Source: Bacteroidaceae bacterium (GTDB taxonomy: Bacteria; Bacteroidota; Bacteroidia; Bacteroidales; Bacteroidaceae). Taken from it: DNA of 39,855 nt. The translations under genes were made by a program, and so were the position numbers. The notes under the pieces are model-generated. The model was not told the origin of the DNA. It did not search any database and was given only the letters and a program-made list of their open reading frames with translations. Position 1 is the first letter of the stretch. Each line of letters starts with the position of its first letter. Where the stretch lies: contig JAGBYI010000213.1 in NCBI GenBank assembly GCA_017628845.1, positions 1 through 39,855 of the forward strand, read 5' to 3'. Of the stretch, positions 1-39,855 are shown piece by piece.

Positions 1-117
1 GGTGTTGGGTACCAGTTCTTCCATCTTTTGCCCGCAACAAACCACGGGGACATTGCTGTCAACAACCTTTACGATAACGTTGCCGCAATGGGCACACTTA
101 TAAAACTTGGTTGCCAT
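1..117 (-). CDS. dfx: Desulfoferrodoxin / superoxide reductase, N-terminal part (truncated by window edge)
   Basis: Reading leftward from the ATG at 117 gives 39 residues that start MATKFYKCAHCGNVI and continue to a CCGQKMEELVPN segment. The CxxC pair followed by adjacent CC is the Cys4 iron site of the desulforedoxin-like N-terminal domain of desulfoferrodoxin. This family reduces superoxide to peroxide in the cytoplasm of anaerobes; the catalytic domain lies outside the window. A promoter-like TAAATTTG lies about 60 bases upstream on the same strand. The frame is open to the window edge. Divergent to cysK. Confidence 0.85.
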   Translation of the reverse strand, partial: MATKFYKCAHCGNVIVKVVDSNVPVVCCGQKMEELVPNT

Positions 118-176
118 AATCTTCTTTGTTTTTAGTTCTTGTTATTCTTGTTATGGATTCCTCTTTGAATCCGATG

Positions 177-207
177 CAAATTTATGCCGATTCCTCCAGA
201 TGGCAAT
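177..207 (-). promoter_or_regulatory. Bacteroidetes-type promoter for the superoxide reductase gene
   Basis: On the minus strand ATTG is followed 19 bases later by TAAATTTG, close to the TTTG-N19/20-TAnnTTTG consensus. The leader to the ATG at 117 is about 55 bases and contains a short hairpin (155-172, GGATTC/GAATCC). Confidence 0.5.
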
Positions 208-332
208 CATTTGCGGGCAAGATAATTCAGCTTCTTCACATTATTTAAACTCCTATCACATTCGTTTATTAAAGTGTGCCTCATTTTAGCATTTCTTTAA
301 TGTTCGTGTGGTGCATATTCTAAGGAAATCCT

Positions 333-340
333 TACCTTTG
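333..340 (+). promoter_or_regulatory. -7 box TACCTTTG of cysK
   Basis: TACCTTTG matches TAnnTTTG and sits about 30 bases before the ATG at 371. No clear TTTG is seen 19-21 bases upstream. The box argues against the longer reading frame that opens at 308, since that start would lie upstream of the promoter. Confidence 0.5.
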
Positions 341-370
341 CCTTGCACAACAGAAAAAGAATGTACGGAA

Positions 371-1309
371 ATGGCAAGAATACACGAAAATCTTACAGAA
401 CTCGTGGGGCATACTCCCCTACTCCACCTTGCACGACTCTCTGCTCATTATGGCATAGATGATAGCACGCGGGTGCTGGCAAAACTGGAATACTTCAATC
501 CCGGAGGCAGTGTGAAGGACCGTGTGGCACTGAACATGATTCTGGATGCCGAGTGTCGTGGTGTACTTAAACCTGGAGGTACTATTATAGAGCCTACGAG
601 CGGTAACACCGGTGTGGGGCTTGCATGGATAAGTCGTGTGCGTGGTTATGAGGCTATCATTGTCATGCCCGATACCATGAGCCGTGAGCGCCAGCAATTG
701 CTTCGTGCCGCCGGTGCACAGGTTGTACTTACCTCTGGTACTGAGGGCATGGCGGGTGCTATTGCCGAGGCGGAGCGCTTGCGAGACAGTATGCCCAATT
801 CTGTCATCCTTGGCCAGTTCTCAAATCCTGCCAATCCCGAAGCGCATGTCCTCTCTACGGCACAGGAGATTTGGGACGATACCGACGGACAGGTGGATGT
901 CCTCGTTGCCACCGTTGGCACTGGTGGAACCCTCAGCGGCACTGCCCGAGGTCTCAAGGCACATAACCCGCAACTCCTTGCCATTGCCGTAGAACCCCAG
1001 GAATCCCCTTTGCTCAGTGGAGGCAAGGCCTCTCCGCATGGCATACAGGGCATAGGTGCCAACTTCATCCCCAAGAACTATGACTCCAACGTTGTTGACC
1101 GCATAATGCAGGTTTCTACAGAAGAAGCCATGCAAATGGGGCGCCTGCTTTCCCATCACGAAGGCCTCATCACGGGCATCTCTTCCGGTGCTGCCGTTCA
1201 TGCTGCCCTCACCTTTGCCCTTACCCCGGAGGCCAAGGGCAAAACCATCGTTGTCGTATTGCCCGACACGGGAGAGCGCTATCTCAGCACTCAGTTATAC
1301 GGAGGATAA
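371..1309 (+). CDS. cysK: Cysteine synthase A (O-acetylserine sulfhydrylase)
   Basis: A 312-residue PLP enzyme that makes L-cysteine from O-acetylserine and sulfide in the cytoplasm. Visible motifs: PLP lysine K49 in PGGSVKDR, substrate loop EPTSGNTG at 74-81, phosphate-binding GTGGTLSG at 183-190 and GISSGAA near 269-275. Length and order are those of a full CysK. The frame is open from 308, but the family N-terminus (MARIHENLTELVGHTPL) begins at 371 and the putative -7 box lies between the two ATGs. It is followed directly by the palindrome array. CysM is the only realistic alternative; the motifs do not separate the two with certainty. Confidence 0.93.
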   Translation: MARIHENLTELVGHTPLLHLARLSAHYGIDDSTRVLAKLEYFNPGGSVKDRVALNMILDAECRGVLKPGGTIIEPTSGNTGVGLAWISRVRGYEAIIVMPDTMSRERQQLLRAAGAQVVLTSGTEGMAGAIAEAERLRDSMPNSVILGQFSNPANPEAHVLSTAQEIWDDTDGQVDVLVATVGTGGTLSGTARGLKAHNPQLLAIAVEPQESPLLSGGKASPHGIQGIGANFIPKNYDSNVVDRIMQVSTEEAMQMGRLLSHHEGLITGISSGAAVHAALTFALTPEAKGKTIVVVLPDTGERYLSTQLYGG

Positions 1310-1313
1310 ACCG

Positions 1314-1375
1314 CTGTTGCCCTATCAACAGTGTTCTGTTGTCGAGACAACAGTGCCTTGTTGTCGGGACAACAA
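1314..1375. repeat. Tandem array of three 18-bp palindromes at 22-bp pitch
   Basis: Units begin at 1314, 1336 and 1358, exactly 22 bases apart, with 4-base spacers. Unit 2 is CTGTTGTC-GA-GACAACAG and unit 3 is TTGTTGTC-GG-GACAACAA, both perfect in their arms. The outer pair changes from C/G to T/A while staying complementary. Unit 1 keeps only CTGTTG/CAACAG. The array lies within 70 bases of the cysK stop. A sister array lies at 22392-22475. Confidence 0.8.
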
Positions 1376-1465
1376 AATTAAATGCTCGGGGAGAGCGACA
1401 GGAAGATTACGGGTGATAATGAAAAGAAAATACGTTGACAAGGATGCTTTGCACGAATAAATCCC

Positions 1466-1473
1466 TATCTTTG
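1466..1473 (+). promoter_or_regulatory. Candidate -7 box (TATCTTTG) upstream of structured RNA copy 1
   Basis: TATCTTTG fits TAnnTTTG. A TTTG lies at 1448-1451, only 14 bases upstream, so the -33 element is not ideal. A start near 1480 would give a transcript of about 260 bases ending at the U-tract at 1737-1743. A hairpin (GCGTAT/ATACGC, 1536-1553) lies in its 5' part. Confidence 0.4.
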
Positions 1474-1573
1474 TAGCGTTGAAAAGAATTAACGAATCAT
1501 TAACCACATAAAAACATCATTGCCTATGAAGCATAGCGTATAGTAAGATACGCACATTTAGACATATTGGAAA

Positions 1574-1743
1574 AGCGTTTTAGTCTTATTCATCCTATCT
1601 GAAAGTTTGGCGACTCAAAGGATACTAACATGAATGATACTGAGATGCTCATGCTGGTTAGGCGTGGGCTTTTGGTTATTCTGTTAGTAGGTTACGCCAA
1701 ACACCTCAGATAGGGAATACACTAAAGGTTCCGCGCTTTTTTT
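1574..1743 (+). ncRNA. Structured RNA copy 1: chain of interlocked helices with terminal U-tract
   Basis: Complementary segments in order: S1a 1574-1592, S2a 1594-1602 + 1605-1612 + 1623-1630, S1b 1631-1649, S3a 1662-1668, S2b 1682-1689 + 1695-1702 + 1706-1714, S3b 1730-1736, then seven T. S1 pairs 18 of 19 positions, five of them G-U. S2 is three perfect blocks (CCTATCTGA/TCAGATAGG, GTTTGGCG/CGCCAAAC, TACTAACA/TGTTAGTA). S3 is GCGTGGG with TCCGCGC. S1 crosses S2 and S2 crosses S3, so either a pseudoknot chain or alternative folds. The same order recurs at 33157-33320. The G-U pairs point to RNA rather than DNA function. It could be a free small RNA or a 5' leader controlling the secreted protein at 1842. 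I cannot name the class. Confidence 0.65.
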
Positions 1744-1841
1744 GTGCGTATTTCCAATCTAATTACAAGGAACAACGGAGTAACCCGAAAAGCCGAGAAA
1801 AAGAGTAGGGACAATCTATTGTAATAACCATATATAGTAAT

Positions 1842-2393
1842 ATGAAAAAAATATTGATGTTTGCCGTTGCCATCCTTTCAATTTCGATGTCTGTTTGTGC
1901 TCAAAGTGTTCAAGAACCTGATTTCGAGTTTGAACCATTTGTTGCCAATCTTCAGGATTCCACGTTAGGAGATCCTTTACCATGTGAAAATGCGTATATA
2001 AAGGCCAAGGCAGGCGCAAGTATGTATCTTGTTGGTATTGGTAAGGTGAAGAGTTACTATTATGTTGATGGTGTGTCCAGTTCTCTTGTTTTAGACAAGA
2101 AGTCATGTCTGGTTATCAATTTGGGCGGTCAGTCTCCTTTGCAAACTATATCAATAAACAAGTTTGAGATATTGAAAAAGAAGCGCCGTTTCCAAAATGG
2201 CGAAGTGGGATCCTTCACCGGTGCTTCTGTCAATAACGATGAGGCAGCACAGAGTTTCCGTTACAAGAAATATGGCAATAGCAGCGTGCTTATCCCCTTG
2301 TCTAATTTGGAATCAGGTGAATATTGCTTGAGCATTACCAATTCTATGACTAATTCCAAGTCGGCCAAAGTTTATACTTTCAGCATAAAATAG
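1842..2393 (+). CDS. Small secreted protein of unknown function
   Basis: 183 residues. The first 20 form a signal peptide (MKKILMFAVAILSISMSVCA, then Q), so export across the inner membrane is expected. The mature part is beta-rich, with a GIGKVKSYYYVDG segment, a basic KKKRR stretch and a C-terminal end YTFSIK. From memory it resembles a set of short Bacteroidales secreted proteins with no known role; I cannot verify that here. The gene begins about 100 bases after the U-tract of structured RNA copy 1 and ends in a strong terminator. Base composition is more AT-rich than in neighbouring core genes. Confidence 0.75.
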   Translation: MKKILMFAVAILSISMSVCAQSVQEPDFEFEPFVANLQDSTLGDPLPCENAYIKAKAGASMYLVGIGKVKSYYYVDGVSSSLVLDKKSCLVINLGGQSPLQTISINKFEILKKKRRFQNGEVGSFTGASVNNDEAAQSFRYKKYGNSSVLIPLSNLESGEYCLSITNSMTNSKSAKVYTFSIK

Positions 2394-2422
2394 TGTGCTT
2401 ATATGAAATGAAGCAAAACATG

Positions 2423-2462
2423 TCGGGGAGGTGTAATGATGAAATTACGCCTCCCCGGTTTA
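2423..2462. terminator. Bidirectional terminator hairpin
   Basis: CGGGGAGG...GTAAT pairs with ATTAC...CCTCCCCG around a short loop, followed by a T-rich stretch. It lies between the convergent genes ending at 2393 (+) and 2477 (-) and can serve both. Confidence 0.8.
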
Positions 2463-2476
2463 TGTTTGTTTTATAC

Positions 2477-2974
2477 TTACTTCTTCGCTTCCTGCTCCTT
2501 CCTTGCCGCGGCAATAGAGTCTTCACGCAATTGTCGGTTGATGGCTTCGGTAAGTTCGTCCTCATAGGATTTGGCGGCATCCAATTTCAGGATAGCTTCC
2601 TTGTCCTTCTTGTGCTTCTTCTCTTTCTTGCGTTCTCGCCAAGCAAAGGGGTGCATGATGTAGTCGGTGGCTTTGGAACCCAGAATGTCTGAAACACTCT
2701 TTTGGCGAGGCTGGGTAAGACCGTTGTTCAAGGATTTGTTGATAGCATCCACCACGCGAAGACTGTTGTCGGCTTTTACGCTGACTTCTCCCAACGTGTC
2801 GGTATATGCCACAGAGGTGTCTTGCTTGGTCTTGGTACTATCCATTTGCAAAATGAAAGGCGAAAGGTGAAAACTAAAATCGCTTTCCGTTCTCCATTTG
2901 CCACTCTCCGTTTTCCAGGACGTGAGGGTCAGCATCATTGCCACTATCAGTAGTATGAATGGTATCTTTTTCAT
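2477..2974 (-). CDS. Exported Lys-rich protein of unknown function with repeat-derived segment
   Basis: 165 residues. An N-terminal hydrophobic segment (MKKIPFILLIVAMMLTLTS) suggests export; there is no lipobox cysteine. Residues about 19-42 (WKTESGKWRTES onward) are encoded by the dispersed purine-rich repeat at 2850-2917, so the original start of the mature chain was probably altered by insertion. The C-terminal half is highly charged, with a KKEKKHKKDKE stretch and a helical tail. No known domain recognised. Expression is supported by an excellent promoter at 2998-3029. Confidence 0.65.
   Translation of the reverse strand: MKKIPFILLIVAMMLTLTSWKTESGKWRTESDFSFHLSPFILQMDSTKTKQDTSVAYTDTLGEVSVKADNSLRVVDAINKSLNNGLTQPRQKSVSDILGSKATDYIMHPFAWRERKKEKKHKKDKEAILKLDAAKSYEDELTEAINRQLREDSIAAARKEQEAKK
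2850..2917. repeat. Purine/pyrimidine-tract repeat (family B) inside a coding sequence
   Basis: Short tandem-like units of the type CTTTCCGTTCTCC and CTCCGTTTTCC on the plus strand (GGAAAACGGAGAG on the coding strand). Related copies lie at 25866-25905, 27676-27817, 29443-29551, 31474-31605, 33858-33905 and 34072-34098. The reading frame of the exported protein stays open across it. Confidence 0.65.
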
Positions 2975-2997
2975 GCCAAAGTTTTGTTTTCAAGGGT

Positions 2998-3029
2998 CAA
3001 AGGTACGAATAACGACGTTATGATGCAAA
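2998..3029 (-). promoter_or_regulatory. Promoter of the exported Lys-rich protein
   Basis: On the minus strand TTTG (3029-3026) is followed by exactly 20 bases and TACCTTTG (3005-2998). Full match to the Bacteroidetes consensus; the ATG lies 23 bases further. Confidence 0.75.
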
Positions 3030-3203
3030 TATTTCGCATTCTTTAACTCTTCCACACATTATCTCATTGTACGGTATAGCAATTACAAATATGATTAGGT
3101 GTGAAAAAACTCTTTCTTTCATTTGTCGTTATTCTTTCTTGAAATATATGTACTTTGAGGCTGGCGCCTCGAAGGTATTCACGCTCGGAAATTCTCAAAC
3201 AAG

Positions 3204-3235
3204 TTTGGAATTTCTCTCGCTTATTCGTACCTTTG
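3204..3235 (+). promoter_or_regulatory. Promoter of the M16 peptidase gene, abutting the ATG
   Basis: TTTG (3204-3207), 20-base spacer, TACCTTTG (3228-3235). The ATG begins at 3240, only 4 bases after the box. Transcription should start at or within a few bases of the ATG, implying a leaderless mRNA. Confidence 0.75.
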
Positions 3236-3239
3236 CAAT

Positions 3240-4589
3240 ATGAAATCACTGACATTGGACAACGGCTTGCGTGTGGTGTATGCACCCAGCCCTACGAATA
3301 CGGTGTACCTGGGATTGGTTTTGGATGCCGGCACCAGGGACGAGACAAACGAGGAGAGCGGCATGGCACACTTTGCCGAGCACCTGACATTCAAGGGTAC
3401 GGACAGACGTTCCTCGCGACAGATAATAACCTACATGGAGAGTGTGGGTGGCGACCTGAATGCCTTCACCGGCAAGGAGGAAACGGTGTACTACTGCACT
3501 TGCCAAAAGGAGCACTTCCGTCGTGCCATGGACCTGCTTTTTGATGTAGTGTTCCATAGCAAGTACCCGCAGGAGGAGATGAACAAGGAAGTGGAGGTGG
3601 TCATAGACGAGATAGAGAGCTACAACGACTCGCCATCCGAACTTATCTACGACGACTTCGAGGCAATGCTTTTCCAAGGACACCCTCTTGGCAGAAACAT
3701 CCTGGGCGATGCAGACAGACTTCGAACCTACAAGACAGAGGACGTGCTGAATTATACACACAGGCTTTATGTACCCTCCAATGCCGTGCTCTTTGTCTAT
3801 GGCAATGTATCGGAGAAGGAGATCATGAAACAGATAAGAGTAAAGGACATCGGACCCTCCCCCACGCCCAGTCCTCGCGTCGCAATGGAGATTGCTCCCC
3901 TCATGGAGCACAGATTGACATTCAGTCAATCCTCCAAGGACTCCATTCGCCACAAGGGAGGGGAGTATAATGTCCTGCCGATGGGGCACAAGTCGGTTGT
4001 AACCACTCCCTCCCCTTGCGGGAGGGTTGGGGAGGGGTCCGGGGTCCAGAGGGTCATCCATAAGGACACACACCAGGCGCATATCATGATGGGTGCGCGT
4101 GCCTTTGGCGGCAACCATCCCAAGCACCTTGCCCTGTTCCTTGCCAACAACATCCTGGGAGGTCCCGGGTTGAGCAGCCGTCTGAACCTGGCCCTGAGGG
4201 AGAAACGAGGTCTGGTATACACCGTGGAGAGCACACTGACCACATACACCGACACGGGTGTGTGGGCAATATACTTCGGTTGCGACCACCACGATGCAGA
4301 ACGATGCAAGAGGATAGTAAAGAAGGAATTGCAACGCCTATGCGATGCTCCCCTATCGGACAAGGCACTGGCGGCCGCAAAAAGACAGATAATAGGTCAG
4401 ATAGCCCTGTCGTACGACAACTTTGAGAGCGTGGCAATAGGTATGGGCAAGCGCATGCTGCATTATGGCCGCACGCAAACGAAGGAGAAAATGATAGAGC
4501 GCATCCAGGCACTTACAGCCGAACAGGTGTGGGATGCCGCCAAGGAGGTGTTCAACCCCGAGAGCCTTACCATTCTGGAGTACAGGTAA
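3240..4589 (+). CDS. M16 family zinc metallopeptidase with in-frame 63-residue repeat insert
   Basis: 449 residues. The inverted zinc motif HFAEH is at 44-48, and E124 in VIDEIESYND lies 76 residues after H48, the usual place for the third ligand in the M16/insulinase family. No signal peptide, so probably cytoplasmic. Residues 205-267 are entirely encoded by a 189-bp dispersed element (3852-4040) whose translation is almost identical to a segment of the pseudouridine synthase at 4567-6033. Without it the protein would be about 386 residues, nearer the usual length of small single-domain M16 proteins. The insert falls between the N-terminal catalytic lobe and the second lobe. The 3' end overlaps the convergent gene by 23 bases. 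Confidence 0.88.
   Translation: MKSLTLDNGLRVVYAPSPTNTVYLGLVLDAGTRDETNEESGMAHFAEHLTFKGTDRRSSRQIITYMESVGGDLNAFTGKEETVYYCTCQKEHFRRAMDLLFDVVFHSKYPQEEMNKEVEVVIDEIESYNDSPSELIYDDFEAMLFQGHPLGRNILGDADRLRTYKTEDVLNYTHRLYVPSNAVLFVYGNVSEKEIMKQIRVKDIGPSPTPSPRVAMEIAPLMEHRLTFSQSSKDSIRHKGGEYNVLPMGHKSVVTTPSPCGRVGEGSGVQRVIHKDTHQAHIMMGARAFGGNHPKHLALFLANNILGGPGLSSRLNLALREKRGLVYTVESTLTTYTDTGVWAIYFGCDHHDAERCKRIVKKELQRLCDAPLSDKALAAAKRQIIGQIALSYDNFESVAIGMGKRMLHYGRTQTKEKMIERIQALTAEQVWDAAKEVFNPESLTILEYR
3852..4040 (+). repeat. 189-bp palindrome-ended repeat (family A, copy 1), in frame in M16 peptidase
   Basis: Starts ggaccctccccc and ends ggaggggtcc, with inner inverted CCTCCC/GGGAGG arms. It is 63 codons long with no stop in the used frame. 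About 97% identical by eye to the inverted copy at 5680-5868. Confidence 0.85.
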
Positions 4590-6033
4590 AGCAAAGACGC
4601 TTGCCCGTCTGTGGGTGAGTAAACGAGAGTTCTCCGGCGTGAAGCATGAGGCGCGGAGCACTCTGATTGCCATAGAGGCGGTCGCCAAGGATGGGATTCT
4701 TCAAACCCTCTGCCATGTGCACACGCAACTGATGTGTACGACCTGTATGTGGTGTGAGCAGGAGATGCGCATGCCCGTCCACATTTCCAACGACCTTATA
4801 TCTGGTCAGTGCGCTTTTGCCATTTTCCATGTCCACCACCTGGCGCGGACGGTTGTCCACATCCGGGCGCAAGGGCAAACGGATGTCGCCCTCCTGTCCT
4901 TCGGGCATTTCACCCTCGAGCATGGCTTCGTAATGCTTTTCCACCTCGCGCTGCTCAAACTGGCGGCGTAACTCTGCCTGTACAACGGCACTCTTTGCCA
5001 GTACCAGCAAACCACTGGTATCCTGGTCAAGCCTGTGCACGGACAGGCACCCCGTGATGCTCTCCACCGAGGGCAGGAATTCCTTGCCAGGCACGGAGAG
5101 AAGGCCTGATGGTTTGTTGACCACCATCAGGGAGTCATCCTCGTAGACGGTGGACAGGCGTGACACCAAATCCATATAGTTTCCAAGACGAGGGTCGGCC
5201 TCCACTTCCATGCCCGAAAGCATGTGCGCCAGTATGGGTCGGCACCGGTGTGTGCATGGAGGGTAGAAGCAATTGTCTGCCGAGTTCCATTCGGCTATGG
5301 CCAGTGGGCGTATGCCACGGCGGAAAGCCTCCTGCAAAAGTTTCGGCGCACAACAATCCCCAGCACCGCCTGGAGGCACGGCAGGGGCGAAGATGTCCAG
5401 CAGGTTGGCACTCTCGCCACGCACGTTGAGCACCGAATAACGAGCGAACAACCACCGCTGAAGGGCACGGGAACGCTCCTTACGCTCATGCCGCAGGTCG
5501 CACACCTCGCGGGCAGAAGCCTTGCCCGAATCCAGGTAATGGTTTATGGCACTTATCTCGGCCTCCTCCTTCAGGAAATAACGGCCCTCGCCCTCCTGAA
5601 TGTCAAAGACAGGGGGCACGAACCCCGGTTGACATGTCTTGCCTCCAAGAGTGCCGGAGAAGGCCGCAAGGTAAGAGACGGACCCCTCCCCAACCCTCCC
5701 ACAAGGGGAGGGAGTGGTTACAACCGACTTGTGCCCCATCAGCAGAACATTATACTCCCCTCCCTTGTGGCGAATGGAGTCCTTGGAGGATTGACTGAAT
5801 GTCAATCTGTGCTCCATGAGGGGAGCAATCTCCATTGCGACGCGAGGACTGGGCAGGGGGGAGGGTCCGGCGGTTCCTTCGGGGATGGGTCCTTCGTTGG
5901 TGGGGCTGTAAATCAACACTCCAAACATCTTCCCCTCCCGAACATCCTTTTGCCATTCGGGTACGGAGAGGTAGTACTCCCTGACTTTTTCCATGGCAGG
6001 GATGCACCGAGAGTCGAGGGTATAGATGTTCAT
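4567..6033 (-). CDS. RluA family pseudouridine synthase with repeat insert
   Basis: 488 residues from the ATG at 6033. It converts specific uridines in rRNA or tRNA to pseudouridine. The catalytic signature HRLDQDTSG (Asp about 336) and the downstream GRTHQLRVH segment are clear. The N-terminal part (KMFGVLIYSP, then YLAAFSGTLGGKT and GFVPPVFD) belongs to the long RluA-type proteins that carry an extra N-terminal domain. Residues about 56-118 come from the 189-bp family A element and split a conserved pairing of these two N-terminal segments. A GTG at 6063 overlaps the stop of the upstream gene and is an alternative start adding 10 residues; I prefer the ATG because the family N-terminus is near it. 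Target site unknown. Confidence 0.85.
   Translation of the reverse strand: MNIYTLDSRCIPAMEKVREYYLSVPEWQKDVREGKMFGVLIYSPTNEGPIPEGTAGPSPLPSPRVAMEIAPLMEHRLTFSQSSKDSIRHKGGEYNVLLMGHKSVVTTPSPCGRVGEGSVSYLAAFSGTLGGKTCQPGFVPPVFDIQEGEGRYFLKEEAEISAINHYLDSGKASAREVCDLRHERKERSRALQRWLFARYSVLNVRGESANLLDIFAPAVPPGGAGDCCAPKLLQEAFRRGIRPLAIAEWNSADNCFYPPCTHRCRPILAHMLSGMEVEADPRLGNYMDLVSRLSTVYEDDSLMVVNKPSGLLSVPGKEFLPSVESITGCLSVHRLDQDTSGLLVLAKSAVVQAELRRQFEQREVEKHYEAMLEGEMPEGQEGDIRLPLRPDVDNRPRQVVDMENGKSALTRYKVVGNVDGHAHLLLTPHTGRTHQLRVHMAEGLKNPILGDRLYGNQSAPRLMLHAGELSFTHPQTGKRLCFTCTPEW
5680..5868 (-). repeat. 189-bp palindrome-ended repeat (family A, copy 2), in frame in RluA-like gene
   Basis: Reverse complement of copy 1 with about five base differences and exactly the same length. 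It lies in the same orientation and same frame relative to its gene. The encoded peptide differs from that of copy 1 at two internal positions (T to L and P to L). Confidence 0.85.
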
Positions 6034-6059
6034 AGATGGAGTTTGTGAGAAAATACCGT

Positions 6060-6575
6060 TCACAGATAATACACCGATTCGGGACCCATATTGAAGAGAA
6101 GGTCCACGATGCTCAGGTTGGGGATAAAGTCATGACGTGAGGCAAACATCTGATAGTACGGGGTATCTCTACGCTTGTCCTCGGGCACCAGAGGGAACGG
6201 TTCCAAGAGCCTCATCACCGTCAGGTGCAGGTCGTTGTTGAAGTCGGCAAGACGTTCCCAACGATGCTCATGATAAAAGGGATGGAAATCCTCCACATAA
6301 TAATCAAAATAAGGCGTCTGCCTGTAACTGGACACCAAGGCATTCCAATGCTGATGGCGCCAGTTGCCATGCTCGGAGATAAGGATTTCGCCCACAGGCA
6401 TACGGCCATGCGGATTGACCACAGGAACCGTCAGGGCAAGTGCCCCGTGAGGGGAATCTATGAGGCAACGGTTCATAGAGGTCTGTTTGCGGTAGGGCAC
6501 GGAGAAATCAAGTGAAACCTCCTCGCGAAGCAAACGACGGTAATATTCTATGGAACCCAGATATGCTGTTGTCAT
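6060..6575 (-). CDS. WbqC-like family protein
   Basis: 171 residues from the ATG at 6575. Features typical of the family are the start MTTAYLGSIEYYRRL, the motif NRCLIDSPHGALALTVPV, the HWNAL segment and a conserved YYVEDFHPFY region. WbqC-like proteins are linked by name to O-antigen and surface polysaccharide loci, but their reaction is not established. The frame is open further upstream to 6677, but the promoter (6580-6610) lies inside that extension, so 6575 is the start. The stop overlaps the GTG alternative start of the downstream pseudouridine synthase, suggesting one operon. Confidence 0.85.
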   Translation of the reverse strand: MTTAYLGSIEYYRRLLREEVSLDFSVPYRKQTSMNRCLIDSPHGALALTVPVVNPHGRMPVGEILISEHGNWRHQHWNALVSSYRQTPYFDYYVEDFHPFYHEHRWERLADFNNDLHLTVMRLLEPFPLVPEDKRRDTPYYQMFASRHDFIPNLSIVDLLFNMGPESVYYL

Positions 6576-6579
6576 AAGA

Positions 6580-6610
6580 CAAAAGTATAACTTTTTGCTC
6601 CCGTGGCAAA
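6580..6610 (-). promoter_or_regulatory. Promoter of the WbqC-like gene, abutting the ATG
   Basis: On the minus strand TTTG (6610-6607), 19-base spacer, TACTTTTG (6587-6580), then 4 bases and ATG at 6575. This is the second probable leaderless start in the window. Confidence 0.75.
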
Positions 6611-6693
6611 GGAAAAACATCCCTTTTTGACCAAAGACGAGGGCAAAAACGACAAAAACGGCATTCCAAGAGCACATTTTCAGGAAAAAAGAG

Positions 6694-6701
6694 TATCTTT
6701 G
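6694..6701 (+). promoter_or_regulatory. -7 box TATCTTTG of the GNAT-like gene
   Basis: TATCTTTG lies 34 bases before the ATG at 6736, divergent from the WbqC-like promoter. The -33 region is T-rich (TTTT) rather than exact TTTG. Confidence 0.5.
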
Positions 6702-6735
6702 TGGAGATAATATCCCATTAAAACGTATATTCTAT

Positions 6736-7890
6736 ATGTCCGGAATCAGTATTAAACGTGTATCCACCAAGAGCGAACTGAAGGATTTTGTACGCTTCAA
6801 CTATGACCTCTATAAGGACTGCCCTTATGCCGTGCCCGATTTTTTGGAGGACACGCTGAAAACTTTCGATTCCAAGAGCAATGCCGCATTTGAGTTTTGT
6901 GACACTGAGTTCTTCATTGCTTACCGTCAAGGCAAAATTGTTGGCAAGGTAGTTGCCATCATCAATAACCATGCCAATGAAAAATGGAACACCAAAACAG
7001 TACGCTTTGGATGGATAGACTTTGTGGATGACATGGAAGTGAGCAAAGCCCTTATCAAGGCCGTGGAGGACTGGGGCAAGGAGCGTGGCATGAACGAGAT
7101 TGCCGGTCCCTTCGGATTCACCGATCTTGATCCCGAGGGCATGCTCTTTGAAGGTTACGATAAACTGGGTTCGATGTACACCATCTACAACTACCCTTAT
7201 TACAACGACCACATGCAGGCAATGGGATTCGAGGAGGATGCTGTGTGGGTTGACCGTACAATAGAAATACCCAGTGCCGACGGAGAACACTCGGCCAACC
7301 AGCAGAAGTTCTTCCGAGTAGCAAAACTGGTGCAGGACAGATACGGTTTCTCTGTACGCAAGTTCAAGAACAAAAAGGAACTGAGGAAAAGCGGCTACGT
7401 ACTGAAATTGTTTGAGATCATCAACACGGCATACAAGAATCTGCACGGATACAGCAATATGACACCCCGACAGATGAACGACTATGCTGAGCAGTACCTG
7501 CCCCTACTGGACCCCAACTTGATTTCCATTGTAGAGAACAAGGAGGGACAGCCAATAGCCGTGGGTATATGTATGCCCAACCTTTCCGAAGCCATACAGA
7601 AGGCAAAGTCCAGACTGATGCCCTTTGGTTGGTGGCACATTGTCAAGGCTCTGTACTTTAAGCGCAGTTCTACTTTGGATCTCCTGCTCATAGGCACTCT
7701 GCCAGAGTATCAGGATACGGGATGCATAAGCCTTATTTTTGCCGACCTTATCCCTACTGCACAGAGGATGGGATTCAAGGTGGCGGAGTGTTGTCCGCAA
7801 TTGGAAACCAACAATAAGGCTTTGAGTGTATGGCGCTCTCTGGAAACTGAGGTGACAAAGAGAAGACACACTTGGAAGAAACCTATCTAA
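6736..7890 (+). CDS. GNAT-like acetyltransferase-fold protein of unknown substrate
   Basis: 384 residues, no signal peptide. The N-terminal region (FIAYRQGKIVGKVVAIINNHANE, followed by FGWIDFVDD) looks like a GNAT acyltransferase fold, and the middle segment GPFGFTDLDPEGMLFEGYD recurs in a long Bacteroidales family of this length. I do not see an assignable substrate motif. It is the first gene of a rightward run and lies 42 bases before parE, so co-transcription is likely. The function is inferred at fold level only. Confidence 0.65.
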   Translation: MSGISIKRVSTKSELKDFVRFNYDLYKDCPYAVPDFLEDTLKTFDSKSNAAFEFCDTEFFIAYRQGKIVGKVVAIINNHANEKWNTKTVRFGWIDFVDDMEVSKALIKAVEDWGKERGMNEIAGPFGFTDLDPEGMLFEGYDKLGSMYTIYNYPYYNDHMQAMGFEEDAVWVDRTIEIPSADGEHSANQQKFFRVAKLVQDRYGFSVRKFKNKKELRKSGYVLKLFEIINTAYKNLHGYSNMTPRQMNDYAEQYLPLLDPNLISIVENKEGQPIAVGICMPNLSEAIQKAKSRLMPFGWWHIVKALYFKRSSTLDLLLIGTLPEYQDTGCISLIFADLIPTAQRMGFKVAECCPQLETNNKALSVWRSLETEVTKRRHTWKKPI

Positions 7891-7932
7891 TATACACGCA
7901 TCACACCACACATACACCTGCAAACCAAGACC

Positions 7933-9957
7933 ATGGAAGATATAAAGGAAAGTAGGCAGACAGAAGACGTAACATACGACGAGGGCAATATCCGGCACCT
8001 CTCGGACATGGAGCATGTCCGCACCCGACCTGGCATGTACATCGGCCGCTTGGGCGATGGCCAGCAGGCAGAGGATGGCATATATGTGTTGCTGAAGGAG
8101 GTCATCGACAACAGTATCGACGAGTTCAAGATGAACGCCGGCAAGCGCATAGAGGTGGACATCCAGGACAACCTGCGTGCCAGCATTCGCGACTATGGCC
8201 GTGGCATACCACAGGGCAAACTGGTGGAGGCAGTGTCCATGCTGAACACCGGTGGCAAGTATGACTCCAAGGCTTTCAAGAAGAGTGTTGGCTTGAATGG
8301 TGTAGGTCTGAAGGCGGTGAATGCACTGAGCAGTCATTTCGAGGCGCACTCCTATCGCGACGGACAGGTCAGGAAGACCGTTTTCGAGAAGGGCATCCTA
8401 GTGAGCGACAACACTGAAGTTACGCAGGACGAGAATGGAACATACATTTTCTTCGAACCAGACCCCACCCTGTTCAAGCACTACAAGTTCCGCGACGAGT
8501 TCATAGAGATAATGCTGCGCAACTACACCTACCTGAATACGGGGCTTACCATCATGTTCAACGGCAGGCGCATCCATTCGCGCGACGGTCTTTCCGACCT
8601 GCTCAACGACCGCATGGATTACGACGCTCTGTATCCCATATGCCATCTGCGTGGCGAGGACATAGAGATAGCCTTCACACACACCAAGCAGAACGGCGAG
8701 GAGTACTATTCCTTTGTGAACGGTCAGCACACCACTCTGGGCGGTACGCACCAGGCAGCCTTCAAGAAGTACATTGCTGAGGTTATCAAGGACTATTCGG
8801 GTAAGAACTACGAGTATGGCGACATCCGCAACGGACTTGTTGCCGCCATAAGCATAAACATACAGGAACCCATGTTTGAGAGCCAGACAAAGGTGAAACT
8901 GGGTTCGCAGACAACTGCCCCCGAGGGTGGCATAAGCATAGACAAGTTCATCGGCGACTTTGTGAAGGCGCAGGTGGACAACTACCTGCACAAGAACACC
9001 GACATTGCCGACATCATCCTGGCCAAGGTGCAGGAGAGCGAGAAGATACGCAAGGAAATGGCTGGCGTGGCAAAGAAGGCCAGGGAGATGAGCAAGAAGG
9101 CCAACCTGCACAACAGAAAGTTGCGTGATTGCCGCGTGCACCTTTCCGACACCCGAGGCACACAACAGGAAGAGTCATGCATTTTCATCACCGAGGGTGA
9201 CTCTGCAAGCGGAAGCATCACCAAGAGCCGTGATGTGAACACACAGGCGGTGTTCTCTCTGCGAGGAAAGCCACTGAACTGCTTCGGCATGACCAAGAAG
9301 GTGTGCTACGAGAATGAGGAGTTTAACCTCCTGCAAGCCGCATTGAACATCGAGGACGGTTTGGAGGGTTTGCGCTACAACAAGGTTATCGTTGCCACCG
9401 ATGCCGATGTGGACGGTATGCACATCCGTCTGCTCATGATAACCTTCTTCCTGCAATTCTTCCCAGACCTCATCAAGAAGGGACATGTCTACATCCTGCA
9501 GACACCGCTATTCCGTGTGCGCAACCGCAAGACAAAGGTCAGCAAGAAGAAGATAGAGGCCATAGAGAAGGAACTGAGGGCTTACGACGAGGGTACCGAC
9601 ATGGAACAGGATCCCGAACTGAGCAAGAAGACCAACTCTCCGCACAAGCGCCACATTTCCTTCGGCTCGGACTTCATCACTCAATACTGTTACACCGAGG
9701 ACGAACGCCTGCAGGCTATCTCCGACCTTGGTCCCGACCCCGAGATAACACGATTCAAAGGTTTGGGCGAGATAAGTCCCGACGAATTCAAGAACTTCAT
9801 CGGTGCCGACATACGCCTGGAGAAAGTCAACCTGAGCAAGAGCGACCAGGTGGGCGAACTGCTGGAATACTACATGGGCAAGAACACCATGGAGCGCCAG
9901 AACTTCATCATAGACAATCTTGTCATCGAGGAGGATATAGCCGAAGAATATGAATAA
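7933..9957 (+). CDS. parE: DNA topoisomerase IV subunit B (ParE-type GyrB paralogue)
   Basis: 674 residues. The GHKL ATPase region has EVIDNSIDE (55-63, Mg-binding Asn 60), GRGIP and [14 protein letters not shown]. The TOPRIM region has EGDSASGS near 420-427, and the metal-binding DADVDG is at 490-495. Together with ParC it decatenates daughter chromosomes. A subunit partner is not in the window. ParE rather than GyrB is inferred from the shorter C-terminal part and the Bacteroidales-type sequence; the two are hard to separate by eye. The end overlaps coaD by 8 bases. Confidence 0.88.
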
Positions 9958-10414
9958 GGTCATCTTTCCCGGGTCGTTCGACCCCTTTACCATCGGACAT
10001 GCCAACCTTGTGGATAGAGCGCAAAAACTCTTTGACGAGGTGATTGTTGCCGTGGGTTACAATGAACAGAAGCACGGATGGCTGTCCGTGGAGGAAAGGG
10101 TGCGTGCCCTTCGTGAATACTACAACGGCAACCCCAAGGTACGTGTGGAGAGCTATACCGGACTTACCGTGGACTTTGCCCAGGCACAGGAGGCCCGTTT
10201 CATTCTCCGCGGAGTACGCTCGGTAAAGGACTATGAATACGAACTGGGCATTGCCGACATCAATAGCAGGCTTGCCGACGTGGAAACGGTGGTTCTGCTT
10301 GCCGACCCCACTATCTCGGGCATATCCAGCAGTGTGGTGCGCGAACTGCATCACTTCGGGCGTGACATCACGCCATGGCTGCCCAAAGGACTTAACTATA
10401 GAATAGACGAATAA
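9950..10414 (+). CDS. coaD: Pantetheine-phosphate adenylyltransferase
   Basis: 154 residues, the normal length. It transfers AMP from ATP to 4'-phosphopantetheine, the penultimate step of coenzyme A synthesis. The nucleotidyltransferase signature is present: [10 protein letters not shown] at 8-17 (HxGH-type) and [12 protein letters not shown] near the C-terminus. The start lies inside the last codons of parE (8-base overlap), indicating translational coupling. The S41 protease begins 2 bases after its stop. Confidence 0.93.
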
Positions 10415-10416
10415 GG

Positions 10417-11988
10417 ATGAAAAAGACACTGATAATATCACTCCTGTTGCTTGCCGGCATGTTCCAGGCACAGGCACAAAATAAAAATCTGGACGAGCAG
10501 ATACGAAAGTTGGTTATCTCGGCAGTAACTATCAATGACCATTATGTGGATTCTGTGGATTCCAATAAACTTGTTGAAGATGCCATCCGTGGCATGTTGG
10601 AGAAACTGGATCCCCATTCAGCATATAGTACGGCAGAGCAGACAAAGCGCCTGAACGAGCCATTGCAGGGTTCCTTTGATGGTATCGGTGTGCAATTCAA
10701 CATTCTGGACGATACCCTGATGGTGATACAAACCATTACCGGAGGTCCTTCGGAAAAGGCTGGTGTGATGGCAGGAGACCGCATTATTTCTGTGGCCGAT
10801 ACCGCTATTGCCGGTGTGAAGATGCCCCAGGAGGAGATAATGAAGCGTCTGCGTGGTCCTCGTGGGACTACAGCGCATCTTGGCATTCTGCGCGACGGAA
10901 TAGATGATACCATATATATAGATGTGGTTCGTGACAAGATACCCTTGAATTCAGTAGATGCTGCATTCATGGTTACGAAACATACTGGTTTGATACGTTT
11001 CAGCAACTTCAGCATTACTACTCACAAAGAGGTGATAACGGCGATTGAAGAGTTGAAGCAGAAGGGTATGCGTAATCTGATACTTGATTTGACGCAGAAT
11101 GGAGGAGGTTATCTGCAGGCAGCAGCGGAACTTGCCAGTGAGTTCCTCCCCAAAGGAGATATGGTTGTCTACACCAAGGGAAGAACCAGCTATGCGTCTC
11201 AGACGATGAGGAGTTTTGGAGGAGATGCCTTTCAGGAGGGCAAGGTTGTGGTGCTGGTTGACGAGTACTCTGCCTCGGCTGCCGAGATTCTTGCCGGAGC
11301 CATACAGGACCAGGACCGTGGAATAGTAGTAGGACGTCGCACATTTGGCAAGGGACTGGTGCAAAGGCCCGTGAATCTGCCTGATGGCAGTATGATTCGC
11401 CTTACCATATCTAAATATTATACTCCCAGTGGGCGTTGCATCCAGAAGCCTTACGAAAAGGGTAAGGAAAAGGAGTACCGCATGGACGTAATAAACCGTT
11501 TCAACCACGGCGAACTGACAAATGCCGACAGCATCCACTTCCCCGACTCGCTCAAGTTCCAGACTTTAAGGAAAGGGCGTACCGTATATGGCGGTGGCGG
11601 CATCATGCCCGACTATTTTGTGCCGCTGGACACAACAAAGAATACTTCGCTGTACCGCCAGATTGTTGCCAAGCGCATTCTCATAGACGCCAACCTGCGC
11701 CATCTGGCAAAGCACAGAAACGAGTTGAAGGAGAAATACCCCACCTTCGAGGATTTCCGCCACAAGTACGAGGTACCCGAGGAAATTATAGAGAACATCT
11801 ATGCAGAAGCAAAGAAGGCACTGAAGGACAAGTATCCCAAGGACGAGGAAGAGAAGACAACCGGTTTGCTGAAACTCATGCTTCGCGCCCTGGCAGCTCG
11901 CGACCTTTGGGATATGAACGAATACTTTGCCATTATCTACGAGGATGACGACATCGTGAAGAAGGCCGTCCAACTGATGGAGGAATAA
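10417..11988 (+). CDS. S41 family C-terminal processing peptidase
   Basis: 523 residues. A signal peptide (MKKTLIISLLLLAGMFQAQA) places it in the periplasm. A PDZ domain spans roughly 85-165 (GSFDGIGVQF onward). The catalytic pair is Ser287 in YSASAAEIL and Lys312 in TFGKGLVQ, 25 residues apart as in the CtpA/Prc family. A helical C-terminal tail follows. Such proteases trim C-termini of exported proteins. Its start lies 2 bases after the coaD stop and ybeY follows after 5 bases, so the three form one operon. Confidence 0.92.
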   Translation: MKKTLIISLLLLAGMFQAQAQNKNLDEQIRKLVISAVTINDHYVDSVDSNKLVEDAIRGMLEKLDPHSAYSTAEQTKRLNEPLQGSFDGIGVQFNILDDTLMVIQTITGGPSEKAGVMAGDRIISVADTAIAGVKMPQEEIMKRLRGPRGTTAHLGILRDGIDDTIYIDVVRDKIPLNSVDAAFMVTKHTGLIRFSNFSITTHKEVITAIEELKQKGMRNLILDLTQNGGGYLQAAAELASEFLPKGDMVVYTKGRTSYASQTMRSFGGDAFQEGKVVVLVDEYSASAAEILAGAIQDQDRGIVVGRRTFGKGLVQRPVNLPDGSMIRLTISKYYTPSGRCIQKPYEKGKEKEYRMDVINRFNHGELTNADSIHFPDSLKFQTLRKGRTVYGGGGIMPDYFVPLDTTKNTSLYRQIVAKRILIDANLRHLAKHRNELKEKYPTFEDFRHKYEVPEEIIENIYAEAKKALKDKYPKDEEEKTTGLLKLMLRALAARDLWDMNEYFAIIYEDDDIVKKAVQLMEE

Positions 11989-11993
11989 AGAGA

Positions 11994-12416
11994 ATGATAA
12001 CATTCAACGCCATCAACGTGCCCTTGCCCGAACTGGACAAGGAGAAGGTCACCCAGTGGATAGAGCATGTTGCCAAATCCTACGGCAAACGCATCGACCT
12101 GGTGAACTATATCTTTGTGGATGACGAGGAAATCCTGCGCGTCAACCGCCAGTTCATCGGACACGACTACTATACCGACCATATCGGCTTTGACAACAGC
12201 CAGGGAAACGTACTCATCGGCGATACATATATTTCTCTGGACACCGTACGTACCAACGCCGAACTGTTTGGGACCCCCTACGACGAGGAACTGCACCGTG
12301 TCATCATCCATAGCATCCTGCACCTCTGTGGTATGGAGGACTATACAGACGAAGAACGCCAGGAAATGGAAGAAGCAGAGAACAGCGCCCTGCTATCCTT
12401 GAAAGCCTCGCTCTAA
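11994..12416 (+). CDS. ybeY: Endoribonuclease YbeY, rRNA maturation
   Basis: 140 residues. UPF0054 family; a metal-dependent RNase acting in 16S rRNA 3' processing and ribosome quality control. The signature region reads HRVIIHSILHLCGMED. The two histidines of HxxxH are present, but the third histidine seen in the proteobacterial HGxLHLxGYDH form is replaced by the MEDYTDEE stretch, which I recall as usual in Bacteroidales. TDHIGF stands where TDVLSF is common. Start ATG 5 bases after the protease stop; the 3' end overlaps the convergent patatin gene by 4 bases. Confidence 0.9.
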   Translation: MITFNAINVPLPELDKEKVTQWIEHVAKSYGKRIDLVNYIFVDDEEILRVNRQFIGHDYYTDHIGFDNSQGNVLIGDTYISLDTVRTNAELFGTPYDEELHRVIIHSILHLCGMEDYTDEERQEMEEAENSALLSLKASL

Positions 12417-13303
12417 CGATTATTATATATTACCTTATTTTTTATCCCCGTGTCTTGCAAAATAGCCTTCATCTGCTCATACCCCAGTTTTGCAATGGAT
12501 TCGGCCTCGTCGTAGTCATGACTGCCGTATTCGCCAAGTGAAACATTCAGATAGATATCAGGAGGAGTGAGACGCAATGCCATTTCTGTATTGCGCTTCA
12601 TAAGGATGGAAATGGTGTCGTAGGTCAGGGAAATATAGTTGTTGCTCAAAGCATTCAATCCTGCCTGTAATTTGCGTGACAGAATGGTCAGCGCCGAAGT
12701 TCCAGATTCAGCCTTTGGCATCTCGGCATCATCATCTTCCCATTCGTAATCTTCCAAGTTAACGGCCACCAGTTTGTCTCCCTCGGTACGCTCCACACGG
12801 TCCAAGGGCAGACCGTTGGTAATGCCACCGTCTATGAGGAGCATGTCCTCGTGCTCCACAGGACGGAACAGCATGGGAATGGATATGCTGGCACGTATGG
12901 CTGCATAAAGACTACCGCTATGCAAGACAACTTCCCTACCCTCTTTCAAGTCCGTTGCTACGGCACAATATGGAATGTTCAGGTTCTCTATGTTACAATC
13001 AGGCACAATAGCTTTCAGGGCATCCATCAGTCGGTCTCCCTTTACAAAGGCATGAGGACTGAGCGTGAAGTCTACCAGACGGAAGACTTCCTTGTTGGTC
13101 AGATCGTACATCCATTCCTTTACCTTGTCCAGTCCTCCGGCAGCATATATGCCACCTATCAGTGCTCCCATTGATGCGCCAGCTATGGAAGTGATCTCGT
13201 AACCGGATTCTTCCAAAGCCTCTATGGCGCCAATGTGGGCAAAGCCCTTGGCTCCGCCACTGGCAAGCACTAGGGCAACCTTCTGTTTGGGGGATGTTGC
13301 CAT
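12413..13303 (-). CDS. Patatin-like phospholipase, RssA/NTE family
   Basis: 296 residues, no signal peptide. The Ser-Asp dyad hydrolase signature is complete: oxyanion loop SGGAKG near 15-20, nucleophile Ser44 in GASMG, and the Asp of DGGITNGLP in the middle of the chain. The family acts on lipids; substrate unknown. It lies 29 bases downstream of lepB on the same strand and probably belongs to the dapB-lepB operon. Confidence 0.88.
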   Translation of the reverse strand: MATSPKQKVALVLASGGAKGFAHIGAIEALEESGYEITSIAGASMGALIGGIYAAGGLDKVKEWMYDLTNKEVFRLVDFTLSPHAFVKGDRLMDALKAIVPDCNIENLNIPYCAVATDLKEGREVVLHSGSLYAAIRASISIPMLFRPVEHEDMLLIDGGITNGLPLDRVERTEGDKLVAVNLEDYEWEDDDAEMPKAESGTSALTILSRKLQAGLNALSNNYISLTYDTISILMKRNTEMALRLTPPDIYLNVSLGEYGSHDYDEAESIAKLGYEQMKAILQDTGIKNKVIYNNR

Positions 13304-13332
13304 ACACCTTATCTATATACTATAAATGGGGA

Positions 13333-14751
13333 CTATTTGATGTTATCTACCAAACGGAACAGACGGTTCCAGCGGATACTGCTCAGTCCGCCACGATCGG
13401 GATCCATGGACAACCAGATGACAATAGGTTTGCCCACGATGTGGTCCTCGGGAACAAAGCCCCAATAGCGTGAGTCGGCACTGTTGTGACGGTTGTCGCC
13501 CTGCATCCAGTAGTAGTCCATCTTGAAGGTGTACTCGGTGGTTTCCTTGCCGTTTATCAGAATGCGTCCGTCATCGGTAACCTGCAGGTCATTGCCCTCA
13601 TAAATGCGTATGGGACGCTCGTAGACGGGAAGGTTCTCTATTGTCAACTGTATGGTCTCGCTCTTGGCTGGTATCCAGATGGGACCGTAATTGTCGCATG
13701 TCCAGCCCGTGTGCCCGTTCAGGGGATATAGGAAACCTGTTTCCTCCTGCTTGCTGTACTCTATGCTGGTCACAAGGTCGGGGCGTGCCTCCAGTGCCGC
13801 TTTGGCTTTGGCGGTCAGGGGCATGCTGCCTGTTGTACTTAGGGCACTGAGATCTTCCTGGGATATGCCAAGTTCCTTTATCAGAGATTCTGGCAGAGGT
13901 TGTTTCAACTCCACCTCATAATTATACTGAACATTATCCGGTTCTTTGTTTGCCACCCCATCCAGATAGATGATGTGATCGCGTATTTCCAGTGTTTGTC
14001 CAGGGAGTCCCACGCAACGCTTAACATAGTTTTCTCTACGGTCCACAGGGCGCCACATGACCTTGCCGAACTGGGGAACCGATTTCACATAGTCGCTACC
14101 CACCTGAATGGCATGGTTATAGAAACGGTACTGCTCTAAGGCCGACATGCTGTCCAGATTTTCGGGAACATCCATATTGTACATATAGAGTTCCTTGCAC
14201 ATACGATAGTAGTCGGTGTTTTGCCAATTATAGGCTATGGTATCTCCGGCAGGATAGTTGAAGACAACTATGTCGTTCAGTGTGATTTTCTTTGGACTGA
14301 CACGTTTGTAGTCCCATTGCACGCTCTCGATGTAGCTTTTTCCAATTCCCATAGGCAAGGTGTGCTGGCACAGAGGGGCATGCAGGGGAGTCTGTGGCAC
14401 ACGGGGACCATAGGACATCTTGCTGACAAATAGATAGTCGCCCACCAGCAGGCTCTTTTCTAAAGAACTGGACGGTATGGTGTAGTTCTGGAAGAAGTAG
14501 ATATTGACAAAATAGACAGCCACTAATGCAAACACGATGGCATCCACCCAGGACATTATAGTACGCAGAATGGGATCCTCCAGGTCTTTCCACCAGCCCC
14601 AGTTTATCTTCTTGGTAATGTAGGCATCAAAGATGAAGGGAAGTACGATGACGCCCCACCACGATTGTATCCACACAAGGAAAGCAATGTACAGAGCACA
14701 TGCCACGAGTCCCTTTATCCAGTCAATCTTTTTTGGTTGGTATATCTTCAT
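13333..14751 (-). CDS. lepB: Signal peptidase I (S26)
   Basis: 472 residues, large as usual in Bacteroidetes. Two N-terminal hydrophobic segments anchor it in the inner membrane (about 10-35 and 70-92). The Ser nucleophile lies in IPSSSLEKSL, the general-base Lys in NYVKRCVGLPGQ, and the C-terminal box MQGDNRHNSADSRYWG is intact. It removes signal peptides from exported proteins, including the secreted proteins of this window. An extended middle insert separates the Lys and C-terminal boxes. It starts 13 bases after the dapB stop. Confidence 0.92.
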   Translation of the reverse strand: MKIYQPKKIDWIKGLVACALYIAFLVWIQSWWGVIVLPFIFDAYITKKINWGWWKDLEDPILRTIMSWVDAIVFALVAVYFVNIYFFQNYTIPSSSLEKSLLVGDYLFVSKMSYGPRVPQTPLHAPLCQHTLPMGIGKSYIESVQWDYKRVSPKKITLNDIVVFNYPAGDTIAYNWQNTDYYRMCKELYMYNMDVPENLDSMSALEQYRFYNHAIQVGSDYVKSVPQFGKVMWRPVDRRENYVKRCVGLPGQTLEIRDHIIYLDGVANKEPDNVQYNYEVELKQPLPESLIKELGISQEDLSALSTTGSMPLTAKAKAALEARPDLVTSIEYSKQEETGFLYPLNGHTGWTCDNYGPIWIPAKSETIQLTIENLPVYERPIRIYEGNDLQVTDDGRILINGKETTEYTFKMDYYWMQGDNRHNSADSRYWGFVPEDHIVGKPIVIWLSMDPDRGGLSSIRWNRLFRLVDNIK

Positions 14752-14764
14752 TGTCCTATATGTA

Positions 14765-15520
14765 TTAGAATTTAAACAGGTCGGACATTGTCAGTAGTCC
14801 CTCATGCTTGGCGGTGTATTCGGCAGCCAGTACGGCACCCAAGGCGAACCCCTTGCGGGAATGCGCATCGTGGCTAATAGTGATGCAGTCGGCCTCGCTC
14901 TCCCAGGTAATGGAGTGGATACCGGGAACCTCATCACGGCGGATACTGTCTATACGCAACTTATCGGCAGGAACCTCGGTTGTGCCCTCCCTGCTTCCGT
15001 CGGGATTCGTCAGCATGCCGAACTCCCAACCGTTCAAGCGCTCCACTTCTGCCACCAGTTCCTCGCCTAAGGTAATACCCGTGCCAGAAGGATGGTCGAG
15101 CTTGTGTATATGATGTACCTCCTCAAGCACAGGGGTGTATGACTCAAAACCGTTCATTATACGAGCCAGATAACGGTTGACGGCACGGAAGATTGTCACG
15201 CCAAGGCTGAAGTTGGAACTCCAGAACAGGGTCTTGCCCTGTTCTATGCACATTTTCTTCACTTCCTCGCCATGCTGTGGAATCCATCCTGTACTGCCAC
15301 TGACAACCTTTACTCCATGCTTGAAGGCCTTCATGTAGTTGTCGTATGCCGTGTGCGGTGCTGTAAACTCAATGGCAACGTCGGCACTCTTGAATGCCTC
15401 GCTATCAAAGTCCTGCTGGTTGTCAATGTCTATGATGCAGACAATCTCGTGACCACGTCCCAGGGCTATTTCTTCTATCATACGGCCCATCTTGCCGTAA
15501 CCAATAAGTGCTATTTTCAT
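14765..15520 (-). CDS. dapB: 4-hydroxy-tetrahydrodipicolinate reductase
   Basis: 251 residues. NAD(P)-dependent step in lysine and meso-diaminopimelate synthesis. Rossmann motif ALIGYGKMG near the start; the catalytic signature EEVHHIHKLDHPSGTG holds the conserved His pair and Lys. First gene of a leftward operon with lepB and the patatin gene. A textbook promoter lies at 15544-15574. Confidence 0.95.
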   Translation of the reverse strand: MKIALIGYGKMGRMIEEIALGRGHEIVCIIDIDNQQDFDSEAFKSADVAIEFTAPHTAYDNYMKAFKHGVKVVSGSTGWIPQHGEEVKKMCIEQGKTLFWSSNFSLGVTIFRAVNRYLARIMNGFESYTPVLEEVHHIHKLDHPSGTGITLGEELVAEVERLNGWEFGMLTNPDGSREGTTEVPADKLRIDSIRRDEVPGIHSITWESEADCITISHDAHSRKGFALGAVLAAEYTAKHEGLLTMSDLFKF

Positions 15521-15543
15521 ATTTGATGATGTTCTTTATTGCA

Positions 15544-15574
15544 CAAAATTACGATTAAGCGAGGGAAATACAAA
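15544..15574 (-). promoter_or_regulatory. Promoter of dapB-lepB-patatin operon
   Basis: On the minus strand TTTG (15574-15571), 19-base spacer, TAATTTTG (15551-15544). The ATG of dapB lies 23 bases further. Confidence 0.75.
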
Positions 15575-15752
15575 ATAAATGCAGTTATATTTTCATTTCC
15601 GAGCAAAAGTAATTTGGAAAACGATGTTTCAAAGGTACGAATAAGTAAGGTAATTTCAAAGCAAATTAACCTTTATTGTGAAATGCCCGGCACTGGTGAC
15701 TGTATTTAACATCAAAATTGGGGTTCTGTGAACGATTTGTCAAATTTATTCG

Positions 15753-15760
15753 TATCTTTG
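15753..15760 (+). promoter_or_regulatory. -7 box TATCTTTG of the DUF2851-dprA-trpB run
   Basis: TATCTTTG lies 21 bases before the ATG at 15782. The nearest TTTG (15736-15739) is only 13 bases upstream, so the -33 element is doubtful. The rest of the divergent region 15575-15735 shows no further recognisable element. Confidence 0.5.
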
Positions 15761-15781
15761 CCATCAAAATGATATTTAGGC

Positions 15782-17005
15782 ATGGAAAAACTGCTCCACT
15801 ATGTATGGATGCATAAGCTGATGCCGTCCACAGTTTTGAGGACAACAGACGGCAGATGCGCGGAAATTCTGGACCCTGGTCAGCACAACAACAACCAAGG
15901 ACCGGATTTCAGCAATGCACGCATTCGCTTGGACGGGATGACGTGGGCAGGCAATGTGGAGATACATACCAGTTCTGCCGACTGGACCAGACACGGGCAT
16001 GACCAGGATCCGGTGTACAATACCACCATCCTGCATGTAGTGGAGAGAGCAGAAACAGAGGTTTTCATGCAAAACGGACACCAGGTGCCGCAGGTGGTAG
16101 TGGGTGTGCCTCAGGAGGTTAAGGATAACTACGAGGAATTGCTTCGTACTACAGATTATCCACGCTGCCACAGATTCGTGCCACAGATAGAACCTATAAA
16201 GGCCCATTCCTGGTTCGATGCCCTGCTGGCAGAAAGGATGGAAGTGCGTGCCAAAAGGATACTGGCCATCCTGGATGAATGTCGTGGCGATTGGGAGCAA
16301 ACTACGTTCATAACCCTGGCACGCAACTTCGGTTTCGGCTTGAATGGAGACATCTTCGAGATGTGGGCAAAGCGTGTTCCGCTTGCTGCGGCAGGCAAGC
16401 ATCGCGACAACCTGTTCCAGGTAGAGTGCATGTTCCTTGGACTTGCCGGACTGATAGACAAGATAGCTGATGAAGGTTTAAGGAACAGGATGCATGCCGA
16501 ATATAAATTCCTGAGCCACAAGTTCTCTTTGCCCGACCCAATGCCAACCTCCTGCTGGCACTATCTGCGCACCAGGCCGCAGAATTTCCCCGATGTCCGC
16601 ATCAGGCAGATGGCAAGACTCTTTCACGAGGGGCATTGCACGCTGAGCAGTCTGTTGGACGCCAACTCGCTTGAAGATATGGACAACAGATTGGCAACTG
16701 CTGGCATCAGCAAGGGTAGCCGCACGCTTATAATCATAAATACCGTGGCAAACCTGCTATTTGCCTACGACATGCATCACGGGACCTACAACTATCGCAC
16801 ACGTGCCACGGATTTCCTGGAGCAACTGCCTGGCGAGAAGAACTACATACTGAAGCAGTGGCAAGCCTGTGGCTTGAATGTAGGTACTGCCTATGACAGT
16901 CAGGCCCTGATACAACTGAAAAAGGAATACTGCGACCATGCAAGATGTCTTGATTGCCGATTTGGTTTCGAGTACATTTCGCATCTTATGAGACACAATG
17001 GATAA
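15782..17005 (+). CDS. DUF2851 family protein
   Basis: 407 residues, no signal peptide. The N-terminal pattern (LHYVWMHKLMP, then GQHNNNQGPDFSNARI and WAGNVEIHTSSADW) is diagnostic for the Bacteroidetes DUF2851 family. The D/N-rich NNNQGPDF and EIH elements look like a metal- or nucleic-acid-processing site, but no activity is established. It overlaps dprA by 8 bases, so the two are translated together, which hints at a DNA-related role by context only. Confidence 0.85.
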   Translation: MEKLLHYVWMHKLMPSTVLRTTDGRCAEILDPGQHNNNQGPDFSNARIRLDGMTWAGNVEIHTSSADWTRHGHDQDPVYNTTILHVVERAETEVFMQNGHQVPQVVVGVPQEVKDNYEELLRTTDYPRCHRFVPQIEPIKAHSWFDALLAERMEVRAKRILAILDECRGDWEQTTFITLARNFGFGLNGDIFEMWAKRVPLAAAGKHRDNLFQVECMFLGLAGLIDKIADEGLRNRMHAEYKFLSHKFSLPDPMPTSCWHYLRTRPQNFPDVRIRQMARLFHEGHCTLSSLLDANSLEDMDNRLATAGISKGSRTLIIINTVANLLFAYDMHHGTYNYRTRATDFLEQLPGEKNYILKQWQACGLNVGTAYDSQALIQLKKEYCDHARCLDCRFGFEYISHLMRHNG

Positions 17006-18119
17006 AGAGACTCTGTACATGATGGCGCTGACGAGAGTTCCCAAACTGAACTACTCTCAGCAGAGAACCCTGGTGGAAACGCTGGGTAGTGCTACAGCCG
17101 TGTATGAGAACAGGTGCAATATCATGGACGTCATCCCCGATGCCATTCCGGCATTGAGGGAGAATCTGAATTTCATGGACTCGTGCCTGCCGCGTTGCGA
17201 AGAGGAACTGGAGTGGGCAGAGAGGGTAAAGGTGGATTGCATCAGTTTTCTGGATGATCGCTACCCTCAGCGCATGAAGGAGTGCGAGGATGCTCCCATG
17301 ATGCTGTACTATCGCGGCATGGCAGACCTGAACAAGACACGTATAGTGAGCATGGTTGGCACACGCAAGATTACCGACTATGGTCGCCAGATGTGCGAGA
17401 CGTTCATTCGGGAACTGGCAGAGTTGTGCCCCGATGTCCTCGTAATGAGCGGTTTGGCATACGGTGTGGACATTCAGTGCCATCGCCAGGCTCTGCAGAA
17501 TAAACTGGAAACCATCGGTGTGCTGGCTCACGGATTGGACCAGATATATCCCACCCTGCACCGCAATACGGCAAAGGAGATGCTTTGCCAAGGTGGATTG
17601 CTGACCGAATTCATGTCGCGAACAACCATAGAGAAGCGTTATTTCGTCCAGCGAAATCGTATTGTGGCAGGATGTTCGGATGCCACAATAGTGGTGGAGA
17701 GTGCCTCCCGCGGAGGTAGTCTCATTACGGCAGAGATAGCACAAAGTTACGGCAGGGAGGTATTTGCTTTTCCTGGCCGTATGACTGATACTCAGTCGGA
17801 GGGCTGTAACAGGATAATTGCCAACAATACGGCAGGTCTTCTTACCTGTGCTGAAGATTTCGTAAATGCCATGGGATGGGAGAACGACAAGGCCAGACAA
17901 AAACAACTTGCCGATGGCATCCAACAGGAGCTGTTTCCCGACCTTTCCGATGAAGAGCAACTCATCGTAGAGACTTTGCGCAACAAGGACCGCCTGCAAC
18001 TGAACATCATTTCCGTCAGCACCGGCATACCTGCCGGCAGGCTCAGCGGCCTGCTCTTCACTATGGAGATGAAGGGAGTGGTGAGGATGATTCCCGGCGG
18101 CATGTACCGTTTGAACTGA
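16998..18119 (+). CDS. dprA: DNA-processing protein DprA
   Basis: 373 residues. The Rossmann-like domain carries MVGTRKITDYG, SGLAYGVDIQCHRQAL, NRIVAGCSDATIVVESASRGGSLITAE and FPGRMTDTQSEGCNRII, all hallmarks of DprA. A C-terminal winged-helix segment covers about the last 60 residues. DprA loads RecA on incoming single strands during natural transformation. The N-terminal helical region is typical. The start overlaps the upstream DUF2851 gene. Confidence 0.93.
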   Translation: MDKETLYMMALTRVPKLNYSQQRTLVETLGSATAVYENRCNIMDVIPDAIPALRENLNFMDSCLPRCEEELEWAERVKVDCISFLDDRYPQRMKECEDAPMMLYYRGMADLNKTRIVSMVGTRKITDYGRQMCETFIRELAELCPDVLVMSGLAYGVDIQCHRQALQNKLETIGVLAHGLDQIYPTLHRNTAKEMLCQGGLLTEFMSRTTIEKRYFVQRNRIVAGCSDATIVVESASRGGSLITAEIAQSYGREVFAFPGRMTDTQSEGCNRIIANNTAGLLTCAEDFVNAMGWENDKARQKQLADGIQQELFPDLSDEEQLIVETLRNKDRLQLNIISVSTGIPAGRLSGLLFTMEMKGVVRMIPGGMYRLN

Positions 18120-18149
18120 TTATTAACGACACAAAACAACAAATACAAT

Positions 18150-19517
18150 ATGAGCAAGCAAAAGCGCTTCTTCCTGAGTGAAGAGGAGATACCCACACAG
18201 TGGTACAACATCCAGGCGGACATGCCCAATAAGCCCATGCCCATGCTGGATCCCAAGACCAAGAAACCTATGACACCCGAAGATATGTTCCCGCTCTTCT
18301 CCATGGAGGCAAGCCGACAGGAGATGGACCAGGAGCATGCATGGATAGACATCCCCGAGGCCGTGCGCGAGCAGTACAAGTATTATCGCAGCACTCCCCT
18401 GGTGCGTGCCTATGGACTGGAAAAGGCTCTTGGCACTCCGGCACACATATACTTCAAGAACGAGAGTGTAAGTCCCATAGGAAGCCATAAGTTGAACAGT
18501 GCCCTGGCACAGGCATACTATTGCAAGCAGGAGGGCGTTACCAACATTACCACCGAGACCGGTGCCGGTCAGTGGGGATGTGCTCTGAGCTATGCCGCCA
18601 AGGTCTTCGGCCTGGAGGCCGCCGTGTATCAGGTGAAAATCAGTTATGAGCAGAAGCCTTACCGCCGTGCCATCATGCAGAGTTATGGTGCACAGGTCAC
18701 TCCCTCTCCCTCCATGTCTACACGTGCCGGCAAGGACGTGCTTACTGTGGACCCCAACAACAACGGTTCTTTGGGTACGGCCATTTCTGAGGCCGTGGAA
18801 CTGGCAATGACCACCCCCAACTGTAAGTATGTGCTCGGTTCCGTCATGAACCACGTTTCCCTGCACCAGACAATCATAGGTCTGGAGGCAGAAAAGCAGA
18901 TGGAGATGGCAGGAGAATATCCCGACATCGTGATAGGTTGCTTTGGTGGCGGTTCCAACTTTGCAGGCATTTCCTTCCCCTTCATGCGCCATGTCTTCAG
19001 TGGCGAGCGCAAGACCCGATTCATTGCCGCCGAACCTGCTAGCTGTCCCAAACTGACACGCGGTCAGTTCCAGTACGACTTTGGCGACCTTAGCGGCCTG
19101 ACTCCCCTGATGCCCATGTACACCCTGGGCCACAACTTCATGCCTGCCAACATACATGCCGGAGGCCTGCGCTACCATGGTGCCGGTGTGATAATTTCAC
19201 AACTGCTAAAGGATGGCTACATGGAGGCGATGGACCTGAAGCAGTCTGAAACTTTCAAGGCCGGTCTGCTCTTTGCCAAGGAAGAGGGTATCATTCCTGC
19301 TCCCGAATCATGCCACGCCATTGCCGCTGCCATTGCCGAGGCAGAAAAATGCAAGGAGACTGGTGAGGAGAAGGTTATCCTGTTCAATCTCTCTGGCCAT
19401 GGCTTGATAGACATGGCAGCCTACACTCAATACCTTGCCGGCAACCTGTTTGACCATGAGGTGAGTGATGAGGAGGTAACACGCAACGTGAAGGAACTGG
19501 AGCAGATAATAAAATAG
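18150..19517 (+). CDS. trpB: Tryptophan synthase beta chain, TrpB2 type
   Basis: 455 residues, longer than classical TrpB. The PLP lysine is K114 in SPIGSHKLNSALAQ, a sequence characteristic of the TrpB2 branch. ETGAGQWGCALSYA and the glycine loop CFGGGSNFAG follow. It joins indole and serine to tryptophan. There is no trpA or other trp gene beside it, which fits TrpB2 acting alone or as indole salvage. It begins 30 bases after dprA and ends at a strong terminator. Confidence 0.92.
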   Translation: MSKQKRFFLSEEEIPTQWYNIQADMPNKPMPMLDPKTKKPMTPEDMFPLFSMEASRQEMDQEHAWIDIPEAVREQYKYYRSTPLVRAYGLEKALGTPAHIYFKNESVSPIGSHKLNSALAQAYYCKQEGVTNITTETGAGQWGCALSYAAKVFGLEAAVYQVKISYEQKPYRRAIMQSYGAQVTPSPSMSTRAGKDVLTVDPNNNGSLGTAISEAVELAMTTPNCKYVLGSVMNHVSLHQTIIGLEAEKQMEMAGEYPDIVIGCFGGGSNFAGISFPFMRHVFSGERKTRFIAAEPASCPKLTRGQFQYDFGDLSGLTPLMPMYTLGHNFMPANIHAGGLRYHGAGVIISQLLKDGYMEAMDLKQSETFKAGLLFAKEEGIIPAPESCHAIAAAIAEAEKCKETGEEKVILFNLSGHGLIDMAAYTQYLAGNLFDHEVSDEEVTRNVKELEQIIK

Positions 19518-19538
19518 TACTAAAGGCATAATGCCACA

Positions 19539-19580
19539 CAAGGCACCCCCGGAAAAGCTCTTCCGGGGGTGCCTTGTGTG
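19539..19580. terminator. Bidirectional terminator between trpB and trhA
   Basis: ACAAGGCACCCCCGGAA pairs with TTCCGGGGGTGCCTTGT across a 5-base loop. It is a very stable stem at a convergent junction. Confidence 0.85.
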
Positions 19581-19587
19581 GATAATA

Positions 19588-20211
19588 TTACCACTTCATT
19601 ACTATGCATAGTACCGTGCTGAAGTGAGCGGCTGCTCCCAACAGGACAAAGACATGCCAGATAGCATGGAAGTTATTGCGTTCGTCATGGGCAAAGAAGT
19701 ACGTTCCAGCCGTGTAGAATAAACCTTCGGCAAGCAGGAATACCAATGAAAGGACAGAAAGGCGCGAATATACACTATCGGCAATCAGCAAACCGCTCCA
19801 TCCCATGAACAGGTACAGACCAAGGGAAAGGCGTGGCCATTTGCCAAAAGCAGCAAGTTTGTATACTACACCTAAAACGACGAAGAACCACTGTATGCCG
19901 AATACCAGCCAGCCCAACCAGCCGCCTACCACACCGATGGCTATGGGGGTGTACGAGCAGGCAATCATCACATAGATACTAATGTGGTCGCACTTGCGCA
20001 GGGCACGTTTCAGACGTCCTGGTGGTACCATATGGTAAACGGTGCTTGCCAGGAACATTAGGAACATGCCCACAATGAAGAAGATTACTCCAAAGGACAT
20101 CTGCCATCCCTGTGCCGTGGCGGGCCAGATCAGCCAGATGCAACTTAGGGCAAAGACAACACCAGCCAGATGTGTCCAGCTGTTGCCGTGCTCAAAGGGG
20201 ACTTCCTTCAT
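19588..20211 (-). CDS. trhA: Hemolysin III / TrhA family membrane protein
   Basis: 207 residues with about seven hydrophobic segments. The PAQR-type signature is visible: FEHGNSWTHLAG near the N-terminus, FLASTVYHM then KCDHISIYVMIACSYTP in the middle, and a late FHAIWHVFVLLGAAAHF. The conserved His/Asp residues are the likely metal site. The family is linked to membrane energetics; the hemolysin name is historical. Its ATG overlaps the stop of the upstream monooxygenase by one base (TAATG). Confidence 0.9.
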   Translation of the reverse strand: MKEVPFEHGNSWTHLAGVVFALSCIWLIWPATAQGWQMSFGVIFFIVGMFLMFLASTVYHMVPPGRLKRALRKCDHISIYVMIACSYTPIAIGVVGGWLGWLVFGIQWFFVVLGVVYKLAAFGKWPRLSLGLYLFMGWSGLLIADSVYSRLSVLSLVFLLAEGLFYTAGTYFFAHDERNNFHAIWHVFVLLGAAAHFSTVLCIVMKW

Positions 20212-20486
20212 TAGAGTTCAAACTTTTCTATCTTCAGTTGGCCACAGTCCAGAAGAATACCTGCATACTCCTTGAACTCGGGTGTCTGTTCGTGCAGGTC
20301 AAGTGATGCCTGGTCTTCCCAAGTCTCGCAAAACATAAACACATCGGGGCGTGTGGCACTCTCGAAAACATCGTATGCCTTGCATCCCTGGTGTGACTGA
20401 CTCTTTGCGGTGAGTGCCATGGCAGCAGCCAAAGCCTCGTCATAACGGCCCTCATTGGCCTGGAAGAAACAATTCAAACGTAACAT
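20211..20486 (-). CDS. Small antibiotic-biosynthesis-monooxygenase (ABM) domain protein
   Basis: 91 residues, one ferredoxin-like ABM domain. The pattern YDVFESATRPDVFMFCETWEDQ followed by LDLHEQTPEFKEY matches the YgiN/quinol-monooxygenase group. These small dimeric proteins act on quinols or related aromatics; substrate unknown. Translationally coupled to trhA. The 87 bases between it and the upstream HAD gene hold no clear promoter. Confidence 0.82.
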   Translation of the reverse strand: MLRLNCFFQANEGRYDEALAAAMALTAKSQSHQGCKAYDVFESATRPDVFMFCETWEDQASLDLHEQTPEFKEYAGILLDCGQLKIEKFEL

Positions 20487-20573
20487 AATCGTATCATTTT
20501 ATTGGTTATATGTATATTAATGTGTCGTGTCACACTGACTCTTCTCCAATGTTTTTTCACATGAGAGACCGTT

Positions 20574-21593
20574 CTAAAGTTTGGACATGAACTTCTCCTT
20601 GTTTATAATATATCGTACGTGTTCGCCTTCGCCGACTGAGCCTTGCTCGTCATAGGCCTCGACGTGGAAGGTGAGTTTGCGACCTTCGCGAGAGAGTAAG
20701 GTGGCTATGGCAGAAACGGACTTGCCAAGTGGAGTGGGCTTCACGTGGGAGAGGGAGATATGGCTTCCCACGGTAGATTCGCCCTCTGCCAGTTCGCCCT
20801 GCACACATAGCATGGCGGCATTCTCCATCAGTGCCACCATCATGGGGGTGGCAAGCACGGGGAGGTCACCGCTACCTACGGTGCAAGCCAGATGCTTCTC
20901 CTCCACGATAATTGTACTGGTATGGGTCATTGGATTCAGTATATTCTGTATTTCCTTGCGGAAGTCGTATTTCACCGGCGCTTTGTAGATGTTATACCCC
21001 AAAGCCTGGGCTGCCTCCACATTGGCCTGGGCATCGTCTATGAACAGGCATTCTTCGCCCTTGGCACCAAGTTTGTCCAGTACGGCAAGGAAGATGTCGT
21101 CGTTGGGCTTGGACATGTGCATTTCCTGTGAGAGGAAGAGGCAGTCAAAATACTCATCGGCCATGCCTCCGAAATGTTTCTCTGCGATATGTACCCAATG
21201 TGCCTCGTTGGTGTTGGATAACAGATGCACCTTGTAGCCCTCAGCCCTCAGTTGCTTTATAAACTCCAGTTTGTAGTCAGGTATGGTCAGCAGGCAGTCG
21301 TTCCATGCCTGCAGCACCTGCTCGGCGATAGTACTTGGATGGCAGAACTTCTGTATGCCGGATACGAAGTCCTCTGTGGAGATGTCTCCCGTCTGATAAA
21401 GGTCCATGGCGCCGTTTGCCACAAGACCATCACACAACGTGGCTTTTGCTCTACCATTATTTGCACCGGCAGAATCGGGACGCTGCAGAATCACGCTTGG
21501 GTCGGCACCCAGGGCACGGAAACTCTCCAAACATCGGGGCATGTCCAAGTCTATCAGCACACCTCCCAGGTCAAATATCACATGCTTAATCAT
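20574..21593 (-). CDS. Fusion of HAD-IA phosphatase and FlK-like hotdog thioesterase
   Basis: 339 residues from the ATG at 21593. Residues 1 to about 215 are a HAD hydrolase of the YihX type: FDLGGVLIDLD (motif I), LLSNTNEAHW (II), Lys of SKPND (III) and FIDDAQANVEAA (IV). Residues from about 221 form a hotdog thioesterase: ATPMMVALMENAA holds a Thr and a Glu 8 residues apart, and a His lies 26 further in SLSHVKP, the spacing I recall for the T42/E50/H76 triad of fluoroacetyl-CoA thioesterase FlK. There is no stop between domains, although an ATG (MTHTSTIIVEE) sits at the join. The frame is open upstream to 21644, but the HAD start fits 21593. It overlaps the upstream editing-protein gene by 8 bases. 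Confidence 0.85.
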   Translation of the reverse strand: MIKHVIFDLGGVLIDLDMPRCLESFRALGADPSVILQRPDSAGANNGRAKATLCDGLVANGAMDLYQTGDISTEDFVSGIQKFCHPSTIAEQVLQAWNDCLLTIPDYKLEFIKQLRAEGYKVHLLSNTNEAHWVHIAEKHFGGMADEYFDCLFLSQEMHMSKPNDDIFLAVLDKLGAKGEECLFIDDAQANVEAAQALGYNIYKAPVKYDFRKEIQNILNPMTHTSTIIVEEKHLACTVGSGDLPVLATPMMVALMENAAMLCVQGELAEGESTVGSHISLSHVKPTPLGKSVSAIATLLSREGRKLTFHVEAYDEQGSVGEGEHVRYIINKEKFMSKL

Positions 21594-22110
21594 ACAACTC
21601 AATATATTCGTAAGTATTTCCCACGATAGACAGGTATCGTTCAAAGTCCTCCTTGGCTATCACCACCGTACCACGGCAATCATTGGGGTGGAAACTCAGC
21701 GTTTCCGCCTCCTGAAGCGTTGCATCCAGAAACAGGTGCACATGATGCTCCTCGTCGTTTATAAGACCGAAGGGCGACACGCTGCCGGGTTCAAGGCCGA
21801 GATATTTCATCATACGTTCAGGCGAGGCAAAGGACAATTTGCCGGGAGCAGGCAAGCCACGGCTCTGCAAGGCTGTCTTCAGACGTTGCTCCAGGCTATG
21901 GATATCCAGATTGTGGTCGCAATGGTAGCACACCAGATAGTGGCGGTTGCCCTTGTGGTTGCGCAGGAATATGTTCTTGCAGTGCACGCTCCCGTCGTCC
22001 TTCCACCAGCGCTTTGCCTCCTCTATGGTTTTGCCCTCAGGATGGTTGTAGTTGGTGAAGGGGATATCGTGCTCTCGCAGATATGCCAATACAGTCTCTT
22101 CTCTTGTCAT
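21586..22110 (-). CDS. ProX/YbaK-type prolyl-tRNA editing protein
   Basis: 174 residues, a single trans-editing domain related to the insert of ProRS. Visible features: HPEGKTIEEAKRWW, KNIFLRNHKGNRHYLV with the conserved Lys, FASPERMMKYLGLEPGSVSPFGL and a late FHPNDCRGTVVI. The family hydrolyses mischarged Ala-tRNA(Pro) or Cys-tRNA(Pro). It starts a leftward operon with the HAD/thioesterase fusion; a TATCTTTG box lies 20 bases upstream. Confidence 0.9.
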   Translation of the reverse strand: MTREETVLAYLREHDIPFTNYNHPEGKTIEEAKRWWKDDGSVHCKNIFLRNHKGNRHYLVCYHCDHNLDIHSLEQRLKTALQSRGLPAPGKLSFASPERMMKYLGLEPGSVSPFGLINDEEHHVHLFLDATLQEAETLSFHPNDCRGTVVIAKEDFERYLSIVGNTYEYIELYD

Positions 22111-22129
22111 TCTCTTTTCTTTTATGCCT

Positions 22130-22137
22130 CAAAGATA
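22130..22137 (-). promoter_or_regulatory. -7 box TATCTTTG of the editing-protein operon
   Basis: TATCTTTG on the minus strand, 19 bases from the ATG at 22110, with TTAG about 20 bases upstream in the -33 place. Confidence 0.55.
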
Positions 22138-22391
22138 CAGACTTTTGACCGTTCCTCCTAACAGCATCACCTTTTTTTGCGCAAATATATTCAAAATGAA
22201 ACGGACAACATCCATTTGGAAGAACGGTTCCCCTCCCCTCTCATCGGATTATATGTCTATTCTTTTGCCATTGGGTCTGTGCTTGCTTTTGAAAGTTCCT
22301 ACCACAAAAGCACTAAACAAAACATTATTCCTGCTGCACTTATTGCACCAATGCCATATCTAACGTGCTCAGTCTTCATGCCACTAAAGTT

Positions 22392-22475
22392 CTGTTGCCC
22401 TGACAACAGAACTTTGTTGCCCCGACAACACTGCTTTGTTGCCCCGACAACACTGCTTTGTTGCCCCGACAACAA
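22392..22475. repeat. Tandem array of four 18-bp palindromes at 22-bp pitch
   Basis: Units start at 22392, 22414, 22436 and 22458, again exactly 22 bases apart with 4-base spacers (aact, tgct, tgct). Unit 1 is CTGTTGCCCTGACAACAG; units 2-4 are TTGTTGCCCCGACAACA followed by C, C and A. The family is that of 1314-1375, read in the opposite sense. The flanking stretch 22138-22390 and 22476-22640 holds no gene I can support. Confidence 0.8.
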
Positions 22476-22649
22476 AAATATGACCTGTACAGCAAAGTGT
22501 AATGCTTATGGGAGTGTCTTTTCCTGGTTTCTGTAGACGTTTTTGTTTCATTAGCAGAATAGGTTTACACCTGTTCCTTAACCGTACTGTAGTTGTTTAC
22601 GTTTTCATTGATTCCAGGCTGTTTATCTTGACACTTCTTGACTATCCCT

Positions 22650-22755
22650 CATCCGCAACAGCCGCCGCAACCTCCGGAGCAATTGCCGTCGCAATTGCCC
22701 TTGCCTCCGCCTTTCTTGAAGAAGCGGACGTATATGGCGTGTGCGGCTATGCCCA
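22650..22755 (-). pseudogene. Duplicated 3' fragment of the FeoB-associated Cys-rich gene
   Basis: The minus strand reads AAHAIYVRFFKKGGGK followed by a CDGNCSGGCGGCCG tail and stop, the same C-terminal peptide as the intact gene at 23725-23868. DNA identity over about 105 bases is roughly 90% by eye. The expected N-terminal hydrophobic half is replaced by unrelated sequence and no ATG opens the frame. Homology stops at GGCTATG, where the dacB-like remnant begins. Confidence 0.7.
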
Positions 22756-22861
22756 CGGGCGCAATGGCCACTGGTATGCCTTTGCCATAATAAACCGCGA
22801 CTCTCCCGTAGAGGAAAGCCGCCTGTATCAGGACATGTTCTGCAAGGTGCTGGTGAAGTAA
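22749..22861 (+). pseudogene. C-terminal remnant resembling a D-Ala-D-Ala carboxypeptidase (DacB/PBP4 type)
   Basis: The plus strand encodes GYAHGRNGHWYAFAIINR, then SPVEESRLYQDMFCKVLVK and a stop. This looks like the last strand and helix of an S13 carboxypeptidase (GY..G..YAFAI pattern). Nothing upstream continues that homology; the preceding sequence is the antisense of the Cys-rich fragment. It is therefore a truncated relic if the assignment is right. The match is short and from memory. Confidence 0.4.
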
Positions 22862-22868
22862 AAAAAAG

Positions 22869-22906
22869 AACTACCCATTCCTCATTTATCATGGAAGGGT
22901 AGTTCA
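22869..22906. terminator. Hairpin between the carboxypeptidase remnant and the nucleotidyltransferase gene
   Basis: GAACTACCC pairs with GGGTAGTTC at a convergent junction, with A- and T-runs on the outer sides. The 20-base loop is long. Confidence 0.5.
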
Positions 22907-23200
22907 AATAAGTATTCCCGTCTTTGTTATGTCTCTATAAAGCGGATTGTCCATATCCTCAGTTAACAGGACTGGCTCTATAAGGTTGCTTATCCTGCGC
23001 CTTAATTTCCATAGCAACGGCGTATCATCAAAATAATTGTCGCTCAGAGACTCCACAACAACAGCAATATCTATGTCGCTATCTTCTCTATAGTTACCCT
23101 TGCTATAGGAACCATAAAGATACAATGCCTTTAATGGTAACCTTTCAGCCACCATTGCCTTATACTTTTTTGCAAGTTCTATAGCCTGTCCTTTATCCAT
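22904..23200 (-). CDS. MNT-type nucleotidyltransferase, partner of HEPN protein
   Basis: 98 residues from the ATG at 23200. The polymerase-beta-like nucleotidyltransferase motif LYGSYSKGNYREDSDIDIAV is intact (GSY and the DxD of SDIDI). Members often act as antitoxins that adenylylate a HEPN ribonuclease. The frame is open further to 23239, but MDKGQAIELAKKYK is the usual N-terminus. It overlaps the upstream HEPN gene by 22 bases, so the pair is translated together. Confidence 0.85.
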   Translation of the reverse strand: MDKGQAIELAKKYKAMVAERLPLKALYLYGSYSKGNYREDSDIDIAVVVESLSDNYFDDTPLLWKLRRRISNLIEPVLLTEDMDNPLYRDITKTGILI

Positions 23201-23565
23201 TGTTGTAATTCTTTTGTATCTGCGAGAAGCTGCTGACAATAGGCGTTTGACAAACTCTTCATCAAACGCTCCTTATAAGAAGGATAGCGTGCTTCAATGT
23301 TCAACGGCTCCAGCCTATCAATGAAATCCAATTGGTCTTCTGACATCTCCTCATATATTCCTGTCTTTTCCGCCAGTCTTGATAAAGAATGAATCTTCAA
23401 GGGGACTTCTTCCAAACAACTGCTCCAATATGCTTTCAATATCTTTTCAATTGTCTGGTGGCACATGAAACCAACATAAAGATAACGCCCTGTCGTTTGC
23501 ATGGCCTTTGCAGTTTCCAAGTCGTAATCCGACATTTCCACCCAATATGTTACCTTTTCGCTCAT
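23179..23565 (-). CDS. HEPN domain protein, putative toxin of the HEPN/MNT pair
   Basis: 128 residues, mostly helical. YWVEMSDYDLETAKAM, YLYVGFMCHQTIEKILKAYW and IHSLSRLAEKTG are the usual HEPN-domain elements of the group without transmembrane parts. The RX4-6H catalytic motif of ribonuclease HEPN toxins is not visible, so RNase activity is doubtful. Order HEPN then nucleotidyltransferase with overlap. A TATCTTTG box lies 21 bases before the ATG. Confidence 0.82.
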   Translation of the reverse strand: MSEKVTYWVEMSDYDLETAKAMQTTGRYLYVGFMCHQTIEKILKAYWSSCLEEVPLKIHSLSRLAEKTGIYEEMSEDQLDFIDRLEPLNIEARYPSYKERLMKSLSNAYCQQLLADTKELQQWIKDRL

Positions 23566-23585
23566 TAATCACTCGTATTTGCAGG

Positions 23586-23593
23586 CAAAGATA
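23586..23593 (-). promoter_or_regulatory. -7 box TATCTTTG of the HEPN/MNT operon
   Basis: TATCTTTG on the minus strand, 20 bases from the ATG at 23565. The -33 region has only TTGG at a slightly long spacing. The remaining interval to 23724 shows nothing recognisable. Confidence 0.5.
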
Positions 23594-23724
23594 GTGATTT
23601 TTATTAAAATAAGCACCCAAGAGGAGAATTATTGCACTTGTGGCGCTTTATTCATAGCAACATAAACCCGTCCTTTGTCCTCTCTATCTGTAAAAACTAA
23701 CGGCTACTATGGACAGATTGATGC

Positions 23725-23868
23725 TCACCCGCAACATCCCCCACAACCTCCGGAACAATTGCCGTCGCAATTTCCCTTGCCTCCGCCTTTCTTGAAGAAA
23801 CGGACGTATATGGCGTGTGCGGCTATGAGGAGAAGGAATAGGAGGAGTATGATGCTTTGTGTATTCAT
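23725..23868 (-). CDS. FeoB-associated Cys-rich membrane peptide
   Basis: 47 residues: one transmembrane helix (MNTQSIILLLFLLLIAAHAI), a basic YVRFFKKGGGK stretch and a Cys/Gly tail CDGNCSGGCGGCCG. This architecture is that of the FeoB-associated Cys-rich family found after feoB; the role is presumed iron handling or FeoB assembly. The ATG overlaps the feoB stop (ATGA, 4 bases), so it is coupled to feoB. The start at 23868 is chosen because the helix begins there. Confidence 0.88.
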   Translation of the reverse strand: MNTQSIILLLFLLLIAAHAIYVRFFKKGGGKGNCDGNCSGGCGGCCG

Positions 23869-26429
23869 AAAATCAGTGTTATTGCAAATGCTGCCAACCA
23901 TGCTATGGCGCATTGGAAGACAAGGATTATCATTGCCCATGTATTGCCCAGTTCGCGGCGTATCGTTGCCATGGCGGCTATGCATGGGGTGTAGAGCAGG
24001 CAGAATACCATCATGGCGTATGCCGTGGCGGTGGTGAAGATTTCCGTCAGGGGCACGTCGGCAAACAGGGTGGACAGGGTGCTAACAACCACCTCCTTGG
24101 CAAGCAAACCGCTGATAAGGGAGGTGACTATGCGCCAATCGCCAAGGCCGAGGGGTTGGAAGATGGGTTGCAGAAGACCAGCCATCTGTGCAAGCATGCT
24201 CTCATGCTCCATGCCAGGGGCAACCATCTTCAGATGGAAGGTGAAGGTCTGTAGGAACCATATCACCATGGAGGCAAGGAAGATTACCGTGAAGGCACGG
24301 CGGAGGAAGTCGCTGGCCTTGTCCCAAAGCAGACGCAGAACATTGCCCGGCACCGGCAAGCGGTAGTTGGGCAGTTCCATCACAAAGGGAACAGCCTCGC
24401 CATGAAACCAAGTGTGCTTCATCAGCAGAGCCACGAGTATGCCCACCGCTATGCCCAGGAAATAAAGGCTGAACATCACCAATGCGGCATTGTCGGGAAA
24501 GAAGGCCGCGGCAAAGAAGGCATAGATGGGTATCTTGGCCGTACAGGACATGAAGGGAGTGAGCATGATGGTAAGGCGTCGGTCGCGCACACTGGGCAGG
24601 GTGCGGCTGCTCATCACACTGGGCACGCTACACCCGAAACCAAGGAGCAACGGCACTATGCTACGACCGGAAAGTCCTAATTTCCTCAAGGGGCGGTCCA
24701 TCAGAAAGGCTATGCGTGCCATGTATCCGCTATCCTCCATCATTGACAGGAAGAAGAATAGCATCAGGATTAGCGGCAGGAAGACAATCACCGTTCCCAC
24801 ACCACTGTATATGCCGTCTATCACCAGGCTCTGTATGGCAGGTGCTATGTTTATGGAAGACAGGAAGGTGTCCGTGAGGGAGGTGAGCCACTCCACACCC
24901 ATTTCTACCTGCTCCTGGAGCCAGCCTCCGATACCGTCGAACGTAAGCCAGAAGACCACCGCCATAATGGCAATGAACGAAGGCAGGGCTGTCCACTTGC
25001 CAGTCAGCACCTTGTCGATAACCTGACTACGCAGGTACTCCTTCGTGTCGGCAGGGCGAATCACAGTACGCTGACAGATGCTGTTGATATAGTCGAAGCG
25101 CATGGTGGCAATGGCCGCCTGGCGGTCAAGACCTCGCTCCTCCTCCATCTGCTGGAGAATATGCTCCACGGTTTCCTGCTCGTTCTGGCTTAGCGAGAGT
25201 GCATCCACCACCAAGGGGTCGCCCTCAATCAGTTTTGCCGCGGCAAAACGTATGGGTAGGTTGGCACGCTGGGCATGGTCCTCGATAAGATGCATGATGG
25301 CATGCAGGCAACGGTGCACAGCACCACCGTTCTCGTCGGGCGAACAATAGTCGTGGCGCAAGGGTCCCTCCTGGTATTTTGCCACGTGTACGGCATGGCG
25401 GATAACCTCGTCCACACCCTCGTTGCGCATGGCAGAAATGGGGATTACGGGAATGCCCAGCAAAGCCTCCATTTCGTTGATGCGGATGGCACCATGGTTG
25501 TTCTTTATCTCGTCCATCATATTCAGAGCCAGCACCATGGGGATACCCAGTTCCATCAACTGCATGGTGAGGTAGAGATTGCGCTCTATGCACGTAGCAT
25601 CCACTATGTTTATGATGGCAGAAGGACGCTCTTCCAGGATGAAACGGCGGCTCACCACCTCCTCTGCCGTATAGGGCGAGAGGGAGTAGATGCCCGGCAG
25701 GTCCGTTACTACGGTATTTGGATATCCCTTTATGGCACCATCCTTGCGGTCAACGGTGACGCCAGGGAAGTTGCCCACATGCTGGTTGGACCCCGTCAAC
25801 TGGTTGAACAGAGTGGTCTTGCCACAATTCTGGTTGCCCACCAAGGCAAAGGTAAGCGGAGTGTCGTTGAACGTTGAACGTTTTCCGTTTCCTTTCTCCC
25901 CCTGAGACAGGGTGGAGTCCCCGTAGGGGGAGGGGGTGGAAAAATAGTTTTCCGTTTCCCTCCTCGCCTTCTCCTGTTCCTGATGGTAATGTCCACCCTC
26001 GCCAAGACCAGGATGCTCAGGCTCAGGAAGAAAGGAGCGGTTATCAGCAAGACCTTCCCCCTGCCGGACCCTCCCCCCTGCCCCTCCACAAGGGGAGGGA
26101 GTATAATGTCCTGCTGATGTGGGCACAAGTCGGTTGTAACCACTCCCCTCCCTTGCGGAGGGGTAAGGGGGAGGGTCTTGGGGGCCTTCGGGGGACGGTC
26201 CGGAGGGGTCCTCCCTCACCTCTATCTTGCGTGCATCGGCACGGCGCAAGGTCAGTTCATAGCCATGCACACGTAGTTCCATGGGGTCTCCCATAGGAGC
26301 ATATTTCACCAGTGTAACAGGCACGCCGGGCAGCACCCCCATGTCCAGGAAGTGCTGTCGCAATCCGCCTTCGCCACCCACATTCAGTATCGTGGCCGTT
26401 TGTCCTATCTTAAGTTCTGCAAGTGTCAT
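23865..26429 (-). CDS. feoB: Ferrous iron transporter, FeoA-FeoB fusion with repeat-derived linker
   Basis: 854 residues. Residues 1-72 are a FeoA SH3-like domain (LKIGQTATIL to LRRADARKIEV). The G domain starts about 191, with G1 GNQNCGKTT at 198-206, FPGVTVDRK, DLPGIYSL and NMMD. The C-terminal half is the polytopic membrane permease. It imports Fe(II) across the inner membrane. Residues about 73-190 are a low-complexity linker (GPSPEGPQDPPPYPS, TPSPYGDSTLSQGEKGNG) built largely from family A and family B repeats. FeoA-FeoB fusions are normal in Bacteroidales; the repeat linker is the odd part. The Cys-rich partner follows with a 4-base overlap. Confidence 0.93.
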   Translation of the reverse strand: MTLAELKIGQTATILNVGGEGGLRQHFLDMGVLPGVPVTLVKYAPMGDPMELRVHGYELTLRRADARKIEVREDPSGPSPEGPQDPPPYPSAREGSGYNRLVPTSAGHYTPSPCGGAGGRVRQGEGLADNRSFLPEPEHPGLGEGGHYHQEQEKARRETENYFSTPSPYGDSTLSQGEKGNGKRSTFNDTPLTFALVGNQNCGKTTLFNQLTGSNQHVGNFPGVTVDRKDGAIKGYPNTVVTDLPGIYSLSPYTAEEVVSRRFILEERPSAIINIVDATCIERNLYLTMQLMELGIPMVLALNMMDEIKNNHGAIRINEMEALLGIPVIPISAMRNEGVDEVIRHAVHVAKYQEGPLRHDYCSPDENGGAVHRCLHAIMHLIEDHAQRANLPIRFAAAKLIEGDPLVVDALSLSQNEQETVEHILQQMEEERGLDRQAAIATMRFDYINSICQRTVIRPADTKEYLRSQVIDKVLTGKWTALPSFIAIMAVVFWLTFDGIGGWLQEQVEMGVEWLTSLTDTFLSSINIAPAIQSLVIDGIYSGVGTVIVFLPLILMLFFFLSMMEDSGYMARIAFLMDRPLRKLGLSGRSIVPLLLGFGCSVPSVMSSRTLPSVRDRRLTIMLTPFMSCTAKIPIYAFFAAAFFPDNAALVMFSLYFLGIAVGILVALLMKHTWFHGEAVPFVMELPNYRLPVPGNVLRLLWDKASDFLRRAFTVIFLASMVIWFLQTFTFHLKMVAPGMEHESMLAQMAGLLQPIFQPLGLGDWRIVTSLISGLLAKEVVVSTLSTLFADVPLTEIFTTATAYAMMVFCLLYTPCIAAMATIRRELGNTWAMIILVFQCAIAWLAAFAITLIL
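25866..25945. repeat. Family B tract and short family A-like palindrome inside feoB
   Basis: AACGTTGAACGTTTTCCG resembles the family B tracts; just beyond it lies a CTCCCCCTGAG...AGGGGGAGGGGG stretch like the ends of family A. Both are translated in the linker before the G domain. Confidence 0.5.
26066..26212 (-). repeat. Family A repeat, short form, in frame in feoB
   Basis: It shares the inner core GGGAGTATAATGTCCTGCTG and GGTTGTAACCACTCCC with the 189-bp copies but lacks their central 80-base section. It is translated as residues about 73-122 of FeoAB. The core is inverted and read in a different frame from that in the M16 peptidase. Confidence 0.75.
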
Positions 26430-26463
26430 CTTTGCAAATATTCAAACCCACCGGACGTTCGGG

Positions 26464-26673
26464 TCCCCTCCCCATCCTGTCCGCACGTCGCACTGGGGAG
26501 TGCTCCCCTCCCGAGGCACAGAAGCACACTTGGTGCTTCTTCAGAAGACCTCGCTTGCCCACAAGGGGAGGGGGTATAATGTCCTGCTGATGTGGTCACA
26601 AGTCGGTTGTAACCACTCCCCTCCCTTGTGGAGGGGTAAGGGGGAGGGTCTTGGGGTCCTTCGTTGGTGGGTC
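26464..26673. repeat. Family A repeat, long variant, between the deaminase and feoB
   Basis: It fills most of the intergenic space. The core GGGGGTATAATGTCCTGCTG and GGTTGTAACCACTCCC is conserved, with a different 5' section containing GAAGCACACTTGGTGCTTC. The right part GGTCCTTCGTTGGTGGG also occurs beside copy 2 at 5889-5905. Confidence 0.7.
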
Positions 26674-26676
26674 TGT

Positions 26677-27165
26677 TTAATATTCTATCTTATCGTCCTT
26701 CAACTCCCACTGGCGGAAGGCCTCGAGGGCTTCGTTGCGCATCATGCCATGGATGGGGATGGAACGGTATTCGTATGGTTTCTCTATCTCGCGGTAAATG
26801 AAGTCATCACCAAAGCCTATGCGGTCGGCATCCTCCTTGGCGTTGCCATAGAAAATGGCGCTCACTCCTGCCCAATACAGGGCGGAAAGACACATGGGAC
26901 AAGGTTCGCACGAGGTGTAGCAGATGCACCCTTCCAATTTGAAGTGCCTCATGCTTTGGCACGCCTCGCGTATGGCACTCACCTCGGCATGAGCCGTAGG
27001 GTCGTTGTTGGCCGTCACACGGTTTGTCCCTGTTGCCACCACCTCGCCATCCTTCACTATCACGGCACCGAAGGGCCCGCCCCCGTTCTTCACATTCTCC
27101 ACGCTCAGGTCTATCGCCATCTGCATGAACCTGCGATCAGCATCCGTTGTCTGTGTCATAGGCAT
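26677..27165 (-). CDS. Nucleoside/base deaminase, guanine-deaminase-like
   Basis: 162 residues, zinc-dependent cytidine-deaminase fold. Zinc ligands and proton shuttle: HAEVSAIREAC and PCPMCLSALYWAG. The start DADRRFMQMAIDLSVEN and the end FGDDFIYREIEKPYEYRSIP resemble GuaD-type deaminases more than TadA. Substrate is inferred. A TACCTTTG box lies 24 bases upstream. Confidence 0.85.
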   Translation of the reverse strand: MPMTQTTDADRRFMQMAIDLSVENVKNGGGPFGAVIVKDGEVVATGTNRVTANNDPTAHAEVSAIREACQSMRHFKLEGCICYTSCEPCPMCLSALYWAGVSAIFYGNAKEDADRIGFGDDFIYREIEKPYEYRSIPIHGMMRNEALEAFRQWELKDDKIEY

Positions 27166-27188
27166 TCGTGGTCTTTAGTTGACAGAGT

Positions 27189-27196
27189 CAAAGGTA
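27189..27196 (-). promoter_or_regulatory. -7 box TACCTTTG of the deaminase gene
   Basis: TACCTTTG on the minus strand, 23 bases before the ATG at 27165. No clear -33 TTTG. Confidence 0.5.
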
Positions 27197-27246
27197 CGAA
27201 AAAATAAAATTCCACAGGCATTACATCATCGATATTTATCCTCTGA

Positions 27247-27495
27247 GCGCAAAAATCACTAATTTTAGGTATTAAAAAAGAATCCCTTACGTCCAAAAAA
27301 CTTGAAGCCAGATTAGCCAAGAATCTCACACAGGAGCAACTTGGCGAAAAAGTTGGTGTACAAAAGTCCCAAATATCCAGATTGGAGAATGGCAAGAGCA
27401 TAACCATCTCATCCTTGATGCGCCTATTTTCAGCAATGGAAATTCCAGTTACTTTAGACATGGGAGGAATTGGCAAGGTTGTTCTTTGCCAATAA
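27247..27495 (+). pseudogene. 5'-truncated Xre/HigA-type helix-turn-helix gene
   Basis: The plus strand is open after a TGA at about 27244 and encodes KKLEARLAKNLTQEQLGEKV, then GVQKSQISRLENGKSITISS and VTLDMGGIGKVVLCQ, ending in TAA at 27493-27495. This is a clear Xre-family helix-turn-helix with the usual C-terminal tail of Bacteroidales antitoxins. No ATG precedes the domain, and the first in-frame ATG falls after the recognition helix. A toxin partner is not seen. It is therefore a remnant, or it uses a non-standard start. Past it, 27496-27675 shows no gene. Confidence 0.7.
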
Positions 27496-27675
27496 GCGTA
27501 TAGAAATCTGTATTTCAATCGAGTAGGAGGAAAACGCGTTTTCTTCCTACTTTCGTTTTTCCAACCTCTTGTCTAGACAAGCATAGTGCGCCACCTTTCC
27601 GTACAACAATGACGATAAACGGGGCACAGATGGGGTTGTTCGTTTGCAGGTTCAAGACGACAAAGTCGGATTAAT

Positions 27676-27817
27676 GGTCAAAGGTGAAAACGAAAGGATT
27701 TGCTCCCGCTCGATAGAGCAAATATATTTTCTCTACTCTTGCTTACTCGCAGCCTTTCCGTTTTCACCTTTATTCGCCTTCGCTCATCAAGCTCCGCAAG
27801 TCCGTTTTACGTTTTTA
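27676..27817. repeat. Family B repeat downstream of polA
   Basis: GGTGAAAACGAAAGG and CCTTTCCGTTTTCACC form inverted arms about 80 bases apart, enclosing TTTGCTC...GAGCAAA. The CTTACTCGCAG section matches the region 31485-31500 in inverse sense. Confidence 0.6.
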
Positions 27818-30394
27818 GTGTGCCTCCAGCCAGTTGGTGCCCCATCCTGCATCGGCAATGAGGGGGACGGAGAGCGAGGCGGCACTTTGCATTTCCTCTA
27901 TAACGAGGCGCTGGAGCTGGTCGCGCTCTTCGGGAAGGACGCTGAAGTTCAGTTCGTCGTGCACCTGAAGAATCATGCGGCTTTGGAGACCTTCTTCTCG
28001 CATGCGCTTGTCCACTCGTATCATGGCCATCTTCATGATGTCGGCGGCACTGCCCTGTATGGGCGAGTTGATGGCATTGCGCTCGGCATATCCGCGCACT
28101 ACGGCATTGTGGCTGTTGATGTCGGGCAGGGGGCAACGGCGGTGGAAAATAGTTTCTGTGTACCCTTTCTCGCGTGCCATGGCAATGCTTCGCTCCATGT
28201 ATTCCTTCACACCGGGATAGGTTTGGAAATATCCGTCAATAAGTTGCTTTGCTTCGCTTCTGCTGCATCCAAGGCGCTCTGCCAAGCCAAATGCACTGAT
28301 GCCGTAGATGATGCCGAAATTGGCCGTTTTTGCACGTCGGCGTTCATCGCTCGTTACCTCGCTGATGTCCTTGTGGAAAATCTTTGCTGCCGTGGCGGCA
28401 TGTATGTCCTCTCCGCACAGGAAGGCCTGCACCAGGTTTTCGTCCTTGCTGAGGTGTGCCATGATGCGGAGTTCTATCTGGCTGTAGTCGGCAGAGAAGA
28501 ACAGTTGTCCCTCGTCGGGGATGAAGGTCTTGCGCACCTCCTTGCCCATGGCATCGCGCACGGGGATGTTCTGCAGGTTGGGGTTTGAGGATGAGAGTCG
28601 GCCGGTGGTCGTTACGGTTTGGTTGAAGGTGGTGTGTATGTGTCCCGTGGAGGTATTCACCAGTTTGGGAAGGGCATCTATGTATGTGCCCAGGAGTTTC
28701 TTTAACCCTCTGTGCTCCAGTATCTTGCCTACTATGTCGTGCTTGTGTCGCAATCCCTCCAGTACCTCCTCGCCAGTGACGTATTGCCCTGTCTTTGTCT
28801 TCTTGGCCTTGGAGTCAAGTTTCAGTACATCGAAGAGGATTTCTCCCACCTGACGAGGCGAGGCGATGTTGAACCTCTGTCCTGCCAATTGGTATATTTC
28901 TTCCTCCAGTTGTGTCATCTCCTGTGTGAAGTGTCGGCTTGTTTCTGCAAGTCCCGCTTCGTCAATGCGCACACCCGTTTGCTCCATGCGTGCCAACACG
29001 CACATCAGTGGCATTTCCATCTGCTGGAATATGTCCCAAAGGCCTGTTTCATGCAGTTGTGCCTCAAAAAGTTCCTTCAGTTCCTTCAGTGTAGCCTTGC
29101 GGTAGGCATCCTTTAGGTAGTCAAGACCATGGCGCATTTCCGGATGCAGCAGGTAGTGCGCTATGGCAATGTCGAAGAGACGCTTCTCCCCCACTCCATC
29201 TTCTTCTAAACCAAAGGTTTGTATCTCGGGATATTGTGTGATTAGTTCCTGCCAATGCGCCTTCAGGTCGTGCCCTATGATGGTGTCTCCATCCAGGAGG
29301 AAAGGCGGTTCGTCCACAGGCGCGGGGGCCGCTGCTATGCTGAAGAGGTCGGGCTCGCCCTGCTGTGGTGTCTCCTCCTTTGGTGCAGAGGCTGGTTCGC
29401 CGAATCCTCCGAACAAGTCGCCCTGTATGCTGCCGTCTTTGAAACGAAAATCTGAAATCGGAGAACGGAAATCTGAGGGGTTGTTCTCCGCTTCTACCTT
29501 TCCGTTTTCCGTTTTCACCTTTCCGTTCGTCAAGTTTTCCGTTTTCTTCAGCAGTTGTCTGAATTCCAGTTCCTCGTATATTTGCTGCAAGGCCTGGTGG
29601 TCGGGTTCCTTGATTTCCAACGCATTCATATCCAGGGTGATGGGTGCATCCTTTGCTATGGTTGCCAGCCAGTGGCTCTGTCGGATGAGGTCGGCATTCT
29701 CCACTACCTTCTTCTGTATGGCACCCTTCAGTTTGTCGGTATTGGCGAGCAGGTTCTCTATGCTTCCCCATTGCTGGACGAGGGTGCAGGCGGTCTTCTC
29801 TCCCACCCCCGGGCAACCGGGTATGTTGTCGCTGGAGTCGCCCATAAGGCCCAGTATGTCTATCACCTGCAGAGGCGACTTTATGCCCCACTTCTCGCAT
29901 ATCTCCTTAGGACCCAAGACCTGTGCCTCGCTCTTGCCAACGGGCGGACGGTACATGCTCACGTGCTCCGTTACCAGCTGGCCGTAGTCCTTGTCTGGCG
30001 TCATCATGTATGTCTCAATACCCTGTAGGTCAGCCTGATGTGCCAATGTGCCAATTACATCGTCGGCCTCGTATCCGGGGACTTCAAGCACGGGAATGTG
30101 GTAAGCCTCCAGTATCTCCTTTATCTTGGGCACGGCAAAGCGTATTGCCTCGGGTGTCTCCTCGCGCTGAGCCTTGTATTCGGGAAAAGCCTCGTGGCGG
30201 AAGGTGCCGCCGTGCGGGTCAAAGGCCACACCAAGGTGTGTGGGGCGCATGTTGCGCAGCACATCCTCCAGGGTGTTCACAAAGCCCAGGATGGCACTTG
30301 TGTTCTCGCCCTTGGAGTTGTATCGTGGATTTTTGATGAAAGCATAGTATGCTCTGTAGATAAGAGCATATGCATCCAAAAGGAACAATTTCAT
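27815..30394 (-). CDS. polA: DNA polymerase I with degenerate proofreading domain
   Basis: 859 residues. The 5' nuclease domain (1 to about 285) is complete: MKLFLLDAYALIYRAYYA, GYEADDVIGT, MGDSSDNIPG. The polymerase domain is intact: FFSADYSQIELRIMAHLS, RRAKTANFGIIYG and LQVHDELNF. The 3'-5' exonuclease region between is shortened: there is no DxE of Exo I, Exo II is reduced to GHDLKAHWQEL, and the Exo III YxxxD is absent. Residues about 281-317 (LTNGKVKTENGKVEAENN) are encoded by a family B repeat. Remembered Bacteroides PolA proteins are longer, near 950 residues. It fills gaps in repair and lagging-strand synthesis; proofreading is probably lost. Confidence 0.92.
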   Translation of the reverse strand: MKLFLLDAYALIYRAYYAFIKNPRYNSKGENTSAILGFVNTLEDVLRNMRPTHLGVAFDPHGGTFRHEAFPEYKAQREETPEAIRFAVPKIKEILEAYHIPVLEVPGYEADDVIGTLAHQADLQGIETYMMTPDKDYGQLVTEHVSMYRPPVGKSEAQVLGPKEICEKWGIKSPLQVIDILGLMGDSSDNIPGCPGVGEKTACTLVQQWGSIENLLANTDKLKGAIQKKVVENADLIRQSHWLATIAKDAPITLDMNALEIKEPDHQALQQIYEELEFRQLLKKTENLTNGKVKTENGKVEAENNPSDFRSPISDFRFKDGSIQGDLFGGFGEPASAPKEETPQQGEPDLFSIAAAPAPVDEPPFLLDGDTIIGHDLKAHWQELITQYPEIQTFGLEEDGVGEKRLFDIAIAHYLLHPEMRHGLDYLKDAYRKATLKELKELFEAQLHETGLWDIFQQMEMPLMCVLARMEQTGVRIDEAGLAETSRHFTQEMTQLEEEIYQLAGQRFNIASPRQVGEILFDVLKLDSKAKKTKTGQYVTGEEVLEGLRHKHDIVGKILEHRGLKKLLGTYIDALPKLVNTSTGHIHTTFNQTVTTTGRLSSSNPNLQNIPVRDAMGKEVRKTFIPDEGQLFFSADYSQIELRIMAHLSKDENLVQAFLCGEDIHAATAAKIFHKDISEVTSDERRRAKTANFGIIYGISAFGLAERLGCSRSEAKQLIDGYFQTYPGVKEYMERSIAMAREKGYTETIFHRRCPLPDINSHNAVVRGYAERNAINSPIQGSAADIMKMAMIRVDKRMREEGLQSRMILQVHDELNFSVLPEERDQLQRLVIEEMQSAASLSVPLIADAGWGTNWLEAH
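29443..29551. repeat. Family B repeat in frame inside polA
   Basis: CCTTTCCGTTTTCCG, CACCTTTCCG and GTTTTCCGTTTTC units on the plus strand; the coding strand stays open and yields a Lys/Glu/Asn-rich linker between the nuclease and the exonuclease-like domain. Confidence 0.7.
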
Positions 30395-30416
30395 AACTAT
30401 TTATCTTATTTGCCTA

Positions 30417-30424
30417 CAAAAATA
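30417..30424 (-). promoter_or_regulatory. -7 box TATTTTTG of polA
   Basis: TATTTTTG on the minus strand, 22 bases from the polA ATG, divergent from the box of the prenyl synthase gene. Confidence 0.45.
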
Positions 30425-30457
30425 CTGAAAATTGTGATAATATTCCGCCTTTTTCTG

Positions 30458-30465
30458 TAAATTTG
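30458..30465 (+). promoter_or_regulatory. -7 box TAAATTTG of the polyprenyl synthase gene
   Basis: TAAATTTG, 13 bases before the ATG at 30479. A TTGT lies about 22 bases upstream. Confidence 0.5.
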
Positions 30466-30478
30466 CATTTGATAACGC

Positions 30479-31474
30479 ATGATTATAAGTCCAGTGGATT
30501 TACTAAAAGAGATAAGAAAACCCGTCGAGGCCGACCTGGCACGTTTCAATGAAATGTTCCGTGAGTCGCTCAGGTCCGACAATCCTTTGCTTGGAATGGC
30601 ATTGGATCATCTGACTCGCCGCACCGGCAAGCAGATGCGCCCCATACTGGTGATGCTGGCTGCCCGTGGTGCCGACAACAGTGTGGATGTGGTCAGCGAT
30701 CAGGTTATCCATGCGGCCATTGCCATGGAACTTCTGCACACGGCATCCCTGGTGCACGACGATATCGTTGACGAGAGCGACCGCCGTCGCGGTCAGAAGA
30801 GCGTGAACAGCCTTCTGGACAACAAGTCGGCCGTCCTGGTGGGCGATTTCCTCCTCAGCAAGGCCATAGAGCATGCCGTGGCATGTGGCGACAGTAGGGT
30901 AGTGGCGCTTATTTCCAACGTGGGCATCATGCTTTCCGATGGCGAACTCCTGCAGTTGGCCAATGTGGACAGCAAGGAAATAGGGGAGAGCTCGTACTAC
31001 GAGGTGGTGCGCAAGAAGACGGCTTCCCTCTTCTCCGCTTGTGCCGAGGTGGGTGCCTTGCTTGCTACGGATCATCCCGGGTATATATATACAATGAAGC
31101 GCTTTGGCATGCTTCTCGGTATATGCTTCCAGTTGAAGGACGACATCTTCGATTACGACGACCAGCACGATGTGGGCAAGCCTGCAGGCAACGACATGAA
31201 GGAGGGCAAACTTACACTGCCCGTCATCTATGTTGCCAACAAGAACCCCGAGGCTCATGCCCTTGCCCTGAAGGTACGTGCCGGCGAGGCATCACAAGAG
31301 GAAATCACTCGTCTTGTCAACCTCACCCGCCAGGAGGGTGGTGTCTTGTATGCCGAAAGTGCCATGGGCGACATGTCCGGCATGGCCACAGGATTGCTGG
31401 ATGAGGTAGGGGAGATCACCATTGTCCAAGCCCTCCAGTACTATCTCGATTACGTGGCAAAGAGGGCGATGTAA
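30479..31474 (+). CDS. ispB: All-trans polyprenyl diphosphate synthase
   Basis: 331 residues. Chain-elongating isoprenyl synthase: GKQMRP at 50-55, first Asp-rich motif LVHDDIVDE (D94, D95, D98) and second motif KDDIFDYDD, with GKPAGNDMKEGKLTLP. It makes the side chain of menaquinone or a similar lipid; chain length cannot be read from sequence by eye. Divergent from polA. It is followed by an inverted repeat that may stop transcription. Confidence 0.88.
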   Translation: MIISPVDLLKEIRKPVEADLARFNEMFRESLRSDNPLLGMALDHLTRRTGKQMRPILVMLAARGADNSVDVVSDQVIHAAIAMELLHTASLVHDDIVDESDRRRGQKSVNSLLDNKSAVLVGDFLLSKAIEHAVACGDSRVVALISNVGIMLSDGELLQLANVDSKEIGESSYYEVVRKKTASLFSACAEVGALLATDHPGYIYTMKRFGMLLGICFQLKDDIFDYDDQHDVGKPAGNDMKEGKLTLPVIYVANKNPEAHALALKVRAGEASQEEITRLVNLTRQEGGVLYAESAMGDMSGMATGLLDEVGEITIVQALQYYLDYVAKRAM

Positions 31475-31605
31475 GGAAACGGAAATCTGCGAGTAAGCGA
31501 GAGCAGAAACAAAGTTACTTTGATTATGCCGAGCGGGAGCAGGTTCGACGAAGTCAAAAGTGAAAACGGAAAACGGAAAACTGCGAGGGGTAGTTTTCCG
31601 TTTTC
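31474..31605. repeat. Family B repeat with perfect 14-base inverted end
   Basis: GAAAACGGAAAACT (31569-31582) and AGTTTTCCGTTTTC (31592-31605) are perfect inverted repeats around a 9-base loop. It starts one base into the prenyl synthase stop region. It could serve as its terminator. Confidence 0.65.
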
Positions 31606-31634
31606 TTTGGGGTGCTTCAAAAAGGGTAGGGGGA

Positions 31635-31859
31635 TTATGAAATCCTGCCCGTTTTTAACTCCGAGTTTAACAGAGTATAGACATATTTTGTGCTTTGGAA
31701 GTATAAGCCTGTTGCAGGGTCGCAAAGTTTGGTGTATGTTTCAGAGTCATACAGGGTGTCAAGCGCTTCGCTTATGCTCATGCCAAAATCTTTTGAAAGC
31801 AATTCTGCCAGGTCAGCAGCCATTGCCTCTTTCATGTATTCAAACTCTGCCCTTGTCAT
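31635..31859 (-). CDS. Small hypothetical protein
   Basis: 74 residues. Sequence includes DLAELLSKDFGMSISEALDTLY and SETYTKLCDPATGLYFQS. I recall similar small Bacteroidales proteins beside toxin-like genes, but no such partner is present and I would not assign a function. It has no signal peptide. It is the last of three leftward genes in an AT-rich stretch; the preceding gene starts far enough away to allow co-transcription. Confidence 0.6.
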   Translation of the reverse strand: MTRAEFEYMKEAMAADLAELLSKDFGMSISEALDTLYDSETYTKLCDPATGLYFQSTKYVYTLLNSELKTGRIS

Positions 31860-31882
31860 AGTCTTATAGGGTGTTTATATTT

Positions 31883-32452
31883 TTAGAAATCTTTTTCACT
31901 ATTGTCAAGTAAACTCTTTCTTGTTTTGTTTTCGATTAGAGCCTCATTATAACTTTTCGTTAATCCCTTTATGAGTTTCTTTTGATAACTTTTTGAAATT
32001 TCCCAATCCTTAAAATCTCCATTAGAGAACAATATGCGAATCTTGGTAATTTTTACATTGTCTTTAACAATCTTATTAATGATTTCAGGGTCAATATCAA
32101 ATCCAATGTTTGTTATATAAAAATGTGCGTATGTCTTTGTGACGGACTGCCACATACTATCATAGGAGTTTTTTGTGGCAAATGGTTTCCATGTAGGTAA
32201 TTTTTCAATAGACCCATCTTCGAATTTAAATAATATTTGACTGTTTTCATCAAAAGATGCATAACCGTCTGAACGTACATATGTAAGAATCAAATCCATC
32301 TTTTCTTCAGATTTTATGAAAGCGAGGGATGGTTTGTATAATCGACCAAATAATTTGTTGTTGGGAAATCTTACAAATGAACCGACTGATGTTTGTGCAA
32401 ACGAATGAGTTATATAGACAAACATGATGAATACAAAAAATAAACGTTTCAT
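31883..32452 (-). CDS. Small secreted protein of unknown function
   Basis: 189 residues. Signal peptide MKRLFFVFIMFVYITHSFA followed by Q. The mature chain has many aromatic and Lys residues (LPTWKPFATKNSY, KDWEISKSYQKK) and no motif I know. Base composition is markedly AT-rich compared with deoC or polA, which suggests recent acquisition. It lies 65 bases after the preceding secreted protein gene and probably shares its transcript. Confidence 0.65.
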   Translation of the reverse strand: MKRLFFVFIMFVYITHSFAQTSVGSFVRFPNNKLFGRLYKPSLAFIKSEEKMDLILTYVRSDGYASFDENSQILFKFEDGSIEKLPTWKPFATKNSYDSMWQSVTKTYAHFYITNIGFDIDPEIINKIVKDNVKITKIRILFSNGDFKDWEISKSYQKKLIKGLTKSYNEALIENKTRKSLLDNSEKDF

Positions 32453-32517
32453 TTTAGAATGTAGATTTAATATTTTGATAGAGTTGGTTGTTTGTTATGT
32501 ATTTTCTTTGAGAATTA

Positions 32518-33096
32518 TTACAAGTCATTCAATGTATTTTCATTTTCTTCTCGTTCATTGATTGTATCTCCGTATTTATCTGTATACAGTAATGTTAGTC
32601 TTTTATTTAAAATTACAAGTCTTATTTCGCCATCTTTTACATCAAATATGGAATAATAATAGCATTTGCTTTTAGTTGTTGCTTGCAATTCGTATCCATC
32701 TCCTTCGTAGTATGGTTCAATAAATTCCTCTGTTGTTCTAGGTGATACTTGATACTTCTCCTTAAGCAATTTCTTAAATTCTAAGTAATCAGATTTCAGT
32801 GAATACCAACTCGTAGATTCGGTAAAGAATACAGCAATACTATAAACGATGTTACTTTTAGGAGTTGCTCTAATTGCTATTTCGCAGTTTAAATTAGCGA
32901 ACGAACCATCCATCAATGTAAAATCGGGACTTTGTGAGTTTACTTTGTATCCTGCAGTTTTTAATTGTGAGACAACGCTTTGCATGGTGCCAGTAATGGG
33001 AATATTTTTAAATTTTAGGTGTGAGCTTTGCTCTTGAGCCAATAGGTTGAATGTTACAATGGCTGACATAAAAAGGAATAGAAGTAGTTTTTTCAT
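32518..33096 (-). CDS. Small secreted protein of unknown function, downstream of structured RNA copy 2
   Basis: 192 residues. Signal peptide MKKLLLFLFMSAIVTFNLLA followed by Q. HLKFKNIPITGTMQSVVSQL and a repeated Tyr/Lys pattern (KSKCYYYSIFDVKDGEIRLVI) resemble a widespread Bacteroidales secreted family I cannot name. It begins about 60 bases after the U-tract of RNA copy 2, parallel to the arrangement at 1574-2393. AT-rich. Confidence 0.7.
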   Translation of the reverse strand: MKKLLLFLFMSAIVTFNLLAQEQSSHLKFKNIPITGTMQSVVSQLKTAGYKVNSQSPDFTLMDGSFANLNCEIAIRATPKSNIVYSIAVFFTESTSWYSLKSDYLEFKKLLKEKYQVSPRTTEEFIEPYYEGDGYELQATTKSKCYYYSIFDVKDGEIRLVILNKRLTLLYTDKYGDTINEREENENTLNDL

Positions 33097-33156
33097 AACA
33101 GAACTTTTTTATAGTTAGTGCAATATTGCCGTTCCTTTGTGCCCAACACTAATCTA

Positions 33157-33320
33157 TAAAAAGAAAAGCGTGGGCTGCTTTTATACGATCTAAAGGTACT
33201 GCCATACCCACACTACATATAAGCACAACCCACGCTATCGCGCAGGCGTTTTGAGTGCCTATTGTCCTTGTAGTGTTAGAAATTGGCAGTTTCTTAGATC
33301 AAGTGACAATAGCAAAACGC
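33157..33320 (-). ncRNA. Structured RNA copy 2: chain of interlocked helices with terminal U-tract
   Basis: Read leftward: S1a GCGTTTTGCTATTGTC (33320-33305), S2a GATCTAA + CTGCCA + ACACTACA (33300-33294, 33289-33284, 33276-33269), S1b GACAATAG + CAAAACGC (33266-33259, 33253-33246), S3a GCGTGGG (33235-33229), S2b TGTAGTGT + TGGCAG + TTAGATC (33217-33210, 33204-33199, 33193-33187), S3b CCCACGC (33174-33168), then TTTTCTTTTT. Every helix of copy 1 has its counterpart in the same order with similar linkers (10-15 bases), but the S1 and S2 sequences differ almost throughout. A perfect promoter lies 40 bases upstream. Start near 33358 is preceded by hairpin AATAGGG/CCCTATT. Confidence 0.68.
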
Positions 33321-33365
33321 TATTTTTCCGATAAGATGCAAATAGGGGAGTACCCTATTGCAGTG

Positions 33366-33396
33366 CAAATGTAGTAAAAATATAAGATATAGCAAA
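33366..33396 (-). promoter_or_regulatory. Promoter of structured RNA copy 2
   Basis: On the minus strand TTTG (33396-33393), exactly 19 bases, TACATTTG (33373-33366). A full consensus match that gives independent support for transcription through the RNA element. Confidence 0.75.
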
Positions 33397-33760
33397 TATT
33401 TCCTTCTACAAATCATTAAGGATATTCCGTAAATGGATTGCTTTGCTTTATCCGTAATTTCCATTATCTTGCTAATACCCCAACAGTATTTACTCTTCTT
33501 TATAATGTATGAGGTTAGAGTGCATTGTCACTATTCGTTCAATTTGGCCTAACGGAAAATAGTATTGTCTGTATTTATTTGTCAATTTGGCATGACTATG
33601 AAAAGAAGTGTTCCTGCGACATCCTATAATTGGTAGGTTTCTATAGGTGATTGGTAGGCAGAGTAGGGGAGACGGGGCAAAATTGCCACTTCCTTACTAC
33701 CTGTGCCTCTCTTTGCCCCTGTTCATTCTATTTCGTTCATTATCCCTAACAAAGTAAAAT

Positions 33761-33800
33761 GCCCTTAACAGACTAATAATCATCTGCTAAGGGCGTTTTT
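33761..33800 (+). terminator. Terminator-like hairpin with T-run
   Basis: GCCCTTA pairs with TAAGGGC, with an inner AGA/TCT, followed by GTTTTTA on the plus strand. No plus-strand gene precedes it. The stretch 33397-33760 holds no gene I can support; it has a GGGGCAAA/TTTGCCCC inverted pair and two ATTGGTAGG copies 21 bases apart. Confidence 0.55.
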
Positions 33801-33857
33801 ATGCCTCGTGAGAATCGTTTTCTTTCACATTTTCGGCCACAGGGACGTGAATTTTGG

Positions 33858-34098
33858 ATTGTCAAGAGGGAAAAGGGGAACGGAAAAAGGAAAACTGCTC
33901 TCGAACGGATGAGCGGTGAGTGGTTTATCCACCCCCTCCGTCGCTTTGCTCTTTACCCAGCGTCGCAATGGGAATTGCGACCCTCAGAGGGCACAGAATG
34001 ACATCAGTCATTCTTCTAAAGACCCTCTTCGCCCACCTGTCTCAGAGGGACAGTCTGCTGGCGCGGTGGTAGGGAATAGTTTTCCGTTTTCCGTTTAA
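33858..34098. repeat. Mixed family B and family A-like repeat block downstream of deoC
   Basis: GGAACGGAAAAAGGAAAACTGC at the left and TTTTCCGTTTTCCG at the right are family B ends. The middle (33927-34066) has CACCCCCTCC, GCGTCGCAATGGGAATTGCGACC and GAATGACATCAGTCATTC palindromes, like the long variants of family A. Confidence 0.55.
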
Positions 34099-34982
34099 AA
34101 GAACTTCACCTCCTCGCCAACGACTTCGCTCAGGAGCAGGTTTGCCAGGCGGCTGGTGCCGAGGCGCAGGTATTGGTTGGTGAGCCATTCGGTGCCCAGA
34201 ACCTCTTTTACTATGGTATAGTACACAAGGGCATCGTGAACGGTGTTAAGTCCACCTGCAGGCTTGAAACCGATGCGAATGCCGGTTTTATCGTAGTATT
34301 CCTTTATTGCCTGGCACATCACGTAGGCAGCCTCGGGAGTGGCGGCAGGGTTCTCCTTGCCGGTGCTTGTCTTGATATAATCGGCACCTGCATACATGGC
34401 CAGAAGACTGGCTGTCTTGATGTCGGCACAAGAGGGCAGGAGGCCTGTTTCCAGGATTACCTTCAACTTCTTTTCGCCACAAACGGCTTTCAATTCGCTG
34501 ATTTCATCACACACCGTCTCGTAATCGCCACTCAGGAACTTGCCCACGCTCATCACCATATCTATCTCCGTGGCGCCGTCCTTTAAGGCCAGGGCTGTCT
34601 CTGCCACCTTCACCTCTATGAGCGCCTGGGAACTGGGGAAAGAACCGCTTACGCATGCCACTTCCACGCCCTCTACTTCCAGGCTCTGGCTAACGATCTG
34701 CGCGAAGCAGGGATACACGCAGATGGTGGCAACGTGGGGGAGGTCGGGATAGGCATCCTCAAACTCGTTCACACGTTCGGTGAATTTCAACACGCTTTCA
34801 TCGCTGTCGGTGGTCTTCAGGGTGGTAAGTTCCACACTGCCCATCAGGAACTTCTTTACCTCCAGGGTGTCGTTCTCTGCCACCTTGTCCTCGATGATAC
34901 GTGCCACGGTACGCTTCACTTCCTCGTCCTTGATGTTGGTGTCGTACTCTGCCAGCATCAGTTCATACTTGTTTTCTTTCAT
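34095..34982 (-). CDS. deoC: Deoxyribose-phosphate aldolase
   Basis: 295 residues. Class I aldolase that splits 2-deoxyribose 5-phosphate to glyceraldehyde 3-phosphate and acetaldehyde in deoxynucleoside breakdown. The Schiff-base lysine is in GADYIKTSTGK; VILETGLLP and FKPAGGLNT are also typical, and EIDMVMSVGKFLSGDY matches the early Lys region. Last gene of the leftward mnmG-apt-uvrC-deoC series. The 124 bases to uvrC hold a short GGAGGGGGGTGG repeat scrap. Confidence 0.92.
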   Translation of the reverse strand: MKENKYELMLAEYDTNIKDEEVKRTVARIIEDKVAENDTLEVKKFLMGSVELTTLKTTDSDESVLKFTERVNEFEDAYPDLPHVATICVYPCFAQIVSQSLEVEGVEVACVSGSFPSSQALIEVKVAETALALKDGATEIDMVMSVGKFLSGDYETVCDEISELKAVCGEKKLKVILETGLLPSCADIKTASLLAMYAGADYIKTSTGKENPAATPEAAYVMCQAIKEYYDKTGIRIGFKPAGGLNTVHDALVYYTIVKEVLGTEWLTNQYLRLGTSRLANLLLSEVVGEEVKFF

Positions 34983-35105
34983 AATGTTTTTAGCGACCCG
35001 CCACCAAACACCTTCTACAGAGGAGGGGGGTGGTATTACGGGCTTGATTTAATATTTAATTTTTAATCGTTTTATCAGTGTATATCAGTAAATTCCATCC
35101 GCCGT

Positions 35106-36953
35106 TTACTCTCTCTGACTTTCTTCCGCAGAGGTGCCAGGGGTGGGATTTAGTTTCTCAAACAGAGCCTTTCCCTTGCTTTCCCCTATGCACTCGCAGA
35201 GTTCCTGCAGGGTGCTCTTGCGTATCCTGGTCATGCTCTTGAAACGCTTCAGCAGCAGTTCCTTTGTCTTGGGACCTATGCCGGGGATGCTGTCTAATTC
35301 GCTGGCTATCTGCCGTTTGCTGCGCTTGTCGCGATGGAAGGTGATGGCAAAGCGGTGCACCTCGTCCTGTATCTGCGTGAGGAAGCGGAACAGGACGCTG
35401 TCCAGGCGCAAGCCGATGGTCCTCTGCGGGAATCCGAAGAGCAGTTCGTTGGTGCGATGCTTGTCGTCCTTGGCCAAGCCGGCTATGGGGATGTGCAGGT
35501 GCAGTTCGTCCTCCACAACCTCACGGACAACCTCCATTTGACCCTTTCCACCGTCGGTAATGATAAGGTCGGGTAGGGGAGTATCCTCCTCCATCATGCG
35601 GCTGTAGCGGCGCCTCACAACCTCCTTCATGGAGGCGTAGTCATCGGGCCCCTGTACCGTCTTTATATTGTACTTGCGATAGTCGCTCTTGCATGTTTTT
35701 GCCTTCCTGAATACCACACAGCCAGCCACGGCATCCTCGCCGCTGATGTTGCTGTTGTCAAAGCATTCTATGTGCATGGGCAGGGTTTCCAACCCCAGGG
35801 CATCCTGCAGTTCTTTGAGGCAACGCACCTGTTTCTGCTCGGGATTCAGTTTATCCGCCTGGTTTAATCGGTCCTTCTTGTATTGCAGGGCATTCAGGTG
35901 GGAGAGTTCCAGCAACTTCTTCTTGTCGCCCCTTTGCGGTACAGTAAACTCCACATTGTCCAACGATAGTTCCACGTGGAACGGTACGATGATTTCACGG
36001 CTTTTACTGCCGTATCTTGCCCTCATTTCACCGATACCGGAGATGAGCAGTTCCTCGGCACTCTCGTTCAGACGCTTTGCGTACTCGAAGGTGAATGCCT
36101 GATTTATGCAACCGTTCACAACGTGCAGATAGTTTATGTATGCCGTCTTTTGGTCGTTTTCTATGTTGAAAACATCAATATTGTGCAGTGTGTTGCTCAC
36201 AACCTCGCTCCTGCTGCGGTAGTTTTCCAGAAGGACATATTTACGCTTGATGGCTTCTGCCTCTTCAAACCTCATTTCCTCGGCCAGGGATTGCATCTCG
36301 GCCAGCATCTGCCGCTCGATTTCACCGGTATTTCCCTTCAGTATCTCGCGTGCCTCATTGATATAGGAAAGGTATTCTTCCCTGTCTTGAAGGCCGCAAC
36401 AAGGCCCTTTGCAGTTCTTGATATGGTATTCCAGGCAAAGTTTGTGCTTGCCGTTTCTGATGCTTTCAGCGGAAATAACCTCTCTGCAACGGCGCAGTGG
36501 GTACAGGTTCTTGATGAGTTCCAGCAGTGCCTGCAGGGTGGGGATGTGGCTGTAAGGGCCGAAATAGGTGCCCAGACGCTTGTCTATCTTTCTTGTGTAG
36601 ACGATGCGCGGCAAGTACTCGTTGGTTATGCAGATGCTTGGGTAGGTTTTACCGTCCTTCAGCAGAATGTTGTAACGGGGATTCCATTGTTTTATCAGGT
36701 TGTTCTCTAACAGAAGGGCATCCTCCTCGGTGTTTACTACAATATATTTTATGTCGTGAATCTTGGAAACAAGCACACTCGTCTTGAAGTTGTCGTGCTC
36801 TCGGTTGAAGTAACTGCTAACCCTACGCTTCAGGTTCTTTGCCTTCCCAACGTAGATAATAGTGCCGCTTTCGTCGAGGTACTGGTAGCACCCGGGCAGT
36901 TCGGGTAAACTGCCCACGATGGCTTTCAGGTGTTGAACGGATGCTTGTTTCAT
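35106..36953 (-). CDS. uvrC: Excinuclease ABC subunit C
   Basis: 615 residues, full length. GIY-YIG nuclease at the N-terminus (LPGCYQYLDESGTIIYVGKA), a Cys-containing CREVI/CLEYHIKNCKGPC region, UvrB-interacting segment near 200-240, RNase H-like nuclease with HIECFDNSNI and LIITDGGKGQ, and C-terminal helix-hairpin-helix (LDSIPGIGPKTKELLLKRF). It makes both incisions in nucleotide excision repair. The coding sequence contains a parS-like palindrome (35969-35982). Confidence 0.95.
   Translation of the reverse strand: MKQASVQHLKAIVGSLPELPGCYQYLDESGTIIYVGKAKNLKRRVSSYFNREHDNFKTSVLVSKIHDIKYIVVNTEEDALLLENNLIKQWNPRYNILLKDGKTYPSICITNEYLPRIVYTRKIDKRLGTYFGPYSHIPTLQALLELIKNLYPLRRCREVISAESIRNGKHKLCLEYHIKNCKGPCCGLQDREEYLSYINEAREILKGNTGEIERQMLAEMQSLAEEMRFEEAEAIKRKYVLLENYRSRSEVVSNTLHNIDVFNIENDQKTAYINYLHVVNGCINQAFTFEYAKRLNESAEELLISGIGEMRARYGSKSREIIVPFHVELSLDNVEFTVPQRGDKKKLLELSHLNALQYKKDRLNQADKLNPEQKQVRCLKELQDALGLETLPMHIECFDNSNISGEDAVAGCVVFRKAKTCKSDYRKYNIKTVQGPDDYASMKEVVRRRYSRMMEEDTPLPDLIITDGGKGQMEVVREVVEDELHLHIPIAGLAKDDKHRTNELLFGFPQRTIGLRLDSVLFRFLTQIQDEVHRFAITFHRDKRSKRQIASELDSIPGIGPKTKELLLKRFKSMTRIRKSTLQELCECIGESKGKALFEKLNPTPGTSAEESQRE
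35969..35982. promoter_or_regulatory. parS-like site inside uvrC
   Basis: GTTCCACGTGGAAC, a perfect 14-base palindrome matching the core GTTnCACGTGnAAC of the ParB binding site; the outer pair (A/G) departs from T/A. Second candidate centromere element 1.7 kb from the perfect site. Confidence 0.6.
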
Positions 36954-36974
36954 ATGCCATTTTGAAGGTTACCG

Positions 36975-37083
36975 GATCTACCCCCAACCCCTCCGCAGGG
37001 AGGGGAGTGGTATCAACCGTCTTGTGCTTACATCAGCAGTACATTATACTCCCTCCCCCTGTGGGAGGGTTGGGGAGGGGTCC
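36975..37083. repeat. Family A repeat between apt and uvrC
   Basis: CCCCCAACCCCTCCGC and GTGGGAGGGTTGGGGAGGGG ends around GTGGTATCAACCGTCTTGTG and CAGTACATTATACTCCC, a diverged short form without the central section. It occupies most of the 134-base gap. Confidence 0.7.
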
Positions 37084-37087
37084 TCTA

Positions 37088-37618
37088 TTAAATCACCAGC
37101 AGCGTTGTTATCTCTGTTTCCTCGTCGAAAACGTCCCTGCCGTGGAGGCCTTCGATGGTGAGTTCTATGATGAAGTTGATATAAACCTTCTTGGGGTTGA
37201 ACTTCTTCACGAGGTCGTAAACCGCCCTCAGGCTGCCACCTGTGGCCAGGAGGTCGTCGTGGATAAGTACCACGTCCTGCTCGCTGATAGCATCCGAAGT
37301 CATGCAGATTTTATCGGTGCCGTATTCCTTGGCATATTCCTGCTCAATGACCTCGCCGGGGAGTTTGTTGGGTTTGCGTGCCATGACGAAGCCGGCACCC
37401 AGTTCTGCCGCCAGAATGCCTCCCAGAGGGAAGCCACGGCTCTCCACGCCAACCACCTTGGTAATGCCCTTGTCCCTGTACATGGCAAGCGTCTCGTCGC
37501 GCATAATCTTCAGGCACTCGGGGTTCTTGAATAGGGTAGTGACATCCTGGAACTGTATGCCAGGAATGGGGAAATCGGGCACTACCCGCAGGTTTTCTAA
37601 TAGTGTTTTGTTGTTCAT
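37088..37618 (-). CDS. apt: Adenine phosphoribosyltransferase
   Basis: 176 residues from the ATG at 37618. It converts adenine and PRPP to AMP. VPDFPIPGIQFQDVTTL at the N-terminus, ESRGFPLGG and the PRPP loop VLIHDDLLATGGSL are typical. The frame is open upstream to 37669, where the extra peptide MFHVKQ is simply the translated parS site, so the shorter start is chosen. Downstream of mnmG by about 155 bases. Confidence 0.92.
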   Translation of the reverse strand: MNNKTLLENLRVVPDFPIPGIQFQDVTTLFKNPECLKIMRDETLAMYRDKGITKVVGVESRGFPLGGILAAELGAGFVMARKPNKLPGEVIEQEYAKEYGTDKICMTSDAISEQDVVLIHDDLLATGGSLRAVYDLVKKFNPKKVYINFIIELTIEGLHGRDVFDEETEITTLLVI

Positions 37619-37652
37619 ATTTAGTTTAGTATCGTTTTTCTCTCGGTGCAAT

Positions 37653-37668
37653 TGTTTCACGTGAAACA
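37653..37668. promoter_or_regulatory. parS centromere site (ParB binding)
   Basis: TGTTTCACGTGAAACA, an exact 16-base match to the canonical bacterial parS palindrome. It lies between mnmG and apt. Canonical parS sites cluster near the replication origin; mnmG (gidA) is also often origin-proximal. Confidence 0.88.
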
Positions 37669-37735
37669 TTGTGCCTTGCTGGGGTCTTCTGAGTATTCTG
37701 AGTAATCCGAATCTTATGTTATATACTCGGGCGTA

Positions 37736-37769
37736 TACCCCCCCCCTCCATAGAGGGAGGGGTTAGGGG
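37736..37769. repeat. Short family A-like palindrome after mnmG
   Basis: ACCCCCCCCCTCC and GGAGGGGTTAGGGGGG arms at the mnmG stop. It may double as the mnmG terminator. Confidence 0.5.
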
Positions 37770-37772
37770 GGG

Positions 37773-39653
37773 CTACCTTCCTATCAGCACCAGAAGCACG
37801 TTGATGTCCGACGGAGATACGCCCGGTATGCGCGATGCCTGTGCTAGGGTTTCGGGGTCAATCTTTACGAGTTTCTGTCGCGCCTCGGTGGAGAGGGACT
37901 TGATGCTGTCGTAATTGAACTTGCCACGAATCTTGATGTTCTCCAGGCGCAGCATCTTGTCGGCAATCTCACGCTCGCGGCGGATGTAGCCGTTGTACTT
38001 TATGCGTATCTCGGCAGCCTCAACTATCTCCTCGCGGCGGTTGGGGATGGAGTCGATAAGTTGCCTGAGCGCATTGATGTGCTTTGCCAGCGACATGATG
38101 CCAACCTGCGGACGGGTGATGAGATCCATCAGTTTGCAACCCTTCTGCAGGGGCATGGTACCCATCTCCTTCAGGGCATCGTTTATGTATGCCGCCTTCA
38201 CGGAGAAGGTTCGGCAGAAGTTGCTGATCTTCTCTATCCACTCCTTCTTCTCCACCCACTTCTGGTAGCGCTCCTCGGTGGCAAGGCCTATGCGGTAACT
38301 GCGCTCGGTGAGACGTGCATCGGCATCGTCCTGACGAAGCAGTATGCGATACTCGGCACGCGAGGTGAACATGCGGTAGGGTTCGTCTACGCCCTTGGTT
38401 ACGAGGTCGTCGATGAGCACGCCTATGTATGCCTCGTCGCGATGCAGGATGAAACTCTCCTTGCCCTGAAGTTTCAGTGCCGCATTGATGCCGGCAATGA
38501 GGCCCTGTCCAGCCGCCTCCTCGTAACCTGTGGTGCCATTTACCTGACCGGCAAAGTAGAGGTTTGCCACCACCTTAGACTCCAGGGTGTGGTACAGTTG
38601 TGTGGGGTCGAAGAAGTCGTATTCTATGGCATAGCCGGGGCGGTACACCTGCACGTCGCGGAAGCATGGAATCTTGCGCAAGGCATCCAACTGCACCTCT
38701 ATGGGCAGGGAGGAGGAGAAACCGTTCAGGTAATACTCCTGGGTGTCCACACCCTCGGGCTCCAGGAAGAGCTGGTGCTGTTCCTTGTCGGCAAAGGTTA
38801 CGAGTTTCGTTTCTATGCTTGGGCAGTATCTGGGACCTATGCTTTGTATCTGCCCGTTGTACAGGGGCGACTCGGGAAGTCCCTCTCTCAGCCGCTCGTG
38901 AACGTCGGTGTTTGTGTATGTTATCCAGCAAGGCAACTGGGGCAGGGGACGTGCCTCTCCCATGTAGGAAAAGTTCTGCGTAACGGTGTCGCCCGGCTGC
39001 ATTTCCATGTCCTCGAAATGCACACTTCGCCCATCTATGCGCACTGGAGTGCCCGTTTTCATACGTCCGCACCTGATGCCGTGACGTATAATGCTATCTG
39101 TCAACTCTTTAGACGCTGGTTCGGCACAGCGGCCGCCCTCCAGTTGGGTGCGACCTATGTGCATGAGGCCGTTGAGGAAGGTGCCCGCCGTGATGATGAC
39201 ACTCTTGGCATGCAAGGTGACATCCATGTAGGTCTTCACGCCCGTCACCTGCTTTGTTTCCTCGTCAACGAGCAGTTCCCTCACCTGATCCTGCCAGATG
39301 TTCAGGTTTTCTGTGTTCTCCAGAATCTGTCTCCACTCCCAGATGAACTTTGCCCTGTCGCACTGTGCACGGGGGCTCCACATGGCAGGTCCCTTGCTGC
39401 GGTTCAGCATCCTGAACTGAATGGCGGTGCGGTCGGTAACCTCGCCAGTGTGTCCGCCCAGGGCATCTATCTCGCGAACTATCTGTCCCTTGGCAATGCC
39501 ACCGATGGCAGGGTTGCACGACATCTGTGCAATCTTGTTCATGTCCATGGTCACCAGGCATGTCCTGGCGCCAAGCCTTGCACTGGCCGCTGCTGCCTCA
39601 CAACCGGCATGTCCGGCACCGACGACAACAACATCGTAATTGAATTCCATCAT
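37773..39653 (-). CDS. mnmG: tRNA uridine-34 carboxymethylaminomethylation enzyme MnmG (GidA)
   Basis: 626 residues, full length. FAD-binding VVVGAGHAGCEAA at the N-terminus, CNPAIGGIAKGQ, the Cys of RCAEPASKE and a C-terminal helical MnmE-contact region. With MnmE it modifies the wobble uridine of several tRNAs. MM at the start leaves 39653 or 39650 as the initiator. A TACTTTTG box lies 22 bases upstream. Confidence 0.96.
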   Translation of the reverse strand: MMEFNYDVVVVGAGHAGCEAAAASARLGARTCLVTMDMNKIAQMSCNPAIGGIAKGQIVREIDALGGHTGEVTDRTAIQFRMLNRSKGPAMWSPRAQCDRAKFIWEWRQILENTENLNIWQDQVRELLVDEETKQVTGVKTYMDVTLHAKSVIITAGTFLNGLMHIGRTQLEGGRCAEPASKELTDSIIRHGIRCGRMKTGTPVRIDGRSVHFEDMEMQPGDTVTQNFSYMGEARPLPQLPCWITYTNTDVHERLREGLPESPLYNGQIQSIGPRYCPSIETKLVTFADKEQHQLFLEPEGVDTQEYYLNGFSSSLPIEVQLDALRKIPCFRDVQVYRPGYAIEYDFFDPTQLYHTLESKVVANLYFAGQVNGTTGYEEAAGQGLIAGINAALKLQGKESFILHRDEAYIGVLIDDLVTKGVDEPYRMFTSRAEYRILLRQDDADARLTERSYRIGLATEERYQKWVEKKEWIEKISNFCRTFSVKAAYINDALKEMGTMPLQKGCKLMDLITRPQVGIMSLAKHINALRQLIDSIPNRREEIVEAAEIRIKYNGYIRREREIADKMLRLENIKIRGKFNYDSIKSLSTEARQKLVKIDPETLAQASRIPGVSPSDINVLLVLIGR

Positions 39654-39674
39654 CTACACTTGTTATTTCATTCG

Positions 39675-39682
39675 CAAAAGTA
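39675..39682 (-). promoter_or_regulatory. -7 box TACTTTTG of mnmG
   Basis: TACTTTTG on the minus strand, 21 bases before the ATG; the -33 element is not clear. It fits a monocistronic or operon start for mnmG-apt-uvrC-deoC. Confidence 0.55.
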
Positions 39683-39713
39683 CGGAATTTCTTTCTACTT
39701 TTTCTTAAAAGCG

Positions 39714-39744
39714 TTGCACAAATAAATAAAAAACCTTAAATTTG
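39714..39744 (+). promoter_or_regulatory. Rightward promoter at the window edge
   Basis: TTGC (39714-39717), 19 bases, TAAATTTG (39737-39744). It would start a transcript near 39752 that runs out of the window and contains GTGCGAGAGCGCAC and GCACCC/GGGTGC hairpins. Confidence 0.5.
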
Positions 39745-39771
39745 TGGCGTCTATCGTACCTAAATCTAAGT

Positions 39772-39855
39772 ATGCGTGTGCGAGAGCGCACAAAGCACCC
39801 ACGCCCCGAGGAGGGTGCGAGGGCTTCTGGCAGAGAGAAAGTAATCAAACAATAA
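39772..39855 (+). other. Possible 27-residue basic ORF or structured leader
   Basis: ATG at 39772 opens MRVRERTKHPRPEEGARASG and seven more residues, ending in TAA at the last three bases of the window. It follows a good promoter. It may be a leader peptide, the start of a non-coding RNA with two hairpins, or chance; the sequence stops too early to tell. Confidence 0.2.

Follow-up and report, generated by a model that had tools for sequence, protein, structure and literature searches.

In a trp-type attenuator, four leader regions pair as 1:2, 2:3, and 3:4, and some riboswitches have kissing-loop aptamers. The DUF805b RNA (RF02914), whose source is reportedly a 2017 motif paper, is a hairpin motif of 35 positions, and Bacteroid-trp (RF01692), Flavo-1 (RF01705), and Bacteroidales-1 (RF01693) are RNA motifs from the same phylum as the element described here. 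Bacteroid-trp is listed as cis-regulatory in PMC2864571. For F. psychrophilum, PMC9723704 describes 64 5' regions as structured, some of them conserved and outside Rfam, and PMC8040213 describes the palindromic terminator-like candidates HMP2_4205, HMP2_1065, and HMP2_1032 of Bacteroidetes, predicted terminators of 80 to 132 bp. The latter are shorter than our element; either set may include fragments of the element family.

The DNA analyzed here (the window) is a 39,855-nucleotide contig of a draft Bacteroidaceae genome (2.67 Mb in 223 contigs, 84.6% complete). It is well supported that its positions 1574-1743 (+) encode a structured RNA whose core lies outside Rfam 15. No Rfam 15 family matched the core in the whole window at gathering score, in window positions 1400-1900 and 33060-33500 to an E value of 1, or in 60 related loci (40 at gathering score and 20 to an E value of 1). 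The only Rfam matches in the window and related loci were DUF805b, tRNAs, and one chance miRNA match (E 0.73). An earlier, sequence-only reading had recognized no Rfam class in the layout, which holds for the core, and the database check that it proposed returned DUF805b alone, after the core; the window match (1775-1811) covers none of the 170-nt core. Bacteroid-trp, Flavo-1, and Bacteroidales-1 had no match in the window or the 60 loci. Flavo-1, which we had considered in view of PMC9723704, was set aside when 20 loci searched to an E value of 1 gave no match. No published description of the family was found in the main texts of the open-licence PMC literature.

Layout of the element in the window

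The features of the locus and of its second copy are as follows.

1448-1473 (+): promoter-like boxes, TTTG at 1448-1451 and TATCTTTG at 1466-1473, from sequence; a box also lies upstream in relatives
1526-1543 (+): mini-ORF MKHSV* after GCCT, from sequence; a short ORF recurs in relatives
1536-1553 (+): small hairpin GCGTAT/ATACGC, read in the sequence
1549-1555 with 1744-1750 (+): S0, TACGCAC, which can pair with GTGCGTA; from own-versus-swapped pairing
1574-1593 (+): strand a (S1a), by covariation
1594-1629 (+): S2a, with P2a at 1594-1602, kissing-loop strand P2b at 1605-1612, and P2c at 1623-1629, by covariation
1630-1649 (+): strand b (S1b), partner of a or c, by covariation
1647-1669 (+): hairpin H, GCTCATGC/GCGTGGGC, incompatible with outer S3, by covariation
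1662-1681 (+): strand c (S3a), partner of b/H or d, by covariation
1683-1714 (+): S2b, with P2c' at 1683-1689, P2b' at 1695-1702 inside a GGT..ACC hairpin, and P2a' at 1706-1714, by covariation
1715-1743 (+): strand d (S3b) at 1715-1736 and U-tract at 1737-1743; U-rich tail conserved
1727-1773 (+): S4, GGTTCC at 1727-1732, which can pair with GGAAC at 1769-1773, past the U-tract; from own-versus-swapped pairing
1775-1811 (+): DUF805b RNA (RF02914), 3' neighbor of the element, 41.9 bits against a gathering score of 35.6
1842-2393 (+): downstream gene, 183 aa, signal-peptide-like start, without Pfam match
32518-33096 (-): gene downstream of copy 2, 192 aa, signal-peptide-like start, without Pfam match
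33161-33325 (-): copy 2 of the element, model R2, E 8.5e-11 in the own-genome search

The six segments proposed in the sequence-only reading are present at 1574-1743 (+) in the order S1a-S2a-S1b-S3a-S2b-S3b, and S3b does run into a U-tract of seven T residues. S1 likewise stands, in a register that pairs 19 of 20 positions with four G-U pairs rather than 18 of 19 with five. Two of the three perfect S2 helices, given as 9, 8, and 8 pairs, were recovered at those lengths (P2a and P2b), and the last (P2c) has 7 pairs here. S3 comprises 20 pairs with small bulges. A 186-nt stretch of copy 1 folded with a z score of -7.7 relative to 200 dinucleotide shuffles; the minimum-energy fold of copy 1 alone is a single long nested hairpin, not S1 plus S3.

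The Bacteroidetes promoter consensus is TAnnTTTG, and 64 of 93 relatives have this box no more than 120 nt upstream, where single-base shuffling predicts 6.5. Short palindromes (TGTTGTCGAGACAACA and TTGTTGTCGGGACAACAA) occur at window positions 1313-1378, between a PALP gene and the promoter, and similar-looking repeats occupy the equivalent place in locus L010.

Copies of the element and its distribution

The 183-aa gene behind copy 1 has relatives at seven loci; its named relatives are from Bacteroidaceae, Prevotellaceae, and other Bacteroidales records. Two of the seven loci (L010 and L012) carry the element by BLAST, and we read a third (L013) as a divergent version of the layout with a weak score (E 0.11 with model R1 and 0.0023 with model R2). 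The upstream DNA of L011 was too short to judge, and the element was not found at L014 to L016. In the four close copies (window, L002, L010, and L012), standard pairs fill 97.6% of 250 pair cells, and 11 pairs show changes on both sides; slid controls were 36 to 44% paired. Conservation among them extends from a TTGCCTATG box upstream of the core as far as a downstream stretch resembling DUF805b; of the four, the window's stretch alone reaches the DUF805b gathering score.

Covariance models were built from these four sequences (R1, covering S1 and S3) and from 100 sequences (R2). Within the window's own genome, R2 gave six matches at E ≤ 1e-4, copy 2 included, i.e., at least six copies. BLAST with copy 1 as the query joined it to a single copy, L002, at 80% identity, and BLAST in the same genome joined copy 2 to none. 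Copy 2, which the sequence-only reading had placed at 33157-33320, proved to be a true relative but on the minus strand: the R2 match at 33161-33325 (-) lies upstream of the minus-strand gene at 32518-33096. Its strand is undecidable by folding alone (z of -4.5 for minus and -4.4 for plus), and the layout is identical when read on either strand because the segment order is symmetrical.

The covariance-model search of Bacteroidales genomes suggested in that reading did find relatives. R1 matched in 163 of 399 genomes of the same family (E ≤ 0.001), and R2 matched in 144 of 393 genomes of the order and 48 of 395 of the phylum (E ≤ 1e-4); the samples overlap slightly, and the 48 phylum matches were distributed as own, 1; family, 2; order, 1; class, 40; and other classes, 4. 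Because no more than seven candidates per genome are scored in searches of this size, they give lower bounds on copy number. Thirteen genomes searched more fully, 12 of them chosen for an earlier match, held 1 to 13 copies each. In a small specificity control (150 kb of E. coli), the sole match had an E of 0.1. Some elements lie on the same strand 1 to 2 kb apart, each perhaps before its own gene (G474:C66, 1250-1417 and 2375-2542; G511:C288, 433-594 and 2353-2517).

S1, S2, and S3 are conserved by compensatory change

To assess pairing without an alignment, we compared the pairing energy of each element's own segment pair with that of partners swapped in from other elements. After exclusion of rows shorter than 150 nt and of four that were weak or antisense, removal of redundancy left 93 of 153 elements, and segments were cut by column from the R1 and R2 alignments. 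Own partners beat swapped partners at frequencies of 0.847 for a:b (S1) and 0.889 for c:d (S3). The P2 domain gave the strongest pairing signal (0.982 for P2a, 0.924 for P2b, and 0.981 for P2c), and the controls a:c and b:d gave 0.531 and 0.473. The a:d pairing scored 0.536, and an earlier run on 100 elements agreed (a:d, 0.510). We therefore rejected the nested long hairpin predicted for copy 1 as a conserved state, given that its outer stem is a:d.

Counts of double changes were taken from alignment A6, whose 103 rows include some antisense or partial ones and which was fitted to S1 and S3 but not to S2. For S2, 77% of cells were paired, compared with 33 to 46% after sliding, and 500 cells showed double changes, compared with 184 in shuffles. 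S2 pairs with at least one double change numbered 22, which is no more than the shuffles gave. For S1 plus S3, the helices to which the alignment was fitted, there were 641 double-change cells versus 215. Thus, across the four close copies, the 93 relatives, and A6, each of S1, S2, and S3 is conserved by compensatory change, as the proposal of a structured RNA had it, and uncompensated breakage of S1 or S2 pairs, which would have spoken against that proposal, did not appear for the core.

In 88 rows, S1 plus S3 contained 439 G-U cells and 61 A-C cells, an asymmetry indicating that it is this strand, as RNA, that pairs. S2 had no G-U excess (90 G-U versus 81 A-C in A6). The cells of b:c plus H, a pairing described below, numbered 330 G-U and 68 A-C in A6. 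G-U pairs may perhaps be favored only in strands that serve two partners.

The S2 domain contains two putative kissing hairpins

As we read it, S2 is made up of P2a (~8 bp), P2c (~7 bp), and a pair of small hairpins, K1 and K2, joined by loop-loop pairing (P2b). K2 is flanked by GG(T/G/C)..(A/G)CC in 93 of 93 relatives, and the kissing-loop sequences vary among subtypes. Kissing would hold K1 beside K2 and thereby P2a beside P2c, such that their outer ends meet and S1 and S3 could form there. From this modeled geometry, we hypothesize that the side-by-side arrangement is what lets S1, S2, and S3 coexist; it is the sole way that we see, because S2a takes up the S1 loop and leaves almost no linker.

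Three loci (L168, L174, and L177) have a second hairpin before a SusC-like gene, and its loop, GTCGCCAAAC, is the exact complement, maybe by chance, of GTTTGGCGAC, the kissing-loop strand of the window's element type. In the subtype of L067, L070, and L112, the 5' kissing-loop strand is TCGCCAA; since CGCCAA also occurs in the 3' kissing-loop strand of the window subtype (1695-1702), loops of different subtypes might pair in trans.

Strand c has two mutually exclusive partners

Strand b also pairs with strand c. Own partners beat swapped ones at 0.701 over b:c and at 0.761 over its inner part in the 93 relatives, and A6, with its antisense and partial rows, showed 133 double-change cells versus 76, making b:c the weakest covariation signal. 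The tip of b:c is hairpin H (family form, GCTCACGC/GCGTGGGC), for which own beat swapped at 0.720. Strand c serves both H and outer S3, and the two cannot form at once. At six of seven c positions, the H and S3 pairs are both possible in 87 to 90 of 90 rows, and at the seventh in 74 of 90. Strand c is something other than GCGYGG in 11 of 91 rows. One of these is an antisense match; in the other 10, all 7 H pairs and no fewer than 6 of the 7 S3 pairs are retained. Covariation of c with two mutually exclusive partners is the trace that a switch would leave.

These results bear on the chain of pseudoknots put forward in the sequence-only reading: its S1, S2, and S3 pairings are conserved, but they may not all exist at once, since b:c is conserved as well, as is H, which excludes outer S3. 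At least part of the layout therefore represents alternative states. In folding models of the stage before d is made, S2 plus b:c exceeded S1 alone in stability in all 93 relatives. At full length, S2 plus b:c led by a mean of 5.7 kcal/mol, and a:b plus c:d was the better combination in only 20 of 93; such energies omit pseudoknots and so do not settle the final state.

Pairings past the U-tract and an upstream mini-ORF

A U-rich tail follows the core in 89 of 93 relatives, a raw count. Two further pairings, each in part of the family only, reach beyond it. In S4, GTNYC before the U-tract faces GRNAC after it (own beats swapped at 0.620; control, 0.492), and in S0, TACGCAC before the core faces GTGCGTA after it (0.606; control, 0.511). 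Given that S4 and S0 reach past the U-tract, read-through transcripts appear to matter, and some function would need read-through. In the window, DUF805b starts 32 nt past the U-tract; among 20 close relatives, 3 have it behind the element at gathering score.

Before the core, 54 of 93 elements have a GCCTATG-like box. In all 54, the ATG of the box is followed by a stop within six codons (M*, MKH*, MKHSV*, etc.), compared with 142 of 426 other ATGs in the same stretches. It lies 28 to 48 nt before the core in 32 of 33 elements; the 33rd is without the box. The box as patterned is absent from 39 of 93 elements, including copy 2 and elements from other families within the class, and a few of these (L046, L101, and L106) show a variant. 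With 39 of 93 lacking the box, the mini-ORF is at most a clade-specific input rather than part of the core mechanism, and leader-peptide control as a general mechanism was rejected on this ground.

The element mostly precedes genes for predicted exported proteins

We next considered 165 elements (not dereplicated), 158 of which had enough downstream sequence. In 150 of the 158, the ORF that comes first downstream shares the element's strand; it starts within 200 nt in 133 of these 150 (median over the 150, 67 nt). By a simple rule of our own, 109 of the 150 ORFs have a signal-peptide-like start. The same rule selected 21 of 75 control genes (the window contributing 8 of 34 and six other loci 13 of 41), a conservative control because it includes a few genes that themselves follow elements (e.g., those at window positions 1842 and 32518). 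An earlier control, in which 10 of 110 upstream ORFs were selected, is weak because many such ORFs are possibly spurious or truncated.

A Pfam search covered 113 of 146 distinct downstream proteins. The 25 of 68 families that were listed included BspA-type repeats, TonB plug, CarboxypepD_reg, dockerin, and BACON, together with DNA methylases, GmrSD, and helicases. The 25 of 119 PADLOC models that were listed included methyltransferases of types I, II, and IIG and a protein resembling DrmD of DISARM; most models had a single protein. By sequence, some downstream genes thus resemble restriction or defense genes.

Individual loci differ in arrangement. In several genomes taken for sphingobacteria-like (L168 to L183), the element lies ~220 to 580 nt before SusC-like genes, whose starts resemble TonB plug or CarboxypepD_reg domains, often with a small divergent gene ~300 nt upstream that by eye resembles an XRE-type regulator. 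In L043, the element is followed by a short Cys-rich ORF and then by a radical-SAM-like protein, which by eye looks like a RiPP locus.

Possible mechanisms

The element has conserved pairings, an alternative pairing, a position before genes, and a U-tract. It is very probably a conserved cis leader RNA, and on balance we read it, from sequence comparisons, as a probable transcription-attenuation switch in a 5' leader. Strands a, b, c, and d and the U-tract are arranged like regions 1 to 4 of a classical attenuator. The terminating form would consist of a:b plus c:d-U7, and the read-through form would consist of b:c with H at its tip. S2a and S2b, which lie between a and b and between c and d, would form P2a, P2c, and the two loop-paired hairpins (P2b). 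Since the S2 domain is contiguous with b:c, it may stabilize the read-through form, or it may join the strand ends for a:b plus c:d; the choice between these roles would depend on the signal. Termination, the direction of control, and the signal itself are what we infer. Several observations count against attenuation: the c:d terminator would carry a loop of ~30 nt, a:b plus c:d leads in few full-length models, S4 and S0 reach past the U-tract, b:c covaries least of the pairings and was counted on A6, S2 has no G-U excess and no more double-changed pairs than shuffles, and the best fold of copy 1 also pairs a with d, a pairing unsupported in relatives.

An unlikely alternative, though the best of those considered, is a leader in which the P2/kissing-hairpin domain senses a ligand or protein and control acts on translation or mRNA stability instead of termination. 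It would account for the strength of the P2 pairing signal, for the proximity of the downstream start codon, and for S4, S0, and, in some members, DUF805b lying past the U-tract. However, a pure translation device would need neither the U-rich tail (89/93) nor exclusive partners for c, and the kissing-loop sequences differ among subtypes.

We consider it still less probable that the element is a free-standing, trans-acting small RNA with its own promoter and an end at the U-tract, the gene behind it being incidental. The upstream promoter-like box (64/93), the U-rich tail, and the several paralogues in many genomes fit such an RNA; the same-strand ORF behind 150 of 158 elements, with a strong bias to exported products, and the pairings and occasional DUF805b past the U-tract do not.

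Control by ribosomes that start and stop on the upstream ORF of 1 to 6 codons and so decide the fold is very unlikely. The early stop in 54 of 54 boxes (142 of 426 for other ATGs) speaks for it and the missing box in 39 of 93 elements, copy 2 among them, against it.

We give scarcely any credence to a DNA element, i.e., a site of recombination or transposition with many inverted repeats. In its favor, the inverted repeats are nested, genomes hold several copies, restriction genes sometimes lie alongside, and S2 alone lacks a G-U excess. Nevertheless, a DNA site or mobile element was rejected on the basis of the S1-plus-S3 G-U asymmetry, the fixed orientation to genes, and database searches: a 296-base query matched nothing in phages or plasmids, and one exact pattern, drawn from a common subtype and not fitted by the copy in the window, had no match in viral contigs. 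Own-genome BLAST, which joins one copy (80%) to copy 1 and none to copy 2, also argues against it. An integron cassette site, considered since some copies lie 1 to 2 kb apart, was set aside when attC core motifs were not seen by eye.

If the attenuation reading is extended to the phylum, a tentative and rather doubtful step, the element would be one RNA device (1 to 13 copies per genome in those looked at most closely) exerting a common on/off control of Bacteroidota surface proteins, TonB-type receptors, and anti-phage systems. It would do so through a fold with P2a and P2c between two four-way junctions, kissing hairpins, and exchange of c between partners, and the shared signal would then concern the cell surface and phage defense alike. 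More broadly, this is a large RNA family across a major bacterial phylum, outside Rfam 15 in the searches made. Since it lies mostly before genes for exported proteins and sometimes before anti-phage-like ones, it may govern bacterial encounters with hosts, food, and phages. Its interlocked covarying helices and their exclusive alternative would offer a direct test case for the folding of knotted RNA during transcription.

Comparison with known systems

Like riboswitches with kissing-loop aptamers, the element has a junction and two loop-pairing hairpins before a possible expression platform; unlike them, it has no known ligand, its downstream genes are diverse, and its loop sequences vary by subtype. 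The trp-type attenuator differs from it in other respects. The element has no run of control codons, its ORF box is missing from 39 of 93 members, and a leader peptide with regulatory codons overlapping region 1 is not seen, the ORFs having 1 to 6 codons. It also carries the additional, mutually paired segments S2a and S2b between regions 1 and 2 and between regions 3 and 4, and it precedes unrelated exported and defense-like genes. What it shares with the trp-type attenuator is a short upstream ORF in 54 of 93 members, a U-tract after the fourth strand, and four strands with exclusive pairings (1:2, 2:3, and 3:4), of which 2:3 is the weakest in a comparison that uses A6, fitted to 1:2 and 3:4.
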